64,000 bases of DNA from Desulfosporosinus acidiphilus SJ4 (GTDB taxonomy: Bacteria; Bacillota; Desulfitobacteriia; Desulfitobacteriales; Desulfitobacteriaceae): assembly GCF_000255115.2 (NCBI RefSeq), contig NC_018068.1, positions 4,559,977 to 4,623,976 of the forward strand, given 5' to 3'. Below, one piece after another: positions 1-64,000 of the stretch (positions are counted from its first letter, which is position 1; each line of letters begins with the position of its first letter). The translations under genes were made by a program, and so were the position numbers. The notes below the pieces were generated by a model. The model was given only the letters and a program-made list of their open reading frames with translations. It was not told where the DNA came from and did no database searches.

Positions 1-488
1 ATAATCAGAGCTCCGGTAAACAGGGCTCCGATTAGTACTTTTAGATTCTCCTCATTATTTACAAGGTTAATTGTTACGAACAAAATAACCATATAGGCCA
101 AGAGTATGTACATACCTTCATAACGATCGGGAAAACCCGTTAGGGAGATATCCGTATACTGAGAAAACTCCGTAGAAAGAATTACAAAGAAGGCATAGAT
201 AGCCATTGGAATATAATAGACACTGATCTTTATCTTGTCTAAACCATAGGACATTGAGAATAATGCCAGACTAAGGATTGAAATGATACAGCATATAATA
301 ATAGATACCATTTTGTAGTAAGAAAAGAAATCCAAATTTTCCTTTTGTCCAGTCCAAAATTCAAAGGACGCACCGGATAAAGGAACAACTTTAAGATAAA
401 CAATTAGAGGTACAACTGATAATAAGAATATTAACGGCACCAATAAATACCAGTTGTAATCTGGTACACGGCCTTCCCTCTTTTCCAT
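1..488 (-). CDS. O-antigen ligase/polymerase-like membrane protein, N-terminal part (cut by window edge)
   Basis: Reading the minus strand from an ATG at 488, the frame stays open to base 1, giving about 162 residues; the C-terminus lies outside the window. An AAAAAGGAG box sits 8 nt before the ATG. The visible part is very hydrophobic, with about four membrane segments. A short loop with a 'FDRYEGM'-like segment (read here as GFPDRYEGMY) is typical of Firmicute O-antigen ligase (Wzy_C) family proteins. It lies about 60 bp after manC in the same direction, so it is probably the next gene of the glycan operon and may polymerise or ligate lipid-linked glycan outside the membrane. The catalytic loop is not visible, so the family call is tentative. 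Confidence 0.6.
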   Translation of the reverse strand, partial: MEKREGRVPDYNWYLLVPLIFLLSVVPLIVYLKVVPLSGASFEFWTGQKENLDFFSYYKMVSIIICCIISILSLALFSMSYGLDKIKISVYYIPMAIYAFFVILSTEFSQYTDISLTGFPDRYEGMYILLAYMVILFVTINLVNNEENLKVLIGALFTGALI

Positions 489-546
489 AAACGTTTCTCC
501 TTTTTAATTCTCGCACTTTATAGAAATCATTTTTGTTATTATAACA

Positions 547-1920
547 TTACTCAGCCCATTTACAATGTTCTTCAACGTCTTCCCAGGTCATAAAAACTCG
601 GACAATATCTTCTTCTACAAGATTACTTCCCATTTGGACCTCAATAAACTCTAACTCAGTGATGGCGCGAAGTCCATGCTTAGAGCCAACTGGGATATTT
701 AAAACGTCCCCAGGCTTAACTCTATAAACTACTCCCTCAAAAGCATAAAGTCCTTCACCACTTATTATTGTCCAGACTTCACTTCGCTGGTTATGATATT
801 GGTAACTAAAGTTTTTCCCTGCCATTAAGCTAAGTCTCTTGGTTAAAACTTCGTTGCCATTCTCAAATACCACCCGATCCAACACACGATACCATCCCCA
901 ACGTCGTTCTTCATACATCGGACGCAGGTCAAATTTACCCACTATCTCTTTAATGGACGGACTAGACTCTTTGTCCGTGACTAAAATTCCATCTGGGCTC
1001 ACTGCCACTACGGCATCTGAAATACCAAGGACAACGACCGGAATGTCTAGCTCATTGATAACATGGGTATTGTGCGCATCTTCACTCAAAATTGCGTTGC
1101 CCAACAATCCATTTGGCATCTCTTCGGTTAAGGTATTCCATGTTCCTAAGTCCTTCCAATCTCCGTCGTATCTTAGAACAACAATATGTTTAGCTTTTTC
1201 CACTACTTCGTAGTCGAAACTAATTTTAGGCAGTTCACTATAGCGATGCAGCAACTCTTCATACTTTGTTGGAAAACCTTTTTGAGTAAGATGGGAAATT
1301 ATGTAGTCGAGTTTGAAAGCAAATACTCCGCAATTCCAGAGAGCCTGTTGCGCCATAAGCCTCTCGGCATCTGTTTTATTAGGCTTTTCTCTAAAATAAC
1401 TTACTCGAGAATAAAACTTTGTTTCCTGATCTGTTTCAGGAACGATATAACCATATTTCTCCGATGGAAACGATGGTGATACTCCAATGAGAGCCAAATC
1501 AGCGTTTGATTCTGTTAGTACCTGTTCCAATTCTTTAAGTTTATTGAAAAAATCTGCTTCTACGTGAGGATCAACTGGTAAGACAACTATTGTCTCATCC
1601 AATCCCGTCTTTTCCTCTGAGTAAAGATACGAAGCAGCTAACGCAATTGCGGAAAACGTGTCTCTGCGCTCTGGTTCCACAATCGTTGTTACGTTTTGGC
1701 CTAATTGACGTTGAATCATATCCACTTGGGCTTTACTGGTGGCAACCAAAGAAGAATGAGCAATACCCACCGATTCCATCTGTTCCCAAACTCTTTGAAC
1801 CATAGAAACGGGTTCTCCCTGCTCATTTTTTAATACTTTCAAAAATTGTTTAGATCTTGCATCATTTGATAAAGGCCAGAGTCGTTTGCCGGAACCACCC
1901 GAAAGTAAAATTAGCTTCAT
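547..1920 (-). CDS. manC: Mannose-1-phosphate guanylyltransferase / mannose-6-phosphate isomerase (bifunctional type)
   Basis: Makes GDP-mannose from mannose-1-phosphate and GTP; many two-domain members also interconvert fructose-6-P and mannose-6-P. The N-terminal nucleotidyltransferase has the signature SGGSGKRLWPLS at residues 7-18 and a REKP motif near residue 177. The C-terminal third is a type II phosphomannose-isomerase cupin, containing YHNQRSEVW and then a GD.LNIP turn. The length of 457 aa is slightly short of the usual 470-480. An AAGGAG box lies 11 nt before the ATG. GDP-mannose is the substrate of Gmd at 20216-21259, so this is the first dedicated step of the GDP-D-rhamnose pathway and could also feed mannosyltransferases. 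It is transcribed with the rest of the locus. Confidence 0.9.
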   Translation of the reverse strand: MKLILLSGGSGKRLWPLSNDARSKQFLKVLKNEQGEPVSMVQRVWEQMESVGIAHSSLVATSKAQVDMIQRQLGQNVTTIVEPERRDTFSAIALAASYLYSEEKTGLDETIVVLPVDPHVEADFFNKLKELEQVLTESNADLALIGVSPSFPSEKYGYIVPETDQETKFYSRVSYFREKPNKTDAERLMAQQALWNCGVFAFKLDYIISHLTQKGFPTKYEELLHRYSELPKISFDYEVVEKAKHIVVLRYDGDWKDLGTWNTLTEEMPNGLLGNAILSEDAHNTHVINELDIPVVVLGISDAVVAVSPDGILVTDKESSPSIKEIVGKFDLRPMYEERRWGWYRVLDRVVFENGNEVLTKRLSLMAGKNFSYQYHNQRSEVWTIISGEGLYAFEGVVYRVKPGDVLNIPVGSKHGLRAITELEFIEVQMGSNLVEEDIVRVFMTWEDVEEHCKWAE

Positions 1921-1991
1921 TGTCTTTTAAACACTCCTTAAATTCTTATAAATCATGTAATTATAACGAACAAGTTCAATTGGATACTGGG

Positions 1992-3146
1992 TTAGACAAA
2001 ACCAAAATCCTTCAATGCACCTAAAAATGCCTTTTTGAAATTTTCTTTGCTAAATTTCTCTGCACTACTCCTTAGCAACGAAGGTTCAAAATTACCGTTC
2101 CCGCTCAATTCCTCAAAGCGTAAAATTCCTGCCATCATACCATTGACAGTTTGCTCATTAAATAATACACCTGTTACCCCATCTTCGACAATATCAATTG
2201 CTCCTCCCTGAGCATAAGCAATCACGGGACAACCGGATGCTAACGCTTCAACCATGGTTAGACCGAAATCCTCTTCTCCGGGAAATAGAAAGGCACGAGC
2301 ACGAGCTAAGTAATCCGCAACAACCTGGTCACTCTGACGACCCATAAATTTAACCAATTTACCATTGCTGCGGTCTATCCTCTTCAGGTGATTTTGCTCT
2401 TCTCCATTTCCAATCACAACTAATTGCCGTTCTAAACGATTGCATGCCTCGATCGCTAATTCAACCCTTTTATACCCTACTAATCTGGAAACGACAAGGT
2501 AAAAATCCTCTCTAATACAAGTAGAGTTAAACCGATGAATATCTACAGGAGGATATATTACTTTTGATTCTCGCCTATAATGCTTTCTTATGCGATCTTG
2601 TACTTCATGTGATATAGCAATAAAATGATCAACTCGATCAGCACTTAGGCGATCCCACAAACGTATCTTATGCATTAACCAGGTTGCCAGCCAACGTTTT
2701 GGACCCTTCAATGATCTCATATATAAGTGATATGAATCCCAAGCGTATCGCATCGGTGTATAGCAACAACAAACATGAAACGTGTCATTCCCCGTAATTA
2801 CCCCTTTTGCACAAGAAGAAGAACTACTAATAACCAAGTCATAATTACTTAGATCAAATTGTTCAAAGGCATAAGGCATTAAGGGCAGCAAATACTGGTG
2901 TTTACGCATGAACTTAGGTAATCGTTGCAAAAAAGATGGATGCACATCAGCCTTCGCCAGGCTAGGAACTAGATTAGCGGGTTCATATAAGGTTGTATAT
3001 ACTGGGGCATCTGGGAAAATTTCTAGAAGTATACTTACTACTTGTTCGGAGCCACCCATGTTGGTCAACCACTCGTGAATAATGGCTACCTTAGGTTGAG
3101 AACTTTCACTAACTACTTTGACCCCTAATTTAGCGTTATTAACCAT
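1992..3146 (-). CDS. GT4 family glycosyltransferase (WbaZ-like)
   Basis: Predicted cytoplasmic retaining glycosyltransferase of family GT4 (GT-B fold). The N-terminus IIHEWLTNMGGSEQV is the typical acceptor-domain start of WbaZ/mannosyltransferase-like enzymes. Near residue 290 it has the E-x7-E motif (EEDFGLTMVE) followed by ALASGCPVIAY, which binds the nucleotide sugar. A TTG lies 12 nt upstream, but the ATG at 3146 has the better-placed GGGGGACAGG box, so I start there. It lies next to manC, so GDP-mannose or GDP-rhamnose is the likely donor (inference). The 276 bp upstream, before the sulfotransferase gene, contain only a short CCTCCA/TGGAGG hairpin. Confidence 0.85.
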   Translation of the reverse strand: MVNNAKLGVKVVSESSQPKVAIIHEWLTNMGGSEQVVSILLEIFPDAPVYTTLYEPANLVPSLAKADVHPSFLQRLPKFMRKHQYLLPLMPYAFEQFDLSNYDLVISSSSSCAKGVITGNDTFHVCCCYTPMRYAWDSYHLYMRSLKGPKRWLATWLMHKIRLWDRLSADRVDHFIAISHEVQDRIRKHYRRESKVIYPPVDIHRFNSTCIREDFYLVVSRLVGYKRVELAIEACNRLERQLVVIGNGEEQNHLKRIDRSNGKLVKFMGRQSDQVVADYLARARAFLFPGEEDFGLTMVEALASGCPVIAYAQGGAIDIVEDGVTGVLFNEQTVNGMMAGILRFEELSGNGNFEPSLLRSSAEKFSKENFKKAFLGALKDFGFV

Positions 3147-3422
3147 CCTGTCCCCCAAGTTATCAGTCTCCTTTGGAGACTTGCATCTATGTTTTTATAA
3201 TAAAATTAAGTAATTTGGGAATGGAATAATTTATAATAACCCATTTGGTTGTAATTCCATCCTGTAATATTTTTCTAGGTAATACCCAGATTAAATGAAT
3301 CACATTTCGCAGGTCGATAAATATCAGAAACTTCACCCAACATTAGGTTTCTTTCCAATGTCCCAGTTCCACCTCCAGTTCCTTGGAGGGTAACCATTGC
3401 CCGTTTGCGAATTATGGATATT

Positions 3423-5093
3423 TTATCCTGTTACTTTCACTCTGCACTCAGCAAACATATGCCCCGGGAACTGATCAAACCAAAAAACCATCTCCTGCAC
3501 TAGTGTTATTCGAAGAACATACTCACCTATACTATGAGGACTGTGTACATTAAGCCCGTAGGTATCTGTGCTCTGTGCGCTAAGTGGTCGAAGTAATAGT
3601 GATCGGTCTCCTTCAAAAACAACAGATTCGCCTCCAGAAACACTATACCAATGATACGACAGATAAACTGGATTGGGCGGAAAGCTTGCCAGATTATATA
3701 CTGATTCATTCGTAACACTCACCAAAGCAGTAAACCGAGTGTTGCATAATATCTCCGACACAACTTTCTCAATCTTTATGGAGACACCTGATGACATTTC
3801 CATCGGCAATGGCAAGCTCAGATCCGCACTCTCATAGGAAATCTTAGGATAAAGCCCCGTAATTCCTTCAAAGAATGTTCGCTTAAACCCACTGATATAA
3901 AAGCTACAGGCCCGTTCTTTCCAGTGATAAACGGTTTCTCCAAGATTTTCTCCAGTATGCAGGGCCACAGTCAAATGGTAGTGTCCTTCACCAAGATCCA
4001 TTTTCTGACTGAAGATAACGCATATAACCTGCCCTTGATGAACAGATATATGGTGAGCCAGATGATAACTGTTCGTTCCGAAGACAATTTGTCCATAATC
4101 ATCCTTAATACAGATACCAACAATAAGGTTCATTTCGTCAATATATGAATACATAATGATGCGGATCAGCGCAGTTTCACCCGATGAAATGCGAGAATAA
4201 TAAGTCTCCGTCCCGCTGACATCCACTGCCAGAATTTCTACTTCGCGAGAGCCAGTATCGCCTTCTTTTAAATTACAATCCCGAGTATTCTCTTTTCTTT
4301 CCAATTGTTGAACTGACGGATGAATCTGAATGGTTTTCTCTGTATTTGCCTGAAGCTCCCATCTCCTGCGCTCGATGCATTCGCCCAAAAGTTGGCGCTT
4401 CTTCTGTTTATAAAGTTTCAATCCATAAGAATATAGCTCCATATCTAGGCTTGAGATCTCCTGGATCCTCTGTACTAACTGACCATCTATCTCTTCTATC
4501 TTTGGACGACTGGCTGTGACGTTGTTTCTCGGTATCCGTTCCACTAACGGCCAGCAACAATCTAAACTGAGAAAATCAAGTGAATCGGACATATCTTCTG
4601 TGATACCAACAAAGTCCAAACTTGTCAAGTTTTCCTTGGCTAGATCTAACCGTTCAGCCAGAGACGTGGACCTCTTAGTCGTAAGTCCACCAGTCAGATA
4701 CCAAGTTTGGACATTGCGGAGGTGTTTATACTCTTCCGAATCCAAAAGCCAATTGATATAAGTGGCCAAATCCATGCTTTTGGCCATCTTAACAGATAGA
4801 TCACGTTGAACCTCTTCTGTCTGACGATAGAAGTAGTACATCGATAAAAAGCGTTCTAGCGGTTGCCGTAAGAAGGTCAAACGATAACGTTCTTGCTCGA
4901 AATACGTCTGCATCTGATCATAGGTCAAATGACCGCCCACCATTGCAAATGATCGAATCGCTTCAGCTCTTTGTTTACCAATATTAACATCCCTAACCTG
5001 ATAAACCTGCTCTTCCCCCAAGATATTACGGAAAAATGTGAAAAGAGATGTTCCTGCCGTTTTCGGGATGTGAAGAAAGAAGTATTTATTCAT
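3423..5093 (-). CDS. Sulfotransferase fused to a Wzt-type glycan-binding domain and an Ig-like domain
   Basis: Predicted PAPS-dependent carbohydrate sulfotransferase with extra domains. Residues 6-17 (FLHIPKTAGTSL) are the 5'-phosphosulfate loop of the sulfotransferase-2 family, and residues 72-86 (LTFLRQPLERFLSMY) are the 3'-phosphate motif. Residues about 283-415 resemble the C-terminal domain of the ABC ATPase encoded at 18104-19429: a NLIVGI...GTNS strand pair, then GHYHLTVA, then HWKERACSFYI. Residues about 440-556 form a third, beta-rich domain that matches the small membrane-anchored protein encoded at 11266-11757 (VTN.S, NPV..SYH, VQE.V.WF). The first Met follows a GGAG box. Sulfotransferase activity is well supported. 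The idea that the two C-terminal domains hold the exported glycan or its carrier is inference. Confidence 0.8.
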   Translation of the reverse strand: MNKYFFLHIPKTAGTSLFTFFRNILGEEQVYQVRDVNIGKQRAEAIRSFAMVGGHLTYDQMQTYFEQERYRLTFLRQPLERFLSMYYFYRQTEEVQRDLSVKMAKSMDLATYINWLLDSEEYKHLRNVQTWYLTGGLTTKRSTSLAERLDLAKENLTSLDFVGITEDMSDSLDFLSLDCCWPLVERIPRNNVTASRPKIEEIDGQLVQRIQEISSLDMELYSYGLKLYKQKKRQLLGECIERRRWELQANTEKTIQIHPSVQQLERKENTRDCNLKEGDTGSREVEILAVDVSGTETYYSRISSGETALIRIIMYSYIDEMNLIVGICIKDDYGQIVFGTNSYHLAHHISVHQGQVICVIFSQKMDLGEGHYHLTVALHTGENLGETVYHWKERACSFYISGFKRTFFEGITGLYPKISYESADLSLPLPMEMSSGVSIKIEKVVSEILCNTRFTALVSVTNESVYNLASFPPNPVYLSYHWYSVSGGESVVFEGDRSLLLRPLSAQSTDTYGLNVHSPHSIGEYVLRITLVQEMVFWFDQFPGHMFAECRVKVTG

Positions 5094-5449
5094 TAGCTGT
5101 GTTCTCCACTGTTCTATAATAAAAATATTTCTTTAACTTACCGTGGTCTTTTCATTTTATAGTTCATAAGTATTACAGGCTGAATTGAACTAATTCTAAT
5201 AACATAACAAATATCAAAACTATTAGCAACTGTTTTAATAGATTTCCTTTTAAAAATACCTAATGATACCACTTTTTCTTCCAAGTATCACTGGCATTTC
5301 ATAAACATTGCAATGAATTTGTCAAGTAAAGATTTCAATTTGCTATGTTGTATTAAACCACTGCGCGGTTGCTTTGCGAGTCCCCATTACCAAGTTTCAT
5401 GATATGATCTCTTCAGTTTAAATCTATTAAAATTGAAAGGATTATTTTT

Positions 5450-5947
5450 ATGTCTTAGAATACCCAGGCTATTTCTTCTCATCTTCAAAAGATGATTCCA
5501 GTTAAAGTTATTTCCAAAAAATTCACAGGTAACTTCTTAACCTTCTATAACAGTCTTCATCTGCTAAATTCTGTTGCATCAAGAGTCATAACTTTAGATT
5601 TATTCCTGTCCCTTTAATCCGTCCACAAAAAACTCACCGACTCGCCGATACAGGTCTGTTATCATTCTGCATGTTCTACTTAATCGTCTCGTTAAAACCC
5701 GGCATTATGCGGCTGCAATTTAGTCGAAACATTACATCAAATCTTTTGAGATTCAGGTCAAGAATACCACGAAATCCACACTTCTTTAGTTTCTAGACAC
5801 CATTTTATCTCAAGATATAGGCAAAAAATTAGCGGGGATGTTGAGTTTGTCAATAAGTATGTTAAAAAGTTGAATACCGTTCAGCTAGTTATAAGCCAAG
5901 TACATATTATATTTGATTCTAATCGACTGTTAAAGTGTGCAAATTAA
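5450..5947 (+). pseudogene. Decayed coding remnant, possibly a transposase, in an 876-bp gap
   Basis: The gap 5094-5970 separates the sulfotransferase and acetyltransferase genes and holds no intact gene. On the plus strand a GAAAGG box precedes an ATG at 5450. The frame reads protein-like sequence (AISSHLQKMIPVKV, NFLTFYNSLHLLNSV) but has a stop at codon 3, another after about 50 codons and three more in the middle. It is then open again to a TAA at 5945-5947. Neighbouring frames read protein-like in the middle part, suggesting frameshifts. The gene density around it and the plus orientation inside a minus-strand operon suggest a dead insertion, but I cannot name the family. The flanking 5094-5449 is AT-rich with nothing else recognised. 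Confidence 0.35.
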
Positions 5948-5970
5948 ATTCTAGCATCATGGTCAGGAAA

Positions 5971-6552
5971 TTAAAAGGATATTTCTTTAATTACCTTAGC
6001 AGGAATTCCAGCAACGATTGAATAAGGGGGCACATCTCTATTTACAAAAGAACATGACGCTACTACAGAGTGCTCTCCGATTATACAGGGACCAGCAATT
6101 GTAGAGTTGCTAGCTACCCACGAACCCCTCTTAATAATAACATCTCTTCCAGAACTTGGGAAATCTCTCTGACGTTTCTCGTCAAATGAGTAATAATTAT
6201 GTGTTCCAGTTATGACTGAAACATTATGACCAAAAAATACCCAATCCTCTATAGTAATATTTCCACTAGAAAGATTAAAAAGTGCATTATTTAGCACGGC
6301 TGTATTTGCAATATTCAACCTTTCCTTTTCATTACCAAAAACCAAATATTTGTCCGTAATTATTTTCTTGATTGTATTCTCAAATTCCTTAGTGTTTAGA
6401 TAATCAATATTAATAGTTGTATTCTCAGTATTTTCCTTTAATAGACATTGAATTTGAGATTGAATTTGTGACTGAAATTCATTACTACTTAAGTAGTGAT
6501 ATAAATGTTCTTTTAGTATTCGTTTAATGATATTACTTATTAGTTTGGGCAC
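5971..6552 (-). CDS. Hexapeptide-repeat (left-handed beta-helix) acetyltransferase
   Basis: Likely acetyl-CoA-dependent sugar O-acetyltransferase of the WbbJ/Maa/NodL type. The C-terminal half has hexapeptide turns (ITIEDWVFFGHNVSVITG, GSWVASNSTIAGP, IGEHSVVASCSFVNRDVPP). It ends with the family's closing motif YSIVAGIPAKVIKEI. The catalytic-type histidine is in ITGTHNYY near residue 117. The first 70 residues are an unrelated basic/polar helical stretch. The start is a GTG with TAGGAG 8 nt upstream. It lies downstream of an acyltransferase-3 gene, so two different O-acylation activities are paired here. The target is presumably the glycan made by this locus. Confidence 0.8.
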   Translation of the reverse strand: MPKLISNIIKRILKEHLYHYLSSNEFQSQIQSQIQCLLKENTENTTINIDYLNTKEFENTIKKIITDKYLVFGNEKERLNIANTAVLNNALFNLSSGNITIEDWVFFGHNVSVITGTHNYYSFDEKRQRDFPSSGRDVIIKRGSWVASNSTIAGPCIIGEHSVVASCSFVNRDVPPYSIVAGIPAKVIKEISF

Positions 6553-6633
6553 TATTTCAACTCCTATAATTATTTTCCCACTTAGTCGTTAAATAACCCC
6601 AATTCTGATACTTGAGTTGCTTTTTTATCCGGA

Positions 6634-7668
6634 TCATCCGAATATTAATTTTATTACAGGAATTCGCTTCCCAACATATGTTATAACAAAGGATATAATG
6701 AATACCGTTACTATAGTAAATGGCAAGCTTGTAATCAGATTCCCGATATTTAATTTCACTTGTATCCCAAAGATTCCTTGAGATAGTAAATCCATAACTA
6801 TTATGTGTATTGCATAAATACCGAGCACATTTGGTGCTAGATTTTTAGCTGTTTTACATAAATAATTATACTTATTTATATAATCGTTCAAACTATTAAA
6901 AACAACAAAAAGTGTTATTGTCATTATCACCACATTGTAGCTTAAGTAATCATAGTAATATATCCAAGGTGTACTGCCGTTTATATACGTGAGCACTGAA
7001 GTAATAACGATAGATAACATTAATATTACAATACAGGTGATCAATTTCTTGCCTTTTAATTTAAAATCTTTTAGATAATGTCCCGCAACATAGTAACAAA
7101 TGTAAAATAAAAAATACGTAAAGGCATTTAGTCTGACAGATAAATTTGGCATATAATAATTTAATAAGCTTTGTAATATTGAAAAGGAAAATGCAATTAA
7201 TAACAGATACAATTGTAACCTTCTTGAGGAATTCTGCATAACTATTCTTAAAGCTGGCGTAATTAAATAAAGTCCTAAAATAATATAAAAAAAATAAAGA
7301 TGTACAAAAGGTGAACCCGATAAAATTCTTTCTACAATTAAATTCGATGTTAACTGAACTTTATTATGGAATTTATCCCAGCAGAAATAAACAATAGTCC
7401 ATGCCACGAAAGGTATGCCTACTCGGTATGTCCTTTTTTGGAAAAGAAGTCTCATGGATTCATTCTTACCGAGCAAAGTGTAGCCACTCAACATAACAAA
7501 TAAAGGTACAGACCATCTTACACTTGAAACAATAATGTTACCAACCCACCACAATTTACTACCAAATTTATAATTTAATATAAGTGTTGCCACTGTATGT
7601 ATTGTAATAACTGCAAATATCGCCAAAATTTTTGCCATATCTACCCAAGCAACTCTCTTATACTCCAT
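6634..7668 (-). CDS. Acyltransferase family 3 membrane protein (sugar O-acetyltransferase)
   Basis: Integral membrane acyltransferase-3 (Acyl_transf_3/OafA-like) protein of about 344 residues with roughly ten membrane segments. The N-terminal motif R-x10-A..AVITIHT contains the family's conserved histidine (WVDMAKILAIFAVITIHT). A second hallmark, RVGIPFVAW, follows near residue 92. Members move acetyl groups across the membrane onto surface sugars. I place the start at the ATG at 7668, which has AAGGGTGGG upstream, rather than six codons earlier. It sits between gtrA-like and hexapeptide acetyltransferase genes, consistent with decoration of the exported glycan. Gene composition is strongly AT-rich. 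Confidence 0.85.
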   Translation of the reverse strand: MEYKRVAWVDMAKILAIFAVITIHTVATLILNYKFGSKLWWVGNIIVSSVRWSVPLFVMLSGYTLLGKNESMRLLFQKRTYRVGIPFVAWTIVYFCWDKFHNKVQLTSNLIVERILSGSPFVHLYFFYIILGLYLITPALRIVMQNSSRRLQLYLLLIAFSFSILQSLLNYYMPNLSVRLNAFTYFLFYICYYVAGHYLKDFKLKGKKLITCIVILMLSIVITSVLTYINGSTPWIYYYDYLSYNVVIMTITLFVVFNSLNDYINKYNYLCKTAKNLAPNVLGIYAIHIIVMDLLSQGIFGIQVKLNIGNLITSLPFTIVTVFIISFVITYVGKRIPVIKLIFG

Positions 7669-7796
7669 TATAATCCCACCCTTCAAGTATCAAATCGGAC
7701 CATCAAAACAGGCCTATCTGTTTCTTTGCATTCCGGAATAGTAAAGTCTCAACACCCAAGACCATGAGTGCATTGAACAGAAGATTATTTAAAGTC

Positions 7797-8192
7797 TTAT
7801 CTGTCCGAAAATGTCCAGAATTTATTCAACAAAAAATTACTAACAGGAATTGCTACTGTAACAATAATTTGGCCTATAATATAGCTCCATTTAGCTATTT
7901 GAACTGAATAGTACATAATAGAGATATTTATCCCGAAACCTAGGCAAGAAACTACAATATATTTGAAAAATCTATAGGAATTTCCCTCGTTCTTAATTCT
8001 AAATGTCCAGCGCTTGTTTAGAATGTAAGATATGCATACTACTATTGAAAACCCAAATGCGGAGCTGATGACCGGGTTCTGTCGAAATACTTCAACTAAT
8101 AGGACTACACTACCAAAATGAATTGAAGCTCCAATAATCCCTACAACCCCATACTTTACTATTTGCATAAAGCTTTCACGATTTAATTTCAC
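7797..8192 (-). CDS. GtrA-family membrane protein (lipid-linked sugar flippase candidate)
   Basis: Small GtrA/DPMS-family protein with four membrane segments: QIVKYGVVGIIGASIHFGSVVLLVEVF, then FGFSIVVCISYILNKRWTF, where the NKRWTF turn is diagnostic. A closing segment repeats NFLLNKFWTF. GtrA proteins are thought to flip undecaprenyl-phosphate-sugar made by a GtrB partner. The gene overlaps the end of the GT2 gene. I place the start at a GTG (8192) inside the overlap, which gives 131 residues, the usual size; an ATG at 8165 is an alternative. The arrangement gtrB-gtrA-acyltransferase suggests translational coupling. Confidence 0.85.
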   Translation of the reverse strand: MKLNRESFMQIVKYGVVGIIGASIHFGSVVLLVEVFRQNPVISSAFGFSIVVCISYILNKRWTFRIKNEGNSYRFFKYIVVSCLGFGINISIMYYSVQIAKWSYIIGQIIVTVAIPVSNFLLNKFWTFSDR

Positions 8193-9117
8193 TCTTTTTT
8201 TCTGTCCCTTCAGAAATAATAAACCTAGGTCTATGTTTGACTTCATTATAAATTGCAGCAATATATTCACCAATTACTCCCAAACTAATCATTAACACAC
8301 TTCCAATAATCAACAATAAAACAATAACTGTCGTAAATCCAGTTACTGCATTCCCAGAAAATTTCATATACAGAGTTTGAATTATCATCAAAATTGCCGC
8401 AAGAAGGAACGAGACCCCTAAAACAGACACAATTCTTAACGGAATGGTTGAAAACGAAACAATAGCTTTAATACCTAACTTAACAAGATTTTTTACTGAC
8501 CAAGTAGACTTACCTCCGGCTCTCTTATCAACACTGAAAGGTATCTTCTCAACTCTAAAACCCAGCCATGCTGCCATACCCCGGAAAAAGACATTTCTCT
8601 CGTCCATCTTTTTCCATTCGTTAACGACCTTTCTGTCCATTAATTTATAATCTGATGCACCATTAAGACTATATCCAGAAAAAAGCTTAAGCATTGCATA
8701 GAAAAGTCTCGAGCCAATTTTATTTATGTACGGCTCATCACCCCTACTTACCTTAATGCACTCCACAATTTCAGCACCACATTTCCAAGCCTCAATCATA
8801 TCCTTTATAAGTTTCGGCGGATGCTGCAGGTCAGCATCCATTATGATTACCCCATCTCCTTCAGCTTTTTCAAGACCAGCACACAAGGCTTGCTCTTTCC
8901 CAAAGTTTCTGCTGAGTCTATAAGCTCTAATTTGGGGAATGATAGTATGCAACTCCATAATAATATTCCATGATGCATCCTTAGATCCGTCATCTATGAA
9001 TATTAATTCAAATGGAATACCTAAGTTATTAACTTGATTAACAATAAGAATAATGCTATCTTTCAAATGCTCCGCTTCGTTATATATAGGTATTACAATG
9101 GAGATTAATTTTTTCAT
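8176..9117 (-). CDS. GtrB-like GT2 glycosyltransferase (polyprenyl-phosphate sugar synthase)
   Basis: GT2 enzyme that probably moves a sugar from a nucleotide donor to undecaprenyl phosphate on the cytoplasmic face. It has SIVIPIYNEAEHL at the start, FIDDGSKDAS (first Asp motif) near residue 43, and MDADLQHPP (DxD-like) near residue 94. Two C-terminal membrane segments fit the GtrB/ArnC/DPM1 architecture. The length of 313 aa is normal. The ATG at 9126 is too close to its ribosome site, so I use the ATG at 9117. The gene lies between a GT-C membrane protein gene and gtrA, forming the classical three-part gtrA/gtrB/transferase cassette. Confidence 0.88.
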   Translation of the reverse strand: MKKLISIVIPIYNEAEHLKDSIILIVNQVNNLGIPFELIFIDDGSKDASWNIIMELHTIIPQIRAYRLSRNFGKEQALCAGLEKAEGDGVIIMDADLQHPPKLIKDMIEAWKCGAEIVECIKVSRGDEPYINKIGSRLFYAMLKLFSGYSLNGASDYKLMDRKVVNEWKKMDERNVFFRGMAAWLGFRVEKIPFSVDKRAGGKSTWSVKNLVKLGIKAIVSFSTIPLRIVSVLGVSFLLAAILMIIQTLYMKFSGNAVTGFTTVIVLLLIIGSVLMISLGVIGEYIAAIYNEVKHRPRFIISEGTEKKSEIKS

Positions 9118-9153
9118 TTGAAGCATCTACCTTCTTTCAAAATGTGCCATAAT

Positions 9154-11232
9154 TTATTTGACTTCGGGTTTTATGTCAATTGCCATCTGAACACTCAAGT
9201 GAGTTTTATCACCATTATGAATTATTTCGTCAGGTATAAATGTATCTTCCGAACTGAAATTAATAGAGCTATTCGCATTTAAGAGGATCTTAATTGATTC
9301 ATCGGGTTTAAGTCTAACTGATTGATCTGAAGCTCCTTTTTTGATTTTCAAACTTATTCCCTGAGGCCTAAAAATTTTTGGGGGAGCTGTAATTGTTATC
9401 TGTGCATCTTGCCCACTCGTATTGACACTCCAATTCTTGCCACACCAAGATGCTTTACCATTTAGTATGCAATAATTGTTATCCCATACTTCTCCATCAA
9501 ACCATACTGCATTTATGTTGTTTGGGACTTTCCATAAAAAAATTCCAGATTGATCGATTAGTGGTTTACCAAGTAACATTTCAAGGTTATTTCTAATAGA
9601 TATCTCATGTTGTGATTTAGAACGTGGAATATATATGACCCTTTTAGCTTTTGTTAACCTGATTAATGCAGCTAAATAATTTTGCGTTAAATATTTTTGG
9701 CTATCATCATTGATTTCTAATAATTGCTTAAAACTTGTCATTGCTGGGGTGTTTTTCGCATAGCCATATAAATTTACTACTGGAAAAGCGTATCTTCCAT
9801 CTGCTAGCGCTTCCATTACAACATTGAAATTAGAAGTAAAGAAAGCTGTAGGTTCGCCTTTCAAATTATCATAAAAAGCTCCATTCCGCAGAAGAGCTTG
9901 ATTCGACGAAGGTATCTGAAATGATGGAAAGGGTATTATAGGAAGCCAAGTCAAATAAATAGAAATCAACAAAATTAATGTTATTGCTTTACTTTTTCTT
10001 GTATTATTATTTAAATAATCCTCAAGTGCTAAAATTATGAGAATAATTATTCCGACATCTCCATAAAGCATTAATCTTGATGGTAATGCCTGCTTAAGTA
10101 ACGGCAAATGTTCAATTAAAATCCACGGCAAAGTAATTTTTGTAGTATATCCTAATATATGAAGATAGGGTCCCATGGATAATATGATTGAAATTAATAC
10201 AAGTGAAAATAGTATTTTAGTTAATCTTCTTTTCCATAGTCTTTGCGCCGCCCAAAATAATAATAGAATCGCGGATAATCCAAGGTATCCGTTTTGTTCC
10301 GCAACATTACCAGTATACTTTGATGCTATAAGCGTTGTCGCATGACCATGAAGTAAATATATTGGGGTTGGTAAAATAAAGCCAAGTAAATCATTGACAT
10401 AAAAATTTCTAGGTTGAATTGGACTAGAATAAGAAATTGTAAACGGTCCCCAAAAAAGTTCTATGATACCTGGTAATATAAATAGTGTACAAATTCCAAG
10501 TGCTACCAATATAGTTTTAATATTTATAGGGATAAAAATATTAGAACACTTGTCCCTCGCGTTTATAAACATTAAACCCAAAAGTATTAATAATATCATT
10601 GCAGCAGTAGCAAAAACCTCTAGAGACGTATAAAATTGACATGCAGCTATAAATCCCAAAATGAATCCATATAATAATGGCCTTGTAACATTTTTGTTGA
10701 TAATGTCAATTGACATGTATATTATTGCTAATAAAAAGACGACAGTAAGTAAATTTGCATGACCCAATGAGTGAGCTGATAAATATGGCATTAACCCAAA
10801 TAGCCCACCGCCAAGTACTGACATCCACCTCCTGGAACCTAACTTATAGAGAATTAAATTACCCAAATAACATGACACAACCATATTAATAAAAAATAAT
10901 AAGTTATAAGCAAAAACTGTATTGCACAGATACACTATTGGTCCTATTAAAAATGATTCGGCTAATATAGACGTTACTGCCATTAGATTAATTCCACCAG
11001 GATAGTTTAAAAGGCGTGAAATAAATGGATTCTGGCCATGTAAGATAGAATTCCAAAAGGATCCGAGAAACCACATTGCCTGTTCAGAATCGCCACCGCC
11101 TCCGACCTGCATTGCAAACGGATGCAGCAATGCTTTACCCATAAAGATAAAAGCGATAAATACATATATAATAAGTTCAAATATTACCCATAATATTTCT
11201 TTACTGGGTTTTGTCTTCAAAGGAATAAGCAC
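9154..11232 (-). CDS. Large multi-spanning GT-C-type glycosyltransferase candidate with C-terminal soluble domain
   Basis: A 692-residue protein with about 12 membrane segments up to residue ~450, followed by an extracellular C-terminal region. After the first membrane segment comes a loop with the acidic motif GGGGDSEQAMWFL, as expected for the catalytic Asp/Glu loop of GT-C enzymes that use polyprenyl-phosphate sugars. The last ~130 residues are beta-rich (for example NWSVNTSGQDAQITITAPP) and may bind sugar. The start is a GTG with AAGGA 9 nt upstream. It is directly followed by gtrB and gtrA, so it is the likely third, acceptor-specific partner of a GtrABC-type system. No named family was recognised, and the catalytic assignment is inference. 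Confidence 0.6.
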   Translation of the reverse strand: MLIPLKTKPSKEILWVIFELIIYVFIAFIFMGKALLHPFAMQVGGGGDSEQAMWFLGSFWNSILHGQNPFISRLLNYPGGINLMAVTSILAESFLIGPIVYLCNTVFAYNLLFFINMVVSCYLGNLILYKLGSRRWMSVLGGGLFGLMPYLSAHSLGHANLLTVVFLLAIIYMSIDIINKNVTRPLLYGFILGFIAACQFYTSLEVFATAAMILLILLGLMFINARDKCSNIFIPINIKTILVALGICTLFILPGIIELFWGPFTISYSSPIQPRNFYVNDLLGFILPTPIYLLHGHATTLIASKYTGNVAEQNGYLGLSAILLLFWAAQRLWKRRLTKILFSLVLISIILSMGPYLHILGYTTKITLPWILIEHLPLLKQALPSRLMLYGDVGIIILIILALEDYLNNNTRKSKAITLILLISIYLTWLPIIPFPSFQIPSSNQALLRNGAFYDNLKGEPTAFFTSNFNVVMEALADGRYAFPVVNLYGYAKNTPAMTSFKQLLEINDDSQKYLTQNYLAALIRLTKAKRVIYIPRSKSQHEISIRNNLEMLLGKPLIDQSGIFLWKVPNNINAVWFDGEVWDNNYCILNGKASWCGKNWSVNTSGQDAQITITAPPKIFRPQGISLKIKKGASDQSVRLKPDESIKILLNANSSINFSSEDTFIPDEIIHNGDKTHLSVQMAIDIKPEVK

Positions 11233-11265
11233 CTCTCTCTATCCTTGCCAAATCAAATGTCTTTT

Positions 11266-11757
11266 TCATTGGACATCTAGATTAATGAGCGGAATATCTT
11301 TACTCTTATCCTTAAACCAAGAAACTCCCTCTTGAACCATATCTAACTGTACAATATATTGTCCTTGTTGATTAGGCGCCTTCACAATCAATGACAAAGT
11401 AACCTTCTGCCCTGGAAGAAGATCCTTAGGAAGACTTGAGCGCAGTCCATCATCGATTATAGAATATTTATCTGTATTCAAAACGTGATATGACATATGC
11501 ACTGGATTTGAACCGTCATAAGGCCAAATAAAATTACTTGTATTTGTAACCACTACCTTTTCGGTTATAGTCTGTCCTGGCTTACAATTCAGCGTTTTCC
11601 TATTAAGAGAAAATTTTTCACTATAAATTTTTGACTTTTGATCGAAACCATTGAGCGTCATATAATGGGCATTCATTATACGAGCGTTCAAGACAAGAAG
11701 ACCTAAGATCAGAAGGGGTAGAAGAATAAAGACACCAATTTCCACTTTGCGTTTCAT
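11266..11757 (-). CDS. Small membrane-anchored Ig-like domain protein
   Basis: A 163-residue protein with one N-terminal membrane segment (residues ~8-27, VEIGVFILLPLLILGLLVL), basic on the cytoplasmic side. It is followed by one beta-sandwich-like domain: PGQTITEKVVVTNTS, then NPVHMSYHVL, then LPGQKVTLSLIVKAP, then GQYIVQLDMVQEGVSWF. The same pattern occurs at the C-terminus of the sulfotransferase at 3423-5093. The start is an ATG with GAGGA 8 nt upstream; a GTG 15 nt earlier is less likely. The gene is 33 bp before the GT-C gene. It has no catalytic motif. It could be an extracytoplasmic docking or accessory subunit for the GT-C enzyme, which is inference. Confidence 0.6.
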   Translation of the reverse strand: MKRKVEIGVFILLPLLILGLLVLNARIMNAHYMTLNGFDQKSKIYSEKFSLNRKTLNCKPGQTITEKVVVTNTSNFIWPYDGSNPVHMSYHVLNTDKYSIIDDGLRSSLPKDLLPGQKVTLSLIVKAPNQQGQYIVQLDMVQEGVSWFKDKSKDIPLINLDVQ

Positions 11758-11845
11758 ACGATTATTCCTCACTACTACTTTCTATACTACAAGCAAATTG
11801 TTTTCTTGAACAACCTACTGTTACCATACTAAACCGTCCCATTTA

Positions 11846-12931
11846 TTATCTTAATGCTTCTCTATATGCTTCCGTTATTTGGTCTAATGTATCACTCCAC
11901 GAAAATAACTTGATTCTTTCCAACCCCCTTAATCTTAGTTCCTCTTTTATCTCCTGGCTACCTAGAATTCCAGAAACCACTTCGTATATACTATTCTCAT
12001 TCAGAGGATCAAAAAGTATGGCGGCTTCTCCAGCTACTTCTGGAATAGAGGAAGAATTTGAGGTTGCTACAGGTGTTCCACAGGCCATAGCCTCTAAAAT
12101 CGGGAGTCCAAACCCTTCATAAAGCGACGGAAAAACGAATAATTCCGACATGCTATAAAGTGAAATCAAATCCTGTTGATCCACGGAGCCTAAATAGAAA
12201 ATGTTATCGGCATTTCGAGAATTAGTATTTAATGTGTTCCCTCTCCAGCTTCCACCGATTATGGCAAGATCGATTTTAAACGTTTCACTAAGCCGAGGAA
12301 ATATCTTAATTAACCGCTCAACGTTTTTTCTTGGCTCATTTCCGCCTATAGTTAAAACGTAAGGTCTATGTAGTCCAAATTTATTTCGGACATTAGTTAA
12401 AGTGTTTAAATCAGTGACTGGTTTAAATTCCTCACTGCATCCTAGGTAAATAACTTTTATTTTCTTCTCCTGAACTGCGAAATACTTAAGTATTTCTTGC
12501 TTTGAAAAGTTCGAATCCGTTATGATATATTCCGTTCGTCCCGTTGAGATTGCCATGGCTAACTTATAGTAGATTCGTTCAACCAAACTTTTAAGATATT
12601 GACCTTTTAACACTGCCGGAATTACATCGTGAACTGTAACCAATGATTTACAACCAGGGAATACCGGTAATCCAAAATTCATGGGATTATGTAGAATATC
12701 GATATTATTTTCTTTAAGATACCTTGGTAAATCAATCTGTTCCCATGCAAGTCTTTTTAACCGCGACGAATATAATTTGCTTAAACTACTTTGTCTTGAG
12801 AGTTCCATCCCATCATAAACAGGAACAGTAACTATGTCAGAATAGATTCTTGGTATTTCTTCCAAAAGAATTCTACTATAGTTTCCTATTCCTGTTCGTG
12901 GCATAGCTCTCATGTCTATTGCGACGCGCAC
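11846..12931 (-). CDS. GT4 family glycosyltransferase
   Basis: A 361-residue GT-B enzyme. It begins VAIDMRAMPRTGIGNYSRIL, a start typical of GT4 mannosyl/rhamnosyltransferases whose first loop carries the glycine-rich acceptor motif. The middle contains VLTIGGNEPRKNVERLI, the linker and donor-domain entry. The donor motif is EGFGLPILEAMACGTPVATS (E-x7-E) near residue 270. It uses a GTG start with a perfect GGAGG 7 nt upstream. Along with the three GT4 genes upstream, it probably builds the glycan from GDP-sugars; the exact linkage cannot be read from sequence. Confidence 0.88.
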   Translation of the reverse strand: MRVAIDMRAMPRTGIGNYSRILLEEIPRIYSDIVTVPVYDGMELSRQSSLSKLYSSRLKRLAWEQIDLPRYLKENNIDILHNPMNFGLPVFPGCKSLVTVHDVIPAVLKGQYLKSLVERIYYKLAMAISTGRTEYIITDSNFSKQEILKYFAVQEKKIKVIYLGCSEEFKPVTDLNTLTNVRNKFGLHRPYVLTIGGNEPRKNVERLIKIFPRLSETFKIDLAIIGGSWRGNTLNTNSRNADNIFYLGSVDQQDLISLYSMSELFVFPSLYEGFGLPILEAMACGTPVATSNSSSIPEVAGEAAILFDPLNENSIYEVVSGILGSQEIKEELRLRGLERIKLFSWSDTLDQITEAYREALR

Positions 12932-12992
12932 TATTCGACCTCCAATTTTCTATAACTAATGTATATTTCTTATCTCGAGCATAAAAAATTAT

Positions 12993-14303
12993 TTAGAGAA
13001 CCTTAATAATACGCTTAGATAAAAATTTAAGATAGTCTCCATTTTCCTCTGTAATACCAAGCTGAATGAGTTTATCTGCTATAGTGTCAAGATATTTTGT
13101 AGTAAAAGATCTTAACCTATCCTTTGAAATAAAGGAACTGATTTTTTGGGCAATCAAATCAGGGTCGTGTTCCTGAAGAACATATTCTTTAGCTGCGCTT
13201 CCTAACCCCTGCATTCCTACCTTATCTCGAACAAGGTTTTCTATGGCTTTTTTTAATGCGGGTTTCTCAAACTCCTCTTCTATAGGAACTTTCACTACAA
13301 CTTCATCTGGCAACTCAGAAAACCATGCATCATCAGACACAATACAAGCTTTTCCTGCTGTCATTGCTCTCAACAAAGTAGCTGATGTCTCACCCATTGA
13401 TGGATATCGTAGATTTACTACAATATCAACACAATGAATTAACTTTTCGAATTCGTGAATTGAGATATAACCCGTCTTCATAATTTTTTCATTCAAACAA
13501 GCGTCAACATAATCGCCTTCGCCTACCATTAAGTACTTAACTTTAAGGTTTTGGTCTGTTTGAATTTCATTGATTGCTTTAATAACCTGATAATTTCTCT
13601 TCGTAGGTGCGATATATCCAAAGGATGCAACTAAAATCTCGTCGTCAGTTACTCCATATTTTGCTCTAACTCTTTTAATCTCATCATCTAAAATATTTAT
13701 TTCATTATTATAATTAATTTGATTTATATGCTCTACATGAGGGTTACATATTCCTGTTTGAAGCACCATCTTTTTTGCATATTCCGAGTGAACTATTATA
13801 CCTTTAGCATTTTCTACTACACGCCTTACTAACGGTAATTTTCCAGGTTTATTGTATTGCAGCGGAGGAAGATCTCCAGTTAGGACTTCTTTGGCCGCAC
13901 GGATTCCGTTATCACCATAATTATAGTAAAGCTCTGAAAGATATAACTCATTACTCTTCAAATAGTTTAAATAATAACCTGTAATTAGATAATAGAGTAC
14001 AAAATCATGTAGAATCACATACCCTGGATATTCAAGAAAAACATCATACATTCCAGCATGAAATTCGGGGTTATTCCCTAAATTGTATATAATCGCATCA
14101 TATTTGATAAGCCTCTTGCGATCGTTCTTATGTTTCTTAAAATCAAATATTCTATATTGTGATATTGCAGAATTATTCGGCTTAAAACCATCAACCCAGA
14201 GATCTATTTCACTGTACCTGCTTAAATAGGAAAGGAGAAATTCAGAGTAATCTGAAATACCGCTTTTTAGTGGGTTTAATGGACTGAAGTACGCAATTTT
14301 CAT
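12993..14303 (-). CDS. GT4-like glycosyltransferase with degenerate donor motif
   Basis: A 436-residue GT-B protein starting MKIAYFSPLNPLKSGISDYSEF, the form seen in glycosyltransferases of S-layer and O-antigen clusters. The donor site reads GETSATLLRAMTAGKACIVSD. The first Glu is present but the usual second Glu of E-x7-E is Arg, a variant common in this subgroup. About 60 residues beyond the GT fold form a helical tail. The ATG at 14303 overlaps the upstream gene's TGA in an ATGA, so translation is probably coupled; the ten residues read before it are not used. It acts after or with the GT4 at 14300-15340. Confidence 0.82.
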   Translation of the reverse strand: MKIAYFSPLNPLKSGISDYSEFLLSYLSRYSEIDLWVDGFKPNNSAISQYRIFDFKKHKNDRKRLIKYDAIIYNLGNNPEFHAGMYDVFLEYPGYVILHDFVLYYLITGYYLNYLKSNELYLSELYYNYGDNGIRAAKEVLTGDLPPLQYNKPGKLPLVRRVVENAKGIIVHSEYAKKMVLQTGICNPHVEHINQINYNNEINILDDEIKRVRAKYGVTDDEILVASFGYIAPTKRNYQVIKAINEIQTDQNLKVKYLMVGEGDYVDACLNEKIMKTGYISIHEFEKLIHCVDIVVNLRYPSMGETSATLLRAMTAGKACIVSDDAWFSELPDEVVVKVPIEEEFEKPALKKAIENLVRDKVGMQGLGSAAKEYVLQEHDPDLIAQKISSFISKDRLRSFTTKYLDTIADKLIQLGITEENGDYLKFLSKRIIKVL

Positions 14304-15340
14304 CCAATTAACCTCTCTATCACATAATCCCAACTAATATTAAGTTTTTTCATAAGCTTAGAACCATTTTCGCCTAATTGACGGGCTTTTTCTTTGTTAT
14401 CATATAGTATATCTATGGTTTCAGCTATTTCCTTCGGATCAGTATTAAGAATAAAACCGTTTGAGTTATTGACAAATTCCAGAGGACCACCAGAATCTTC
14501 ATGTGTTATTACGGATTTACCTGAGAAAAACGCCTCTAAGGTCACATAGCCATAATCTTCTTGATGAGGTCCAAAGTAAACACTTAGACAATTAGAATAT
14601 AATCGTATTTTCTCCTCTTCACTAATAAAACCTAACATTTCTAACTTCGATTCTGTTCCATCTTCTCTTACGATTTTCCTTATTTGCTCAATATACCTCG
14701 GATCTCCACTACCGGCAAGTACTACCTTTACAGGAGATTTACAATACTTTAAAGCCTTAACTAGAAGTAATTGACGTTTAATGCTGTCAATTCGGCTCGG
14801 ATAAAATATGTAGTCATCAATGTTATTAGGCTCAAGTTTTTCCAAATTCATTGGTGGAGGGTAAAGAGGAGTAGACTCTATCCCATTGTATCGCATTAGT
14901 CTGTCAGTTACTGTTGTCGAAATTGTGAATATTTTCTTGGCCTCTCTTAAATGTATGTTGTCATTTTCGATAATAAGTTGTCGAACTTCCGGTCCTGACT
15001 CCATATTATGTAAATCCCCATGCCCAGTATTCCATAATTCATAAGCTTGTCTATGTTGATGGAGGAGCCAGAGAACTTTATTAGGATGGGATATATAATA
15101 AGCCGGAAATTTTGTTCCTATCAAAAGATCGATCTTTTGACCATTTACTTCAGTTAGGTCAACGAGTTGAGATAAGACCATTCCATCAATAAGGGTCTTG
15201 GCTGGATACCATTTAAACGGGATAGTAATAATATCAGCTTCATACCCCCTAGCTCTCAAGGCATCAAGCAGCATTTGGGCATGTATTTCCGCTCCGCCGC
15301 GTATAAATGGGACCTGAACTGTCGCAATTGCAACTTTCAA
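14300..15340 (-). CDS. GT4 family glycosyltransferase
   Basis: A 346-residue GT-B enzyme beginning VAIATVQVPFIRGGAEIHAQMLL, with the GGAE acceptor loop. Donor-domain features are FYPSRIDSIKRQLLLVKAL and VVLAGSGDP, then QEDYGYVTLEAFFSGKSVITH with the E-x7-E pair. It starts at a TTG that overlaps the preceding stop as TTGA, with AGGAAG 9 nt upstream. It overlaps the next gene by 4 bp as well, so 12993-16461 forms a tightly coupled block of three glycosyltransferases. Confidence 0.87.
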   Translation of the reverse strand: MKVAIATVQVPFIRGGAEIHAQMLLDALRARGYEADIITIPFKWYPAKTLIDGMVLSQLVDLTEVNGQKIDLLIGTKFPAYYISHPNKVLWLLHQHRQAYELWNTGHGDLHNMESGPEVRQLIIENDNIHLREAKKIFTISTTVTDRLMRYNGIESTPLYPPPMNLEKLEPNNIDDYIFYPSRIDSIKRQLLLVKALKYCKSPVKVVLAGSGDPRYIEQIRKIVREDGTESKLEMLGFISEEEKIRLYSNCLSVYFGPHQEDYGYVTLEAFFSGKSVITHEDSGGPLEFVNNSNGFILNTDPKEIAETIDILYDNKEKARQLGENGSKLMKKLNISWDYVIERLIG

Positions 15341-16461
15341 ATTGGCTCACTTCCTATTACTTTATTCAACGAAGCGTTAAATCTTTCTTGAATATTTTGC
15401 TGTGAAAATCTTCTGTATAAATTTATATAACCATTATCTTGGCAAAACTCTTTTATCTCCAAATCATGGAATACGGTATAAAGCGCAGCAGCGGCCAAGT
15501 TGTAATCAATCGATTCGAGCACAATCTGATCAGGACCTACAGTCTCCTTCAGAGCACTCCCATTAAAGGTAACTATTGGTAAACCATGGAACTGCGCCTC
15601 TATGAGCGGTACACAAAACCCCTCATGTTCACTCATACATAAGAAAGCGTCGGAAGATAAATAAAGTGCTTTAATATCCTGCAGCGGTAGCTTGTCCGTA
15701 AAACTAATATTTTCTTCCAAATTTTTTTCTCTAATAATACCTCTTAATTCATCCATATAACTTTTGAGATGGTGGGTGTCAATACTCCCCACGAGCCACA
15801 ATTGAATATCCTTATCATAATTATCTTTATAATTTTTAATAACATTGATTAAATGCTTATGGCCTTTATTCGGAGCTATTCGACCAACAAAAAAAACATT
15901 TTTCCTTTTATTACTAAATACTTGATTAACTAATGAAATATTTGGAGATATTTCAGACCAATCTTCAATTGCATGGAAAGGCGGGACAACGTCAATGCTT
16001 TCATATTGTAAACCGTAGTTTAATAAATCTATCTTGTTATATTCCGAATCTGCCAGCCAATGCCCGTTTTCGTAAATCCGAATAAACCTTGCTGTTTGCT
16101 CCCTACCCTGAAGAGTCATTTCGTAATATAACTGTGAATAAGATTTAAAAAATTCTGGAGGCGTAATATTATGATATCTGAAAAACAAATGAGCTTTGCA
16201 ATGATTAATAAGTTCTTCTCCCTTATCCCAAAAAACACTATGGTGATAAATCAAAATATTTTTTTTATCCTTTAGATATTTTAATAAGTCATATTCATTC
16301 ATTTTGTATCTTTCAAAATCACCTAAATAGTTCTCTGCATAGATAAACACTTCATAGTTCATATTAGTTAACGTTTGGTACATTCCAAGAATGTCATGTC
16401 CAATAGCATCTCCATCAACAACTGTTTGATGTGCAATTACTACCTTAAGCCTTTGGTTCAT
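15337..16461 (-). CDS. GT4 family glycosyltransferase
   Basis: A 374-residue GT-B enzyme. The acceptor domain starts RLKVVIAHQTVVDGDAIGHDILGMYQ. The donor domain has FFVGRIAPNKGHKHLINVI and SEHEGFCVPLIEAQFHGLPIVTF (E-x7-E). The best start is the ATG at 16461, just after the methyltransferase stop, with an AAGGAAG box. This subtype (GFCVPLIEA) is frequent beside Wzm/Wzt exporters and coiled-coil methyltransferases in D-rhamnan and S-layer glycan loci (family knowledge, not verified here). Confidence 0.86.
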   Translation of the reverse strand: MNQRLKVVIAHQTVVDGDAIGHDILGMYQTLTNMNYEVFIYAENYLGDFERYKMNEYDLLKYLKDKKNILIYHHSVFWDKGEELINHCKAHLFFRYHNITPPEFFKSYSQLYYEMTLQGREQTARFIRIYENGHWLADSEYNKIDLLNYGLQYESIDVVPPFHAIEDWSEISPNISLVNQVFSNKRKNVFFVGRIAPNKGHKHLINVIKNYKDNYDKDIQLWLVGSIDTHHLKSYMDELRGIIREKNLEENISFTDKLPLQDIKALYLSSDAFLCMSEHEGFCVPLIEAQFHGLPIVTFNGSALKETVGPDQIVLESIDYNLAAAALYTVFHDLEIKEFCQDNGYINLYRRFSQQNIQERFNASLNKVIGSEPI

Positions 16462-16465
16462 CCTG

Positions 16466-17995
16466 CTATACCACTTCCTTACGTAGAACAATTGCATAAT
16501 CCTGTGCATCGTAAAATAGGCTATTAAATCGATCGATAAGTAAATCTACTCTACTATCACAAACTTGCTCCATACTATTAGTTGATATTCTAGAGGAAAT
16601 GTCTGGGTTAAGTGCCAACTGGTCAACTACCTTTAACCCTACACTTTCGGCAACAAATTGCAAGGTTATTGGATGAACCGGGCGAATGTGAGATAAATCC
16701 ATATAGAACCAGTTGCTAATTGCCTGTATGTTCTGGGGGTTAATTGTTTCCAATATCAAAATACCTGATACTTTTAGCTTCGAGTGAACGAGATTAATGA
16801 ATCGAATTAAAAGCCTTGACTCCAAGTGTTCAATAACCTGAAGAGCTATGATTCCATCCAAACTATTGTCTTCTTGGCCTTCTAGATAGGTAAATAAATC
16901 CGATTGAATGACAGGCAGACCTCTATCTTGGCAATAACCAACCATATCCTCGTTGAGATCAATCCCCATAACGCCAATTCCATTTTCAGACAAAAGCTCT
17001 ACAAACTCCCCACGACCGCAGCCAATATCCAAAACATTGCTTTTATTTCTAAAATAGTCAAGATAAACCTTCTGACGCTCTTTAATTTCTTCTCTGCTCC
17101 CTCTAAATCTCTGTTCGAAAAGAAAATAGTCGATATCTAGATTATCATTCTTGTCCTCCTGAATCAGGCGCTCCACGGTTTGAGTACCTAATTCAAGATT
17201 AAGACCTTTGTTAATTTTTCTTTCCAACCTTCTTAATCGGTCAGCTATCAAGGTGAGTTCAGGTTCTAAAGAACGCTTCGTTTGTTCTTCTACTTGAGAG
17301 AATATCTCTGCCATACCTATCTTTTCTGACAGTTCTGCTCTGTCCACCTTAGCTGCTAACATATCACGGATTGCCTCAAATTTCGATTCATCGACTTTGC
17401 TAGCAAGAAGACCTTTTATCACCTCAAGTTCTTCTGAACCAGCTTTCCCAGCAAGATATCCCTTTAAGAGCTCAACGTCATTTCGATCTGCTTTATCTTT
17501 TAAGTTATCGGTAAAGGACTCGAATCCTCTACCTGAAATACTAAGTTCTTCGAATTGATGATTGACTGAATTCATAATAGCATCTAAGTCATGATTCTTA
17601 GTCAATATTTCTTGCAGAGCCTTAGTCTGTTCGTGAGCATAATCACCCAAAATATTAAGTGTTCGTGTTACGCTAGCATTAAACTCACGTTGGCGATCAA
17701 TCGGAGGATTTATATACCAGCGCAGGAATTTCCGCACAAATTTTTTTCCAAATACAATAAAACGCCCAATTATTTTGCGGTGAGAAGTAATCGGATAATC
17801 AATAATAATATTCCAAGTCAAATTATTCTGCCTCAGTTCCGAATCCAGTGAGCTAAGACCCTTCTCCTCAACCAAGGTATTCCTAGTTTTTGTAATATTA
17901 TTAGAGTTGGCCAAGATCATTGTCGTCTTCTTAGTCTTCATGGTATCTTGGATCCTTCTCATTACTTCCTCGATAGTAAGATGTGAATTTGCCAT
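16466..17995 (-). CDS. SAM-dependent methyltransferase with N-terminal amphipathic helix and repeat/coiled-coil region
   Basis: A 509-residue protein. Residues 73-96 form a basic amphipathic stretch (KIIGRFIVFGKKFVRKFLRWY) likely to sit on the membrane. Residues 110-265 are helical. They include about 3.5 copies of a 16-residue repeat at 168-227, each beginning K-(A/V)-(D/G), then a charged helix. The C-terminal half is a class I methyltransferase with VLDIGCGRGEFVELL at 321-335, VMGIDLNEDMV, and a motif with two His (SHIRPVHP). The gene sits between wzt and the GT4 genes. By analogy with WbdD of E. coli O8/O9a, it may cap the non-reducing end and set chain length. Methyltransferase activity is well supported; the ruler role is inference. 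Confidence 0.8.
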   Translation of the reverse strand: MANSHLTIEEVMRRIQDTMKTKKTTMILANSNNITKTRNTLVEEKGLSSLDSELRQNNLTWNIIIDYPITSHRKIIGRFIVFGKKFVRKFLRWYINPPIDRQREFNASVTRTLNILGDYAHEQTKALQEILTKNHDLDAIMNSVNHQFEELSISGRGFESFTDNLKDKADRNDVELLKGYLAGKAGSEELEVIKGLLASKVDESKFEAIRDMLAAKVDRAELSEKIGMAEIFSQVEEQTKRSLEPELTLIADRLRRLERKINKGLNLELGTQTVERLIQEDKNDNLDIDYFLFEQRFRGSREEIKERQKVYLDYFRNKSNVLDIGCGRGEFVELLSENGIGVMGIDLNEDMVGYCQDRGLPVIQSDLFTYLEGQEDNSLDGIIALQVIEHLESRLLIRFINLVHSKLKVSGILILETINPQNIQAISNWFYMDLSHIRPVHPITLQFVAESVGLKVVDQLALNPDISSRISTNSMEQVCDSRVDLLIDRFNSLFYDAQDYAIVLRKEVV

Positions 17996-18103
17996 TGTTA
18001 TCTCCTTTATCTTAGATATTGCTAAGGCCTCTAGATTCTAGGCATTTCACGTGCAAGAAAGAAATAAATAATGTACTATATTGATAATTAGTTAGTTCAT
18101 CTT

Positions 18104-19429
18104 TTAGATAACATGTTCCCCTTTCAAAGCTTGAAAGACCTCCCATTGATGATCTAAGCGGCACACCCCTACATCCTTAATATGTGAATACATGTTAAAT
18201 ATCACGCTTCGGGCCCAATAATCATACTGTGTCCCAAGACCGTCACTGCTAGCAACATTTAGGTAATATTCACCTTCTACTAGATTTAGCTTTTCGATAT
18301 TTGCTCTGACAACGACTTCATCCCCGAGCTTCTCAACATCTACTGGATATCTATCAATAAACGTATTACTTCCATAGCACCAAATATCGTCATTGCGATA
18401 AATCGCAATTCCAAAAACCAAATTTGAAATTGATTTATTAATCTTGCAAAGCATTTGAATAGTGCATGGTTGACCACTTTCAAATGTAAATCTTGATTGT
18501 CCGGAATTATCCAGCATCACGACTTCATTGATATTTACTGCACCGTTTCCCCAACGTCTTTTCTCATCAATTGATTGGGGAAACGTGGATTCATTTTCGA
18601 ATTCTGGGTTGTTTTCCGAAACAACCCCATCGCCAATTATCATTTCCGGAGAACGCTCTGCCTTTTGCCGATTCTCAGCTTCTAATCTCAGATTCTCTTT
18701 GCCAAACATTGTAACCCTATAATCATCAATAACCTCTGAAGCAATTCCTTTTCTAACTATTTTTCCTTCATGAAGCCATACTAGTTCGTCGCAAAGCATT
18801 TCTAGCTGACTCATACTGTGGGAAACAATGACAGTTGTTACCCCTAAGCTTTTAAAGGATTTCATCTTGTTTAGACACTTTTTCTGAAAGCTTTCGTCTC
18901 CCACAGCCAAAATCTCATCTACTAGTAACACATCTGGTTCAACGTTAATGGCAATGGAAAAAGCAAGCCTCATATACATTCCTGATGAATAGGTTCGCAC
19001 AGGACTATCAATAAACTCCTCCAGTTCCGAAAAACTAATAATTTCATCGAGCTTCCTATCGATATCCTTTTTGGTCAAACCAAAAATAGCCGCATTCATA
19101 TAGATATTTTCTATTCCACTGAAATCAGGGTGGAATCCCGCTCCTAGTTCAAGCAAACTAGAAACCTTTCCTCTTATTTGAATACCGCCTCTGTCCGGGT
19201 ATAAGATTCGCGTCATAAGTTTCAACAGAGTGCTCTTTCCCGAACCATTCTGCCCTATTAGTCCGATGGTTTTCCCCCGTTCCACCTTAAGATCTACACC
19301 TTTTAGAACCCAAAGATCGTCATACTTGCGTCTATGACTAAAAAGAACTCTTTCCTTCAAAGTTGGTGCACGGTCATGAAACAACCGGAATCTTTTCCAA
19401 ATATCTTGGGCCTCAATTACATATTCCAT
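18104..19429 (-). CDS. wzt: Polysaccharide ABC exporter ATPase with C-terminal glycan-binding domain (Wzt)
   Basis: ATP-binding subunit of a polysaccharide exporter. Walker A is GQNGSGKST at residues 59-67, the ABC signature YSSGM is at 147-151, and Walker B DVLLVDE is at 166-172, followed by the D-loop ILAVGDE. A linker (240-290) leads to a Wzt-type C-terminal domain at about 290-435 (GSNTFIDRYPVD, GEYYLNVASSDG, YDYWARSVIFN). In E. coli O9a and O8 this domain reads the capped chain end before export. It follows wzm by 10 bp and precedes the methyltransferase. The presence of the domain implies that the chain is finished in the cytoplasm, in contrast to the Wzx/Wzy-type cluster at the other end of the window. 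Confidence 0.92.
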   Translation of the reverse strand: MEYVIEAQDIWKRFRLFHDRAPTLKERVLFSHRRKYDDLWVLKGVDLKVERGKTIGLIGQNGSGKSTLLKLMTRILYPDRGGIQIRGKVSSLLELGAGFHPDFSGIENIYMNAAIFGLTKKDIDRKLDEIISFSELEEFIDSPVRTYSSGMYMRLAFSIAINVEPDVLLVDEILAVGDESFQKKCLNKMKSFKSLGVTTVIVSHSMSQLEMLCDELVWLHEGKIVRKGIASEVIDDYRVTMFGKENLRLEAENRQKAERSPEMIIGDGVVSENNPEFENESTFPQSIDEKRRWGNGAVNINEVVMLDNSGQSRFTFESGQPCTIQMLCKINKSISNLVFGIAIYRNDDIWCYGSNTFIDRYPVDVEKLGDEVVVRANIEKLNLVEGEYYLNVASSDGLGTQYDYWARSVIFNMYSHIKDVGVCRLDHQWEVFQALKGEHVI

Positions 19430-19439
19430 TTAAAAACTC

Positions 19440-20215
19440 CTATATTTGTTCTGCAAAACCTTTAGATAAATGCTTGAAAAGCTTATAACCAAAAATGAGT
19501 ATCAGAAACGACATAAGCGTAAATAAGCCTATGCCCGGAAAATAAGGAAATACGCCGTAATATAGAATATCTCTATAGGCTTCCATTAAAGTAACCATCG
19601 GATTAAGGAAGATATACCCTAAATATTTCGCTGGAACAACGTTTAAAGGGTAGACTATCGGAGTCAGGTAAAACCAAGCCATTATAACTATACCCCAAAT
19701 ATGTTCTACATCTCTAAAATAGACGTTTATTGCTGAAACAACTAAACTTACCCCTAATGTAAAAATAAATTCGCTTATCATGACTATTGGTAACGCCAAT
19801 AAACTCAATGTTAGGGGAATTTGAAAGAGAAGCAAAGCTATAATACAAATAATAAAACTTAGGCCCAAATTAACAAGGCCTGCAGTTGTAGAGGCCAGTG
19901 GAAGAATTTCGCGCGGAAAATATACCTTTTTGATAATATTGTTGTTGCTAACAATTAGGTTCGCAGCTTCCTGAGTCGTGCTTGTAAAGAATATCCACGG
20001 CAAAAGCACTACAAACAAGAACATGGGATAGTGCTCGACATTCATCCTCATTATTGTGGAAAATACTAGTGAATACACAACCAATTGCAGTAATGGATTT
20101 ATAAATGTCCAAAGAAATCCAAAAAATGATGCCTTATACCGTGTGCGCAAATTTCGCTTCACCATATTTTTCAACATTTCTCTATAAGTATATGTCTCAC
20201 GGAAAACTGCAACCA

Positions 20216-20216
<1 letters not shown>
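19440..20216 (-). CDS. wzm: Polysaccharide ABC exporter permease (Wzm)
   Basis: A 258-residue ABC-2 type membrane subunit with six membrane segments. The N-terminus YREMLKNMVKRNLRTRYKASFFGFLWTFINPLLQL is the hallmark of Wzm/TagG/RfbA permeases. LPWIFFTSTTQEAANLIVSNNNIIKKVYFPREILPL is the conserved cytoplasmic loop that contacts the ATPase. It starts at an ATG that overlaps the gmd stop as TAATG. Works with Wzt to export the undecaprenyl-linked glycan. Confidence 0.93.
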
Positions 20217-21265
<1,049 letters not shown>

Positions 21266-21442
21266 TTACAACCCTTTCTTAATTGAAGTTTACATCTTAT
21301 TTGTGAATTTTGCTGTCTCTACTATGTAATATATTTTGGCGCACTCTCAAGTATTTGTGTTTGTTTCTCAAGAGCAATAAGCAAACTCATTTTGTTTATT
21401 CAGTAATACCAAATGTAGCCTATATGCCTTCCTTCGGGCATT

Positions 21443-22360
21443 CTACATGCGATTCTTCCATTCGTTCAGAACCTCTCTTAAACTATCTTCAATAGCATAG
21501 CTGGGTTCCCAACCTACAGCGGATTTTATTTTACTATTGTCTCCAACAGCATAAATATTCTCCGAAGGACGAATCTTCTTCTCATCAAGTTGTACTGCTA
21601 AATCATCATATTCAGTGCACATAAGCTGTAAAATATCGCTTATCTTTCTGCCCTCACCAGAACATATATTATAGGTTTCACCCGCAAGACCTTTTTCAGC
21701 TAATAGGCGATATGCTCGTACTATATCCCTTACATCAGTGAAATCCCTATATACATCAAGTCGCCCTACTCTGATAATTCCGTCCCCCTTTGATGCTTCG
21801 ATAATTTGGCGGGCAAAATCGGGTACAACGAAACCCTCACTTTGACTAACCCCAATATGATTAAATGGGCGCGTATTTATGATGGGCAGCTTGTACATTT
21901 GACCAAGTTGTAAGGCAATACGCTCCGCTGCATATTTCGAAGTCGCATAGGGGTTTTGTGGATTCGGAGGCATAGATTCCGCAAACCTTTCCCCGAATAA
22001 CTTTCCAGGCCCATAAATCTCCGATGAGCTCACAATAATAATAGACTTAATATCTCTCCCATTCAATGATTCCAACAAATTGATCGTTCCCACAACATTA
22101 GCATCAAACGATGCCTTAGGATCAGTCCAAGAACGGCTTACCGAAGCATTTCCTGCAAGATGAAAAACCAAATCCGGATTAAGTTCCTCCACCGCTTGTT
22201 TTAATATATTTTTATCCAAGATATTTATATCTCTATACTGATTATCACACAATTCAAATCTACCCATGCCAATCCCGCTGACTGTATAGCCATACTCTAG
22301 AAGTTCTTTGGCCAAATATTTACCTACAAAACCATTTATGCCGGTTATCATCACTCGCAC
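21443..22360 (-). CDS. rmd: GDP-4-keto-6-deoxy-D-mannose reductase (GDP-D-rhamnose synthesis)
   Basis: A 305-residue extended short-chain reductase. ITGINGFVGKYLAKELL is the NAD(P) motif, VFHLAGNASV follows at about residue 65, and S-S-S-E-I-Y-G plus YATSKYAAE give the catalytic Ser/Tyr/Lys. The sequence type matches Rmd, not the GDP-fucose synthase type (which starts with a GHxGMVG motif). The product would be GDP-D-rhamnose. It lies 183 bp before gmd; the spacer has no obvious terminator. Together with ManC and Gmd it completes the pathway in this window. Confidence 0.85.
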   Translation of the reverse strand: MRVMITGINGFVGKYLAKELLEYGYTVSGIGMGRFELCDNQYRDINILDKNILKQAVEELNPDLVFHLAGNASVSRSWTDPKASFDANVVGTINLLESLNGRDIKSIIIVSSSEIYGPGKLFGERFAESMPPNPQNPYATSKYAAERIALQLGQMYKLPIINTRPFNHIGVSQSEGFVVPDFARQIIEASKGDGIIRVGRLDVYRDFTDVRDIVRAYRLLAEKGLAGETYNICSGEGRKISDILQLMCTEYDDLAVQLDEKKIRPSENIYAVGDNSKIKSAVGWEPSYAIEDSLREVLNEWKNRM

Positions 22361-22453
22361 GAAAATTTATTCCCCTCTCCATATTCGGTGTTTTTAAAAC
22401 TTCTTCATTTAGCCCGTATTGTAGTACCAACTCCATTATTCAATAAGAAAATA

Positions 22454-23836
22454 TTACCCAGCTCCTTTTCTACACAAAACCGCCGGAATTGTCTGTAATA
22501 TTATCTTCATGTCAAAGCCCAGAGACCAATTATGTATGTAGAATAGATCCATTTGAATTCTATCTTCATAACTCACATCATTACGCCCGCTTACTTGCCA
22601 TAAACCGGTAAGTCCGGGTTTTACACGAAGAATTATTTTGCCATGAGTACCATATCGGGCAAGTTCTGATGGAACAATTGGACGTGGCCCAACAAAACTT
22701 AAATCACCTTTTAAAATATTTATCAATTGAGGCAGTTCGTCCAAACTCCACTTTCTTAAGTACTTTCCTAAGGGTGTTATACGCGGATCGTTTTCGATCT
22801 TATAATTATCATAATAGTTTTTATTTATCCCATCATTTTCAAGGAGGATTTTAAGTTGTCTTTCCGAGTCTATCACCATTGTACGAAACTTAAAAATTCG
22901 GACTTTTTTTCCATCAAGACCTAAGCGCTCTTGAGAAAATATTGCATGTCTAGGCGAATCAAATAATAAGATTACCCATAAAAAAGCCATAAGCCATGAA
23001 GTCAGTACTATACCTATAATAGCCAGTATCACATCCAAAATTCTCTTAAAGCGTTTTGAGACGCCATCTACAACCAAATCTTTAGGACCTAAGAGGAGAA
23101 TCCCTCTATAATTAATTGTTTTTAACGGAATTGACAATAAACTACTAACCGACGGCACAATAAATAGGGGAATATAATTAAGTTCGCAATAAGAAATTAG
23201 GGGCTCTAGTTGTCCTACCTTCTCCTCGTAAACCAACATGCCTAGCTCTCTTGTATTCACTAAGCCTAACTTATTTGCAATCTCGTGATGACTATCCACT
23301 AATTCTTCCAGATTGCTAATTAAAGATTGTTTAGCCACAACCCTAAGTCTCATCTCTAGAACCAGTTTTTCCAAGAGGTTTTCATTATTAGACATGAATC
23401 CTATAGCCACTAAAGGTAATTTTGCCTTATCACCGAGACTTGATTTATATACTTTTGATAATAGATATCTTGCCGTTATTGCTAAAATAAAGTTGACTCC
23501 AAAAAATACGGTGAAATAGATACGAGAGTAGCTCACATAGCGGACGTAAAAGGATATAACATAAAAAAAAGCAGCACTATACATTAGTGAGCGAAAATAA
23601 ATCTGCGGATGGACTTGTAATAGGTTTGGCGTTTCATAGTTCCCTGAAATATATAATAAGCTTATGAAAATAATACCTATCAGCACTAACATTATTAAAT
23701 AGGCGTTGATACTGATAACAGATATATCATTCAAGAATTTCAAATATCCGACTATGAAGCTGCTTATAGCATACACCACTAAATCTAAAACAAAAAAACG
23801 CACACTTAATTTAGATACTCTTCCAGAGTACAACAA
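22454..23836 (-). CDS. Undecaprenyl-phosphate sugar phosphotransferase (WbaP/WsaP type), initiating enzyme
   Basis: A 460-residue membrane enzyme that starts glycan synthesis by placing a sugar-1-phosphate on undecaprenyl phosphate. Four or five N-terminal membrane segments (residues 10-130) precede a CoA-binding-like region and a further membrane segment at ~270-295. The C-terminal catalytic domain has FKFRTMV, DPRITPLGKYLRKWSLDELPQL, SFVGPRPIVPSEL and VKPGLTGLWQVSGR. Translation likely begins at a TTG with GGAGG 9 nt upstream. It is the first gene of the region-1 operon, just behind a sigma-A-like promoter. A second, short initiating enzyme is at 48348-49004. Confidence 0.93.
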   Translation of the reverse strand: MLYSGRVSKLSVRFFVLDLVVYAISSFIVGYLKFLNDISVISINAYLIMLVLIGIIFISLLYISGNYETPNLLQVHPQIYFRSLMYSAAFFYVISFYVRYVSYSRIYFTVFFGVNFILAITARYLLSKVYKSSLGDKAKLPLVAIGFMSNNENLLEKLVLEMRLRVVAKQSLISNLEELVDSHHEIANKLGLVNTRELGMLVYEEKVGQLEPLISYCELNYIPLFIVPSVSSLLSIPLKTINYRGILLLGPKDLVVDGVSKRFKRILDVILAIIGIVLTSWLMAFLWVILLFDSPRHAIFSQERLGLDGKKVRIFKFRTMVIDSERQLKILLENDGINKNYYDNYKIENDPRITPLGKYLRKWSLDELPQLINILKGDLSFVGPRPIVPSELARYGTHGKIILRVKPGLTGLWQVSGRNDVSYEDRIQMDLFYIHNWSLGFDMKIILQTIPAVLCRKGAG

Positions 23837-23883
23837 TTCGATTAACCTCCGCTGTTATGAGAGAAATATTCCGCATAGTTTTT

Positions 23884-23912
23884 CATATATAATTCTTATT
23901 CGACGCTATCAA
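23884..23912 (-). promoter_or_regulatory. Sigma-A-type promoter for the glycan operon
   Basis: On the minus strand TTGATA (23907-23912) and TATATG (23884-23889) are 17 bp apart. This would give a leader of about 40 nt before the TTG start of the initiating transferase. It is the only well-formed promoter I see for the long minus-strand block that follows. Confidence 0.5.
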
Positions 23913-24301
23913 CAATTATCCTTCCATGTAAACTCCAATATTTCAGTTATGCCTGACTTGAAGTTCTTCAATAGATTGATTGAACTATTTAAACTGAAGA
24001 TAGAATTGTGCCCTTTTTCTTCGATCTCCGATATTGTTCACTTCAGAATATACCTTAAGATACACATTAACTCGTTCTAACGCTGCTCCTTGTTTTATAG
24101 AGTGGTACAAAATAACTTTTAATCCTCAATAGCAAAGATACTCAAAAAAATAGAAACATCTTTCGAAAATACAATATTTTTATACATGTAATATTTATAA
24201 AATAAACAATTTTTATAATTTTTTATATTATCTTAATATTTGCAGGATTTCTAATCAGTATGTAGAATAATAGATTTGGTTAATGATGGTTTCTTTACTT
24301 G

Positions 24302-24330
24302 TTATTGTTTATTATTATTGCTTTTATAAT
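24302..24330 (+). promoter_or_regulatory. Promoter candidate for S-layer gene A
   Basis: A perfect TATAAT at 24325-24330 lies 17 bp after TTATTG (24302-24307). The transcript would carry a leader of about 165 nt, typical of highly expressed S-layer mRNAs. The -35 match is weak. Confidence 0.5.
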
Positions 24331-24503
24331 ACCTTTTATTATTGAGTAATGAGCGCTAACTCCAAATAACACTCTTATTTTTTTATCTCCTCCATTTATT
24401 TACTTATCTGCTTAACTTTATTAATTGCCTTTATTTTAAGGGGGTGGTGGGCGACTTATTTACACCGATGTGGAACTTACTATTGAAAGGAGACTTTTAC
24501 TAC

Positions 24504-26425
24504 ATGAAAAAAAGTAAAAAATTCCTTACATCGTTAGCAATCATAAGTATGACCTTAACCACAGTTCCTTCACATGCTTTTGCTGAAAATGCCGCTTCAA
24601 CACGTCTAGCCGGCACAACCGCAGCACAAACTGCAACAGCAATTGCCGATCAAACCGGCTGGACCGGTACAGCAATTCTTGCATCTTCCGCTTCCTATGG
24701 TATGGTTGATGCTCTGACTGCCGGCCCTCTTTCTAGTTACCTAAAAGCTCCAATCCTGTTAACCGGTCCTGGAAATACCCTTGACCCTGATACTAAAGCA
24801 GAACTCACCAAACTCAATGTTAAAACAGTTTATGTCACAAGCGGTAAAGCTGTTATCAGCCAAGCAGTGCTTGACCAACTGTCAGCCATGGGCATTAAAG
24901 TTGTTTCCATCGGCGGACAAGATCGTGCTGAAACTTCCGTTAACATTGCTAAGAAAATGGTCGGCGTAACCAAAGTTGCCGTTGCCAATGGATTACAAGA
25001 TGCTCTTTCCATTGCTTCTATTGCTTCGGCTGCTAATGAACCAATCCTCATTACCGACAAGAATTCTGTTCCTCCTAGTGTTGCCGCCTTTTTAGCAGCT
25101 AACCCAAGCATTACTTCAACCGATATCATCGGCGGAACAGGTGTGATCAGTGATTCAGTAGCGGCTCAATTCCCTCATGCAACCCGTCATGCCGGAGCAA
25201 CGGCTTATGACACCAATAACCAAGTCATCCAAGATTTTAGTTCGTCCCTCCAGTTTGCCAACGTTTATGTTGCCAATGGCAAAACCGGGATTGATGCCCT
25301 TGCTGGTGCGCCTCTTGCAGCTCTGACAAAGTCCCCCATTGTCCTCACAGACGGAACTGTTCCTGCATCAGCAACCTTTGTCCACAGCAAATTAGCCGAA
25401 AATGCAGTTGTTACCGCTTTGGGCGGTGCAGCTGTTGTTTCCGACGCAGTGCGTACCGGTGTTCTCACTGGCAGTGTCCCTTCACAGGTCGGTCCATTGA
25501 ATGTCACATCTGTAACTGCTGTAAGTGCCAGCAGCATCAAAGTCCAGTTTAATACTGCTCCGGCTGATACCAGCAAAGTTACATTCTCGATTACAAATTC
25601 TGGGGCTCCTGTTACGGTTACTCCTACTTGGAACGATACCAAAACAGTCGCTACCCTGAGTGGTTCGGCAAACTTCCCTGAAGGAACCTATACCGTTAGT
25701 GTGAAAAATGGCGAATCTGATCTTGGTTCAAGCACCGTGGCTATTACAACGCAAAAGATCGCTAAGATAAACATTACCGCAACCAAACTTGCTGTTACTC
25801 AGGCTACCACAGGCAGCGGCATCGGCTATGCAACCTTTTCGGTTATTGACCAATATGGCAACGATATTACTAACAGCTATCTTGCTAATAACATTCAGTG
25901 GCAATGTGGAGTCGGTAACATTACTTCACCTTCACACGGTGTCTTAAAAGTTACACCAAACGGTCAGAACCTCCTTACCTTCTCTACGGTAGTTCTTACA
26001 GGCTATGATTCAACCTCAGGTGTTTCCGCCAGTGCAACGCTGCCTACCTCGACAGCAATGGGAACCTTAAGCAGCATTACGCTGAATAAACTGACCAACG
26101 TTAATAACACACCGCTTACTGCTGCCGATACCAGCGACACATGGTATGTTGATTACACCGCTAACGATATGAGCGGTAACCCTACTAACGACTATAACTT
26201 AGTTAAAAACGGTTTAATCTTAACCGGAGTAAATTCTGATCAATTGTCAGTTTCCAGTCCCTATGTCATTGCTAAAATTGTACAAGATCCTAACGACAGT
26301 AACAAAGCTGCAATTCAAGTTACAGTCACTGTTGACACTATTCAAACGGATATGCCTGTAACCATTACTGCTATGGGCTGGCAAGGGGCACCTTCGGGAT
26401 TACAGTTAACATTAAAGAAACAGCA
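24504..26425 (+). repeat. Left arm of a ~1.9 kb inverted repeat shared with 32115-34032
   Basis: The 5' halves of the two S-layer-like genes are near-identical in opposite orientation. For example 24657-24721 and 33815-33879 match over 65 bp without a difference, and most other differences I checked are third-position changes. Similarity is continuous to about 26425, after which indels and replacements begin. Confidence 0.8.
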
Positions 26426-28031
26426 ATCACTTTATTCATTTAATTTGATGGCGCCTTCATATAATGTCGCTTCAGGTGAATCTAAAATGATTCCCTTTAT
26501 GGCATACGATCAAAATGGAAAACAATTAACTAAATATGATGACATCAAAGATATTACTACTGGCCTTACCAGTTGTACGCTTGTGGAGAATGTTGACGGA
26601 ACTGCTAGTTTATTTAATACACCTATTGCTGTTTCAGGTAATCAAAGTATTCCTGAAATTTTAACTGCAGTCACAACAACTGGCAAATTTAGCTCCATAA
26701 CTCTTAATGTTCAGCCAACTGCGCAACCAAAGACGCTAACATTGAATACGTCAGTGCTATTAAGTACCATGCAGAATGGATCTGAACAATTCATTGACTT
26801 CGGCATTAACTACGGTGGTCTTAGCGTTAAAGATCAATATGGCCGAATCTATGATATGATTGGCAAGGCAACTACTTCGTCTGCTCTTACTATCGGCGGA
26901 ACTGTGGCAATCCCTAAATATTGTTACCAAGTCATAGCAACAACTTCCGGCTCTATTTCGGTAACCGGCACTGATATCTATGGTAACTCAACCTACTTGA
27001 CACCTAATCCGATTGCATCCGGGGCAAAAGGCATCTGCATCAAAGCAAATGCTGCAAATTCAACCAACCCAACGGGAGCAGGATCAGGAACTATTACTTT
27101 CAAACTAATTAATGCCCTTGATGGCCATCTCGGTACTGTTTCAGACCCCCATACGATTATTGATTCACAATCCGTGGATATCTCAGTTCTTGCCGACACG
27201 GATGTAAAAGGATACACAATCGACCCTGTCCCCAATCCAATCTATGCTGTAAATGATAACTCCACTCTTAGTGATTATGACATTGACTATGCTGCAAACC
27301 CCCATGTCTATGGAACGACATCTTCAGGATCAAAGATAAAACTTAGAGGCAAGCCAGTTATCGCTGTAGCTGTGGACTCAAAAGATTTTACAGTTGTTAA
27401 TAACGCGGCATCCGGTCCCATTGCCTATGATAAAGTGAAGGTCGTTGCTAACGATTTAGACCCAAGCAAAGATTCATCTAGTACGAATCTGACAGTAACA
27501 CTTAATGGCGCAGACGGTTTAGTCCACGCCCTGACAACACCCATTAAATCTTCAACAGCGTCACCCGTAACGAAAATGCTTGTTGCTGCAGTTGGAACCT
27601 ATTTACCAACCAACTCACTTAACGATATAGGTGATGTGGCTAAAATAAGCGCAAACTGGCTTGATAAGAATAAGATCATGGCTAGATTTGACAGCAACGG
27701 GACCGTTGGTACTTACGGTCCAACTCATAACGGATATGATAACACGGCTAATCTCAACACCATAGGTCGTGCTGCCGTCTACTTCTTAGGAGTTGACCAG
27801 TACGGAACAAAAGCAATTCCTTTAGATTCGATAAGAGTCGTTTCCGCGGTCAAAGCTGATGGAGTAACACCTAGCGCCTTTAGCATGAATCTTGATGGGA
27901 CGATCGTTACGCCACCTGATGTAGGAGATGTAATTAAACTAACGGCTGTTAGCAAAAATGGTATGATTAAATCTATCGAAATTATTGTACAGCCTACGGA
28001 TCCTACCTATATGTCAATCTATACCGACTAG
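24504..28031 (+). CDS. S-layer-like protein with three CWB2 repeats (paralogue A)
   Basis: An exported 1175-residue protein. The signal peptide is at residues 1-28 (MKKSKKFLTSLAIISM...SHAFA). Three CWB2 modules follow at about 33-325, each with the LAGTTAAQTATAIA...A.ILASS...DAL...PLSSYLKAPILLT pattern. They should fold as a trimer that binds an anionic wall polymer. The remaining ~850 residues are Thr/Ser/Asn/Val-rich beta-domain repeats (Ig/Big-like) without catalytic motifs, with very few Cys. The true start is the ATG with AAAGGAG at 24490, not the upstream in-frame GTG. It is about 80% alike to the gene at 30487-34032 over the first ~640 residues, then diverges. It is probably the main or an alternative S-layer subunit. 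Confidence 0.88.
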   Translation: MKKSKKFLTSLAIISMTLTTVPSHAFAENAASTRLAGTTAAQTATAIADQTGWTGTAILASSASYGMVDALTAGPLSSYLKAPILLTGPGNTLDPDTKAELTKLNVKTVYVTSGKAVISQAVLDQLSAMGIKVVSIGGQDRAETSVNIAKKMVGVTKVAVANGLQDALSIASIASAANEPILITDKNSVPPSVAAFLAANPSITSTDIIGGTGVISDSVAAQFPHATRHAGATAYDTNNQVIQDFSSSLQFANVYVANGKTGIDALAGAPLAALTKSPIVLTDGTVPASATFVHSKLAENAVVTALGGAAVVSDAVRTGVLTGSVPSQVGPLNVTSVTAVSASSIKVQFNTAPADTSKVTFSITNSGAPVTVTPTWNDTKTVATLSGSANFPEGTYTVSVKNGESDLGSSTVAITTQKIAKINITATKLAVTQATTGSGIGYATFSVIDQYGNDITNSYLANNIQWQCGVGNITSPSHGVLKVTPNGQNLLTFSTVVLTGYDSTSGVSASATLPTSTAMGTLSSITLNKLTNVNNTPLTAADTSDTWYVDYTANDMSGNPTNDYNLVKNGLILTGVNSDQLSVSSPYVIAKIVQDPNDSNKAAIQVTVTVDTIQTDMPVTITAMGWQGAPSGLQLTLKKQQSLYSFNLMAPSYNVASGESKMIPFMAYDQNGKQLTKYDDIKDITTGLTSCTLVENVDGTASLFNTPIAVSGNQSIPEILTAVTTTGKFSSITLNVQPTAQPKTLTLNTSVLLSTMQNGSEQFIDFGINYGGLSVKDQYGRIYDMIGKATTSSALTIGGTVAIPKYCYQVIATTSGSISVTGTDIYGNSTYLTPNPIASGAKGICIKANAANSTNPTGAGSGTITFKLINALDGHLGTVSDPHTIIDSQSVDISVLADTDVKGYTIDPVPNPIYAVNDNSTLSDYDIDYAANPHVYGTTSSGSKIKLRGKPVIAVAVDSKDFTVVNNAASGPIAYDKVKVVANDLDPSKDSSSTNLTVTLNGADGLVHALTTPIKSSTASPVTKMLVAAVGTYLPTNSLNDIGDVAKISANWLDKNKIMARFDSNGTVGTYGPTHNGYDNTANLNTIGRAAVYFLGVDQYGTKAIPLDSIRVVSAVKADGVTPSAFSMNLDGTIVTPPDVGDVIKLTAVSKNGMIKSIEIIVQPTDPTYMSIYTD

Positions 28032-28064
28032 AATAATCGAACCATTAAGTAGCGAATAAGATTT

Positions 28065-28100
28065 AAAGTCCTCAAATTCTAAGAATTTGAGGACTTTTCT
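28065..28100 (+). terminator. Rho-independent terminator of S-layer gene A
   Basis: A 15-bp perfect stem (AAAGTCCTCAAATTC / GAATTTGAGGACTTT) with a 3-nt loop, ending in TTTTCTT. It sits about 35 bp after the stop codon and between convergent genes, so it may act for the minus-strand gene as well. Confidence 0.85.
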
Positions 28101-28181
28101 TGCATCAATTTAATCGTTTTCATGGCGTAAGTTAGGAAAGCAAAAACGATGTTAGTCTTTAAATATTTTAACTAAATAAGA

Positions 28182-29894
28182 TTACTTTGTAACACCATAG
28201 ACAATATTTGAGAAAGTACTCGGCCCCTTGTCACAGACAGCCTGGACTTTGTAATAATACATCGTACCTGCAGTTGCAGAACTGTCCGTATAATTAGAAA
28301 CCGTTACCGATGTAAGCTTGTTATATGTCCCACCATAAGATGTTGCCCTATATATATTGTAATACATAGCATTAGGAACACCAATCCAACTGAGCAGGAT
28401 TTGTGAATTGCTTTGGGTGATTGCAACAAGATTCGTCGGAGGAGAAAAAACATTCTTGTCCAGTAATGCAGTCGCGTACGCTACACTTGAATACGGACCG
28501 GTGCCCGTTGTATTTGCTGCCTGCACTTTATAGTAATATGTTACACCCGAAAAAGCATTATCATCAATATAGTATGGGTAATTAACCGAAGCAATAAGTT
28601 TGTATACCCCCGAATCGGCTGTAGTTCTATATACATTATAGGAAACAGCATTATTTATTGAATCCCATGACAAATCAATCTCGTTCGTGTCCGGGGAATT
28701 TATTAAAACATGAGTCGGACTTCCTAGTACACCGTTATTATCTGCCCCAGTATTAGCACTACCTGAATTGGAATTGGCATTACCTGTATTGGTATTAGTA
28801 TTAGTATTAGTATTTGTATTAGTGTTTGTATTAGTGTTTGTATTAGTGTTTGTATTAGTGTTTGTATTAGTGTTTGTATTAGTGTTTGTATTAGTGTTGT
28901 TATCAGTATTAGAACCACTACATGCGGTAATAGTGCTTAGCAAATTGTCCGATACTACTGCTGTCCCACCTAAAGCAATTACTTTTTTAATGTTGTTCGC
29001 ATTTTCCGTAAAATAACTGTTCGTTTCTTCATTTAAAGGTTCTTTTACAAGAATGACCGGCGATTTCGTTAATGAAGCAAGTACAGATCCGGACAATGCA
29101 TCAGGGTAGGACTCACCTGTCGCAACATAACAAGTATTTAAATTAAGATCATTAGCAAATGCTTTTAATATTTCAATGTTCGTATTATAGTGATCACTGG
29201 AACTTAATCTTTGGGGCGCGGGAAGTTGATTAAAAATAGAATCACTAACATACGTTTCATCGCCTAGAACGTAGGTTTTCGTTACTGATTTTTCTATGTA
29301 ATCCTTTATATTCGTTTCAAGCTCAGTACTAGGTGTAAGAATAATTGGCATTCTTTTTTGTGCCGCTATCGGAGCAGCTGATAATACGTCCTGAAAATCA
29401 TCACCTGATGCAATCACAGCTTCAGTAGACTCTCCCAAAACTTGGGCAACATCTAAAGATGTCTCATAACGGTCCTGCCCAGCAATTCTCCAGACGTTAA
29501 TCCCTAAAGCTTCTATATCTTGCTCCACACCTGCAGAGAGTATCCCGGTTCCTCCAATCATAATGACACTCTTTACATTTAAGTTTAAAAGTTCTTCTTT
29601 CGTGGCATCTTCCAGATGATTGGTTGAATTAAGTAAGATAGGAGCATCATATTTTGCAGCAAGAGGTGCGGCGCACAAGGCATCAGGAAAATTCACCCCG
29701 CTGGCAACAATTGCGTAATAAGACGAAGTCCAACCTGCTTTGGCAATAGCTGAAGAAGTTTGATACTGGTCTTCACCGGCAAATCGCGCGCTTTGAATGT
29801 TTGATGAAGATAAAGCATAGGTACCTTTAGGGGCTATTATCATTGAAACAAACAAACAAAGTAAGATTGCTAAAAACTTAAGTTTCATTTTCAT
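28182..29894 (-). CDS. CWB2 cell-wall protein with Asn-Thr repeat linker and two fibronectin-III domains
   Basis: An exported protein of about 570 residues. The signal peptide is in the first ~28 residues (LKFLAILLCLFVSMIIAPKGTYA). Three CWB2 repeats follow at ~33-325 (ARFAGEDQYQTSSAIAKAGW start, IMIGGTGILSAGVEQDIEALG). A 34-36 residue stretch of alternating Asn-Thr links them to two fibronectin type III domains (~390-570), each with the YNVYRTT / YYYKVQA pattern. No enzyme motif is seen. I use the ATG at 29894; a TTG 12 nt upstream has no spacing to its ribosome site. It lies inside the segment flanked by the inverted S-layer genes and so would be inside any inversion. Possible role: adhesion or matrix contact. 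Confidence 0.85.
   Translation of the reverse strand: MKMKLKFLAILLCLFVSMIIAPKGTYALSSSNIQSARFAGEDQYQTSSAIAKAGWTSSYYAIVASGVNFPDALCAAPLAAKYDAPILLNSTNHLEDATKEELLNLNVKSVIMIGGTGILSAGVEQDIEALGINVWRIAGQDRYETSLDVAQVLGESTEAVIASGDDFQDVLSAAPIAAQKRMPIILTPSTELETNIKDYIEKSVTKTYVLGDETYVSDSIFNQLPAPQRLSSSDHYNTNIEILKAFANDLNLNTCYVATGESYPDALSGSVLASLTKSPVILVKEPLNEETNSYFTENANNIKKVIALGGTAVVSDNLLSTITACSGSNTDNNTNTNTNTNTNTNTNTNTNTNTNTNTNTNTNTNTNTNTGNANSNSGSANTGADNNGVLGSPTHVLINSPDTNEIDLSWDSINNAVSYNVYRTTADSGVYKLIASVNYPYYIDDNAFSGVTYYYKVQAANTTGTGPYSSVAYATALLDKNVFSPPTNLVAITQSNSQILLSWIGVPNAMYYNIYRATSYGGTYNKLTSVTVSNYTDSSATAGTMYYYKVQAVCDKGPSTFSNIVYGVTK
28785..28909 (-). repeat. 12-bp tandem repeat encoding (Asn-Thr)n
   Basis: About ten copies of a 12-bp unit (plus strand ATTAGTGTTTGT and variants) within the CWB2/FN3 gene. 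Unit length is a multiple of three, so copy-number change would alter linker length without a frameshift. Confidence 0.85.
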
Positions 29895-30486
29895 CAAGAC
29901 AATCAACTCTCTTTCAATTCTTAATCATCTTTCGTTTAGATTATTAATTAGAAGCTGAAATGTTCTTAGAATTTTATGTATCGGCTTATTAAAGAAATCC
30001 CTTCTGCCGTCAAAACAAATTCTTTAAAGCAGTATCAATAATCATGAATTTACTATACAAATTATAGCATAAAGAACTCAAAATTTCCTACCCTATTTAT
30101 TTCTTATTCATTTTAACTGGAACTATGATTTACCTGTGGTCTACGGCTACTTTAGATTTTCAGTTTGCATATTTCGCCTTAAAGCCCAGTTACTAAAGCT
30201 ATTATTTTAAAATTAATTTAATTCGCGTTATATCTTTACCCTTACAATACCCAGCAATAATGAACAAGTAGGTTCTGGGTATCTTTACCGTTTATGAGAT
30301 TCTGAACTTAGCGATCTTAAATCAATGCCCCTTTGTAGGCATTTTCTATATCCCACCGGGCTAATCTTCATGCCATAATACTGAAAAAGAGTCTTTCACT
30401 CGAAAGTGAAAGACTCTTTCCATTAGATAACTTAGTTAATAATAGAATGGTTTTTACTCTTGCTTGTTACAACCAACTGTTAGAAA
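29895..30486. other. Intergenic region upstream of CWB2/FN3 gene
   Basis: A 592-bp AT-rich spacer without a gene. It contains two possible minus-strand promoters for the FN3 gene. One is an extended -10 TGCTATAAT at 30061-30069; the other is TTGACG (30009-30014) and TAATAA (29987-29992) with a 16-bp spacer. The S-layer gene B terminator is at 30381-30420. Nothing else was recognised. Confidence 0.5.
30381..30420 (-). terminator. Rho-independent terminator of S-layer gene B
   Basis: A 15-bp stem (AAAGAGTCTTTCACT / AGTGAAAGACTCTTT) with a 4-nt loop, followed on the minus strand by TTTTTC, about 65 bp after the stop of the gene at 30487-34032. The sequence differs from the terminator of gene A although the layout is the same. 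Confidence 0.85.
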
Positions 30487-33400
30487 CTAATTATAGTTTC
30501 TAACAATCTTAACGGTCTTAACTAAACCATTATTGGTTACTGCTGAGAGTGTTACATAATCACCATTCTTGACTAAACCAGGAGCGCCCGTAGCATATAA
30601 AGTAGTAGCATCAAGATTTAGCGGAGAAACAGTAGTTTGACTATTCGCAATTGCAGTTGCTCTAGTAACACCATTGGATTGCCAATCAGTTGCAAAAATG
30701 TTCGATACATTCATGCCTTTTTTGCCATAGGAGTCTACAATATAGAAGTAGATATCCTTAGCGTTAGCTGCGCCATAGGCATCATTTCTTTGCAGACTAA
30801 CTGGATTAGCTGCACTACCAAATTCGGTGGCCATCGCTGTTGCGTTGTCAATATAGAGTGTAGTTCCATCATCAGACATATGCATACCAGCAGTACCATC
30901 GTAGTTAAGATCAAGCTCTTTAGCTACAGGACTTGTGGTTGACGAGGCGATAGGAGCAACAACAGTATGGATTAAACCATCTGCACCCATAAGGGTTACC
31001 GTCAAGTTCGTGCTTGCAGAGGTAAGTGAAGCATCAAGCGGCAAACCTATGACCTTTACCGAGTCATATGCATTTGTGCTATTAGAAATTCCACCTGCCA
31101 CAGTTACAGCTTTAAACTTGTTCGGGCTGTCAACACTCACACCTTCAATAAATCCAGGAGCTAACATTACCTTGGAACCGCCGGAAGTTGTACCATAGAT
31201 ATCAGGATTAGCGGCCTCATCTGTTTGCTGATGAGTATAAATTGCACCACTAGTTGATGAGTTTGCTTGAGCAAAAATAGGATTAGCTACTTTATCAATA
31301 GTATATCCTGTGATGTCCTTATTCTTAATAACTGAGAAAGTCATTGATGAAGAAGCAATTGCTAGATTCGTTTGACCGGCAAGAACATTAGCCTCGTCAG
31401 ATTTATTGATCAAATAGAAGTTAACAGTTTGAGTTCTGTTCACAGTGCTATTATCAGTGAGACTTGGGTTAGCTAAGACTTCAATACCATTACCGCCTCC
31501 TGCAATTGCATAAGTGATTGGACTTGAAGTTGTAACATTCTCACCGGAATTAAGTTGTTGTAGTTGAATAGCAGTACCTGTAGTAGCAGAAGTCATAGCA
31601 ACTACTTCATAGTTATAGCCATTACCCGTCTGAGTTACTGTATCCAGATCCATCGGGCGACCGTATTGGTCATTAACTGTTAAGCCACCATAGTTATAAC
31701 CAAAGTCAATACGTTGGTTAGCACCCGCTTGTAACGTATTAATAATTGAAGTAGAGTTTAACACCATGGTATCTGCTTTAGCAGTAGGTTGAACGTTGAT
31801 GGTGACAGAGCTGAACTTACCGGTTGAGGTATTAGCCGTAAGGATTTGAGGAACACTTTGATTTCCGGTAACATTAGTTGCTCTCATATACAAGCTGGCT
31901 GTTCCATCAGGATTTTGTACAAATCCAGCGCCGGTACTAGGATCCCCAAAGCCGGAAATTGTTACGATAGGATTCGAAGAGCTGCCAACAATATCACTAT
32001 ACTTAGTTAATTGTTTGCCGTCTTGGTCATAAGCTACAAAAGGAATCTGTTTGAGCTCACCAGACGCAATATTGTAAGAAGGAGCTTCTAAGGTAAAGGT
32101 ATCAACAGCGGACTGTTTCTTCAAGGTTAATTGTAAGCTTGAAGGAGCCCCTTGCCAACTCATAGCTGTAATGGTTACAGGCATATCCATTTGAACAGTG
32201 TCAGTGGTTACTGTAACTTGAATTGCAGCTTTGTTGCTGTCGTTAGGATCTTGTACAACCTTAGCGATAACATAAGGGCTGGAAACTGACAGCTGATCCG
32301 AATTTGTTCCGGTTAAGATTAAACCGTTTTTAACTAAGTTATAGTCATTAGTCGGATTGCCGCTCATATCGTTAGCAGTGTAATCAACATACCATGTGTC
32401 GCTGGTATCAGCAGCTCTGAGTGGTGTGTTGTTAACGTTGGTCAGTTTGTTCAGCGTAATGCTGCTCAAAGTTCCCATTGCTGTGGAGGTAGGCAGTGTT
32501 GCACTGGCAGAAACACCGGAGGTTGAATCATAGCCTGTGATTACTACCGTAGAGAAGGTAAGGAGGTTTTGGCCGTTTGGCGTAACTTTTAAGACACCGT
32601 GTGAAGGTGTTGTAATGTTACCAACTCCGCATTGCCATTGGATGTTATTAGCAAGATAGTTGCTGGTAATATCGTTGCCATATTGGTCAGTAACCGTGTA
32701 GGTAGCATAACCGATGCCACTACCAGTAGTTGCTTGGGTAACAGCAAGTTTGGTTGCGGTAATATTGATCTTAGCGATCTTTTGAGTTGTAATAGCTACG
32801 GTGCTTGAACCAAGGTCTGTATCACCATTTTTTACATCTACAGCATAAGTTCCTTCTGGGAAGTTAGCTGAACCACTCAGGGTAACAAATGTATTGGAAG
32901 AATCCCAAGTAGGAGTTACAGTAACAGGAGCTCCTGAATTTGTAACTGCAAAGGTAACTTTGCTGGTGTCAGCAGGAGCAGATGTGAATTGAACTTTGAA
33001 GCTGCTGGCACTGACAGCAGTGACGGAAGTAACAGCTACAGGTCCGCCTTGGTTAGGTGCACTGCCAGTAAGAACACCGGTGCGAACTGAATCAGATACA
33101 ACAGCTGCGCCGCCGAGAGCGGTTACAACTGCACCAGTAGCAAGTTTGCTGTGAACAAAGGTTGCTGCTGCAGGAACAGTTCCATCTGTGAGGACAATGG
33201 GGGACTTGGTCAGAGCTGCAAGAGGCGCACCTGCAAGAGCATCAATACCGGTTTGGCCATTGGCTACATAGACGTTGGTGAACTGAAGGGATGAACTGAA
33301 GTCTTGGATGACTTGATTGTTAGTATCATAAGCGGTGGTTCCAAAATGGCGAGTAGCGTTAGGGAATTGAGCTGCTACTGCATTGCTGATAACACCGGTT

Positions 33401-34032
33401 CCGCCGATAACATCGGTGGAAGTGATGCTTGGGTTAGCTGCTAAGTAAGCTGCAACACTTGAAGGAACGGAATCTTTGTCGGTTAAAAGGATTGGCTCAT
33501 TGGCAGCGGAAGCAATGGAAGCGATGGAAAGAGCATCTTGTAATCCATTAGCAACGGCAACTTTGGTTACGCCAACCATTTTCTTAGCAATGTTAACGGA
33601 AGTTTCAGCACGGTCTTGTCCGCCGAGGGAAACAACGTTAATACCCATTCCTGACAGTTGGTCAAGAACTGCTTGGCTGATGACAGCTTTACCGCTTGTG
33701 ACATAAACTGTTTTAACATTGAGTTTGGTGAGTTCTGCTTTAGTATCAGAATCAAGGGTATTTCCAGGACCTGTTAACAGAATTGGAGCTTTTAAGTAGC
33801 TAGAAAGTGGTCCTGCAGTCAGAGCATCAACCATACCATAGGAAGCGGAAGATGCAAGAATTGCTGTACCGGTCCAGCCAGTTTGATCGGCAATTGCTGC
33901 TGCAGTTTGAGCTGCGGTATTACCTGCTAAACGAGTTGGTACCGCATTGTCAGCGAAAGCATTGAACGGTACTACTGTTAAGGCCATACCAGCAATAGCT
34001 AATGATGCTAAGGCTTTGTTAGTTTTTTTCAT
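30487..34032 (-). CDS. S-layer-like protein with three CWB2 repeats (paralogue B)
   Basis: An exported 1181-residue protein. The signal peptide is at residues 1-28 (MKKTNKALASLAIAGMALTV...AFA). CWB2 modules lie at ~33-130, 133-225 and 227-325, followed by Ig-like beta repeats rich in Thr, Ser, Asn and Val up to the C-terminus. The first ~640 residues are close to paralogue A; from KKQSAVDTF onwards the two become mosaics of conserved (DYGGLTVNDQYGR-like) and unrelated blocks with length differences. A strong GAGGAGA box lies 9-10 nt before the ATG, and a long structured leader precedes it. The gene points towards A from the other side, enclosing the FN3 gene. Confidence 0.88.
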   Translation of the reverse strand: MKKTNKALASLAIAGMALTVVPFNAFADNAVPTRLAGNTAAQTAAAIADQTGWTGTAILASSASYGMVDALTAGPLSSYLKAPILLTGPGNTLDSDTKAELTKLNVKTVYVTSGKAVISQAVLDQLSGMGINVVSLGGQDRAETSVNIAKKMVGVTKVAVANGLQDALSIASIASAANEPILLTDKDSVPSSVAAYLAANPSITSTDVIGGTGVISNAVAAQFPNATRHFGTTAYDTNNQVIQDFSSSLQFTNVYVANGQTGIDALAGAPLAALTKSPIVLTDGTVPAAATFVHSKLATGAVVTALGGAAVVSDSVRTGVLTGSAPNQGGPVAVTSVTAVSASSFKVQFTSAPADTSKVTFAVTNSGAPVTVTPTWDSSNTFVTLSGSANFPEGTYAVDVKNGDTDLGSSTVAITTQKIAKINITATKLAVTQATTGSGIGYATYTVTDQYGNDITSNYLANNIQWQCGVGNITTPSHGVLKVTPNGQNLLTFSTVVITGYDSTSGVSASATLPTSTAMGTLSSITLNKLTNVNNTPLRAADTSDTWYVDYTANDMSGNPTNDYNLVKNGLILTGTNSDQLSVSSPYVIAKVVQDPNDSNKAAIQVTVTTDTVQMDMPVTITAMSWQGAPSSLQLTLKKQSAVDTFTLEAPSYNIASGELKQIPFVAYDQDGKQLTKYSDIVGSSSNPIVTISGFGDPSTGAGFVQNPDGTASLYMRATNVTGNQSVPQILTANTSTGKFSSVTINVQPTAKADTMVLNSTSIINTLQAGANQRIDFGYNYGGLTVNDQYGRPMDLDTVTQTGNGYNYEVVAMTSATTGTAIQLQQLNSGENVTTSSPITYAIAGGGNGIEVLANPSLTDNSTVNRTQTVNFYLINKSDEANVLAGQTNLAIASSSMTFSVIKNKDITGYTIDKVANPIFAQANSSTSGAIYTHQQTDEAANPDIYGTTSGGSKVMLAPGFIEGVSVDSPNKFKAVTVAGGISNSTNAYDSVKVIGLPLDASLTSASTNLTVTLMGADGLIHTVVAPIASSTTSPVAKELDLNYDGTAGMHMSDDGTTLYIDNATAMATEFGSAANPVSLQRNDAYGAANAKDIYFYIVDSYGKKGMNVSNIFATDWQSNGVTRATAIANSQTTVSPLNLDATTLYATGAPGLVKNGDYVTLSAVTNNGLVKTVKIVRNYN
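32115..34032 (-). repeat. Right arm of the ~1.9 kb inverted repeat shared with 24504-26425
   Basis: Covers the signal peptide, the three CWB2 modules and the first Ig-like domains of paralogue B. The arms are head-out, with promoters outside and the variable 3' gene parts inside the invertible segment. Confidence 0.8.
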
Positions 34033-34739
34033 GTAGTGAATATCTCCTCTCGTCTTTGGATCTCTTCTGTCTGGTGAATGAACTATCTCTTTTCCTTACT
34101 ACCTAGGACGTTTTTTAGTCGTCCCTCACCCCCTTAACATGAGTAGCACAATCTTTAGACATTGCGCAATATCTAAAAGCAGACCACAGGACTCTACGCG
34201 GGAGCGTCCCCCCAGAGGATGATGTCTCATCCCTCCTATGGTTACTCTTTAGAACCGCATTAAAATGAAGAAACCGCAAAAAGGGTCTACATTAGCTATA
34301 TGTATTCTCCATAATAACTAATATTCCTGCTTACTGTCCGATTTTTTTTTAAAGTCTTTTAAATCGGCCTTAAAATTGTCGGACAGCCTTCAGTTAGTAC
34401 TCATTTAGTTTACACTAAAACTTACTAGTTTTCCACCATTAGTCAAAAAATATACTGACTATTGGACTTAAATGAGTATACCATAATTTTGCGGTAAAGA
34501 TGTGAACATCTTGTTAACATCTAATAAATAAATTATTTAGAAGTCTGAGTACAGTACAATCTAAGTAAAATTTGGACCAGAAACCGTAAATATCCTGATT
34601 TATCCATGTTGTTGATTCAATTGCAGATCACCATTAACATTCTCAGCCACCAAAACTTGGTATTGCTAATGCTTCAATTAATAAACTTCTAAATGATATC
34701 TTCTTGATATCTTCTAATAATACTTCCTGCAATAAGTAG
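34033..34739. other. Long leader and promoter region of S-layer gene B
   Basis: A 707-bp spacer with no gene. Reading towards gene B it holds an inverted repeat with 8-bp arms CTGTCCGA/TCGGACAG (34334-34386). A G/C-rich section follows at 34180-34235. Next is a strong hairpin, TTTAGA-ATTGCGCAAT-TCTAAA (about 34153-34177). Then come a G-rich motif shared with the leader of gene A and a small GGACG/CGTCC hairpin (34107-34125). No known riboswitch consensus was recognised. The far end (34500-34739) is AT-rich and unremarkable. Confidence 0.5.
34475..34483 (-). promoter_or_regulatory. Extended -10 promoter candidate for S-layer gene B
   Basis: The minus strand reads TGGTATACT, an extended -10 box, without a convincing -35. 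It would give a leader of about 430 nt containing the hairpins described in the intergenic entry. Weak evidence on its own. Confidence 0.3.
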
Positions 34740-36329
34740 CTAATATCCCTTATACTTTAAGATTCCATCGTAGATCCCCATGGCAGCCTTATTTTGAAAA
34801 CCCGGTGATCCCAATAACTTTTCTTCATCTGGGTTAGAAATGAAGCCGATTTCTATCAGTACTGCCGGCATTTTAGTATTTTTAATCACGTAAAATGGAG
34901 CATCTTTTACACCCCGGTCATTTAAGTTTATCGCTGCAACTAATTCGCTTTGTATATTCTTAGCAAGGGTTAAGGATTGATCAGCTACCGGACTGGCCGA
35001 ACTGTAATAGGTGGTTGTCCCAGAAGCGCTGGGGTTGCTGAAGGAATCATTGTGCAGGCAAATAAACATATCTGCCTGAGCGTCGTTGGCAATCTTTGTT
35101 CGCGCCTGAAGATCTGAAAGCTCAGAATAGGTCCCTGTGGCCGGGGATACATCGGTAGTGCGAGTCATGATGACCCGAGCCCCTGCAGAACGCAGATCAT
35201 TTTCCAAATCCAGCCCAACGGCGAGGGTGTTGTTTTTTTCATAAGTTCCTGCCGGTCCTATCGCACCGGTATCCGGACCTCCATGTCCCGGGTCGACAAC
35301 AATCGTCACTCCGGCCAATAATGAGGGCGGCTGTATTGTCCCTTCCAGCATGCCTGTTACTTGATCGCTGATTACAGCCGTCCCCCCGACAATCACCATG
35401 CTGTAGGGGCTTTCTGTAGGTCTTGATAAAACAGAGTAGGTTGGTCCTGGCAGTGTTGTTTTTTGAGTCATAACAATCTCCGCACGCTGCTTGGCGGCTA
35501 AGGCTCCCGCTGCAAGAGCATCCGGGAAGTTCTCCCCTGTTACGACATAGGTCGTTGTCGCAGGGAGATCATTCTGAGCAAAGTCATAGACATCAGCAGC
35601 GGTCTCGTAGCGGTCATTTCCGGCAATTCTTTGGACATTTTTTAAGTCGGTTAAGGTTGAACTGGAAATTACGGCTTCACCGCCTACAACAATGGTATTG
35701 AGGTCTCCGTTTTGCTGCAGTTTGTCCAATTCTTGTTTTGTAGAATCAGGCATGGTCTTGGCTTCCGTGAGGAGAATTGGGGTTTCTGTCTCACCAGCGT
35801 AAGCTGAAATAGCCAAAGCGTCGGGAAACTGGTCACCGTTTGCCAGAATCACTTGTCCTTTGCTGCCTACACGTTCAGCAACCTTTTGAGCCGTTTCAAA
35901 TTGGTCCTGCCCCCAGATCCGTTCCGGAGCGGGAAAACCTGCATTTTCTAAATCTGTTTCGACTTGATTGCTTAAGGCCTTAACCCCGCCCAAAAGGATA
36001 ACCTTTTTGGCGCCTAAACGTTTAATTTCCTGCATCACATAAGGATCGACCCCTTGGACCGGTGTTAAAAGAATAGGGGCATCCAATTGATGGGAAAGTG
36101 GCGCTGCAACCAAGGCATCCGGAAAATTGTCACAGTTCGCCAAGAGAACTGTATCCGCATGCTGCCAGCCCGCTTGCGAAACTTTTATGGCAGTGTCAAT
36201 TTGCCGCGCCCCATAAATCCGTGTGGTCCCAAAATCCAAAGGGGCCGCATTGGCAGGATTTTGAAACCCAATCAGAAAACCAAAAACAGCAATAAGTATC
36301 CCGATAATTTTCCATTTTAGCGGTGCCAA
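34740..36329 (-). CDS. N-acetylmuramoyl-L-alanine amidase with three CWB2 repeats
   Basis: An exported zinc amidase that would cleave the bond between muramic acid and the stem peptide. It starts at a TTG with a perfect AAGGAGG 7 nt upstream. The signal peptide is at ~1-28 (KIIGILIAVFGFLIGF...ANAA). Three CWB2 repeats follow, at roughly 33-325 (RIYGARQIDTAIKVSQAGW, VILLGGVKALSNQV). The C-terminal Amidase_3 domain at ~340-529 has VVDPGHGGPDTGA (zinc His), the Glu in TYEKNN, FICLHNDS (zinc His) and VLIEIGFISNPDEE (catalytic Glu). It lies 95 bp after the subtilase gene in the same direction, probably co-transcribed. N-terminal anchoring would place the enzyme in the S-layer/wall zone. Confidence 0.93.
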   Translation of the reverse strand: MAPLKWKIIGILIAVFGFLIGFQNPANAAPLDFGTTRIYGARQIDTAIKVSQAGWQHADTVLLANCDNFPDALVAAPLSHQLDAPILLTPVQGVDPYVMQEIKRLGAKKVILLGGVKALSNQVETDLENAGFPAPERIWGQDQFETAQKVAERVGSKGQVILANGDQFPDALAISAYAGETETPILLTEAKTMPDSTKQELDKLQQNGDLNTIVVGGEAVISSSTLTDLKNVQRIAGNDRYETAADVYDFAQNDLPATTTYVVTGENFPDALAAGALAAKQRAEIVMTQKTTLPGPTYSVLSRPTESPYSMVIVGGTAVISDQVTGMLEGTIQPPSLLAGVTIVVDPGHGGPDTGAIGPAGTYEKNNTLAVGLDLENDLRSAGARVIMTRTTDVSPATGTYSELSDLQARTKIANDAQADMFICLHNDSFSNPSASGTTTYYSSASPVADQSLTLAKNIQSELVAAINLNDRGVKDAPFYVIKNTKMPAVLIEIGFISNPDEEKLLGSPGFQNKAAMGIYDGILKYKGY

Positions 36330-36423
36330 TATGATCCCTCCTTCGTTGTTACAATGCAACAATTCTTTGTAATTCGACATTATTAAGCGATGTCCTGCCA
36401 AAAACGTGCCTTCTTATTCCTTC

Positions 36424-39198
36424 TTAATCTAACAACGCGTTTACTCCCCGGACAACACTGTCCGGCAGCGCGACAGTTCCCCCCAAAGCTTCAACCTGTT
36501 TCCCTTTCCACGATGTCAAAAGGGCTGCCAAATCTGAAGGCAGCTTCGTCCTGGTTGGGACTAAGACAACCATGGAACCTTGCAGGGCTGCCCGAACGGC
36601 TCCCGTAAGAGCATCCGGAAAGTTTTCACCGGTAGCCAGCTCCAGCTTGGAGGAAATCGGCGGATAGGCCTGTAATACTTCTGTCGCGGTGTCATAGGCC
36701 GTAGTTCCGGCAATTCTTTGGGGTAGCGGCAGCTGCTCTTCAACTCCAGGGGCAATGACCACCTTTCCTCCGATTACTAACGTGTTCGTGACCTTGAGCT
36801 CTTCAAGAGCCGTTTCTGTATCATCAGGCAACGTGTTGGCTTCTGTCAGCAGAATAGGAACTCCCTGCTGTGCAGCCCAGGCGGAAATGGCTAACGTATC
36901 CTGAAAATGATTGACGTTGGCGATGACGGCTCTTCCATGAGTACCTAACTCTTCTGCAATCGCTCGTGCAGTCCCCTCTGCCGTATAGCCATATAACCTT
37001 TTTACGTTATACGTTTGCTGCAGTTCAATTTCAATGGTTGAGGAAAGAGCCGCCGGACCACCAAGAAGATAGATCGTTTTGGGAGCAAGGCGCTGGATTT
37101 CAGCCCGGACATCAGGAGAAAGTGAGGTACTGGACGTCAGCAATATTGGAGCTTGCAGCTTGTAAGCAAGAGGAGCTCCGGCTAAAGCATCGGGAAACTG
37201 ATTGCCTTGAGCAAGGATTACCGTATCAGCTCCTGTGGGAAACGTTGCCTGGGAAATTTGTACGGCAGTTCCTTCAGCCGTTTCGCCTGCAAAGCGCTGA
37301 GCCGATTGATCATTACCTTGGGCTGTGCCCACCGCATAAATACCCGGATAAAAGAGGCCAAAGTGTTCCTCTCCTTTTTGGAGCTCTCCTCCTAAGGTGA
37401 TCCAACGAGCGCCATCCCAATGATAAACAATTCCGTTCACAGCGTCACTGAGAGAAGGATCACTGAAGTTTAATGAAAGCATCTCTTGAGGTGTATCCGT
37501 TCCCCACTCCACATCAACGGCCGGAGTCAGAAACCTTGCCCCGTTAGGGAGAGCTGCGGGAATAGCGGCAGTATTTAAGGAAACGTTGACTGAAGTATCA
37601 AAGGCCTGGGCGGGAATCGATAAGTTCAGAGAAGCTGAACCGTCCGTCGTTTGCACATTGCCGCCGAGGCTGCCAATACTCGCAGGAGATGAAAGAGTCA
37701 TTTTTGTTTGAGCGGCAAGAGATAGGGCAAGTTTCACATCCACTAAACCATAACCATAATCGTTATCCCGGCCAGCAGTTCCTAAATCTTTAACCCCTGA
37801 CTCCAGGGCTTCAACCACTTGATCCCTGGACCATTCAGGATGCTGCCCCCAGATAAGTGCCGCCTCCCCGGCAACAAAGGGTGAAGCCATGGAAGTGCCG
37901 CTGGCATTGGCGTATCCTGGCCCCTCGGCTAAACTCCACCAATCGCTGGCGATTTCATCCCCCGGGGCGGCTAAACTAATTTGCGGACCTGAGGTTGAGA
38001 AGGAAGCAATCTGGTCATTTTTATCTGTCGCGGCAACAGCCAGAACATGAGGGTCCGAGGCAGGATAATCGACCCCGGGATTTTTTTGGGTAGAAGGATC
38101 GTAGTTTCCGGCAGCAGCAACCAGCAAAGATCCCTTATTATAGGCATAATTAACTGCTTGCTTAATTACTTCTGAAGAAACCCCATTTTCGGCCCCAAGA
38201 CTAAGATTAATAATCTTGGCTCCATGGTCCGCCGCCCAAACGATTCCGGCGGCAATAGCATCGTCATAGCCATCTCCCTCGAAATTTACGGACTTAATCG
38301 GCATAATTTTCGCGTCATAGGCCACACCGACAATTCCCACGCCATTTCGTTCCGCTGCTGCGATCCCGGCAACATGGGTGCCATGTCCGTTGTCGTCTTG
38401 ATTCGCTCCGGGAGCGTTACTCTGAGTTATCGCGTTATACCCCGGAACTATATTGTCCTTAAGATCCGGATGATTGAGTGCTATGCCTGAATCAACGATG
38501 GCAATTGTCACCCCTTTGCCGGTTGCCCCCATGTCCCAGGCCCCTGGAACATCCCCGTTCACCAGGGACCATTGATCTTTGAACACCGGATCTGAAGGCA
38601 GCGAGGAAACCTCCGCGGTACTCATCCTGTGAAGATGATTCTCTTCTGCATCGAGAACCCCCGGTGTATTTTTGAGGCTCGCGATCATGGTGGGCACATT
38701 AATAGTACGGTTGAATCCCAACGTAGCAAAATTTAAGGGACCCCGGCGTAAAACCGCAGCTTGAAATTCCTTTGCTACTTTTGTGATATCTGCCGTAGGG
38801 GCTAAAGAAATAACAATTTGCTGGGATTGCAAAGGATCAGTTGTTGTAAGTTCAGATTTCGGAGACTGGGATTGAGCAGTATTGGGAACTCTTGCCACCT
38901 TGGCATCGTTGTTAAATTTCTCCGAATTAATGAAATTTGTTGCTGAGTCAACCATCTTTGCATGATTCCGGCTCGCATTGCTCGCGAAGGAGTTAGTAGG
39001 ATTATTTGTCTGAGTAAAAGTGTTAGCTTGTCCTTGCTGGGCATTCTCAGAAAGGCGTCTGTCACGCTCCCCTGGGGCCGAGAGATTAAGTACGACATTC
39101 AAGCATAGTATGCCAACCATTAAAAAAGGAACAAGCAGATATTTAACTTTAGGAGTCTTTTTTAAAAAGAAAGTTTTTATATCGTGAATATTTTCCAC
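36424..39198 (-). CDS. Subtilisin-like serine protease with C-terminal CWB2 repeats
   Basis: An exported S8 protease of about 924 residues. There is one membrane/signal segment at ~18-38, a Gln/Asn-rich stretch, and an I9-like propeptide at ~125-190 (QIVISLAPTADITKVAKEF). The catalytic domain at ~205-490 has Asp236 (AIVDSGIALNHPD), His272 (GHGTHVAGIAA), oxyanion Asn365 (AAAGN) and Ser436 (SGTSMASPFVAGE). A ~110-residue beta domain (505-620) and three CWB2 repeats (~635-924) follow. It is the only CWB2 protein besides the transglycosylase with the anchor at the C-terminus. The start is odd: the GTG at 39198 directly abuts AGGA, while an ATT three codons on has AGGAG at ideal 8-nt spacing. Possible role: processing of S-layer or wall proteins. 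Confidence 0.92.
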   Translation of the reverse strand: MENIHDIKTFFLKKTPKVKYLLVPFLMVGILCLNVVLNLSAPGERDRRLSENAQQGQANTFTQTNNPTNSFASNASRNHAKMVDSATNFINSEKFNNDAKVARVPNTAQSQSPKSELTTTDPLQSQQIVISLAPTADITKVAKEFQAAVLRRGPLNFATLGFNRTINVPTMIASLKNTPGVLDAEENHLHRMSTAEVSSLPSDPVFKDQWSLVNGDVPGAWDMGATGKGVTIAIVDSGIALNHPDLKDNIVPGYNAITQSNAPGANQDDNGHGTHVAGIAAAERNGVGIVGVAYDAKIMPIKSVNFEGDGYDDAIAAGIVWAADHGAKIINLSLGAENGVSSEVIKQAVNYAYNKGSLLVAAAGNYDPSTQKNPGVDYPASDPHVLAVAATDKNDQIASFSTSGPQISLAAPGDEIASDWWSLAEGPGYANASGTSMASPFVAGEAALIWGQHPEWSRDQVVEALESGVKDLGTAGRDNDYGYGLVDVKLALSLAAQTKMTLSSPASIGSLGGNVQTTDGSASLNLSIPAQAFDTSVNVSLNTAAIPAALPNGARFLTPAVDVEWGTDTPQEMLSLNFSDPSLSDAVNGIVYHWDGARWITLGGELQKGEEHFGLFYPGIYAVGTAQGNDQSAQRFAGETAEGTAVQISQATFPTGADTVILAQGNQFPDALAGAPLAYKLQAPILLTSSTSLSPDVRAEIQRLAPKTIYLLGGPAALSSTIEIELQQTYNVKRLYGYTAEGTARAIAEELGTHGRAVIANVNHFQDTLAISAWAAQQGVPILLTEANTLPDDTETALEELKVTNTLVIGGKVVIAPGVEEQLPLPQRIAGTTAYDTATEVLQAYPPISSKLELATGENFPDALTGAVRAALQGSMVVLVPTRTKLPSDLAALLTSWKGKQVEALGGTVALPDSVVRGVNALLD

Positions 39199-39414
39199 TC
39201 CTATCTTATTTAATTCTCTCTAAGACCAATTCGACAAATATCGGGACTTTCCTTTTCTTCTAATGATCATTTAATGGTCTATTTGTTTAAAGGTTATCCC
39301 GAAGCTGTTTAATATTGGAAATGTCAATTGTCGAATTTTTGGCAGGGTTTATCACTTTCGTAACGAATATTTATAGACAAATAATCAGTTATCGGCACGT
39401 TGAGGAGGCAAAGG

Positions 39415-41496
39415 ATGATTAAATTCTTCACAAAGAAATCCGAGCAGAAAATCTATAATAATAAGAAAATTGATCGTATTAAAAAGCATAAATCTCGCTC
39501 ATTTTCCTGTCTTATTGCGCTCATAAGTGGTTTAGCCCTCTTAACCAATCTTCTCCCCTTTCAGCCTCCCGAAGTGCAGGCTGCTGCGAGTGAATCTTTC
39601 TCCAATCGAATTTATGGAAATACGCTCTACGATACGGCAATAGAGATTTCGAAGGCCGGCTGGAACCAGGCACCGGTTGCAGTTCTTGCCACCGGTGAAA
39701 ATTTCCCCGATGCACTCACAGGTTCCGTTCTGGCGCATAAAGTAAATGGACCCCTGCTGCTCACAGAATCAGATCATTTAAATCCGGATGTTTTATCCGA
39801 ACTGAAACGACTTGGCACAAAAGAAGTTTATCTTCTCGGCGGAACCGTTGCTCTAAGTCCTTCTATCGAGCAAACTCTCAGGGATACGGGAATCACTCCG
39901 ACACGCCTGGCAGGCACGGATCAATATGGAACAGCTGCTGCCATTGCTGCTGAGGCAACTCCTACAACCAGCCAAGCTTTCATTGTGAACGGCGACCATT
40001 TTCCGGATGCTTTGAGCATTTCTTCTTATGCAGCGGCTCACGGGATTCCGATTTTACTTACCCGCTCCGATTCTTTGCCTCAGGAAACAGCGTCTGCTCT
40101 CGCCCAAATGGGAGTGCAGCAGGTAACGCTCATTGGCGGTAAAGCCGTTATTCAAGACTCTGTGGAACAACAGCTCAGCAAGCTTCCTCAACCTGTTAAA
40201 ATCACTGCCCGCTTTGCAGGGTATGACCAGTACGAAACAAATTCCATCGTCTTAAATCAACTTCCCTTTGATAGTTCCCACGTTTATGTTGCCACCGGTG
40301 AAAATTTCCCCGATGCTTTAGCCGGTGCGGCTTTGGCAGCACAGACCAATTCTCCGATCTTTCTTTTTCCTTCAAAGCCCTTAGCATCTTATACAACCAC
40401 TTATCTTGACCAAAGACGGTCTTCCGGCACTACCTTTACTATTTTAGGGGGGTGGGGCGTTATTAACTACAAAATGGAAAGCATCTTGCGCACTGGTGTT
40501 GCACAACCACGGGTTTCCCTGCAATTTACGCAAGGAGGACTTAACGGTACGAAAGGAATGCTCAGTCAACTTCAATCCATTCCTACCCCGGCTACTGATT
40601 ACGCCGACCTGATTGGACCAAGCTGGTATTACCTGGATGATGCTGCAAACGGCAATGTTGTTGGAGGGTGGGATGCCACCCCTGGGAACTATACACAGTT
40701 CACAAGCGCTGTGCACGCCCGCAATCTTAAGGTTCTTCCTGTGATCCAGTCAAGTTGGTCTACTCCTAAAACTGTAGACTCGGTACTCTCCTCCGCAGCA
40801 ACTCGCGAAACACTAGAAAACAATATCATTTCCCTAATCCAGAACACCAACTCCGACGGAATTGTCATTGACTTTGAACTCCTCAGCGGCAGCACAGGAC
40901 CGAATCTCACACAATTTATGAATGAACTTTACAATAAACTTCACCCTTTAAACAAACTGCTCATCGAAGCAGTTATGGCCCGTACAGGTTCAGAATCCTG
41001 GCTGACGGAATTTAACTACTCTGCTCTCGCTCAAAATGTTGACTACCTGGACGTCATGACCTATGACTATAGCCGGTCAACTCCGGGGCCCATTGCTCCC
41101 CTGGATTGGATGAACAAAGTGATGCAATATACCCTCAGTCAAGGTGTTGATATGCACAAAGTTCTCCTGGGAATCCCTTACTACGGCAACGACTGGTTGA
41201 CCACAGGCACCGGCAGCAGCGCAACTTATACGCGGAAAGCGGGCGGAATGGCTGAGCTGCAAGCCCTAGCACAGGGGCCGATTCAAAGAGATTCCTCCCA
41301 GATTCCTTATTTCAATTACACGGATTCTTCCGGAACCCACACCGTCTATTACGACGACGCCCAAAGCTGGAATGCGAAGTTATCACTCCTTAACCAGTAT
41401 GGACTCGGAGGAATCGGAGCCTGGTCACTAAGCTGGTCACTTAACCCTGCCAGCTCCAATGCTATATTCCCTCTTCTCAAGCAATATCTCCGGTAA
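39415..41496 (+). CDS. GH18-family glycoside hydrolase with three CWB2 repeats
   Basis: An exported 693-residue protein. A basic N-terminal stretch precedes a signal/membrane segment at ~31-50 (SFSCLIALISGLALLTNLL). CWB2 repeats lie at ~62-360 (RIYGNTLYDTAIEISKAGW; LATGENFPDALTGSVLA). The C-terminal GH18 domain at ~365-693 carries the catalytic motif DGIVIDFELL with Glu488, plus the VDYLDVMTYDYS and KVLLGIPYYGNDW strands. This is closest in style to the YaaH/SleL-type spore or wall hexosaminidases. The start is the ATG with GAGGAGG 6 nt upstream. It is divergent from the subtilase gene across a 216-bp spacer. Likely an N-acetylglucosaminidase acting on peptidoglycan or a wall glycan. Confidence 0.9.
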   Translation: MIKFFTKKSEQKIYNNKKIDRIKKHKSRSFSCLIALISGLALLTNLLPFQPPEVQAAASESFSNRIYGNTLYDTAIEISKAGWNQAPVAVLATGENFPDALTGSVLAHKVNGPLLLTESDHLNPDVLSELKRLGTKEVYLLGGTVALSPSIEQTLRDTGITPTRLAGTDQYGTAAAIAAEATPTTSQAFIVNGDHFPDALSISSYAAAHGIPILLTRSDSLPQETASALAQMGVQQVTLIGGKAVIQDSVEQQLSKLPQPVKITARFAGYDQYETNSIVLNQLPFDSSHVYVATGENFPDALAGAALAAQTNSPIFLFPSKPLASYTTTYLDQRRSSGTTFTILGGWGVINYKMESILRTGVAQPRVSLQFTQGGLNGTKGMLSQLQSIPTPATDYADLIGPSWYYLDDAANGNVVGGWDATPGNYTQFTSAVHARNLKVLPVIQSSWSTPKTVDSVLSSAATRETLENNIISLIQNTNSDGIVIDFELLSGSTGPNLTQFMNELYNKLHPLNKLLIEAVMARTGSESWLTEFNYSALAQNVDYLDVMTYDYSRSTPGPIAPLDWMNKVMQYTLSQGVDMHKVLLGIPYYGNDWLTTGTGSSATYTRKAGGMAELQALAQGPIQRDSSQIPYFNYTDSSGTHTVYYDDAQSWNAKLSLLNQYGLGGIGAWSLSWSLNPASSNAIFPLLKQYLR

Positions 41497-41499
41497 GCG

Positions 41500-41561
41500 T
41501 GTTCAAGGGACGGTCCTTTTGACACACTTTGGCGAGACAAGGGGACGGTTCCCTTGTCTCG
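41500..41561. repeat. Pair of REP-like hairpins
   Basis: Directly after the GH18 gene are two hairpins with a shared GGGACGGT core. The first is imperfect (41500-41527). The second (41533-41561) has a perfect 11-bp stem CGAGACAAGGG / CCCTTGTCTCG around GACGGTT. The 3' side is T-rich, so the pair may also end GH18 transcription. The GGACGGTT core reappears at 47452-47460. Confidence 0.6.
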
Positions 41562-41647
41562 CTTTCGTTTCTACATCTGGGGACTTGCTTAGAGGCTACA
41601 TATTGTATACTATAATATAGCAGTCTAAAAGCTTGGGGTGGACATTT

Positions 41648-41992
41648 TTGTTAATATTGCTGACGATTTTTAATTCTATTCTTATGGTCACGGGACAAAC
41701 CCTTTGGAAACTGGGGGCCTCGGGCAAAGACGTTCACAGTCTTGGCCAACTCTTGCGCCTCTTTCTAAGCCCCTACATAATTGGCGGTTTAACGGTTTAT
41801 GCCTTTGCTTCGGTCCTTTGGATCTATGTCTTGAATAAAGGTGAATTAAGTTATGTTTATCCAATTCAAAGTACGGCCTTTATCTTTGCCATGATCATCG
41901 GAACGACAATTTTCAAAGAAGAGCTTACTTTAACAAAAATCGTAGGGGTTTTAGTTATCTGTCTTGGAGTGATTATCATTACTCGTAGATAA
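41648..41992 (+). CDS. Small SMR/EamA-like four-helix membrane protein
   Basis: A 114-residue hydrophobic protein with four membrane helices and the drug/metabolite-transporter repeat signature: ...VLWIYVLNKGELSYVYPIQSTAFIFAMIIGTTIFKEELTLTKIVGVLVICLGVIII. This resembles ArnE/ArnF-type subunits that flip undecaprenyl-phosphate sugars. The start is probably the TTG at 41648, with GGGGTGG upstream; a TTG five codons earlier is possible. It is convergent with a GT2/DUF2304/GT-C block, which suggests a shared lipid-linked sugar pathway. Substrate unknown. Confidence 0.75.
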   Translation: MLILLTIFNSILMVTGQTLWKLGASGKDVHSLGQLLRLFLSPYIIGGLTVYAFASVLWIYVLNKGELSYVYPIQSTAFIFAMIIGTTIFKEELTLTKIVGVLVICLGVIIITRR

Positions 41993-42216
41993 ACCTTGTT
42001 GCTGTACTCAAATATTAAGCTCAGTTTAATGACACGTCTTTCGTGGTACTTGGCTGTCCATGATCAGCGCTTGCCTAGTTGCTCTTATATTTTGCCAGGC
42101 AAATTTATAGTTTCTGACTAGGAAGATAAGTTCCCTATTATTAATGTGCCGCTTCAGAACATAAAGATTTGAAAGTACATAAGGGTCTAATAAATTACAT
42201 AGAGATCTAAGAGTAC

Positions 42217-42260
42217 AAAAACATGAGAACTCAAGGAAATTCCTTAGTTCTCATGTTTTG
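42217..42260. terminator. Bidirectional Rho-independent terminator
   Basis: ACATGAGAACT and AGTTCTCATGT form a long stem with AAGGA/TCCTT continuing inward. T-runs follow on both strands (TTTTG on plus, TTTTTG on minus). It ends transcription from the small membrane protein gene (plus) and the GT2 gene (minus). The stop codon of the Asn/Glu/Asp-rich small frame lies inside the stem. Confidence 0.85.
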
Positions 42261-42417
42261 TCTTGTTCTGGTTCATGTTTGCGTTCTTATTATCGTTCTT
42301 ATTATCATTCTTATTATCGTTCTTATCTTCGTTCTCGTCTTCGTTCTCGTCTTCGTTCTCGTCTTCGTTCTCGTCTTCGTTCCTGTTTACGTTCTTGTTT
42401 TTCTTCACTCCGGCCAT
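42244..42417 (-). CDS. Possible 57-residue Asn/Glu/Asp/Lys-repeat peptide
   Basis: An ATG at 42417, inside the last codons of the GT2 gene, opens a 57-codon frame after a GGAAAG sequence. It begins MAGVKKNKNVNR, continues with four or five NEDE repeats, then NDNK repeats, and ends in KHEN. It is extremely polar and would be disordered. It overlaps the end of the GT2 gene, and its stop is inside the terminator stem. It could instead be a non-coding microsatellite. Real translation is uncertain. Confidence 0.25.
   Translation of the reverse strand: MAGVKKNKNVNRNEDENEDENEDENEDENEDKNDNKNDNKNDNKNANMNQNKTKHEN
42283..42382 (-). repeat. 12-bp tandem repeat (AACGAAGACGAG unit on the minus strand)
   Basis: About eight units, four nearly perfect and then decaying to AACGATAATAAG. 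In one minus-strand frame it encodes repeating NEDE and then NDNK tetrapeptides. Confidence 0.85.
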
Positions 42418-43112
42418 ATTCTTTCCATCATCGAATTAAGGATAATCGCCAGACTCACTTTAAACATATAGTATCCGCTTTTAAACGGGGTGATTGACGA
42501 ATTTCCGGAAATGCGGGCATCCATTTCTACAGAAACTTCAATGACCCGCATTCGATTTTTAACCAGAGTTACAATGGCATCGGGTTCCGGGTAATCTGTA
42601 GAATAATGAGCGGAAACCATGCGCAAGGCTTTCTGATTATAGGCTCGAAACCCCGAGGTGGGATCCGTGAATTTTTTGCGCACTACGGATTGGATTGTTT
42701 TACTGAGGAGATAAATGCCTGTCCGACGCGACCGGGACGATTTATAGGCAGTTTTACTCAGGAAGCGCGATCCGATGGTAACATCCGCTTTTTCTTCCAG
42801 AATAGGCTCAATCAACTTTTGTATTTCTTCAGCTTTATGCTGCCCGTCCCCATCTACTTGAAGGGCAACATCATAGTGGTTTTTGACAGCATAGATAAAT
42901 CCTGTTTGTACCGCTCCCCCAATTCCCAAATTTACAGGGAGTGAGATCACTTTTGCTCCGTGGGTTCGTGCGACCTCAGCCGTCTGATCGGTGGAGCCGT
43001 CATCGATGACAAGAACATCCAGCCAAGAGGATACTTGTTTCAGATTATCTACCACAGAGCCGATATTCCCTGCCTCATTTAAAGCAGGGACAATCGCTAA
43101 AATTCGTTGCAT
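42405..43112 (-). CDS. GT2 glycosyltransferase, DPM1/polyprenyl-phosphate sugar synthase type
   Basis: A 235-residue soluble GT2 enzyme. It has RILAIVPALNEAGNIGSVV at the start, VIDDGSTDQTAEVA near residue 38, LQVDGDGQHKAEEI (DxD) near residue 88, and SGFRAYNQKAL. It lacks the GtrB-type C-terminal membrane helices. It probably makes undecaprenyl-phosphate-linked hexose. The ATG at 43112 has GGAG 9 nt upstream. It is the last gene of a three-gene minus-strand set with a DUF2304 protein and a GT-C enzyme, a common combination for surface glycosylation. Confidence 0.88.
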   Translation of the reverse strand: MQRILAIVPALNEAGNIGSVVDNLKQVSSWLDVLVIDDGSTDQTAEVARTHGAKVISLPVNLGIGGAVQTGFIYAVKNHYDVALQVDGDGQHKAEEIQKLIEPILEEKADVTIGSRFLSKTAYKSSRSRRTGIYLLSKTIQSVVRKKFTDPTSGFRAYNQKALRMVSAHYSTDYPEPDAIVTLVKNRMRVIEVSVEMDARISGNSSITPFKSGYYMFKVSLAIILNSMMERIWPE

Positions 43113-43180
43113 ATGTTCTTTCTCCACGTCCTTAAGGGGACAAATTTTCTTCCATAGGTTTCTGTTCAGTTTATATTACG

Positions 43181-43546
43181 TTATTTCCTTATCTCTGAGG
43201 ACTTTACTTCCAGGTTTTTTAAATCGTCTTCCAGCAAAGCAATCCTTTGTACTAAAACACGATTTGTGGAACTCAATCTGGAAATTTCCAGTGAAAAATG
43301 CACACAGAGGATGAAAACCAAGACCCCAAATATCACGAAAATGGCGGAAGGGGCGTAATAAATCCCCATAATGTTGGCCAAATACTCAATTCCATTTCTC
43401 CATAAGGAGAGAAAGATCATGCCTAGACCGGCAACAATCCAAATTAAAGAGTATTCAACTGCCAGACGCCGCCGCCGAACTTGCTCAACAATAAATCCCG
43501 TGATCAGAAAACTCATGATAAGTACGACTATTTGGACGCGCGTCAT
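43181..43546 (-). CDS. DUF2304 membrane protein
   Basis: A 121-residue protein with three membrane segments: IVVLIMSFLITGFIVEQVRRRRLAVEYSLIWIVAGLGMIFLSLW, then APSAIFVIFGVLVFILCVHFSLEIS. A short coiled-coil tail (RLSSTNRVLVQRIALLEDDLKNLE) follows. The RRRRLAVEYSLIW segment is the family signature. Such proteins regularly accompany GT2 polyprenyl-phosphate sugar synthases. The biochemical role is unknown. The start is the ATG at 43546, just 5 bp from the GT-C stop codon. Confidence 0.88.
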   Translation of the reverse strand: MTRVQIVVLIMSFLITGFIVEQVRRRRLAVEYSLIWIVAGLGMIFLSLWRNGIEYLANIMGIYYAPSAIFVIFGVLVFILCVHFSLEISRLSSTNRVLVQRIALLEDDLKNLEVKSSEIRK

Positions 43547-43550
43547 ATCC

Positions 43551-44858
43551 TTAAAACGACCTCCTATCCGCTTCCTGCGGGATTCCCAATAGTCTCCCAG
43601 CTCCCTTAAGGAGCAGTACAATACCTAGTGAACCCAGCAAAATCATAGCGGGCATCACCGGCAAACGATAGCGTCCTCCCGAAACCACTGTGATCATACT
43701 CACAACAAAGCTATAGTAAAGTATATAGAGCAGAAGAAAACTGTATCGTTTCAGCCAAATAAGACTCAGGATTATCCCGCTTAAACCTAAAAGAAGATAC
43801 CATTTATCAAGGAAATCGCCTTTCATTTTATAGGCCTGTCCTTCCTCGGGACTTACCGGCTGCCAAAATAGATTCTTCTCTTTAGCGTAGGTACGCTCCA
43901 GGAACAACACCGGATGACTCAAAATGTAGGAGGCTCCCAAGCTTTTATACTCTTTTTCTTGTTCCAGGACAGGAAGTTTATCAATCCTGGCCTTAACCGC
44001 CGGATCATAGCTTGGCTGGTCAAAAACAAAGTAACTGTTGGTGATCGTTCTGGGGTTATTCCCTAAATAAAACTCGTAGGAACCATAGTTTGAAGAGGGA
44101 ATAAACTGATGGTATTTTAACTCATTGCGTATCCACCAGGGACTCATAACCACCACTGTCATGAATACGATCAGAAAAAAATCACGCAAGGAGCGCTTAA
44201 GGCGCCAGCCTTTCATCCAGAAAATCCAAAACCCCAGCACGGGAAAATAAAGCAAAAGCAGCGGACGAACGAGATTAGAAAAACCAATGACCCCTCCCAG
44301 AATCAAAAGGGTACTCATTTTAGGCCTGCTAATCTCTTGAGCATAACGCGTCAAACAATAAAGAAACAACCAAATCGCAAAGACATAGGTAGTCTCTGTT
44401 AAGACGTACATCTCCCAGAAAGCAAACAAGGGGTATCCCAGAGTCAAGGCATAAGGAATCAGGGCATACTTTCGCCCAAATAAAACTTCCCCGGTTTTAT
44501 AAGCAAGCACAGCACCGGCCGCACCGAGAACAGCATGCAGAACCGACACCACCATCCCATAACTTTTTAAGCCAAATAATCCGTAGATCAAGGCCAGAAG
44601 TAAGGGGTAGATCGGTCCGATCACATAGTCCCGGTTCTTGGGAATCATTTGCACGAGATTATCTGCGCCAGTCTTAAAATTGGCGCTGTTCACAAGCCCG
44701 TTACCGTGGAGAAAATTCTCGGCGATATTGGAATAAAGATACCCATCCTGTGAAATAAAATAGTAGACATGATAGGATTTTATATAGAGGAGCTCAATGC
44801 CTAAGGCTATGAAGAACAGGAGGCCTGTTATCCATAGCCTTTTATGTTGCTTTGCCAA
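43551..44858 (-). CDS. PMT/ArnT-like GT-C glycosyltransferase
   Basis: A 435-residue membrane enzyme with about ten helices. The first extracytoplasmic loop has SQDGYLYSNIAENFLHGNGL, containing the acidic residue of GT-C (GT39/83-like) enzymes. A second loop has VMSPWWIRNELKYHQFIPSSNYGSYEFYLGNNP. It would transfer a sugar from the polyprenyl-phosphate carrier to an extracellular target. The start is a TTG with GGAGG 11 nt upstream. It lies 33 bp after the stop of the lytic transglycosylase gene, so S-layer or wall proteins are plausible acceptors (inference). Confidence 0.85.
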   Translation of the reverse strand: MAKQHKRLWITGLLFFIALGIELLYIKSYHVYYFISQDGYLYSNIAENFLHGNGLVNSANFKTGADNLVQMIPKNRDYVIGPIYPLLLALIYGLFGLKSYGMVVSVLHAVLGAAGAVLAYKTGEVLFGRKYALIPYALTLGYPLFAFWEMYVLTETTYVFAIWLFLYCLTRYAQEISRPKMSTLLILGGVIGFSNLVRPLLLLYFPVLGFWIFWMKGWRLKRSLRDFFLIVFMTVVVMSPWWIRNELKYHQFIPSSNYGSYEFYLGNNPRTITNSYFVFDQPSYDPAVKARIDKLPVLEQEKEYKSLGASYILSHPVLFLERTYAKEKNLFWQPVSPEEGQAYKMKGDFLDKWYLLLGLSGIILSLIWLKRYSFLLLYILYYSFVVSMITVVSGGRYRLPVMPAMILLGSLGIVLLLKGAGRLLGIPQEADRRSF

Positions 44859-44891
44859 TGAATCTCAAACCTCCGTGTTCTTGTCCTTCAA

Positions 44892-47255
44892 TTACGAAGG
44901 AGTTAGAAGACCCCCTAAAATCTTCTCAGTGGAACTTGGGATGACGCCTGTTCCTCCGAGAATAAACGCCTTTGTTGTTTTTCCGCATTGGGCCTGCAAA
45001 TATGCTTTTATATCTGCGTTTAAATTCCCTTGAGGAATTAAGAGCAAGGGGCTTCCGGTAATAGCCGCAAAGGCTCCCCCTGCTAAACCGTCCGGGAAGT
45101 TTTCACCCGTTGCTATCACAAGCGTTGATGGGTCCTGCTGAAAATTATTTACAATCTTGATCATCGTATCATATTTTGTTTCTCCAGCCAAGCGCATCGG
45201 GCCGTAGCTTTCTAAGGGACCGCCTTTGCTGTCAAAGGCCGTCGAGACAGCATATTTGCCTCCCACGATAATTGTCTTAGTCACGTTGTAATCTTTTAAG
45301 AGCTGTAAGGTGGAATTAGACAGCAATCCTTGATCCGTTAAGAGAATCGGAATCCCTAAGGCTGCGGCCGGTGCCGAAGCAGATAAAGCATCTGGAAAAC
45401 TCGCAGAGGAAGCGAGGATAACTTGAGTGCTTGGGCCCATTCTGCGGGCAATCGCCACAGCGGTATCAGCGGCTGTATTTCCGAAAATCCGTTCAGAGGA
45501 TAAATTAGCCTTGCTAAGAGCATCAGTGACCTTTGAGCTAATGGCACCTTCTCCTCCGATAACAAATACTTTTGTCCCTGCACCTAAGCGTTTTAACTCT
45601 TGCAGTACATTACTCTCCAGTTCCCCGGGAGCCGTAAGGAGTAAGGGAGCCTTAAGTTTTCTGGCCAGAGGAGCGGCTGCCAACGCATCCTGGAAGCGGT
45701 CCACTCGAGCTAAAAGTACCACCGGGGCAGAATTGTCGGCCCAGCCCGCTTGAGATATTTTGATGGCCGTATCTTCAGCACTGGTCCCATAAAGACGCGT
45801 AACTGTGGGAGCCGCGGGCTGAGTCGTTGGGGTTGTGGGAGAAGCCGGAGTTAGCGGGGTTGTACCGCTGGTCGAGCCCGAGGTTGAACCTGAACTCGGT
45901 GTTGTACCGGAACTTGTCCCTGAAGACGAAGCAGTAGCCTGGTAACCTTCTTTGGCTCGTTCCGCAAGGCTCGCGTCTAAATTTGGTCCTTGCATAACCG
46001 TCTTATAATAACTTGCGGCACTGGCTTTAGAATCAGTTGAACCGTCAAGGGCTAATTTATCAGCCTCTGCCAATAGTTTATTGTAGGCGTTGAGGAGGCC
46101 GGTGTTTGCACGTTGGATAAGATCAGCATCAACACTTGAACCTTGCAAAACAGTCTGATAGTCTTGGACGGCGCTTTGCCAAGAGGAAGCATCTCCTGTT
46201 TGAACCATGGAGTCTGCTGCATCTAATAATTTCCCCAGGGCATTTTGCAAACCGGCAGAAGCCTTTGCTGCAGTTCCCTGATCTAAACTGGGGCCTTGCA
46301 GAACAGTCCAATAATATTTAGCTGCACTGGCATCGGAAGAATCTTTGCCGTCCTGCAATAAGGAATCTGCTTCAGCCAGGAGGTTATTTTGAGCGCTTTG
46401 GATCTTCTGAGAAACAAGGGTTTTATCGCTGATGGTCGCACTGTCATAGACCGTATTATAAAAACCCAAGGCATAATAGGATGCCCAGCGAGCGTAGTTG
46501 AACCAATAGTCCCCATTAGCAGAATCCGCACCTGTTCCTCCCCCGGTTGAGACTAACTGATTCTGATCAATTGTCAGATCTCCCAGATGTGTCACTGAAG
46601 GCGTACTATAGCGGCTGGAATAATTAGGAGGATTAACAAGCGGCAAGAGGTTTGCCGGGTACTTTGTCGCTCCCGGTGCGAAGGTAACAGCACTGTTATA
46701 TTTTTGGCCCATAAGGCTGAAAATCGAATCCTGATAGGCAGGACTTCCTGTAGCTACATTAGGATTGTTTCGTGAACCCCAACTATTATAAGCCCATACT
46801 GCAAAATACCAGTTTTCTAAAACATTGCGATCGCCGTTGCCAATCTTAGGAGCAGCCCGCCATTTTTGATTAAGCATTTGGCAGCCCATTTCTATATTAT
46901 AGTCTATATCAGTCTTCAGCTTCTCAATAGTCGCCGTATCTGTGGAACTGTAACTGGAGATTTGCATAATCCCAATTCCGATACCATCCTTCCCGATTAA
47001 AGGATGGTCAGTCATGGGTTGTCCGTTATCATCCAGCTCGTATTGTCTCCACCCGCTCTCCATCCAAGCAATGGATTTAAGAAGTACAGGCGGTATGTTA
47101 TATTTATTAGCCCAGTATTCCAGCTTGTCGCCAATTTCCGTGTAATATGCTGTTTGAGCTACTGCTGCTGATGCTGTCCTAATCGGTATTAACTGCATAA
47201 AAAAGAGCATGGTCATAAAAATGGCCAATAACTTCCTATATCGGCGCAAAGACAT
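44892..47255 (-). CDS. Lytic transglycosylase-like protein with internal repeats and C-terminal CWB2 anchor
   Basis: An exported protein of about 787 residues. The signal peptide is at ~1-31 (LLAIFMTMLFFMQLIPIRTASA). The SLT-like domain at ~40-190 has the catalytic Glu in SIAWMESGWRQY, then GIGIMQIS and VWAYNSWG. Three repeats of about 51 residues follow at ~270-425 (LLAEADSLLQDG...YYWTVLQGPSLD and similar). Then come a Ser/Thr/Gly/Pro linker (~430-480) and three CWB2 repeats (~485-787). The ATG at 47255 with AAGGGGAAG is the likely start. The enzyme would cut peptidoglycan glycan strands near the S-layer. The repeats have no family I can name. Confidence 0.88.
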   Translation of the reverse strand: MSLRRYRKLLAIFMTMLFFMQLIPIRTASAAVAQTAYYTEIGDKLEYWANKYNIPPVLLKSIAWMESGWRQYELDDNGQPMTDHPLIGKDGIGIGIMQISSYSSTDTATIEKLKTDIDYNIEMGCQMLNQKWRAAPKIGNGDRNVLENWYFAVWAYNSWGSRNNPNVATGSPAYQDSIFSLMGQKYNSAVTFAPGATKYPANLLPLVNPPNYSSRYSTPSVTHLGDLTIDQNQLVSTGGGTGADSANGDYWFNYARWASYYALGFYNTVYDSATISDKTLVSQKIQSAQNNLLAEADSLLQDGKDSSDASAAKYYWTVLQGPSLDQGTAAKASAGLQNALGKLLDAADSMVQTGDASSWQSAVQDYQTVLQGSSVDADLIQRANTGLLNAYNKLLAEADKLALDGSTDSKASAASYYKTVMQGPNLDASLAERAKEGYQATASSSGTSSGTTPSSGSTSGSTSGTTPLTPASPTTPTTQPAAPTVTRLYGTSAEDTAIKISQAGWADNSAPVVLLARVDRFQDALAAAPLARKLKAPLLLTAPGELESNVLQELKRLGAGTKVFVIGGEGAISSKVTDALSKANLSSERIFGNTAADTAVAIARRMGPSTQVILASSASFPDALSASAPAAALGIPILLTDQGLLSNSTLQLLKDYNVTKTIIVGGKYAVSTAFDSKGGPLESYGPMRLAGETKYDTMIKIVNNFQQDPSTLVIATGENFPDGLAGGAFAAITGSPLLLIPQGNLNADIKAYLQAQCGKTTKAFILGGTGVIPSSTEKILGGLLTPS

Positions 47256-47395
47256 TACTTTTTCTTCCCCTTCCACCCTAATTCTTCTCTGTTAATTGAT
47301 ATATTCGACAAGAATTAAAGCAGTCCTCCTCAATCTCATAAAACTCATGGCGTGCCGCACAAAAAAATCCTCAACCAAAGTTATAAGTCCAAAAG

Positions 47396-47455
47396 AATAA
47401 AAAACGTCCTCAGTGAGCTGCTCCCTGTCACAAAGAGAAGCGGTTCACTGCGGAC
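47396..47455 (-). terminator. Rho-independent terminator of the acetyltransferase/region-3 operon
   Basis: A long imperfect hairpin (GTCC.CAGTGA..GCT arms) followed on the minus strand by GTTTTTTATTC. It lies about 35 bp after the stop of the acetyltransferase gene and marks the end of region 3. Confidence 0.75.
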
Positions 47456-47472
47456 GGTTCTTATGACTTTGC

Positions 47473-47490
47473 TATATATATATATATATA
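47473..47490. repeat. (TA)9 dinucleotide tract
   Basis: An uninterrupted TA repeat lies immediately beside the acetyltransferase stop codon, between it and the terminator. It is self-complementary and possibly length-variable. Confidence 0.8.
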
Positions 47491-48144
47491 CTACAAAATT
47501 GTGCGAATAAAACTCAGTGATGAACTATTTCTCCCCTCCAAAATCCAGCCGTCTTTCTTATAGAAACGAATGGCTCTCTCATTCCAGGGAAAAGTTGACA
47601 GCCCAACTTTCTTAAAACCTTCTTGTTTCATCTGAACACAAAAATTTGAGGTTAATTGATTCGCAATACCTATTCCACGATAGTTGGGATCGACTCCGAT
47701 AGCCAAAATCCTAGCCGCAGTAAAAGAGCTCAGCTTCTCAGTCTGTTCTCCGGATTGCCGAAAAATAAAGGTCTTTAGAGCATCCAAAATGCAATGTAAC
47801 CTCTCCTTAATATGTTTCCTAACGTAATTGTCATTAACGTATCTTCCGACAACTAAAATAACCAACTTCCAGAAATTTCGCCGGTAAAATTGGCTAAAAG
47901 GTTTTTCAGCAATAGATCCAAAAACAAAGCCAACAGGCCTGCCGTGATATTTTGCCACATAACCATAGTTTGTGGCAGAATTCATAAACTGTGCGCAAAA
48001 GAGTTCAAGAAAACCCTGGCCCATATGCCCTAAAAAATGACTGGAAAAAGCCTCTTCATACAATCGAGCAACCTCAGGAATATCGTATAACCTCAAAGTA
48101 TCGACCTCAATCATTAATTTAGATTGAGGTTCTTTATTTAACAC
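47491..48144 (-). CDS. GNAT-family N-acetyltransferase
   Basis: A protein of about 217 residues with the GNAT fold. Strand DTLRLYDIPEVARLYEEAF opens the domain, and ILAIGVDPNYRGIGIANQL is the acetyl-CoA-binding motif A (Q/R-x2-G-x-G/A form). FKKVGLSTFPWNERAIRFYKKDGW is motif B with the usual N.RAI.FY. The middle has an inserted basic stretch. The start is uncertain: a GTG at 48144 (AAGGAG 11 nt upstream) or the ATG at 48114. It is the last gene before a terminator in the polysaccharide operon; amino-sugar N-acetylation is possible. It is separated from the next upstream gene by about 200 bp, so it may have its own promoter. Confidence 0.8.
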   Translation of the reverse strand: MLNKEPQSKLMIEVDTLRLYDIPEVARLYEEAFSSHFLGHMGQGFLELFCAQFMNSATNYGYVAKYHGRPVGFVFGSIAEKPFSQFYRRNFWKLVILVVGRYVNDNYVRKHIKERLHCILDALKTFIFRQSGEQTEKLSSFTAARILAIGVDPNYRGIGIANQLTSNFCVQMKQEGFKKVGLSTFPWNERAIRFYKKDGWILEGRNSSSLSFIRTIL

Positions 48145-48347
48145 AGGATAGAACACTCCTTACACTTCGATTACATCATTTAAAACTTAATCCTTAAATA
48201 TCGTGCCCATATCAAGCAAAAATATCCAAAGCCGTTCTATGCATAATACAATTATAGTAAGGAGTTGTTAATATATAGTGTCTCTTTTGTGTCTATTCTG
48301 TTTAAATCCTTTATATATCTCTTTATGATCTCCTTTTGATCTCTATC

Positions 48348-49004
48348 TCAATAAGCTCCCTTGCCGCTGAAAACCACAAAGACTGTCTGCCAGAGGATTT
48401 TCAGATCCAGCCAAAAACTCCAGGTCCTAACATACTCTAGGTCATAACTCATGGTTTCTCCCAGGGTTAATTCACTGCGCCCGTTGATTTGGGCAAGTCC
48501 CGTCACTCCGGGCAGGACATTCAGCCTTTGCCGCTGTTCGGGCGTATAAAGTTTAGCGATTTCCGGAACCTCAGGACGAGGGCCTACCAAACTCATGTTG
48601 CCGATTAAAATATTAAGTAATTGAGGAAGTTCATCTAAACTGGTTTTTCTGAGGAAACGCCCGCTGCGCGTGATCCGGGGGTCATCCTTTTCCTGAAATA
48701 CAAACCCTTCGAGATCCTTCACTTGTTCTAATTTTTCTTTAATCATGGCATCCGCGTTGCGAACCATCGTCCGAAACTTATAGATGGTATAAGGCTTACC
48801 TTCTAAACCCACTCGAGTCTGAGTAAATATGGCTGGGCCCTCGGAGTCTGAACGAATCCAAAGAACGATTAACAGCCAAAACGGAGAGATGAGTACAAGG
48901 AGACATAAAGCGACAAGAAAATCTAACACCCGTTTTAAAGCAAGCTGCCACTGAGGATATGTAAATCTAAGGCTTTCCACGGATGCTGAAGATCTTTGAT
49001 TCAT
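48348..49004 (-). CDS. Short polyprenyl-phosphate sugar-1-phosphate transferase (initiating enzyme)
   Basis: A 218-residue enzyme with only the catalytic half of the family. One N-terminal re-entrant/membrane helix (LKRVLDFLVALCLLVLISPFWLLIVLWI) is followed by YKFRTMV, DPRITRSGRFLRKTSLDELPQLLN, SLVGPRPEVPEI and VLPGVTGLAQINGR. It starts a glycan by charging undecaprenyl phosphate. A good GGAGGAGATG box precedes the ATG. The other such enzyme in the window (22454-23836) has the long five-helix form, so two distinct glycans are likely begun. Confidence 0.92.
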   Translation of the reverse strand: MNQRSSASVESLRFTYPQWQLALKRVLDFLVALCLLVLISPFWLLIVLWIRSDSEGPAIFTQTRVGLEGKPYTIYKFRTMVRNADAMIKEKLEQVKDLEGFVFQEKDDPRITRSGRFLRKTSLDELPQLLNILIGNMSLVGPRPEVPEIAKLYTPEQRQRLNVLPGVTGLAQINGRSELTLGETMSYDLEYVRTWSFWLDLKILWQTVFVVFSGKGAY

Positions 49005-49129
49005 TTTAGCATCTCCTCCCCTATCAGTAACACAAATTAATAAGATCGTCGCCTTAATTATGATCTAAGCTCGAGGTTCAAGTTCGGCTTTAGGCTGAAC
49101 GAGGTCATTTGATTGACTACAGTTTTTCT

Positions 49130-50341
49130 CTAAATTCCAAGTTCTTTAAGCCAGCGCACGATAATTTCCGTCCAAGCATAATGTTCCTGAACAAATTTCC
49201 GTCCCCGCTGTCCCATTTCCCGTCGATTGGTGTTCTGCTTCAATTCCAGAATAGTCTTTGCCAAGTCCTCAGCGTTTTCCGGTTCAACAACCACACCACC
49301 GCCGGAGGATAAAACCAAATCCGCTGCCTCGCCTTCCCCGGAATAGATGACCGGGACTTCCGAACCCAGAGCAGGGAACATTTTCGAAGGACGTGCCCCT
49401 TCAAATAGTTTATTCCTTTTCAGCGGAACAATACTTGCCGAAGCCAAAGAAAAATATCTCGGCATTTCCTGAACCGGCTGAAAGTCGACGAAAATCACAT
49501 TATCTAAATCTTTTTCCTTGACCAAGGCTTCCAGCATCGGTTTCTCCGTGCCGTCACCCACAAACAAGAAGCGTATCCCCTGTTCATCCCGCAAAATCTC
49601 TGCCGTCTTAATGACCGATTCCAAACCCTGAGCATAGCCCATGGTCCCGGCATAAATCAGCACAAACTCCTCATCCTTGATCCCCAGTTTACCGGCCATT
49701 GCTTGATCTCTTTCCCGGGGGGCAAAAAGATCCAAGTTCACTCCGTTCGGTAAAAAAGTCACTTTATGGTCAGGCACACCTCGCTCCAACAGCGATGAGC
49801 GTATTCCTTCTGTCTGACAAGATATTTTCCATGCTTTCTTATATAGCAATTTCTCCAGCCACTCGGCTGCGCCGATCATCCAGCGGCTGTTTACCAGCCC
49901 TAAAGCCACTGCCGATTCCGGCCAAAGATCTGAAATATTCATAATGATCCGGGTGCGTGTAAACCAACCGTAAATGAGAGCAGTAATTCCCAGAAATAGC
50001 GGCGGGGATTCAAAAAACAGGATATCTTGTTTTCCGGCTTTACTTAAACCCCAGAACGAAGAAAACACGAAAGAAAAGTAGTTAAGCAAGCGCTTCCAAA
50101 AACGCCCGCGCTGGACCGGATAAATCCAAGTCCGCCAAACGGGTATTCCCTCCACCTCGTCTTTCATCCGCCAATGCCCTTGATATTCAGGGGGGATGAT
50201 GCCGCTGGGATGATTCGGGAAAGCGGTTACGACCGTCACTTCATGACCATTTCGCTGCAATCCCTTAGCTACTTCTTTAAGCCGGACCTGTGCTGCCCCG
50301 GACTCCGGAGGAAAGTATTGAGTTAACATTAAAATACGCAA
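49130..50341 (-). CDS. GT4 glycosyltransferase (WbuB-like)
   Basis: A 403-residue GT-B enzyme beginning RILMLTQYFPPESGAAQVRLKEVAKGL, which is the WbuB/WcaI-type start. The middle has LIYAGTMGYAQGLESVIKTAEIL. The donor site EGARPSKMFPALGSEVPVIYSGEGEAADLV matches the WbuB subgroup (amino-sugar transferases) rather than the classic E-x7-E form. It starts at a TTG with AAGGAG upstream. A likely substrate is an N-acetyl amino sugar. It precedes the short initiating transferase gene. Confidence 0.88.
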   Translation of the reverse strand: MRILMLTQYFPPESGAAQVRLKEVAKGLQRNGHEVTVVTAFPNHPSGIIPPEYQGHWRMKDEVEGIPVWRTWIYPVQRGRFWKRLLNYFSFVFSSFWGLSKAGKQDILFFESPPLFLGITALIYGWFTRTRIIMNISDLWPESAVALGLVNSRWMIGAAEWLEKLLYKKAWKISCQTEGIRSSLLERGVPDHKVTFLPNGVNLDLFAPRERDQAMAGKLGIKDEEFVLIYAGTMGYAQGLESVIKTAEILRDEQGIRFLFVGDGTEKPMLEALVKEKDLDNVIFVDFQPVQEMPRYFSLASASIVPLKRNKLFEGARPSKMFPALGSEVPVIYSGEGEAADLVLSSGGGVVVEPENAEDLAKTILELKQNTNRREMGQRGRKFVQEHYAWTEIIVRWLKELGI

Positions 50342-50426
50342 TCAGAACGCCGCTCCTTTTTCTCCTCGCTAAAAAGCCTATTTCATTTTAACACTACACA
50401 CCTGCTTAGCCAAACGGGAGCTTTGA

Positions 50427-51443
50427 TCAGGAGCGTTTGAGGAATTTCTTAATGGTATCACTGTGCTTAACGTAAACTGACCTTCCTAATCGGGCCGCCA
50501 TGGTCCGGTTCCGGTAGGCATAGAGATAATTACGCTCGCTGCTGCCAAAACTCTTCTTGAATTTCGCAATGCTCGGGATGTTGGCTCCTACCATATCGTA
50601 GAGTTCAATACCCATGGCCTGTGCCCGTTTTAGATATTCCCATTGGACGAGATTGTTGGGCACAACCTTATTGTATTCCCGGTCAGACACCCCATCTAAA
50701 TAATAAGCAACGTTTTTATCCCGGGGGAAAATCCCCCCAGCTATTATTTTACCCTCAAAACGGGCCAGCAAAACCACCAAATCCCCTGATGGATGTAGTT
50801 TTTGCCATAGTGCAGTGAAGTATTCCTTAGAGAAGGGAGGCTCTTTGTCCTGACGGCGATAAACTCCGACGGAGAGCTCGTAATAAGGTTCCAGCCATTC
50901 TTCCAGGGTTTGAGGTTCAAACACTTCGACCCCCGATTTTTCCGCTTTGCGCACAGCGTTGCGGCAGCGCACCTCAAGCCCGGACCATAAGGATTCTACA
51001 TCTTTCTCTATGGCCAGATCTAAGGTCAGCAGTTCCTGGACCGTATATCCATGTTGTTCGACGACATCTTTGCCGGACATATCCGGAAGGGTAAGCTCAA
51101 TGTAATCTGTATGCTTTTTAGATAAATACTCCTCCAGAGCCGGAAGAACCTCTTCTAAAGTTACCTCTCCCAAGGGACCCGCGTGAGGAGTTGCCGCGCC
51201 GGACAAAGAACTTCCGGCCAGCTTTAAAAGACTCATCTTCCGCTCGGCTAAAGGGAACAGACCTCTAAGAACCCCTTTTTCATCGAAAAACCCCAGCCTG
51301 TTAACCTTTAAGCCAAAACCTATCTCAATAATATCCTGCCATTCCCAGCGATGAAAAAGCGATCCCTGAGAGATACCCTCTAGGAAATCTTGCCATTGGT
51401 CCCGCTCAATGGGCTGTAACCTTAAACTCACTTTTATTTTCAC
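50427..51443 (-). CDS. FemAB/GNAT-like protein
   Basis: A protein of about 338 residues with two GNAT-like halves (Acetyltransf_6/FemAB type). Features are SLFHRWEWQDIIEIGFG at ~25-41, RCRNAVRKAEKSGVEVF (a basic motif usual in these proteins), GGIFPRDKNVAYYLDGVSD, and YDMVGANIPSIAKFKKSFGS near the end. Family members use aminoacyl-tRNA or acyl-CoA to modify peptidoglycan or extracellular polysaccharide. It overlaps the end of the upstream ligase gene. The start is a GTG (51443). Which donor is used cannot be said. Confidence 0.82.
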   Translation of the reverse strand: MKIKVSLRLQPIERDQWQDFLEGISQGSLFHRWEWQDIIEIGFGLKVNRLGFFDEKGVLRGLFPLAERKMSLLKLAGSSLSGAATPHAGPLGEVTLEEVLPALEEYLSKKHTDYIELTLPDMSGKDVVEQHGYTVQELLTLDLAIEKDVESLWSGLEVRCRNAVRKAEKSGVEVFEPQTLEEWLEPYYELSVGVYRRQDKEPPFSKEYFTALWQKLHPSGDLVVLLARFEGKIIAGGIFPRDKNVAYYLDGVSDREYNKVVPNNLVQWEYLKRAQAMGIELYDMVGANIPSIAKFKKSFGSSERNYLYAYRNRTMAARLGRSVYVKHSDTIKKFLKRS

Positions 51444-52752
51444 TCCCAACTTTCCCTAGCAACAAGGAAACCAACATACCCATGCTAATCCAGATCATGG
51501 GATCTTCAAAAAAGCGCGCTTCGGACTGAGAACTGATAAATACAGCGGTGACCCACAAGAAGTACGCTACACCCATCAGGTAGTTTGTATGAAAACCTAG
51601 GTCTCTGTTCCTTCGCAAAGTCCACAAGTCCCTAATTATAGCCAGCCAAACTAAAGCCAAAGCGATTAGTCCGACTATACCTAATTCCGCCGCGATGGTC
51701 AATATCGTCGTGTGCGAGAGAGTTACTCCTTGGACGTAGGGTATATGCGTTTTATAGCTTGGATAATTTGTCAAAAACGACTTTTGAAAGCCTCCTAAAC
51801 CGACTCCGAGAAGAGGGTGATCGTGAAACATGGCAAAGGAAACCCTAAACAAATAGGCACGCTGCTCATCTAAAGCTCCCAATCCGTTGCGGATAGTCAG
51901 CAGGCGGTCCCAGACAGTCGGTCTGGATGCCGCAATCGCAACCCCAATAACCGCCAGCACCCCAATGGGCTGAAGTATTCCTTTGCGGGGAACAAGCAGG
52001 CACATGAGGGCTAAAATAACTACCAATGTCACCACCCCGCTGCGGGATAAGGTAATAGCCAAGGCACCTAATAACCCCACAAGTGTTCCAAAATAGAGGA
52101 AGCGCCGGCGTGACTCTTGATCTAAATATTGAAGAACTAAATTAGCGACAATCCCCAGTACGAGATAACGGGCAAAAATATTCGGATCGACAAAAGTCGC
52201 GTTAACCCTGGCAATCATGCCTTCCGCTAAATATCCCCGCCAAATGAAATGCCTCGTCGCGCCTTCATAGAGCGTAAGAGGGATTAAAGCCACCCCCATC
52301 CAATGAACGACCTTCAGCGGGAGTAAACCGATATTCTTCTCGGCCAGAAGGTAAACCCCTACATACAGCATAAACATGGTAAGGAGCCGTATAACACCCA
52401 TCATCGTATCCGCTTTGCTGATCGTATAGAGGATGCTGAAAAGTCCAACCCCAATATAAATCAGGAGCGCGATGGTCAACGGATGCTTAAAAAGTTTCTT
52501 TAAATCCTGACGCTTCTCAGGGTCTTTCCAAAGGTACCAGAGCAGCGCCGCGATAATTGCTACCGTAAAAAGACGAGCCAAGCTGTTAATCTGGGAACCA
52601 ATTCCTCCCAGCGGAGGAAACCAGGTTATGGAAATGTCTAGGGCAACAGCTCCTGCTAAAATGGAGATTAAGGCACTTGGTTTTTTCCAGCCGTAATAGA
52701 AAGCGACGGCCAGGCTCAGAAGAAAAAAGCACCATTGCAAAGCGATTAGCAC
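51406..52752 (-). CDS. O-antigen ligase/polymerase family membrane protein (Wzy_C)
   Basis: A 448-residue protein with about 12 membrane helices. The conserved pattern has a big extracytoplasmic loop after ITLSRSGVVTLVV, with HDHPLLGVGLGGFQKSF as the Wzy_C signature and then HTTILTIAAELGIVGLIAL. It joins or polymerises lipid-linked glycans outside the membrane. A GTG start overlaps the deacetylase gene by 7 bp, with GGAG 10-12 nt upstream. A second member is encoded at 59735-61069, so one may be polymerase and the other ligase. Confidence 0.9.
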   Translation of the reverse strand: MLIALQWCFFLLSLAVAFYYGWKKPSALISILAGAVALDISITWFPPLGGIGSQINSLARLFTVAIIAALLWYLWKDPEKRQDLKKLFKHPLTIALLIYIGVGLFSILYTISKADTMMGVIRLLTMFMLYVGVYLLAEKNIGLLPLKVVHWMGVALIPLTLYEGATRHFIWRGYLAEGMIARVNATFVDPNIFARYLVLGIVANLVLQYLDQESRRRFLYFGTLVGLLGALAITLSRSGVVTLVVILALMCLLVPRKGILQPIGVLAVIGVAIAASRPTVWDRLLTIRNGLGALDEQRAYLFRVSFAMFHDHPLLGVGLGGFQKSFLTNYPSYKTHIPYVQGVTLSHTTILTIAAELGIVGLIALALVWLAIIRDLWTLRRNRDLGFHTNYLMGVAYFLWVTAVFISSQSEARFFEDPMIWISMGMLVSLLLGKVGSENKSEFKVTAH

Positions 52753-54491
52753 CGGGGTTCATCTCCTTCCACTTCAAGGATGATCAGGGGCTGAGCTGGG
52801 ATATCAACATACCCTTCGCCCGCCTCATAAGGAACGGAACAACCCTTAATCTTGTCCGGATCAAGGTAGAGGCGCAGGCGAAGAGGAGGCAGCGAAGAGC
52901 CAGCCGGCCCTGAAGAGACGGTTTCATCAGATTGATTACAACCAATCTGCCATTTTGACCCTTGCCTGGTCAGCGTCACTTTGGCTTCCCGCCTCAGGGC
53001 AAACCATCTCAAGACCTCTCTGGGGATGGTGATCCAGGCGCCGTCCTGCTTTCCCTCTTCAATCAGCTGTTCATAAACTTCTCCCCAAAAGCGGGGCGCC
53101 GTAAAACTCTGATTGTGCCAAAGAAGGCTGACCGCTCCTCCGAAGCGCTTAGCCCAAGCCAAGATTGGCTTTGCTTGCCTAAAGGCTTCTTCCCGTGTTA
53201 AGTCAAGGTGTTCTTCGGCCAACAAGGCTCCGTCTTGGATATGCAATGGTAATTCCCAAAGAGTTTGACAGTTCAAGGGATGATAGGGTTGAAGAGTTCC
53301 CGCCCGAAAACCTACAACCTCATTAAAGCCAAAGGTAGTGTCATATAAATATCCGCCCTCTTCCATGGCCTGAAAAGAATCAGGTGTCTGGAAATAGAGC
53401 CAATGCATGCGTACTCCCAGTTCCTGCTGACCTGTCAACATGGAAATTCTCTTATATTCTTCTCGCGCAGCTTGGGCCGAATACCAGGAATCAATACCAT
53501 GGACACCGGCTTCCCACCCGTCTTCCTCCAACCGTGTTAAAAGTCTTCGGTATTTTGCCACATCATAAAATGAGGCCCTATTGGCGGGAGCACTTACCGC
53601 TGAATCCTTCGAGAAATTTGAAACATCTGAACTATATCCTCTGTAATGATCCTTCTGTATCTTGTTGTCTTGTTCTTGGAACTTGCGGTGATCTTTGTCT
53701 TCCCTCAATGCTTCCGGCAAAATCCCAGGCTTGCGCGGGAAGGGCATAAAATATAAGCTTGATTTTACTCCTAAGCGGTTCTCCAAATCAAGCAAGAGGG
53801 GCAAAGCTCTATCCCAGACGTCGCGCCCAAGGCCGATTTTCGCAGCCCATGTGCGTACCATTTCCCATAGAGTCAACGTAAACTCAGACGTTGTCACCTT
53901 GCCGGAGCGCCAGCGTTTCCAGTTTACGATGGAACTGCGATAAAAATACCCTAAGAATGTTCGGGCAATGGGCATCTCTTTTAGACTTAAAATATCTAAG
54001 TCATGGGTAAGTGTCATCATATAAGCATGACCCCAGGGGATCGGAGGGAATTCCAGATAGTTTTTGACCTCCCTGCGCAAAACGCTGCGAAGTTCTTCAA
54101 GCATGAGGTCAAGGGACGGCTCAGCAACCCCGGATTCTGTATAATCCCGCCCCTCCATGAGCAAACGCTTTCCCTCAAGCCCAAGATTAAAGGGCAAGGT
54201 CTTAAGGCGCAGGCTTGGACTTTGGTCACGAACCGGACCGCAGGCAACAATGAGCGGATTTGCCCCCGTATCTGGGAGGTCCGCCAGGGAAATACCATCC
54301 ACCAAAATCACATCACAATTGGAGAAGGTCTCAATTTCATCTTGAGTCCAATCTTGTCGGTTCTCAGGCCTAATCCAAGTCAGGTCAGGTATCCCCAGGA
54401 GAGCGGCCATTTCTTGATAGACCCGTTCCAACTCCTCGGCCACATAAATCCCAATGCTTCCTAGTCCATTGTGGCTGCCCACACAACTCAC
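52746..54491 (-). CDS. Polysaccharide deacetylase-like protein with long N-terminal region
   Basis: A 581-residue protein. Residues 1-150 resemble a Rossmann-like region found upstream of some deacetylase domains. The deacetylase part (~155-500) has LTHDLDIL (a TxD.D metal motif), then HGIDSW (the His-x3-Ser type motif) near residue 349, GFRAGTL and LLWHNQSF. No signal peptide is visible, so it may act in the cytoplasm on nucleotide or lipid-linked sugars. The C-terminal ~90 residues are beta-rich. It starts at a GTG overlapping the epimerase gene as GTGA. A cytoplasmic deacetylase in a Wzx/Wzy operon is unusual. Confidence 0.75.
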   Translation of the reverse strand: MSCVGSHNGLGSIGIYVAEELERVYQEMAALLGIPDLTWIRPENRQDWTQDEIETFSNCDVILVDGISLADLPDTGANPLIVACGPVRDQSPSLRLKTLPFNLGLEGKRLLMEGRDYTESGVAEPSLDLMLEELRSVLRREVKNYLEFPPIPWGHAYMMTLTHDLDILSLKEMPIARTFLGYFYRSSIVNWKRWRSGKVTTSEFTLTLWEMVRTWAAKIGLGRDVWDRALPLLLDLENRLGVKSSLYFMPFPRKPGILPEALREDKDHRKFQEQDNKIQKDHYRGYSSDVSNFSKDSAVSAPANRASFYDVAKYRRLLTRLEEDGWEAGVHGIDSWYSAQAAREEYKRISMLTGQQELGVRMHWLYFQTPDSFQAMEEGGYLYDTTFGFNEVVGFRAGTLQPYHPLNCQTLWELPLHIQDGALLAEEHLDLTREEAFRQAKPILAWAKRFGGAVSLLWHNQSFTAPRFWGEVYEQLIEEGKQDGAWITIPREVLRWFALRREAKVTLTRQGSKWQIGCNQSDETVSSGPAGSSLPPLRLRLYLDPDKIKGCSVPYEAGEGYVDIPAQPLIILEVEGDEPRC

Positions 54492-55555
54492 CTTCTTTGC
54501 TCTTCAAGGGCCGCAACGATTTCTTCGCTGGCCCGTCCGTTGCCATAAAGATTCTCCTGATATGGCGGCAAGGAATTTTGGCGGTAAGCTGCCACGGCAG
54601 AAACAATCTTCTCTGCTGCGGCACCTGTCAAAGTATTCCAACCAATTTGAACCGTTTCAACCCATTCTGTTTCATCTCTCATGGTCACACAAGGCACTTG
54701 CCAAAGGTAGGCTTCCTTCTGGACGCCGCCGGAATCAGTAAGTATAAGTTCCGCTCCTTTTTCCAGAAGAACCATTTCCAAATAACCTACCGGATCAATG
54801 ACCTGAACATTTCCCGGAATAGAGATTTTATAATCCTGGAGCAATTTCTTGGTCCGGGGGTGCAGGGGAAGAACGATCTGCCCGTCAATTCGGGAGAAAG
54901 CTTCAACAATTCCTTGCAGACGCTGGGGATTATCTGTGTTTTCGGCACGGTGGACCGTTGCCAGAAGATACGATTTCTCCGGATAGCGAAGACCATCTCC
55001 TTTTCGAAGCTCAGAGGCCCTCCGGGCATGGAAATAAAGGGCATCTGCCATGACATCCCCAGTTCGGACGACTCCCTTAGTTAATCCTTCAAGAGCCAAG
55101 TTATGCACTGCCTGATCCGTCGGGCAAAATAAGAGCGTTGAAAGATGATCTGTAAGAACACGATTGATTTCTTCGGGCATTTGACGGTTATAGCTGCGTA
55201 GCCCTGCCTCAACATGGGCAATGGGAATGTGGAGTTTCGATGCCGCCAAGGCTCCTGCTAAGGTAGAGTTCGTGTCTCCATAAACCAAAACCCAATCCGG
55301 TTTTTCCTCCAGCAGCACTTCTTCCACCTTTGTTAACATTTCCCCGGTCTGGGCTCCATGCTGTTTCGAACCAACCCCCAGGAAATAATCAGGTTTGGGA
55401 ATACCCAGTTCCTCAAAAAACACATCCGACATTTGGTAATCATAATGTTGTCCCGTATGGACAATCTTTTCTTCATGCTTTTTCCGCAGAGTCTCCGAAA
55501 GCGGAGCTGCCTTGATAAACTGGGGCCGAGCGCCGAGTACAGTAATTACTTTCAT
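54488..55555 (-). CDS. wecB: Non-hydrolysing UDP-N-acetylglucosamine 2-epimerase (WecB/WbpI type)
   Basis: A 355-residue epimerase of the WecB fold: VLGARPQFIKAAPLSETL at the start, HTGQHYDYQMSDVFF, VYGDTNSTLAGALAA, HVEAGLRSYNRQMPEEINR, VHRAEN, and DSGGVQKEAYLWQVPCVTMRDETEWVE. The GARPQFIKA start and the ETEWVE motif are of the WbpI subtype. That points to UDP-GlcNAc(3NAc)A 2-epimerisation to the mannuronic form rather than UDP-ManNAc formation (subtype from memory, not proven). It fits the WbpA/B/D-type genes at 61-64 kb. I prefer the ATG at 55555 over 55561. The 256-bp spacer upstream shows no gene. Confidence 0.88.
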   Translation of the reverse strand: MKVITVLGARPQFIKAAPLSETLRKKHEEKIVHTGQHYDYQMSDVFFEELGIPKPDYFLGVGSKQHGAQTGEMLTKVEEVLLEEKPDWVLVYGDTNSTLAGALAASKLHIPIAHVEAGLRSYNRQMPEEINRVLTDHLSTLLFCPTDQAVHNLALEGLTKGVVRTGDVMADALYFHARRASELRKGDGLRYPEKSYLLATVHRAENTDNPQRLQGIVEAFSRIDGQIVLPLHPRTKKLLQDYKISIPGNVQVIDPVGYLEMVLLEKGAELILTDSGGVQKEAYLWQVPCVTMRDETEWVETVQIGWNTLTGAAAEKIVSAVAAYRQNSLPPYQENLYGNGRASEEIVAALEEQRR

Positions 55556-55817
55556 ATCCATTTTACCTCAATTCTAATTCTCAATACTAAATCAGCAAAG
55601 CGGCTAAACTGATTTCATGAGATCATGATCTCAAATATCCAATTCCAAACCCGCCAATTCTCACAATCATTCATACCCAAACTCTAGTCCTGACCTCAAT
55701 CTTAGATAATTCGAGGGTTAATTACAGATTTATAGTGCAAAGTTAACTAGGTTTCTTCATAAACAATGGGGGGCAATTTCAACTGACGTTTAACTATCCC
55801 AAATTGTTATTCCTTGA

Positions 55818-57239
55818 CTATCTTCTCCTAAAACTCCTTGCCTGACGCCAAACATACCCTCCAATACGCTGAAAGTCATGATCAAAGCCAACCAGAATTA
55901 CAAGATAAATAATCCCGGCAATTCCTCCGGAGAGCAAAGGATGAAGAAACCGCAGGAAATAGGCTGCTAACGCCATCACGGCCGAAGCGAAAACAATCAT
56001 CGGCAGCTGGCGCCAGATTCGTACTTTATAGACTTGATGCCGGACTACCCCATAATACATGACAAAGACATAGAGTTCCGTGATCAGAGTTGCGATACTT
56101 GCACCGTAAATGCCATAGTGCGGAATTGCATACAAGTTGATACCGACGTTCAGAACAGCGGCTCCGCCTTGAATCCAAGCTCTGGTCCACTGCCGGTTCG
56201 TGGTGGTTAAAACATCTCCTAAGGAAAAACTTAAACACTCGAGGGCAAAGAACCAACAAAGAATCATCATAATAGGAATAGATTCCTGATAGCGATGACT
56301 GTATAGCCAGGACAACAATGGGTTGGCTAAAACAAAAAGCAGGACGCTGCCCGGTATCCCCACTGCGCTGAGTACTTTAAAGATTTTTTCAATAGTCTCC
56401 CGGTGCTTATCGTGGCTCTCAACCCCCAGTTGAAATAGGATAGGGTAAATGACACTGGTTAAGATGCCCGGGATGAATAAAAGCACCGCGATCAAGCGGT
56501 AGGAGGCCGAGTAAATGCCAACTTCGCGTACGGGGCGCATCAGAGAAAGCATAAACATGTCAATTTGAAAATAAACGTATAAAAAAATAACAGCAGCCCC
56601 ATAAGGCAACCCTTTTTTGAGCATCTCAAGAAGCTGTTGGCCATTAAACTTGAGCCGTATATCCCGTCTCAAGTGAAAATATAAAAGGATGGAAATGATC
56701 AGTGTAGCGGCCATTTGGGCGAAGGTAATCATAATAACCTTGCCCTTTAGGACAACTACGATAATCGTCAATACTCCAATCAGGAATGTGGATAAGAACT
56801 GGTACATCGCTGCATAGTACATTTGCTGCTTGGCTTGAAAATAATTGTAAACAGAACTGTCTAAGGCATTTAACGCACTGGCCACTCCAAAAACAATAAC
56901 CATGCCTCGGGTTGTCATGCTGTAATTTGCTGGCATCAGCACAAGCATCAGCCCGTAGATAGCCAGTGAGGTAAACGTCTTAAATGCCAGGGTATTCCCT
57001 AAATAAAGGGGCAAAACACTTTCATCGCGGGAGCCTTCTTGGACCATATAGTTGCTTAGACCAAAATCCACAAAAAGAATAAAGGTACTGACAAAAGCCA
57101 GGGCTGAATTGTACTCTCCATAGATATCAGGCCCTAAATAACGAGCAACGGCAATGGCAACGACGGCCGTAATTACTTTGGATAGTACGCTTGCCAAACT
57201 TAAGGCAGCGGCATTCTTAAGGACTAAACGAAGTTCCAC
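55818..57239 (-). CDS. Polysaccharide flippase (Wzx-like, MOP family)
   Basis: A 473-residue membrane protein with 12-14 helices: AAALSLASVLSKVITAVVAIAVARYLGPDIYGEYNSALAFVS is the hallmark beginning of Wzx/RfbX-type flippases. The repeated helix pairs and LPYGAAVIFLYVYFQIDMFML follow. It would move the undecaprenyl-linked repeat across the membrane, so region 3 follows the Wzx/Wzy route, unlike the ABC-exported glycan of region 1. A GTG start with AAGGTG upstream. It is 137 bp from the GT4 gene that precedes it. Confidence 0.9.
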   Translation of the reverse strand: MELRLVLKNAAALSLASVLSKVITAVVAIAVARYLGPDIYGEYNSALAFVSTFILFVDFGLSNYMVQEGSRDESVLPLYLGNTLAFKTFTSLAIYGLMLVLMPANYSMTTRGMVIVFGVASALNALDSSVYNYFQAKQQMYYAAMYQFLSTFLIGVLTIIVVVLKGKVIMITFAQMAATLIISILLYFHLRRDIRLKFNGQQLLEMLKKGLPYGAAVIFLYVYFQIDMFMLSLMRPVREVGIYSASYRLIAVLLFIPGILTSVIYPILFQLGVESHDKHRETIEKIFKVLSAVGIPGSVLLFVLANPLLSWLYSHRYQESIPIMMILCWFFALECLSFSLGDVLTTTNRQWTRAWIQGGAAVLNVGINLYAIPHYGIYGASIATLITELYVFVMYYGVVRHQVYKVRIWRQLPMIVFASAVMALAAYFLRFLHPLLSGGIAGIIYLVILVGFDHDFQRIGGYVWRQARSFRRR

Positions 57240-57376
57240 TTAGGCTCACCTTTCCATTCAACCTAAACTTGTTGACGATCATCAGAACATCCATAACCTC
57301 TTGGGCAGGCACAAGATTTCCAGCCAAACCTTCTCTTGCTAAGAGTCCATCCTTATAAAACAAAAAGGAATTCTTG

Positions 57377-58606
57377 TTATAACGATTCTCTGCATACGTC
57401 CCGAGCCTTCTCATAGACTTCAAGAGTTTTCTGAGCATTTGAGTACCAAGTAAATTCCCGGGTTACCAGCTCTCTGCCCCTAAGTCCAAGTTCTTTCGCC
57501 CGCTTCGGGTCCCGGAAAAGTTCACCCACCGCAGCAGCGACGGCTTGGACATCCTTTGGGGGAACAGCCTTGCCAACTTCAGTGGTTTCTAAAATCTCCG
57601 CGATTCCCTCACCTTGTGTACCTATAATTGGCTTTCCATGAGCCATTGCTTCCAAGTAAACGACCCCGAAAGCTTCCTTCCAACTTGGCAGGATGAAGAC
57701 ATCGCAGTCAGCCATCTCGCGCATAGCCTCAGTGTGCGGCAGGCTTCCTAAGAAAACCACATGGTCTCTAAGACCTAAGTCTGTCGTAAGAGTTTCCAGC
57801 CGCTGTCGCTCCGACCCATCGCCCACAATCCGGTATTCTAACTCCGGAAATTCTCGGATTAACGCGGGCAAAGCCTGCAAAACCACATCATGCCCTTTAT
57901 CGGGACGCAGGAACCCTACGCTGAGAAGACGTTTTCGCGCTCCGAATTTATTATCGGAATCTGCAGTGGGAGTTTCTTCACTCCCTGAGCTTAAAACAAC
58001 ATCTTCCAAATCAACGCCATTGTAGATGACATTATACTTCGACAAGTCATCTGCCCAGGTTTCCAGTCCATATTGATTTTTCAGCTTTTGACTGACTAAG
58101 ATCACCTGAGAAGCCCCCTTAAGGGCGGCTCGCACACTGTCCGCACAAGTACGGCTGCGCTTTAAAGTATAAGCAAAATCTTGACCGTGGATAGTGACTA
58201 CTACCGGAAGATGATGCTTCCGGCCGAATTTTAAGGCAGCAGCCCCGTCGGGATGAGCCACATGAGCGTGAATTACATCAATACCGTGTCCGATTTGCTC
58301 AAGAAAAACGTTCCGTATGCCCTGTCCAAAGGTTTGAGGATAATACTCAAAAAACAAAGAACGCGGAAATTCCAAGACTCTGGGATGAAATACGGGAAAT
58401 CCATCAGCAGCCTCCTTAAGAGGGACATCAGGGTATCCTCCCCATTTTCCCCGTCCGGACATCAATCCCGGTACCCAGGGCACCGGTGCCACAACTCTCA
58501 CGTCCACACCTAACTGAGCCAAGGCAACGGCTTGTTGGCGAACGAAGATCCCAGCAAGCGGGGATACGGAATTGGGGTACATGTGAGATAAGATTAACAC
58601 ACGCAT
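57377..58606 (-). CDS. GT4 family glycosyltransferase
   Basis: A 409-residue GT-B enzyme starting RVLILSHMYPNSVSPLAGIFVRQQAVALAQ. It includes VSVGFLRPDKGHDVVLQ-type linker text (read LLSVGFLRPDKGHDVVL) and the donor site SWKEAFGVVYLEAMAHGKPIIGTQ (E-x7-E). The correct start is the ATG at 58606, directly after the upstream gene's TAA with GAGGAAA before it; the 36 residues read further upstream are not part of it. Donor unknown. Confidence 0.9.
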   Translation of the reverse strand: MRVLILSHMYPNSVSPLAGIFVRQQAVALAQLGVDVRVVAPVPWVPGLMSGRGKWGGYPDVPLKEAADGFPVFHPRVLEFPRSLFFEYYPQTFGQGIRNVFLEQIGHGIDVIHAHVAHPDGAAALKFGRKHHLPVVVTIHGQDFAYTLKRSRTCADSVRAALKGASQVILVSQKLKNQYGLETWADDLSKYNVIYNGVDLEDVVLSSGSEETPTADSDNKFGARKRLLSVGFLRPDKGHDVVLQALPALIREFPELEYRIVGDGSERQRLETLTTDLGLRDHVVFLGSLPHTEAMREMADCDVFILPSWKEAFGVVYLEAMAHGKPIIGTQGEGIAEILETTEVGKAVPPKDVQAVAAAVGELFRDPKRAKELGLRGRELVTREFTWYSNAQKTLEVYEKARDVCRESL

Positions 58607-58607
58607 T

Positions 58608-59738
58608 TTATAGTTTCCTCGCAGCCAGAATTCGCTCATAGAGCTTGAGCAGTTTGCCTTGTTCTTTCTCCCAAGTGTACTCACGTTGGAAGGCATCCCA
58701 ACCGTTTTGAGCATAGCTTAAGGATTTTTCGGGATTCTCGATTAAGGTACATATAGCTTGGGCCAAGCTCTCCGGATCACCGGGTTCACAGAGCAGACCG
58801 CACTGGTTTTTCTCAATGATTTCTTCTATATAGCCGAAACGTGATCCTACCACCGGCAGGCCGGCAGCCATATATTCCAGGAGCTTGACCGGTATAGCCT
58901 TGCGATAATTTAAGGTGGGCAGCAAAGGAACCAAGGCAATAGAACTCTGCGCCAAAATTCCCGGGACTTGTTCGTAAGGCACCTTACCCCGCAGATGGAC
59001 TTTTCCTCGCTCTAACCAAGGATTGAGCTGAAAAAAATCCGGTCCCAGGTCCTCAGTCTCAGCCGGGCCTACTAATTCACACACAGCTTCAGGGTGTTTT
59101 TCCCGCACCAAAGGCATCGCCCGCAAAATAATTTCTAAACCTCTTTCACGGTTGATTCCTCCGAGGTATAAAATAACGGGGGGTTTAATGCCTTCCGGCC
59201 TGTAAAATTCAAATTGTCGTTTTAGGGGATAATTGTGAAGAATCTCCCCTTCCGGGTTTTCCCGCTGAAAAAGCCCTGCCATATGACTGTTCACCGTAAT
59301 AATACCGGCAAAAGAACGTGCTGCCCATTTTTCTACCCGGTCTACGGTTTTAGCCACAATCCTGCGGAATGGCTTGGGCAGCCAGTAACGGGTAAGAAGA
59401 CTGTCACCGTAATATTCATGGACATCGTAAAGGACAGGCTTCTTATGTTTGCGGCTCAGCCGCAAACCCACAGGAATTAAATCCGGATCATGGAAGTGAT
59501 AGATGTCCGCCTTTTCCTCAAGCGCAGCCTTGTAAATGGCTTTTAACCTCCAGATTCGATCGGCTCTGGAAGACAGCGGCGGTACAGCCTGAATCCTGAT
59601 TCCATCTTTAACCAGTGAATTAGCGTAGGGGGCAATTATGACCACTTCGTAACCCGCTTCAGCCAGGCTTCGGGCTTCCTTATGAAAAATGCGCTCATCA
59701 AAAGGAGAATGAGCCGTGGTTAATATGCAGGCTTTCAA
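58608..59738 (-). CDS. GT4 family glycosyltransferase
   Basis: A 376-residue GT-B enzyme beginning CILTTAHSPFDERIFHKEARSLAEAGYEV, a well-known form in Wzy-type clusters. The middle has LYLGGINRERGLEIILRAM. The donor site is a variant, LEYMAAGLPVVGSRFGYIEEII. It starts at a TTG that overlaps the upstream stop as TTGA, with AAGGGGAAAA before it. It is tightly coupled with both neighbours. Confidence 0.9.
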   Translation of the reverse strand: MKACILTTAHSPFDERIFHKEARSLAEAGYEVVIIAPYANSLVKDGIRIQAVPPLSSRADRIWRLKAIYKAALEEKADIYHFHDPDLIPVGLRLSRKHKKPVLYDVHEYYGDSLLTRYWLPKPFRRIVAKTVDRVEKWAARSFAGIITVNSHMAGLFQRENPEGEILHNYPLKRQFEFYRPEGIKPPVILYLGGINRERGLEIILRAMPLVREKHPEAVCELVGPAETEDLGPDFFQLNPWLERGKVHLRGKVPYEQVPGILAQSSIALVPLLPTLNYRKAIPVKLLEYMAAGLPVVGSRFGYIEEIIEKNQCGLLCEPGDPESLAQAICTLIENPEKSLSYAQNGWDAFQREYTWEKEQGKLLKLYERILAARKL

Positions 59739-61069
59739 TCGTTTTCCCCTTCTATTCTATAAATTAAACCCATAAACAAGGCAAAAAAGGTCATTAATTG
59801 AAGGTTATAGAAAATCCCAGCCGTAATGTTATAGATGAAGATGGCGGCTGTCGATGCCGCATAGGCGATACAAAACAGAGTTTTAGTTTCTCTCATGCCC
59901 GATTCAGAGCCGGAAAAATTAAAGAGCCGGACTTTCCAAAGCGCTGCTTTAAGCGGGCGCAGAAAAAGCCAGAGATACATGATCAAGCCAATGACACCAT
60001 AACGTCGGGTTATTAAAGCATACTCATCATCAACCAGGGTTGTCATCGTCGTTTTGGCTGTTCCCCAGCCTAAAATAGGGGATTCCTTGATCAAGACAAT
60101 GGCGTTCCCAGCTCGCAAGAGATGTCCTTGAGCCGAGGTGCTTGTCTCAAGGTTCGTGGCCTCATTAATCCGCATGGTAAAGCCTCGGGGCGAAGTAAGA
60201 AAGATTAATAAGGTTAAAAGAAACAAAGCCCCTACTTTTATAAGCATGTCCCTTTTCCACCGGTATTTAAACAAAGCCCAAAGACTCAGGATCACAAGCA
60301 CAGCAGCCGTTCCTAAAAGAGCTGTGCGCGAAATAGTCATGAAAATCAGCTTGATGGTTAATCCCACGGCAACGAAAAGGAAGATTGATTTCAAACGTTC
60401 ATTGGTTCGAAAATAGAACATAGCAACGAAGCTGGTTAAAGTGATGACGGCGAAAATCCCCATCACATTAGGATTATCAAAAGTCCCTAAAACCCGGGGA
60501 GGATTGGCGTTTACGAGATTATCCAAATGCGACTGGGCAAAAAAAGGCGTTAACCAAGCATTGACATTAGCGATGTTTAAAAATTGACCCCAGGAAAGAA
60601 TCAGAATCAGCGCAAATCCTGCCAGGAAGACATTGCGCAAAAGGCCGTATTCACTATCGCGCAAATCAAAAGAAGCAGCTAACGTAGCGGCCAAATAATA
60701 CTTGGCTAAGGTAACTCCCTCCATGGCATCCCGAACTCCAAAGGGCGTCTTCAAGAAAATCAAGGCAAAGATATTTGATAGGATCATGGACCCCAGCAAA
60801 AGCAAAAAAACATTGGTAATAGCCCTTATACCGCGAGCTTGATCTTCATGATAGGACAGCCCCAAATCATATTCGGCAGGGGTACGACGGATCAGCCAAA
60901 GTACTACATTAAGCGCAAAAGCGCCAAAGATCAGTACATCATCTAAGCGAAGGCGGGGTAAACTCGAGCGAATTTCAATTGAAGGCAAGAGCATCGTGGA
61001 CAGCATAATTGCCAAAATAAGCATCAATTTATTTGAGTTCGTGCGTGTGACCCCAGTGTTCCAGAACAT
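59735..61069 (-). CDS. O-antigen ligase/polymerase family membrane protein (Wzy_C)
   Basis: A 444-residue protein with about 11 membrane helices. LRLDDVLIFGAFALNVVLWLI and then PRVLGTFDNPNVMGIFAVITL (the NPN.. loop common in Wzy-type enzymes), ISRTALLGTAAVLVI and LIKESPILGWGTAKTTM (Wzy_C signature) are seen. It starts at an ATG with AAGGAGG 8 nt upstream. With the ligase-like protein at 51406-52752, it gives this operon two such enzymes. Confidence 0.9.
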   Translation of the reverse strand: MFWNTGVTRTNSNKLMLILAIMLSTMLLPSIEIRSSLPRLRLDDVLIFGAFALNVVLWLIRRTPAEYDLGLSYHEDQARGIRAITNVFLLLLGSMILSNIFALIFLKTPFGVRDAMEGVTLAKYYLAATLAASFDLRDSEYGLLRNVFLAGFALILILSWGQFLNIANVNAWLTPFFAQSHLDNLVNANPPRVLGTFDNPNVMGIFAVITLTSFVAMFYFRTNERLKSIFLFVAVGLTIKLIFMTISRTALLGTAAVLVILSLWALFKYRWKRDMLIKVGALFLLTLLIFLTSPRGFTMRINEATNLETSTSAQGHLLRAGNAIVLIKESPILGWGTAKTTMTTLVDDEYALITRRYGVIGLIMYLWLFLRPLKAALWKVRLFNFSGSESGMRETKTLFCIAYAASTAAIFIYNITAGIFYNLQLMTFFALFMGLIYRIEGEND

Positions 61070-61293
61070 CTTTATCCTCCTTGTTGCCTGTGTGTCTCCT
61101 CTTATATCGCTGTAACCTGAATTTGTCTAGTCTGATTTCATCCAATCTTGAGACTCCCGCTTTTATTAGTGGGAGTAAAGTCCATCCTTCAGCGCGATAG
61201 CATTTGTCATTGGCTAGGCGCTTGCAGCGAAACTGTCCACGGGACACTTTCGTCACTGAAGCCTCTTTGTACAGCTTTAGCTGAACGAGTTCA
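61070..61293. other. Structured intergenic region in the polysaccharide operon
   Basis: A 224-bp gap with two clear hairpins. A near-perfect 11-bp stem with a 3-nt loop lies at 61228-61252 (CGAAA.TGTCC / GGACA.TTTCG), and an ACTCCC/GGGAGT hairpin lies at 61153-61176. A 20-nt sequence just downstream of the acetyltransferase stop (61271-61292) nearly repeats one at 49086-49110. The frame that runs through it is not a convincing gene. Confidence 0.5.
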
Positions 61294-62154
61294 CTAAGGC
61301 AAGAGTTCTTCGTCTGGAACTTCTCGAATCTCTTTTGCTGGAAAGCCTTTAACAACACGTTTTTCAGGAGTGTCTTTAGTGACTAAAGCTCCCGCTGCTA
61401 CAAAGGTTTCGGGAGCAACGTTTACCCCGGGTAAAAGGATCGATGCCCCGCCAATTCTGGCACCTTTCTGAATGGTTGCACCTTTGATGGCTTTAAAACG
61501 CTTTTCCGTTCGTCCCATATAGTTATCATTGGTGGTGGTAACCATGGGAGCAATAAATACTCGTTCTTCAATTTCCATATAGGCGGTAATATAGGAACCT
61601 GACTGTATCTTCGTATATGATCCGATGGAAGTATCATTCTCCACAACGACTCCGCTGCCGATAACGACATTTTGACCTATTGAACATCTTTCCCGGACAA
61701 TGGCTCCGTCCCCAATAAAGGCTTTGTCAGCATAGCTTGTCCCTGCGTAAAGGACCGCTGAACAGCCGATGGTATAGCCGTTGCCCATTTTGAGAGGAGG
61801 GAGATTAGTCTGCGCTTTAACAGTACTCGTGGCAGCGGCTTTTGGCAATCGTCCCAGCGAAGCGTTGCTGCCAATGAATCCTTCGTCCCCAAGCTGTGTC
61901 TGGGGATAGATGGTGCTATGATCTCCAACTTTGGAACGGGACCCCAGCCGAACTCCTAACCCGAGGGTAACATAATTTCCAAGTTCACATCCCGAGCCGA
62001 CGACGGCCCCATCATTGAGTACGCACCCAACTCCAAGAACAACATTTTCACCCAGGACGACACCCTCTCCGATAACACAAAACGGCCCAACCGTCACGCT
62101 TGAAGGGACAATGGCACTTAAAGCGATCTGCCTCGGCACATTGTTTTGAGACAT
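61294..62154 (-). CDS. Long left-handed beta-helix N-acetyltransferase (WbpD/WlbB-like)
   Basis: A 286-residue protein made almost wholly of hexapeptide turns (SSVTVGPFCVIGEGVVLGENVVLG and onward). The C-terminal half has the WlbB/WbpD hallmark TTNDNYMGRTEKRFKAIKGATIQKGARIGG, then LVTKDTPEKRVVKGFPAKEI. It should acetylate the 3-amino group of UDP-2-acetamido-3-amino-2,3-dideoxyglucuronate. Typical members have ~190 residues; here an extra ~100-residue LpxA-like helix precedes. The ATG at 62154 has GGAAAGGAG 8 nt upstream; the 33 residues read before it are not used. It follows the WbpB-like oxidoreductase gene by 50 bp. Confidence 0.82.
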   Translation of the reverse strand: MSQNNVPRQIALSAIVPSSVTVGPFCVIGEGVVLGENVVLGVGCVLNDGAVVGSGCELGNYVTLGLGVRLGSRSKVGDHSTIYPQTQLGDEGFIGSNASLGRLPKAAATSTVKAQTNLPPLKMGNGYTIGCSAVLYAGTSYADKAFIGDGAIVRERCSIGQNVVIGSGVVVENDTSIGSYTKIQSGSYITAYMEIEERVFIAPMVTTTNDNYMGRTEKRFKAIKGATIQKGARIGGASILLPGVNVAPETFVAAGALVTKDTPEKRVVKGFPAKEIREVPDEELLP

Positions 62155-62204
62155 AGAATATACTCCTTTCCTCCCCGGAACATTGACAATATAGTTAGCT
62201 AACC

Positions 62205-63251
62205 TTAGCTTTCTATGAGCGGAAATACCACCGGTTGTTTCGTCTCCTGGCACTTGTAAATCGCCAGAATGATTTCCAGAGCTTTTCTTCCTTCTTCACC
62301 GGGGATGGCCGGAACTCGGTCCTCCCAAACGGCGTGAATCATATCGGAGATAAGTTCTCGGTGTCCGAATCCGTAGACGGAAGGCGGATCAACTTCCTGA
62401 CTGGCAAAAATCTTCTTCTGCTCTTCCGCGCTGTCTGGAAACTCCCAAACTTCAATACGATTAACAGCAATTCCGCCGACAATAACGGAACCGGTCTCGC
62501 CAAAAACATTGATGGTTTCTTCGATGTTCTTCGGGTAAATGGTGGAAGCGGCTTCAATAATACCGATTGCTCCGCTCTTAAACTTAATTACGGCCGCACC
62601 CATATCCTCCATTTCAATTTTGCGCATAAAGGTTGAAGTGTATCCAAAAACAGAGTCCACAGGTCCAAACATCCACTGTAATAAATCAATGTTGTGAATT
62701 GATTGATTCATAAGAACTCCGCCGTCCTGAAGTTTCGTACCTCGCCATGGTGCCTGGAGGTAGTAATTATCATTGCGATTCCAGCGTACAGTAGCCTGTC
62801 CATGAGTCAATTTGCCAAAGCGCCCATCTTCTAAAGCTTTGCGCAGAATCTTAATAGAAGCATTGAAACGGTTTTGGTGAATAACTCCTAATTTTACGCC
62901 GGCTTTTTGGCAGGCCGCGATCAAGGCATCCGCTGTTTTCAACGTCATGGCCATAGGCTTTTCAACAAGAATATGTTTGCCGGCTTCAGCGGCGGCAATT
63001 CCTATTTCAGCGTGCAGGCCGCTGGGGGTAGCAATCGTCACGACATCGATATCAGATCGTTTAAGCATTTCCTTATAATCCGTATACGGAACAGCACCGT
63101 ATTTATCCGCAAAATTTTGAGCTAATTCAGGTACAACATCACAGACTGCCACTAACTCTGCCTCAGGTAAGGCCACAATAGATTCCGCATGTTTGGGAGC
63201 GATACGTCCGCACCCGATAATCGCAAAGCGCATTTTCTTTTCTTCGGTCAT
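62205..63251 (-). CDS. Gfo/Idh/MocA oxidoreductase (WbpB/WlbA-like)
   Basis: A 348-residue NAD-dependent sugar oxidoreductase. FAIIGCGRIAPKHAESI is the Rossmann motif, TPSGLHAEIGIAAAEAGKHILVEKPMA holds the EKP signature with the catalytic Lys, and APWRGTKLQDGGVLMNQSIHNIDLLQW contains the substrate-site Asp/His set of WlbA-type 3-dehydrogenases. It would oxidise C3 of UDP-GlcNAc-uronic acid so that an aminotransferase can act. I place the start at the ATG at 63251; other in-frame codons further upstream are read through non-coding sequence. It lies between the WbpD-like and WbpA-like genes. Confidence 0.85.
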   Translation of the reverse strand: MTEEKKMRFAIIGCGRIAPKHAESIVALPEAELVAVCDVVPELAQNFADKYGAVPYTDYKEMLKRSDIDVVTIATPSGLHAEIGIAAAEAGKHILVEKPMAMTLKTADALIAACQKAGVKLGVIHQNRFNASIKILRKALEDGRFGKLTHGQATVRWNRNDNYYLQAPWRGTKLQDGGVLMNQSIHNIDLLQWMFGPVDSVFGYTSTFMRKIEMEDMGAAVIKFKSGAIGIIEAASTIYPKNIEETINVFGETGSVIVGGIAVNRIEVWEFPDSAEEQKKIFASQEVDPPSVYGFGHRELISDMIHAVWEDRVPAIPGEEGRKALEIILAIYKCQETKQPVVFPLIES

Positions 63252-63429
63252 CTTCAATCTACATCCCTTTTCTTTTAAATTTCTTTTTAAGAAACACCTT
63301 GGCATCCGCAAGCGGCAGCCGCACCATTGTATGGCGGGGCTTTGCTTCAAGTTTAATTATTGTTTGTTAAAACAAGAATCTTTATTTAAGTCACTTGCAT
63401 CTGGAAAAAAATAACTATTCCCTTATACA

Positions 63430-63464
63430 GGTTTAAGGGGAATCTTGCCGATTCCCCTTAAACC
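63430..63464 (-). terminator. Hairpin after the nucleotide-sugar dehydrogenase gene
   Basis: A 14-bp perfect stem (GGTTTAAGGGGAAT / ATTCCCCTTAAACC) with a 7-nt loop, about 50 bp after the dehydrogenase stop codon. The T-run is weak, so it may attenuate rather than end transcription into the oxidoreductase gene. Confidence 0.55.
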
Positions 63465-63513
63465 CGTATTTTCGATAGTTTAACTTATATCCACTGCTAT
63501 ACGCGCGTTCAAG

Positions 63514-64000
63514 TTATATTTTGGCGATTCTGTCCCGATTCTCCAAAACATCCTTTGTTGCATTGCGAGTATCCACAACGAGTTTCGCTTTTTCCACAAC
63601 TCGTGCATAATCTATAGTGCTATGATCGGTTAAAATCAGAACGCCGTCAGCCTCTGTCAATACCTCATCCGTCAAAGGAACGCTTTCCATATGCATTGTA
63701 CTTCCGCCGTGCGGCTCTATCACCGAAATATAGGGATCATGGTACGTGATATTAGCCCCTTGTTTGCGTAAGAGCTCCATAATTTTCAAGGCCGGCGATT
63801 CACGGACATCATCGATATCCTTTTTGTAAGCCACACCAAGAACAAGGATTTTAGCATCTTTTAAACTCTTGTTTTCGTCATTAAGCGCTCTGATCAGCCT
63901 GTTAACAACGTAGTAAGATACCTCGACATTGATTTCTCCAGCCAGTTCGATAAACCGTGTATGGAAATCGTATTCCCGAGCCTTCCAAGTAAGATAGAAA
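63514..64000 (-). CDS. UDP-N-acetylglucosamine 6-dehydrogenase (WbpA/WecC family), C-terminal part
   Basis: The minus-strand frame is open from the window edge to a stop at 63514, giving about 161 residues. The edge starts within FYLTWKAREYDFHTRFIELAGEIN, the highly conserved central helix of UDP-HexNAc dehydrogenases. Then come ILVLGVAYKKDIDDVRESPALKIMELL (the UDP-sugar-binding C-terminal domain) and DGVLILTDHSTIDY. The in-frame GTG within GVAYKKD is internal, not a start. The product, UDP-GlcNAcA, is the substrate for the WbpB-like enzyme downstream. The N-terminal NAD domain is outside the window. Confidence 0.92.
   Translation of the reverse strand, partial: FYLTWKAREYDFHTRFIELAGEINVEVSYYVVNRLIRALNDENKSLKDAKILVLGVAYKKDIDDVRESPALKIMELLRKQGANITYHDPYISVIEPHGGSTMHMESVPLTDEVLTEADGVLILTDHSTIDYARVVEKAKLVVDTRNATKDVLENRDRIAKI

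Follow-up and report, generated by a model that had tools for sequence, protein, structure and literature searches.

A convergent pair of S-layer-type genes in Desulfosporosinus acidiphilus SJ4, with signs of recombination between the 5' halves and a conserved leader RNA at one end

The window analysed here is the whole stretch of 64,000 nucleotides running from position 4,559,977 to 4,623,976 of the 4,926,837-bp chromosome of Desulfosporosinus acidiphilus SJ4 (SJ4 hereafter). As the first-pass annotation stated, two large CWB2 genes face each other: gene A (+) and gene B (-) are convergent, with three CW_binding_2 domains each and with signal peptides that we read from the sequence (Table 1). 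Between them lies a middle gene whose orientation serves as a marker for the segment that an inversion would flip; at 28786-28905 it contains a 12-base tandem repeat that encodes the Asn-Thr run and is likely a length-variable linker. Upstream of B, on the same strand, lie two CWB2 genes, for an amidase and a subtilase; farther out, on the opposite strand, there is a CWB2 family-18 glycosyl hydrolase. This block, together with an S-layer-type gene at the position of B, is present in most of the Desulfosporosinus loci examined. The family of wall-bound proteins is very large in SJ4, with 101 CWB2 domain matches in the whole genome.

A and B appear to be paralogous genes of S-layer type. This reading is based on the three CWB2 domains, the similarity to C. 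difficile SlpA and the codon adaptation of B, which is the highest in the window. Sequence comparison shows that B matches SlpA, Cwp6 and Cwp8 of C. difficile in the CWB2 regions; with the NCBIfam SlpA model the score is far under the cut-off (81 against 650 bits). Codon adaptation amounts to 0.840 for B, 0.824 for a tandem pair elsewhere on the chromosome (T, copies T1 and T2) and 0.807 for A. All three lie above the values of the remaining genes (window mean 0.734, sd 0.029) and suggest that the S-layer-type genes are highly expressed. Given its strong codon adaptation, A does not seem to be decayed; it is probably well expressed now or was so until recently, from a putative promoter of its own or by passage through the site of B. 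The codon bias of its 3' half (0.784) fits expression from its own promoter as well as it fits visits to the site of B.

Table 1. Features of the locus and of the related tandem copies. Positions refer to the window unless stated otherwise.
Feature	Position	Strand	Description
Gene A	24504-28031	+	S-layer-type protein, 1175 aa, 3 CWB2 (CW_binding_2) domains, signal peptide; leaderless partner
Gene B	30487-34032	-	S-layer-type protein, 1181 aa, 3 CWB2 (CW_binding_2) domains, signal peptide; adjoins CWB2 amidase
Middle gene	28182-29906	-	CWB2 and fibronectin type III domains, Asn-Thr repeat; between A and B
Terminator-like site	28065-28097		15-bp stem; between A and middle gene
Left arm (5' half of A)	24485-26545	+	2061 nt, 85% complementary to 31991-34051
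Right arm (5' half of B)	31991-34051	-	Partner of 24485-26545
3' half of A	26430-28031	+	Clusters with FKB_b (gene b of Desulfosporosinus sp. FKB), unlike its own 5' half
3' half of B	30487-32110	-	Clusters with the corresponding half of T1/T2
End of B leader	34033-34135	-	TAAGGGGGTGAG, hairpin GGGACG-ACTAAAAAA-CGTCCT, ribosome-binding site GAGAGGAGA
Leader RNA of B	34153-34256	-	About 105 nt; three-way junction P1-P2-P3, then hairpin P4 with loop UGCGCAA
CWB2 N-acetylmuramoyl-L-alanine amidase	34740-36401	-	Marks expression site genus-wide
Tandem copies T1/T2	~1.18 Mb (locus L045:4425-12371; chromosome 1.178-1.186 Mb)		Pair of S-layer-type genes, each with a leader, coding for identical proteins; 4413 bp apart

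When searching the window for inverted repeats of 30 nt or more, the 2-kb arms formed by the 5' halves of A and B are the sole find, a single inverted repeat far above chance expectation. Their protein alignment is gap-free up to codon 687. Nucleotide identity is roughly 73-97% per 90 bases up to position 26,425 and collapses from ~90% to ~60% at 26425-26510, which confirms the boundary given earlier for the 5' halves. The description of these halves as near-identical does not hold, however: the arms are 85% identical and thus 15% diverged (dN 0.04-0.09, dS 0.3-0.7 between A and B). An identical stretch of 65 bp is indeed found at 24657, but it is not the only one, as a second and longer run covers 67 bp at 24787-24853. 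The 3' halves do differ as was claimed, with an amino acid identity of 43% between A and B. Model hybrids created by inversion between the arms are free of internal stops and keep the reading frame.

The two ends of the pair had been proposed to carry separate promoters, possibly of different strength. The upstream regions are different, with 32% identity over 250 nt, but the promoters themselves are not borne out: upstream of A we count 2 promoter-like sites against 4.4 expected in shuffles, so there is no excess, and promoter scans are uninformative. What makes the ends regulatorily unequal is a leader RNA that is present at B only. The region upstream of B is strikingly conserved in 17/17 genomes compared at that position, and a covariance model locates three SJ4 copies of the leader, precisely at B, T1 and T2 (the latter two at G000:C3:1182118-1182219 and 1186531-1186632), and none at A. 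Upstream of A just TAAGGGGGTG is retained, without the GGGACG/CGTCCT hairpin. Full-model scans for a degenerate leader before A and before gene L of D. acididurans M1 (see below) stay at noise level (3.1 and 9.1 bits, respectively). More conserved blocks lie upstream of the B leader at 34340-34600 (-), namely GTGGAAAACTA..GTTTTAGTGTAAACT and the inverted pair TGTCCGA/TCGGACA; these are possibly promoter or regulator sites.

Based on the same type of model, the leader is found in 25/30 genomes of the genus, with 1-3 copies each, and in 47/60 genomes and 16/20 genera of the order, mostly as a single copy outside the genus. Wherever there is room downstream (33/33 loci), an open frame begins 22-181 nt past the leader motif. 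Apart from those at or near contig ends, these frames encode 739-1445 aa with a signal-peptide-like start. Since the leader is found on B and not on A, and precedes large secreted-protein genes across the order, we take B to occupy an order-wide S-layer expression site with A as its leaderless partner.

The structure of the leader is reflected in its covariation. Among 53 distinct sequences 96% of the cells pair and 14 of the 25 pairs change on both sides. Shuffles give 46 double changes where the data show 144, and pairing falls to 44-55% in slid versions. Covariation supports the pairing at genus level too. These counts lean towards the model because the alignment was fitted to it; P1 and P2 show their double changes directly in the unfitted sequences as well. 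The pairs of hairpin P4 hardly vary, and this hairpin could be a signal at the DNA level instead of the RNA level. Almost every leader sequence would also allow an alternative helix between a 5' UCUAAA and the P4 strand UUUAGA. As its core scarcely varies and its flanking positions are mixed, two exclusive folds are only suggested.

Apparently the leader is an undescribed structured RNA that is found order-wide on coat-protein genes. A question separate from the recombination of the gene pair is whether it corresponds to, or is a branch of, the SLH motif, a riboswitch candidate published by Stav et al. (2019, PMC6429828), and hence would not be new. According to that paper, the SLH motif likewise is a structured RNA upstream of Firmicutes S-layer genes, with ~80 examples in Synergistaceae, Clostridia and Negativicutes. 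It is, however, tied to genes for SLH-domain proteins, whereas all proteins tested from the leader loci (10/10) carry CWB2. Also, the leader yields no match in Rfam 15 at E<=1, nor any match outside the order in a sample of 299 genomes of the phylum (stricter filters may lose weak matches in this sample). We therefore give the SLH-motif identity a small, though real, chance. The open literature yielded no publication on the S-layers of Desulfosporosinus or on the leader.

A counterpart of the locus is seen in the sister species D. acididurans (M1), which shows the same convergent arrangement: L (+), middle gene (-), R (-), amidase, subtilase and hydrolase. Its middle gene is a 70% identical ortholog with the same orientation as in SJ4. 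Further convergent pairs exist in two other species (loci L061 and L062), and divergent or tandem arrangements occur elsewhere. By signal peptide (90% identity) and leader (85%), B is the ortholog of R. The signal peptide of T is 93% identical to that of a third copy in M1, and A and L share 63%, a value equal to that of A and B. Identity between the upstream regions of A and L is at noise level, so the orthology of these two rests on the layout together with the weak signal-peptide match. Neither L nor R was retained as ortholog of the 3' half of A, both being distant. The T copies, located ~1.5 Mb from A and B if the chromosome is circular, contain an exact identity run of 2747 bp, which indicates a recent duplication or conversion.

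The pairing of orthologs obtained from signal peptides and leaders breaks down from about codon 31 onward. For codons 346-638 the identity is 90% between A and B and 88% between L and R, against ~70% for both A-L and B-R. In the corresponding tree A groups with B (support 100/99.8) and L with R (96/96); constrained trees are rejected for A+L (p=3e-32) as well as for B+R (p=1e-4). Synonymous divergence follows the same pattern: dS over these codons is 0.5-0.6 for A-B versus 1.0-1.5 between orthologs. Within M1 the dS between L and R is as low as 0.02 in the N-terminal part, where an identical stretch of 591 bp occurs. A MaxChi-type test on A places a break at codon 643, with a chi2 of 187 compared to a null maximum of 24. 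Before this codon the informative sites are 178:17 for B, and after it they are 45:152, favouring FKB_b. Consistently, the tree of the 3' halves unites A and FKB_b (100/99.8) and rejects A+B (p=2.5e-4).

The break at codon 643 and the trees identify A as a mosaic in which the 5' half has been overwritten by B-type sequence. Trees, dS and the MaxChi-type test together establish that the 5' arms were homogenised in each genome independently. Three findings give strong support to the earlier claim that the arms recombine: the 5' halves form genome-specific clades, A shows an abrupt mosaic break, and in D. acididurans homogenisation is recent. It might be argued that A and B are plain duplicates, with 5' halves kept alike by wall-binding constraint alone and without recombination. 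The low dN/dS in the arms does indicate purifying selection. Protein constraint is nonetheless insufficient, because synonymous divergence within a genome is lower than between orthologs: constraint cannot push dS below the level of orthologs, nor can it yield genome-specific clades or the break at codon 643. We regard plain duplication as very improbable, and an origin of the arms by constraint only was ruled out by dS and trees.

A more intricate matter is the way in which the arms recombine. The first-pass annotation interpreted the pair as an inversion switch. In a RecA-dependent form, as in Campylobacter fetus sap (Dworkin and Blaser 1996, cited in PMC4902306) or Lactobacillus acidophilus slp, a crossover between the arms would flip the interior at 24.5-34 kb and swap the 3' halves between the leader-bearing promoter of B and the upstream region of A. 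Several features suit such a switch: the inverted 2-kb arms are in frame and gap-free, so that hybrids stay open; the upstream regions are unequal with a leader RNA at B only; D. acididurans shares the layout, with its 591-bp identical stretch; and two more species have convergent pairs. Nonetheless, the data do not support an inversion switch, and we consider a regular one unlikely. The 15% divergence of the arms (with dS at the values given above) argues against frequent switching in SJ4, and the middle gene is oriented alike in both species that have the layout, although this last argument is weak as two observations agree by chance half of the time. Moreover, homogenisation is equally strong in direct and distant paralogs. 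The window contains no resolvase or integrase match (these families are present elsewhere in the genome), but a RecA-type switch would not need a recombinase nearby.

Examples of pairs in direct orientation are ORI_Y and ORI_Y2 (genome G003), which are 100% identical across the last ~800 aa, and FKB_a and FKB_b, with up to 92% identity mid-gene. Since paralogs in direct orientation and at a distance are homogenised to the same extent, ectopic gene conversion suffices to account for the arms. We favour conversion over crossover as the usual outcome of recombination between them, given the homogenisation of direct pairs, the clade formed by the 3' halves of B and T, the divergence of the arms and the constant orientation of the middle gene in both species. 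Gene conversion and a double crossover cannot be told apart from the sequences alone. Inversion between the arms is possible as a rare event, with no regular switch in SJ4. D. acididurans M1 is a better inversion candidate than SJ4 because of its 591 identical bp.

Overall, it is quite probable that A and B are paralogs, with B at an order-wide expression site, that their arms recombine within the genome, mainly through ectopic conversion, and that there is no regular switch. B would then sit downstream of the conserved structured leader RNA, which probably controls the translation or stability of a very abundant S-layer mRNA, with the leaderless A as its partner on the other strand. Homologous recombination within the genome (presumably RecA-type, and mainly ectopic gene conversion) would repeatedly copy the wall-binding 5' half of either gene over its counterpart in the other. 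The 3' halves, which may form the lattice or surface, would diversify and now and then be replaced. An inversion between the arms would yield intact hybrids and place the 3' half of A behind the leader of B. A more far-reaching proposal combines two elements: the leader as an undescribed class of regulatory RNA that marks, throughout the order, the principal site of S-layer expression, and a rare inversion by which A swaps its 3' half there, giving alternative surfaces. In this combination we find it decidedly unlikely.

We view the locus as an S-layer gene family that recombines and whose expression site is marked by a leader; recombining S-layer gene families as such are already known. The sapA family of Campylobacter fetus reportedly has one promoter on an invertible segment. 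The SJ4 pair resembles it in having S-layer genes with common 5' parts and different 3' parts that recombine within the genome; unlike in C. fetus, the genes are convergent with separate upstream regions and the arms are not identical. In RecA-type inversion switches the recombining segments are expected to stay near-identical through use. Inverted homologous segments within S-layer genes are present in SJ4, but at 85% identity and with a longest run of 67 bp they are not near-identical; D. acididurans comes partly up to this with its 591 bp.

For Lactobacillus acidophilus slpA/slpB inversion is established (Boot et al. 1996, via PMC6015585). There slpA is at the expression site in 99.7% of the cells and slpB in the rest, slpB is reported to be promoterless and the slp segment spans ~6 kb (PMC6015585). 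Both systems comprise two S-layer genes of the same family with unequal ends (in slp one expressed and one silent, here a leader at B only). The SJ4 locus differs by its 15% diverged arms and the third gene in between, and no inverted form is known. As near-identical arms are absent and inversion is not observed, the SJ4 pair is not filed with the slp-type or other RecA-type inversion switches.

Two comparisons with C. difficile are relevant as well. The cwpV switch uses the site-specific recombinase RecV and 21-bp imperfect repeats 195 bp apart (PMC2784873). Like the SJ4 proteins, its product is a CWB2 wall protein with three PF04122 motifs, and cwpV is controlled by DNA inversion. The window shows no sign of a switch of this type within the repeats of at least 30 nt and the resolvase and integrase families searched, the cwpV repeats being 21 bp. 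With the SlpA/CWP family the locus has in common the anchoring by CWB2 and the clustering with other CWB2 proteins and polysaccharide genes. It is distinguished by the N-terminal position of CWB2 in the SJ4 proteins and by an NCBIfam SlpA score well under the cut-off.

Few proteins of the cell are as abundant as those of the S-layer, but the control of their mRNA and the diversification of the surface are poorly known except in some pathogens and lactobacilli. The SJ4 locus displays both an order-conserved leader RNA and a recombining partner gene. The latter illustrates how recombination may keep wall-binding halves alike as the exposed halves go on changing. With the leader as a guide, the principal S-layer gene could be located in any genome of the order, and tests for riboswitch activity or autoregulation have a concrete target in it.

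Two minor observations concern loci in other genomes. Between L068:4790-8727 and L063:14036-17530, from two species, an S-layer gene with its leader RNA is reversed between the same neighbours (a GH18 gene and a 117-aa ORF), apparently by a flip of the whole gene. In Desulfosporosinus sp. FKB (L050:6247-9817) an S-layer-type gene is spread over three frames with an internal stop and is either a pseudogene or an assembly error; the leader RNA is still present upstream.
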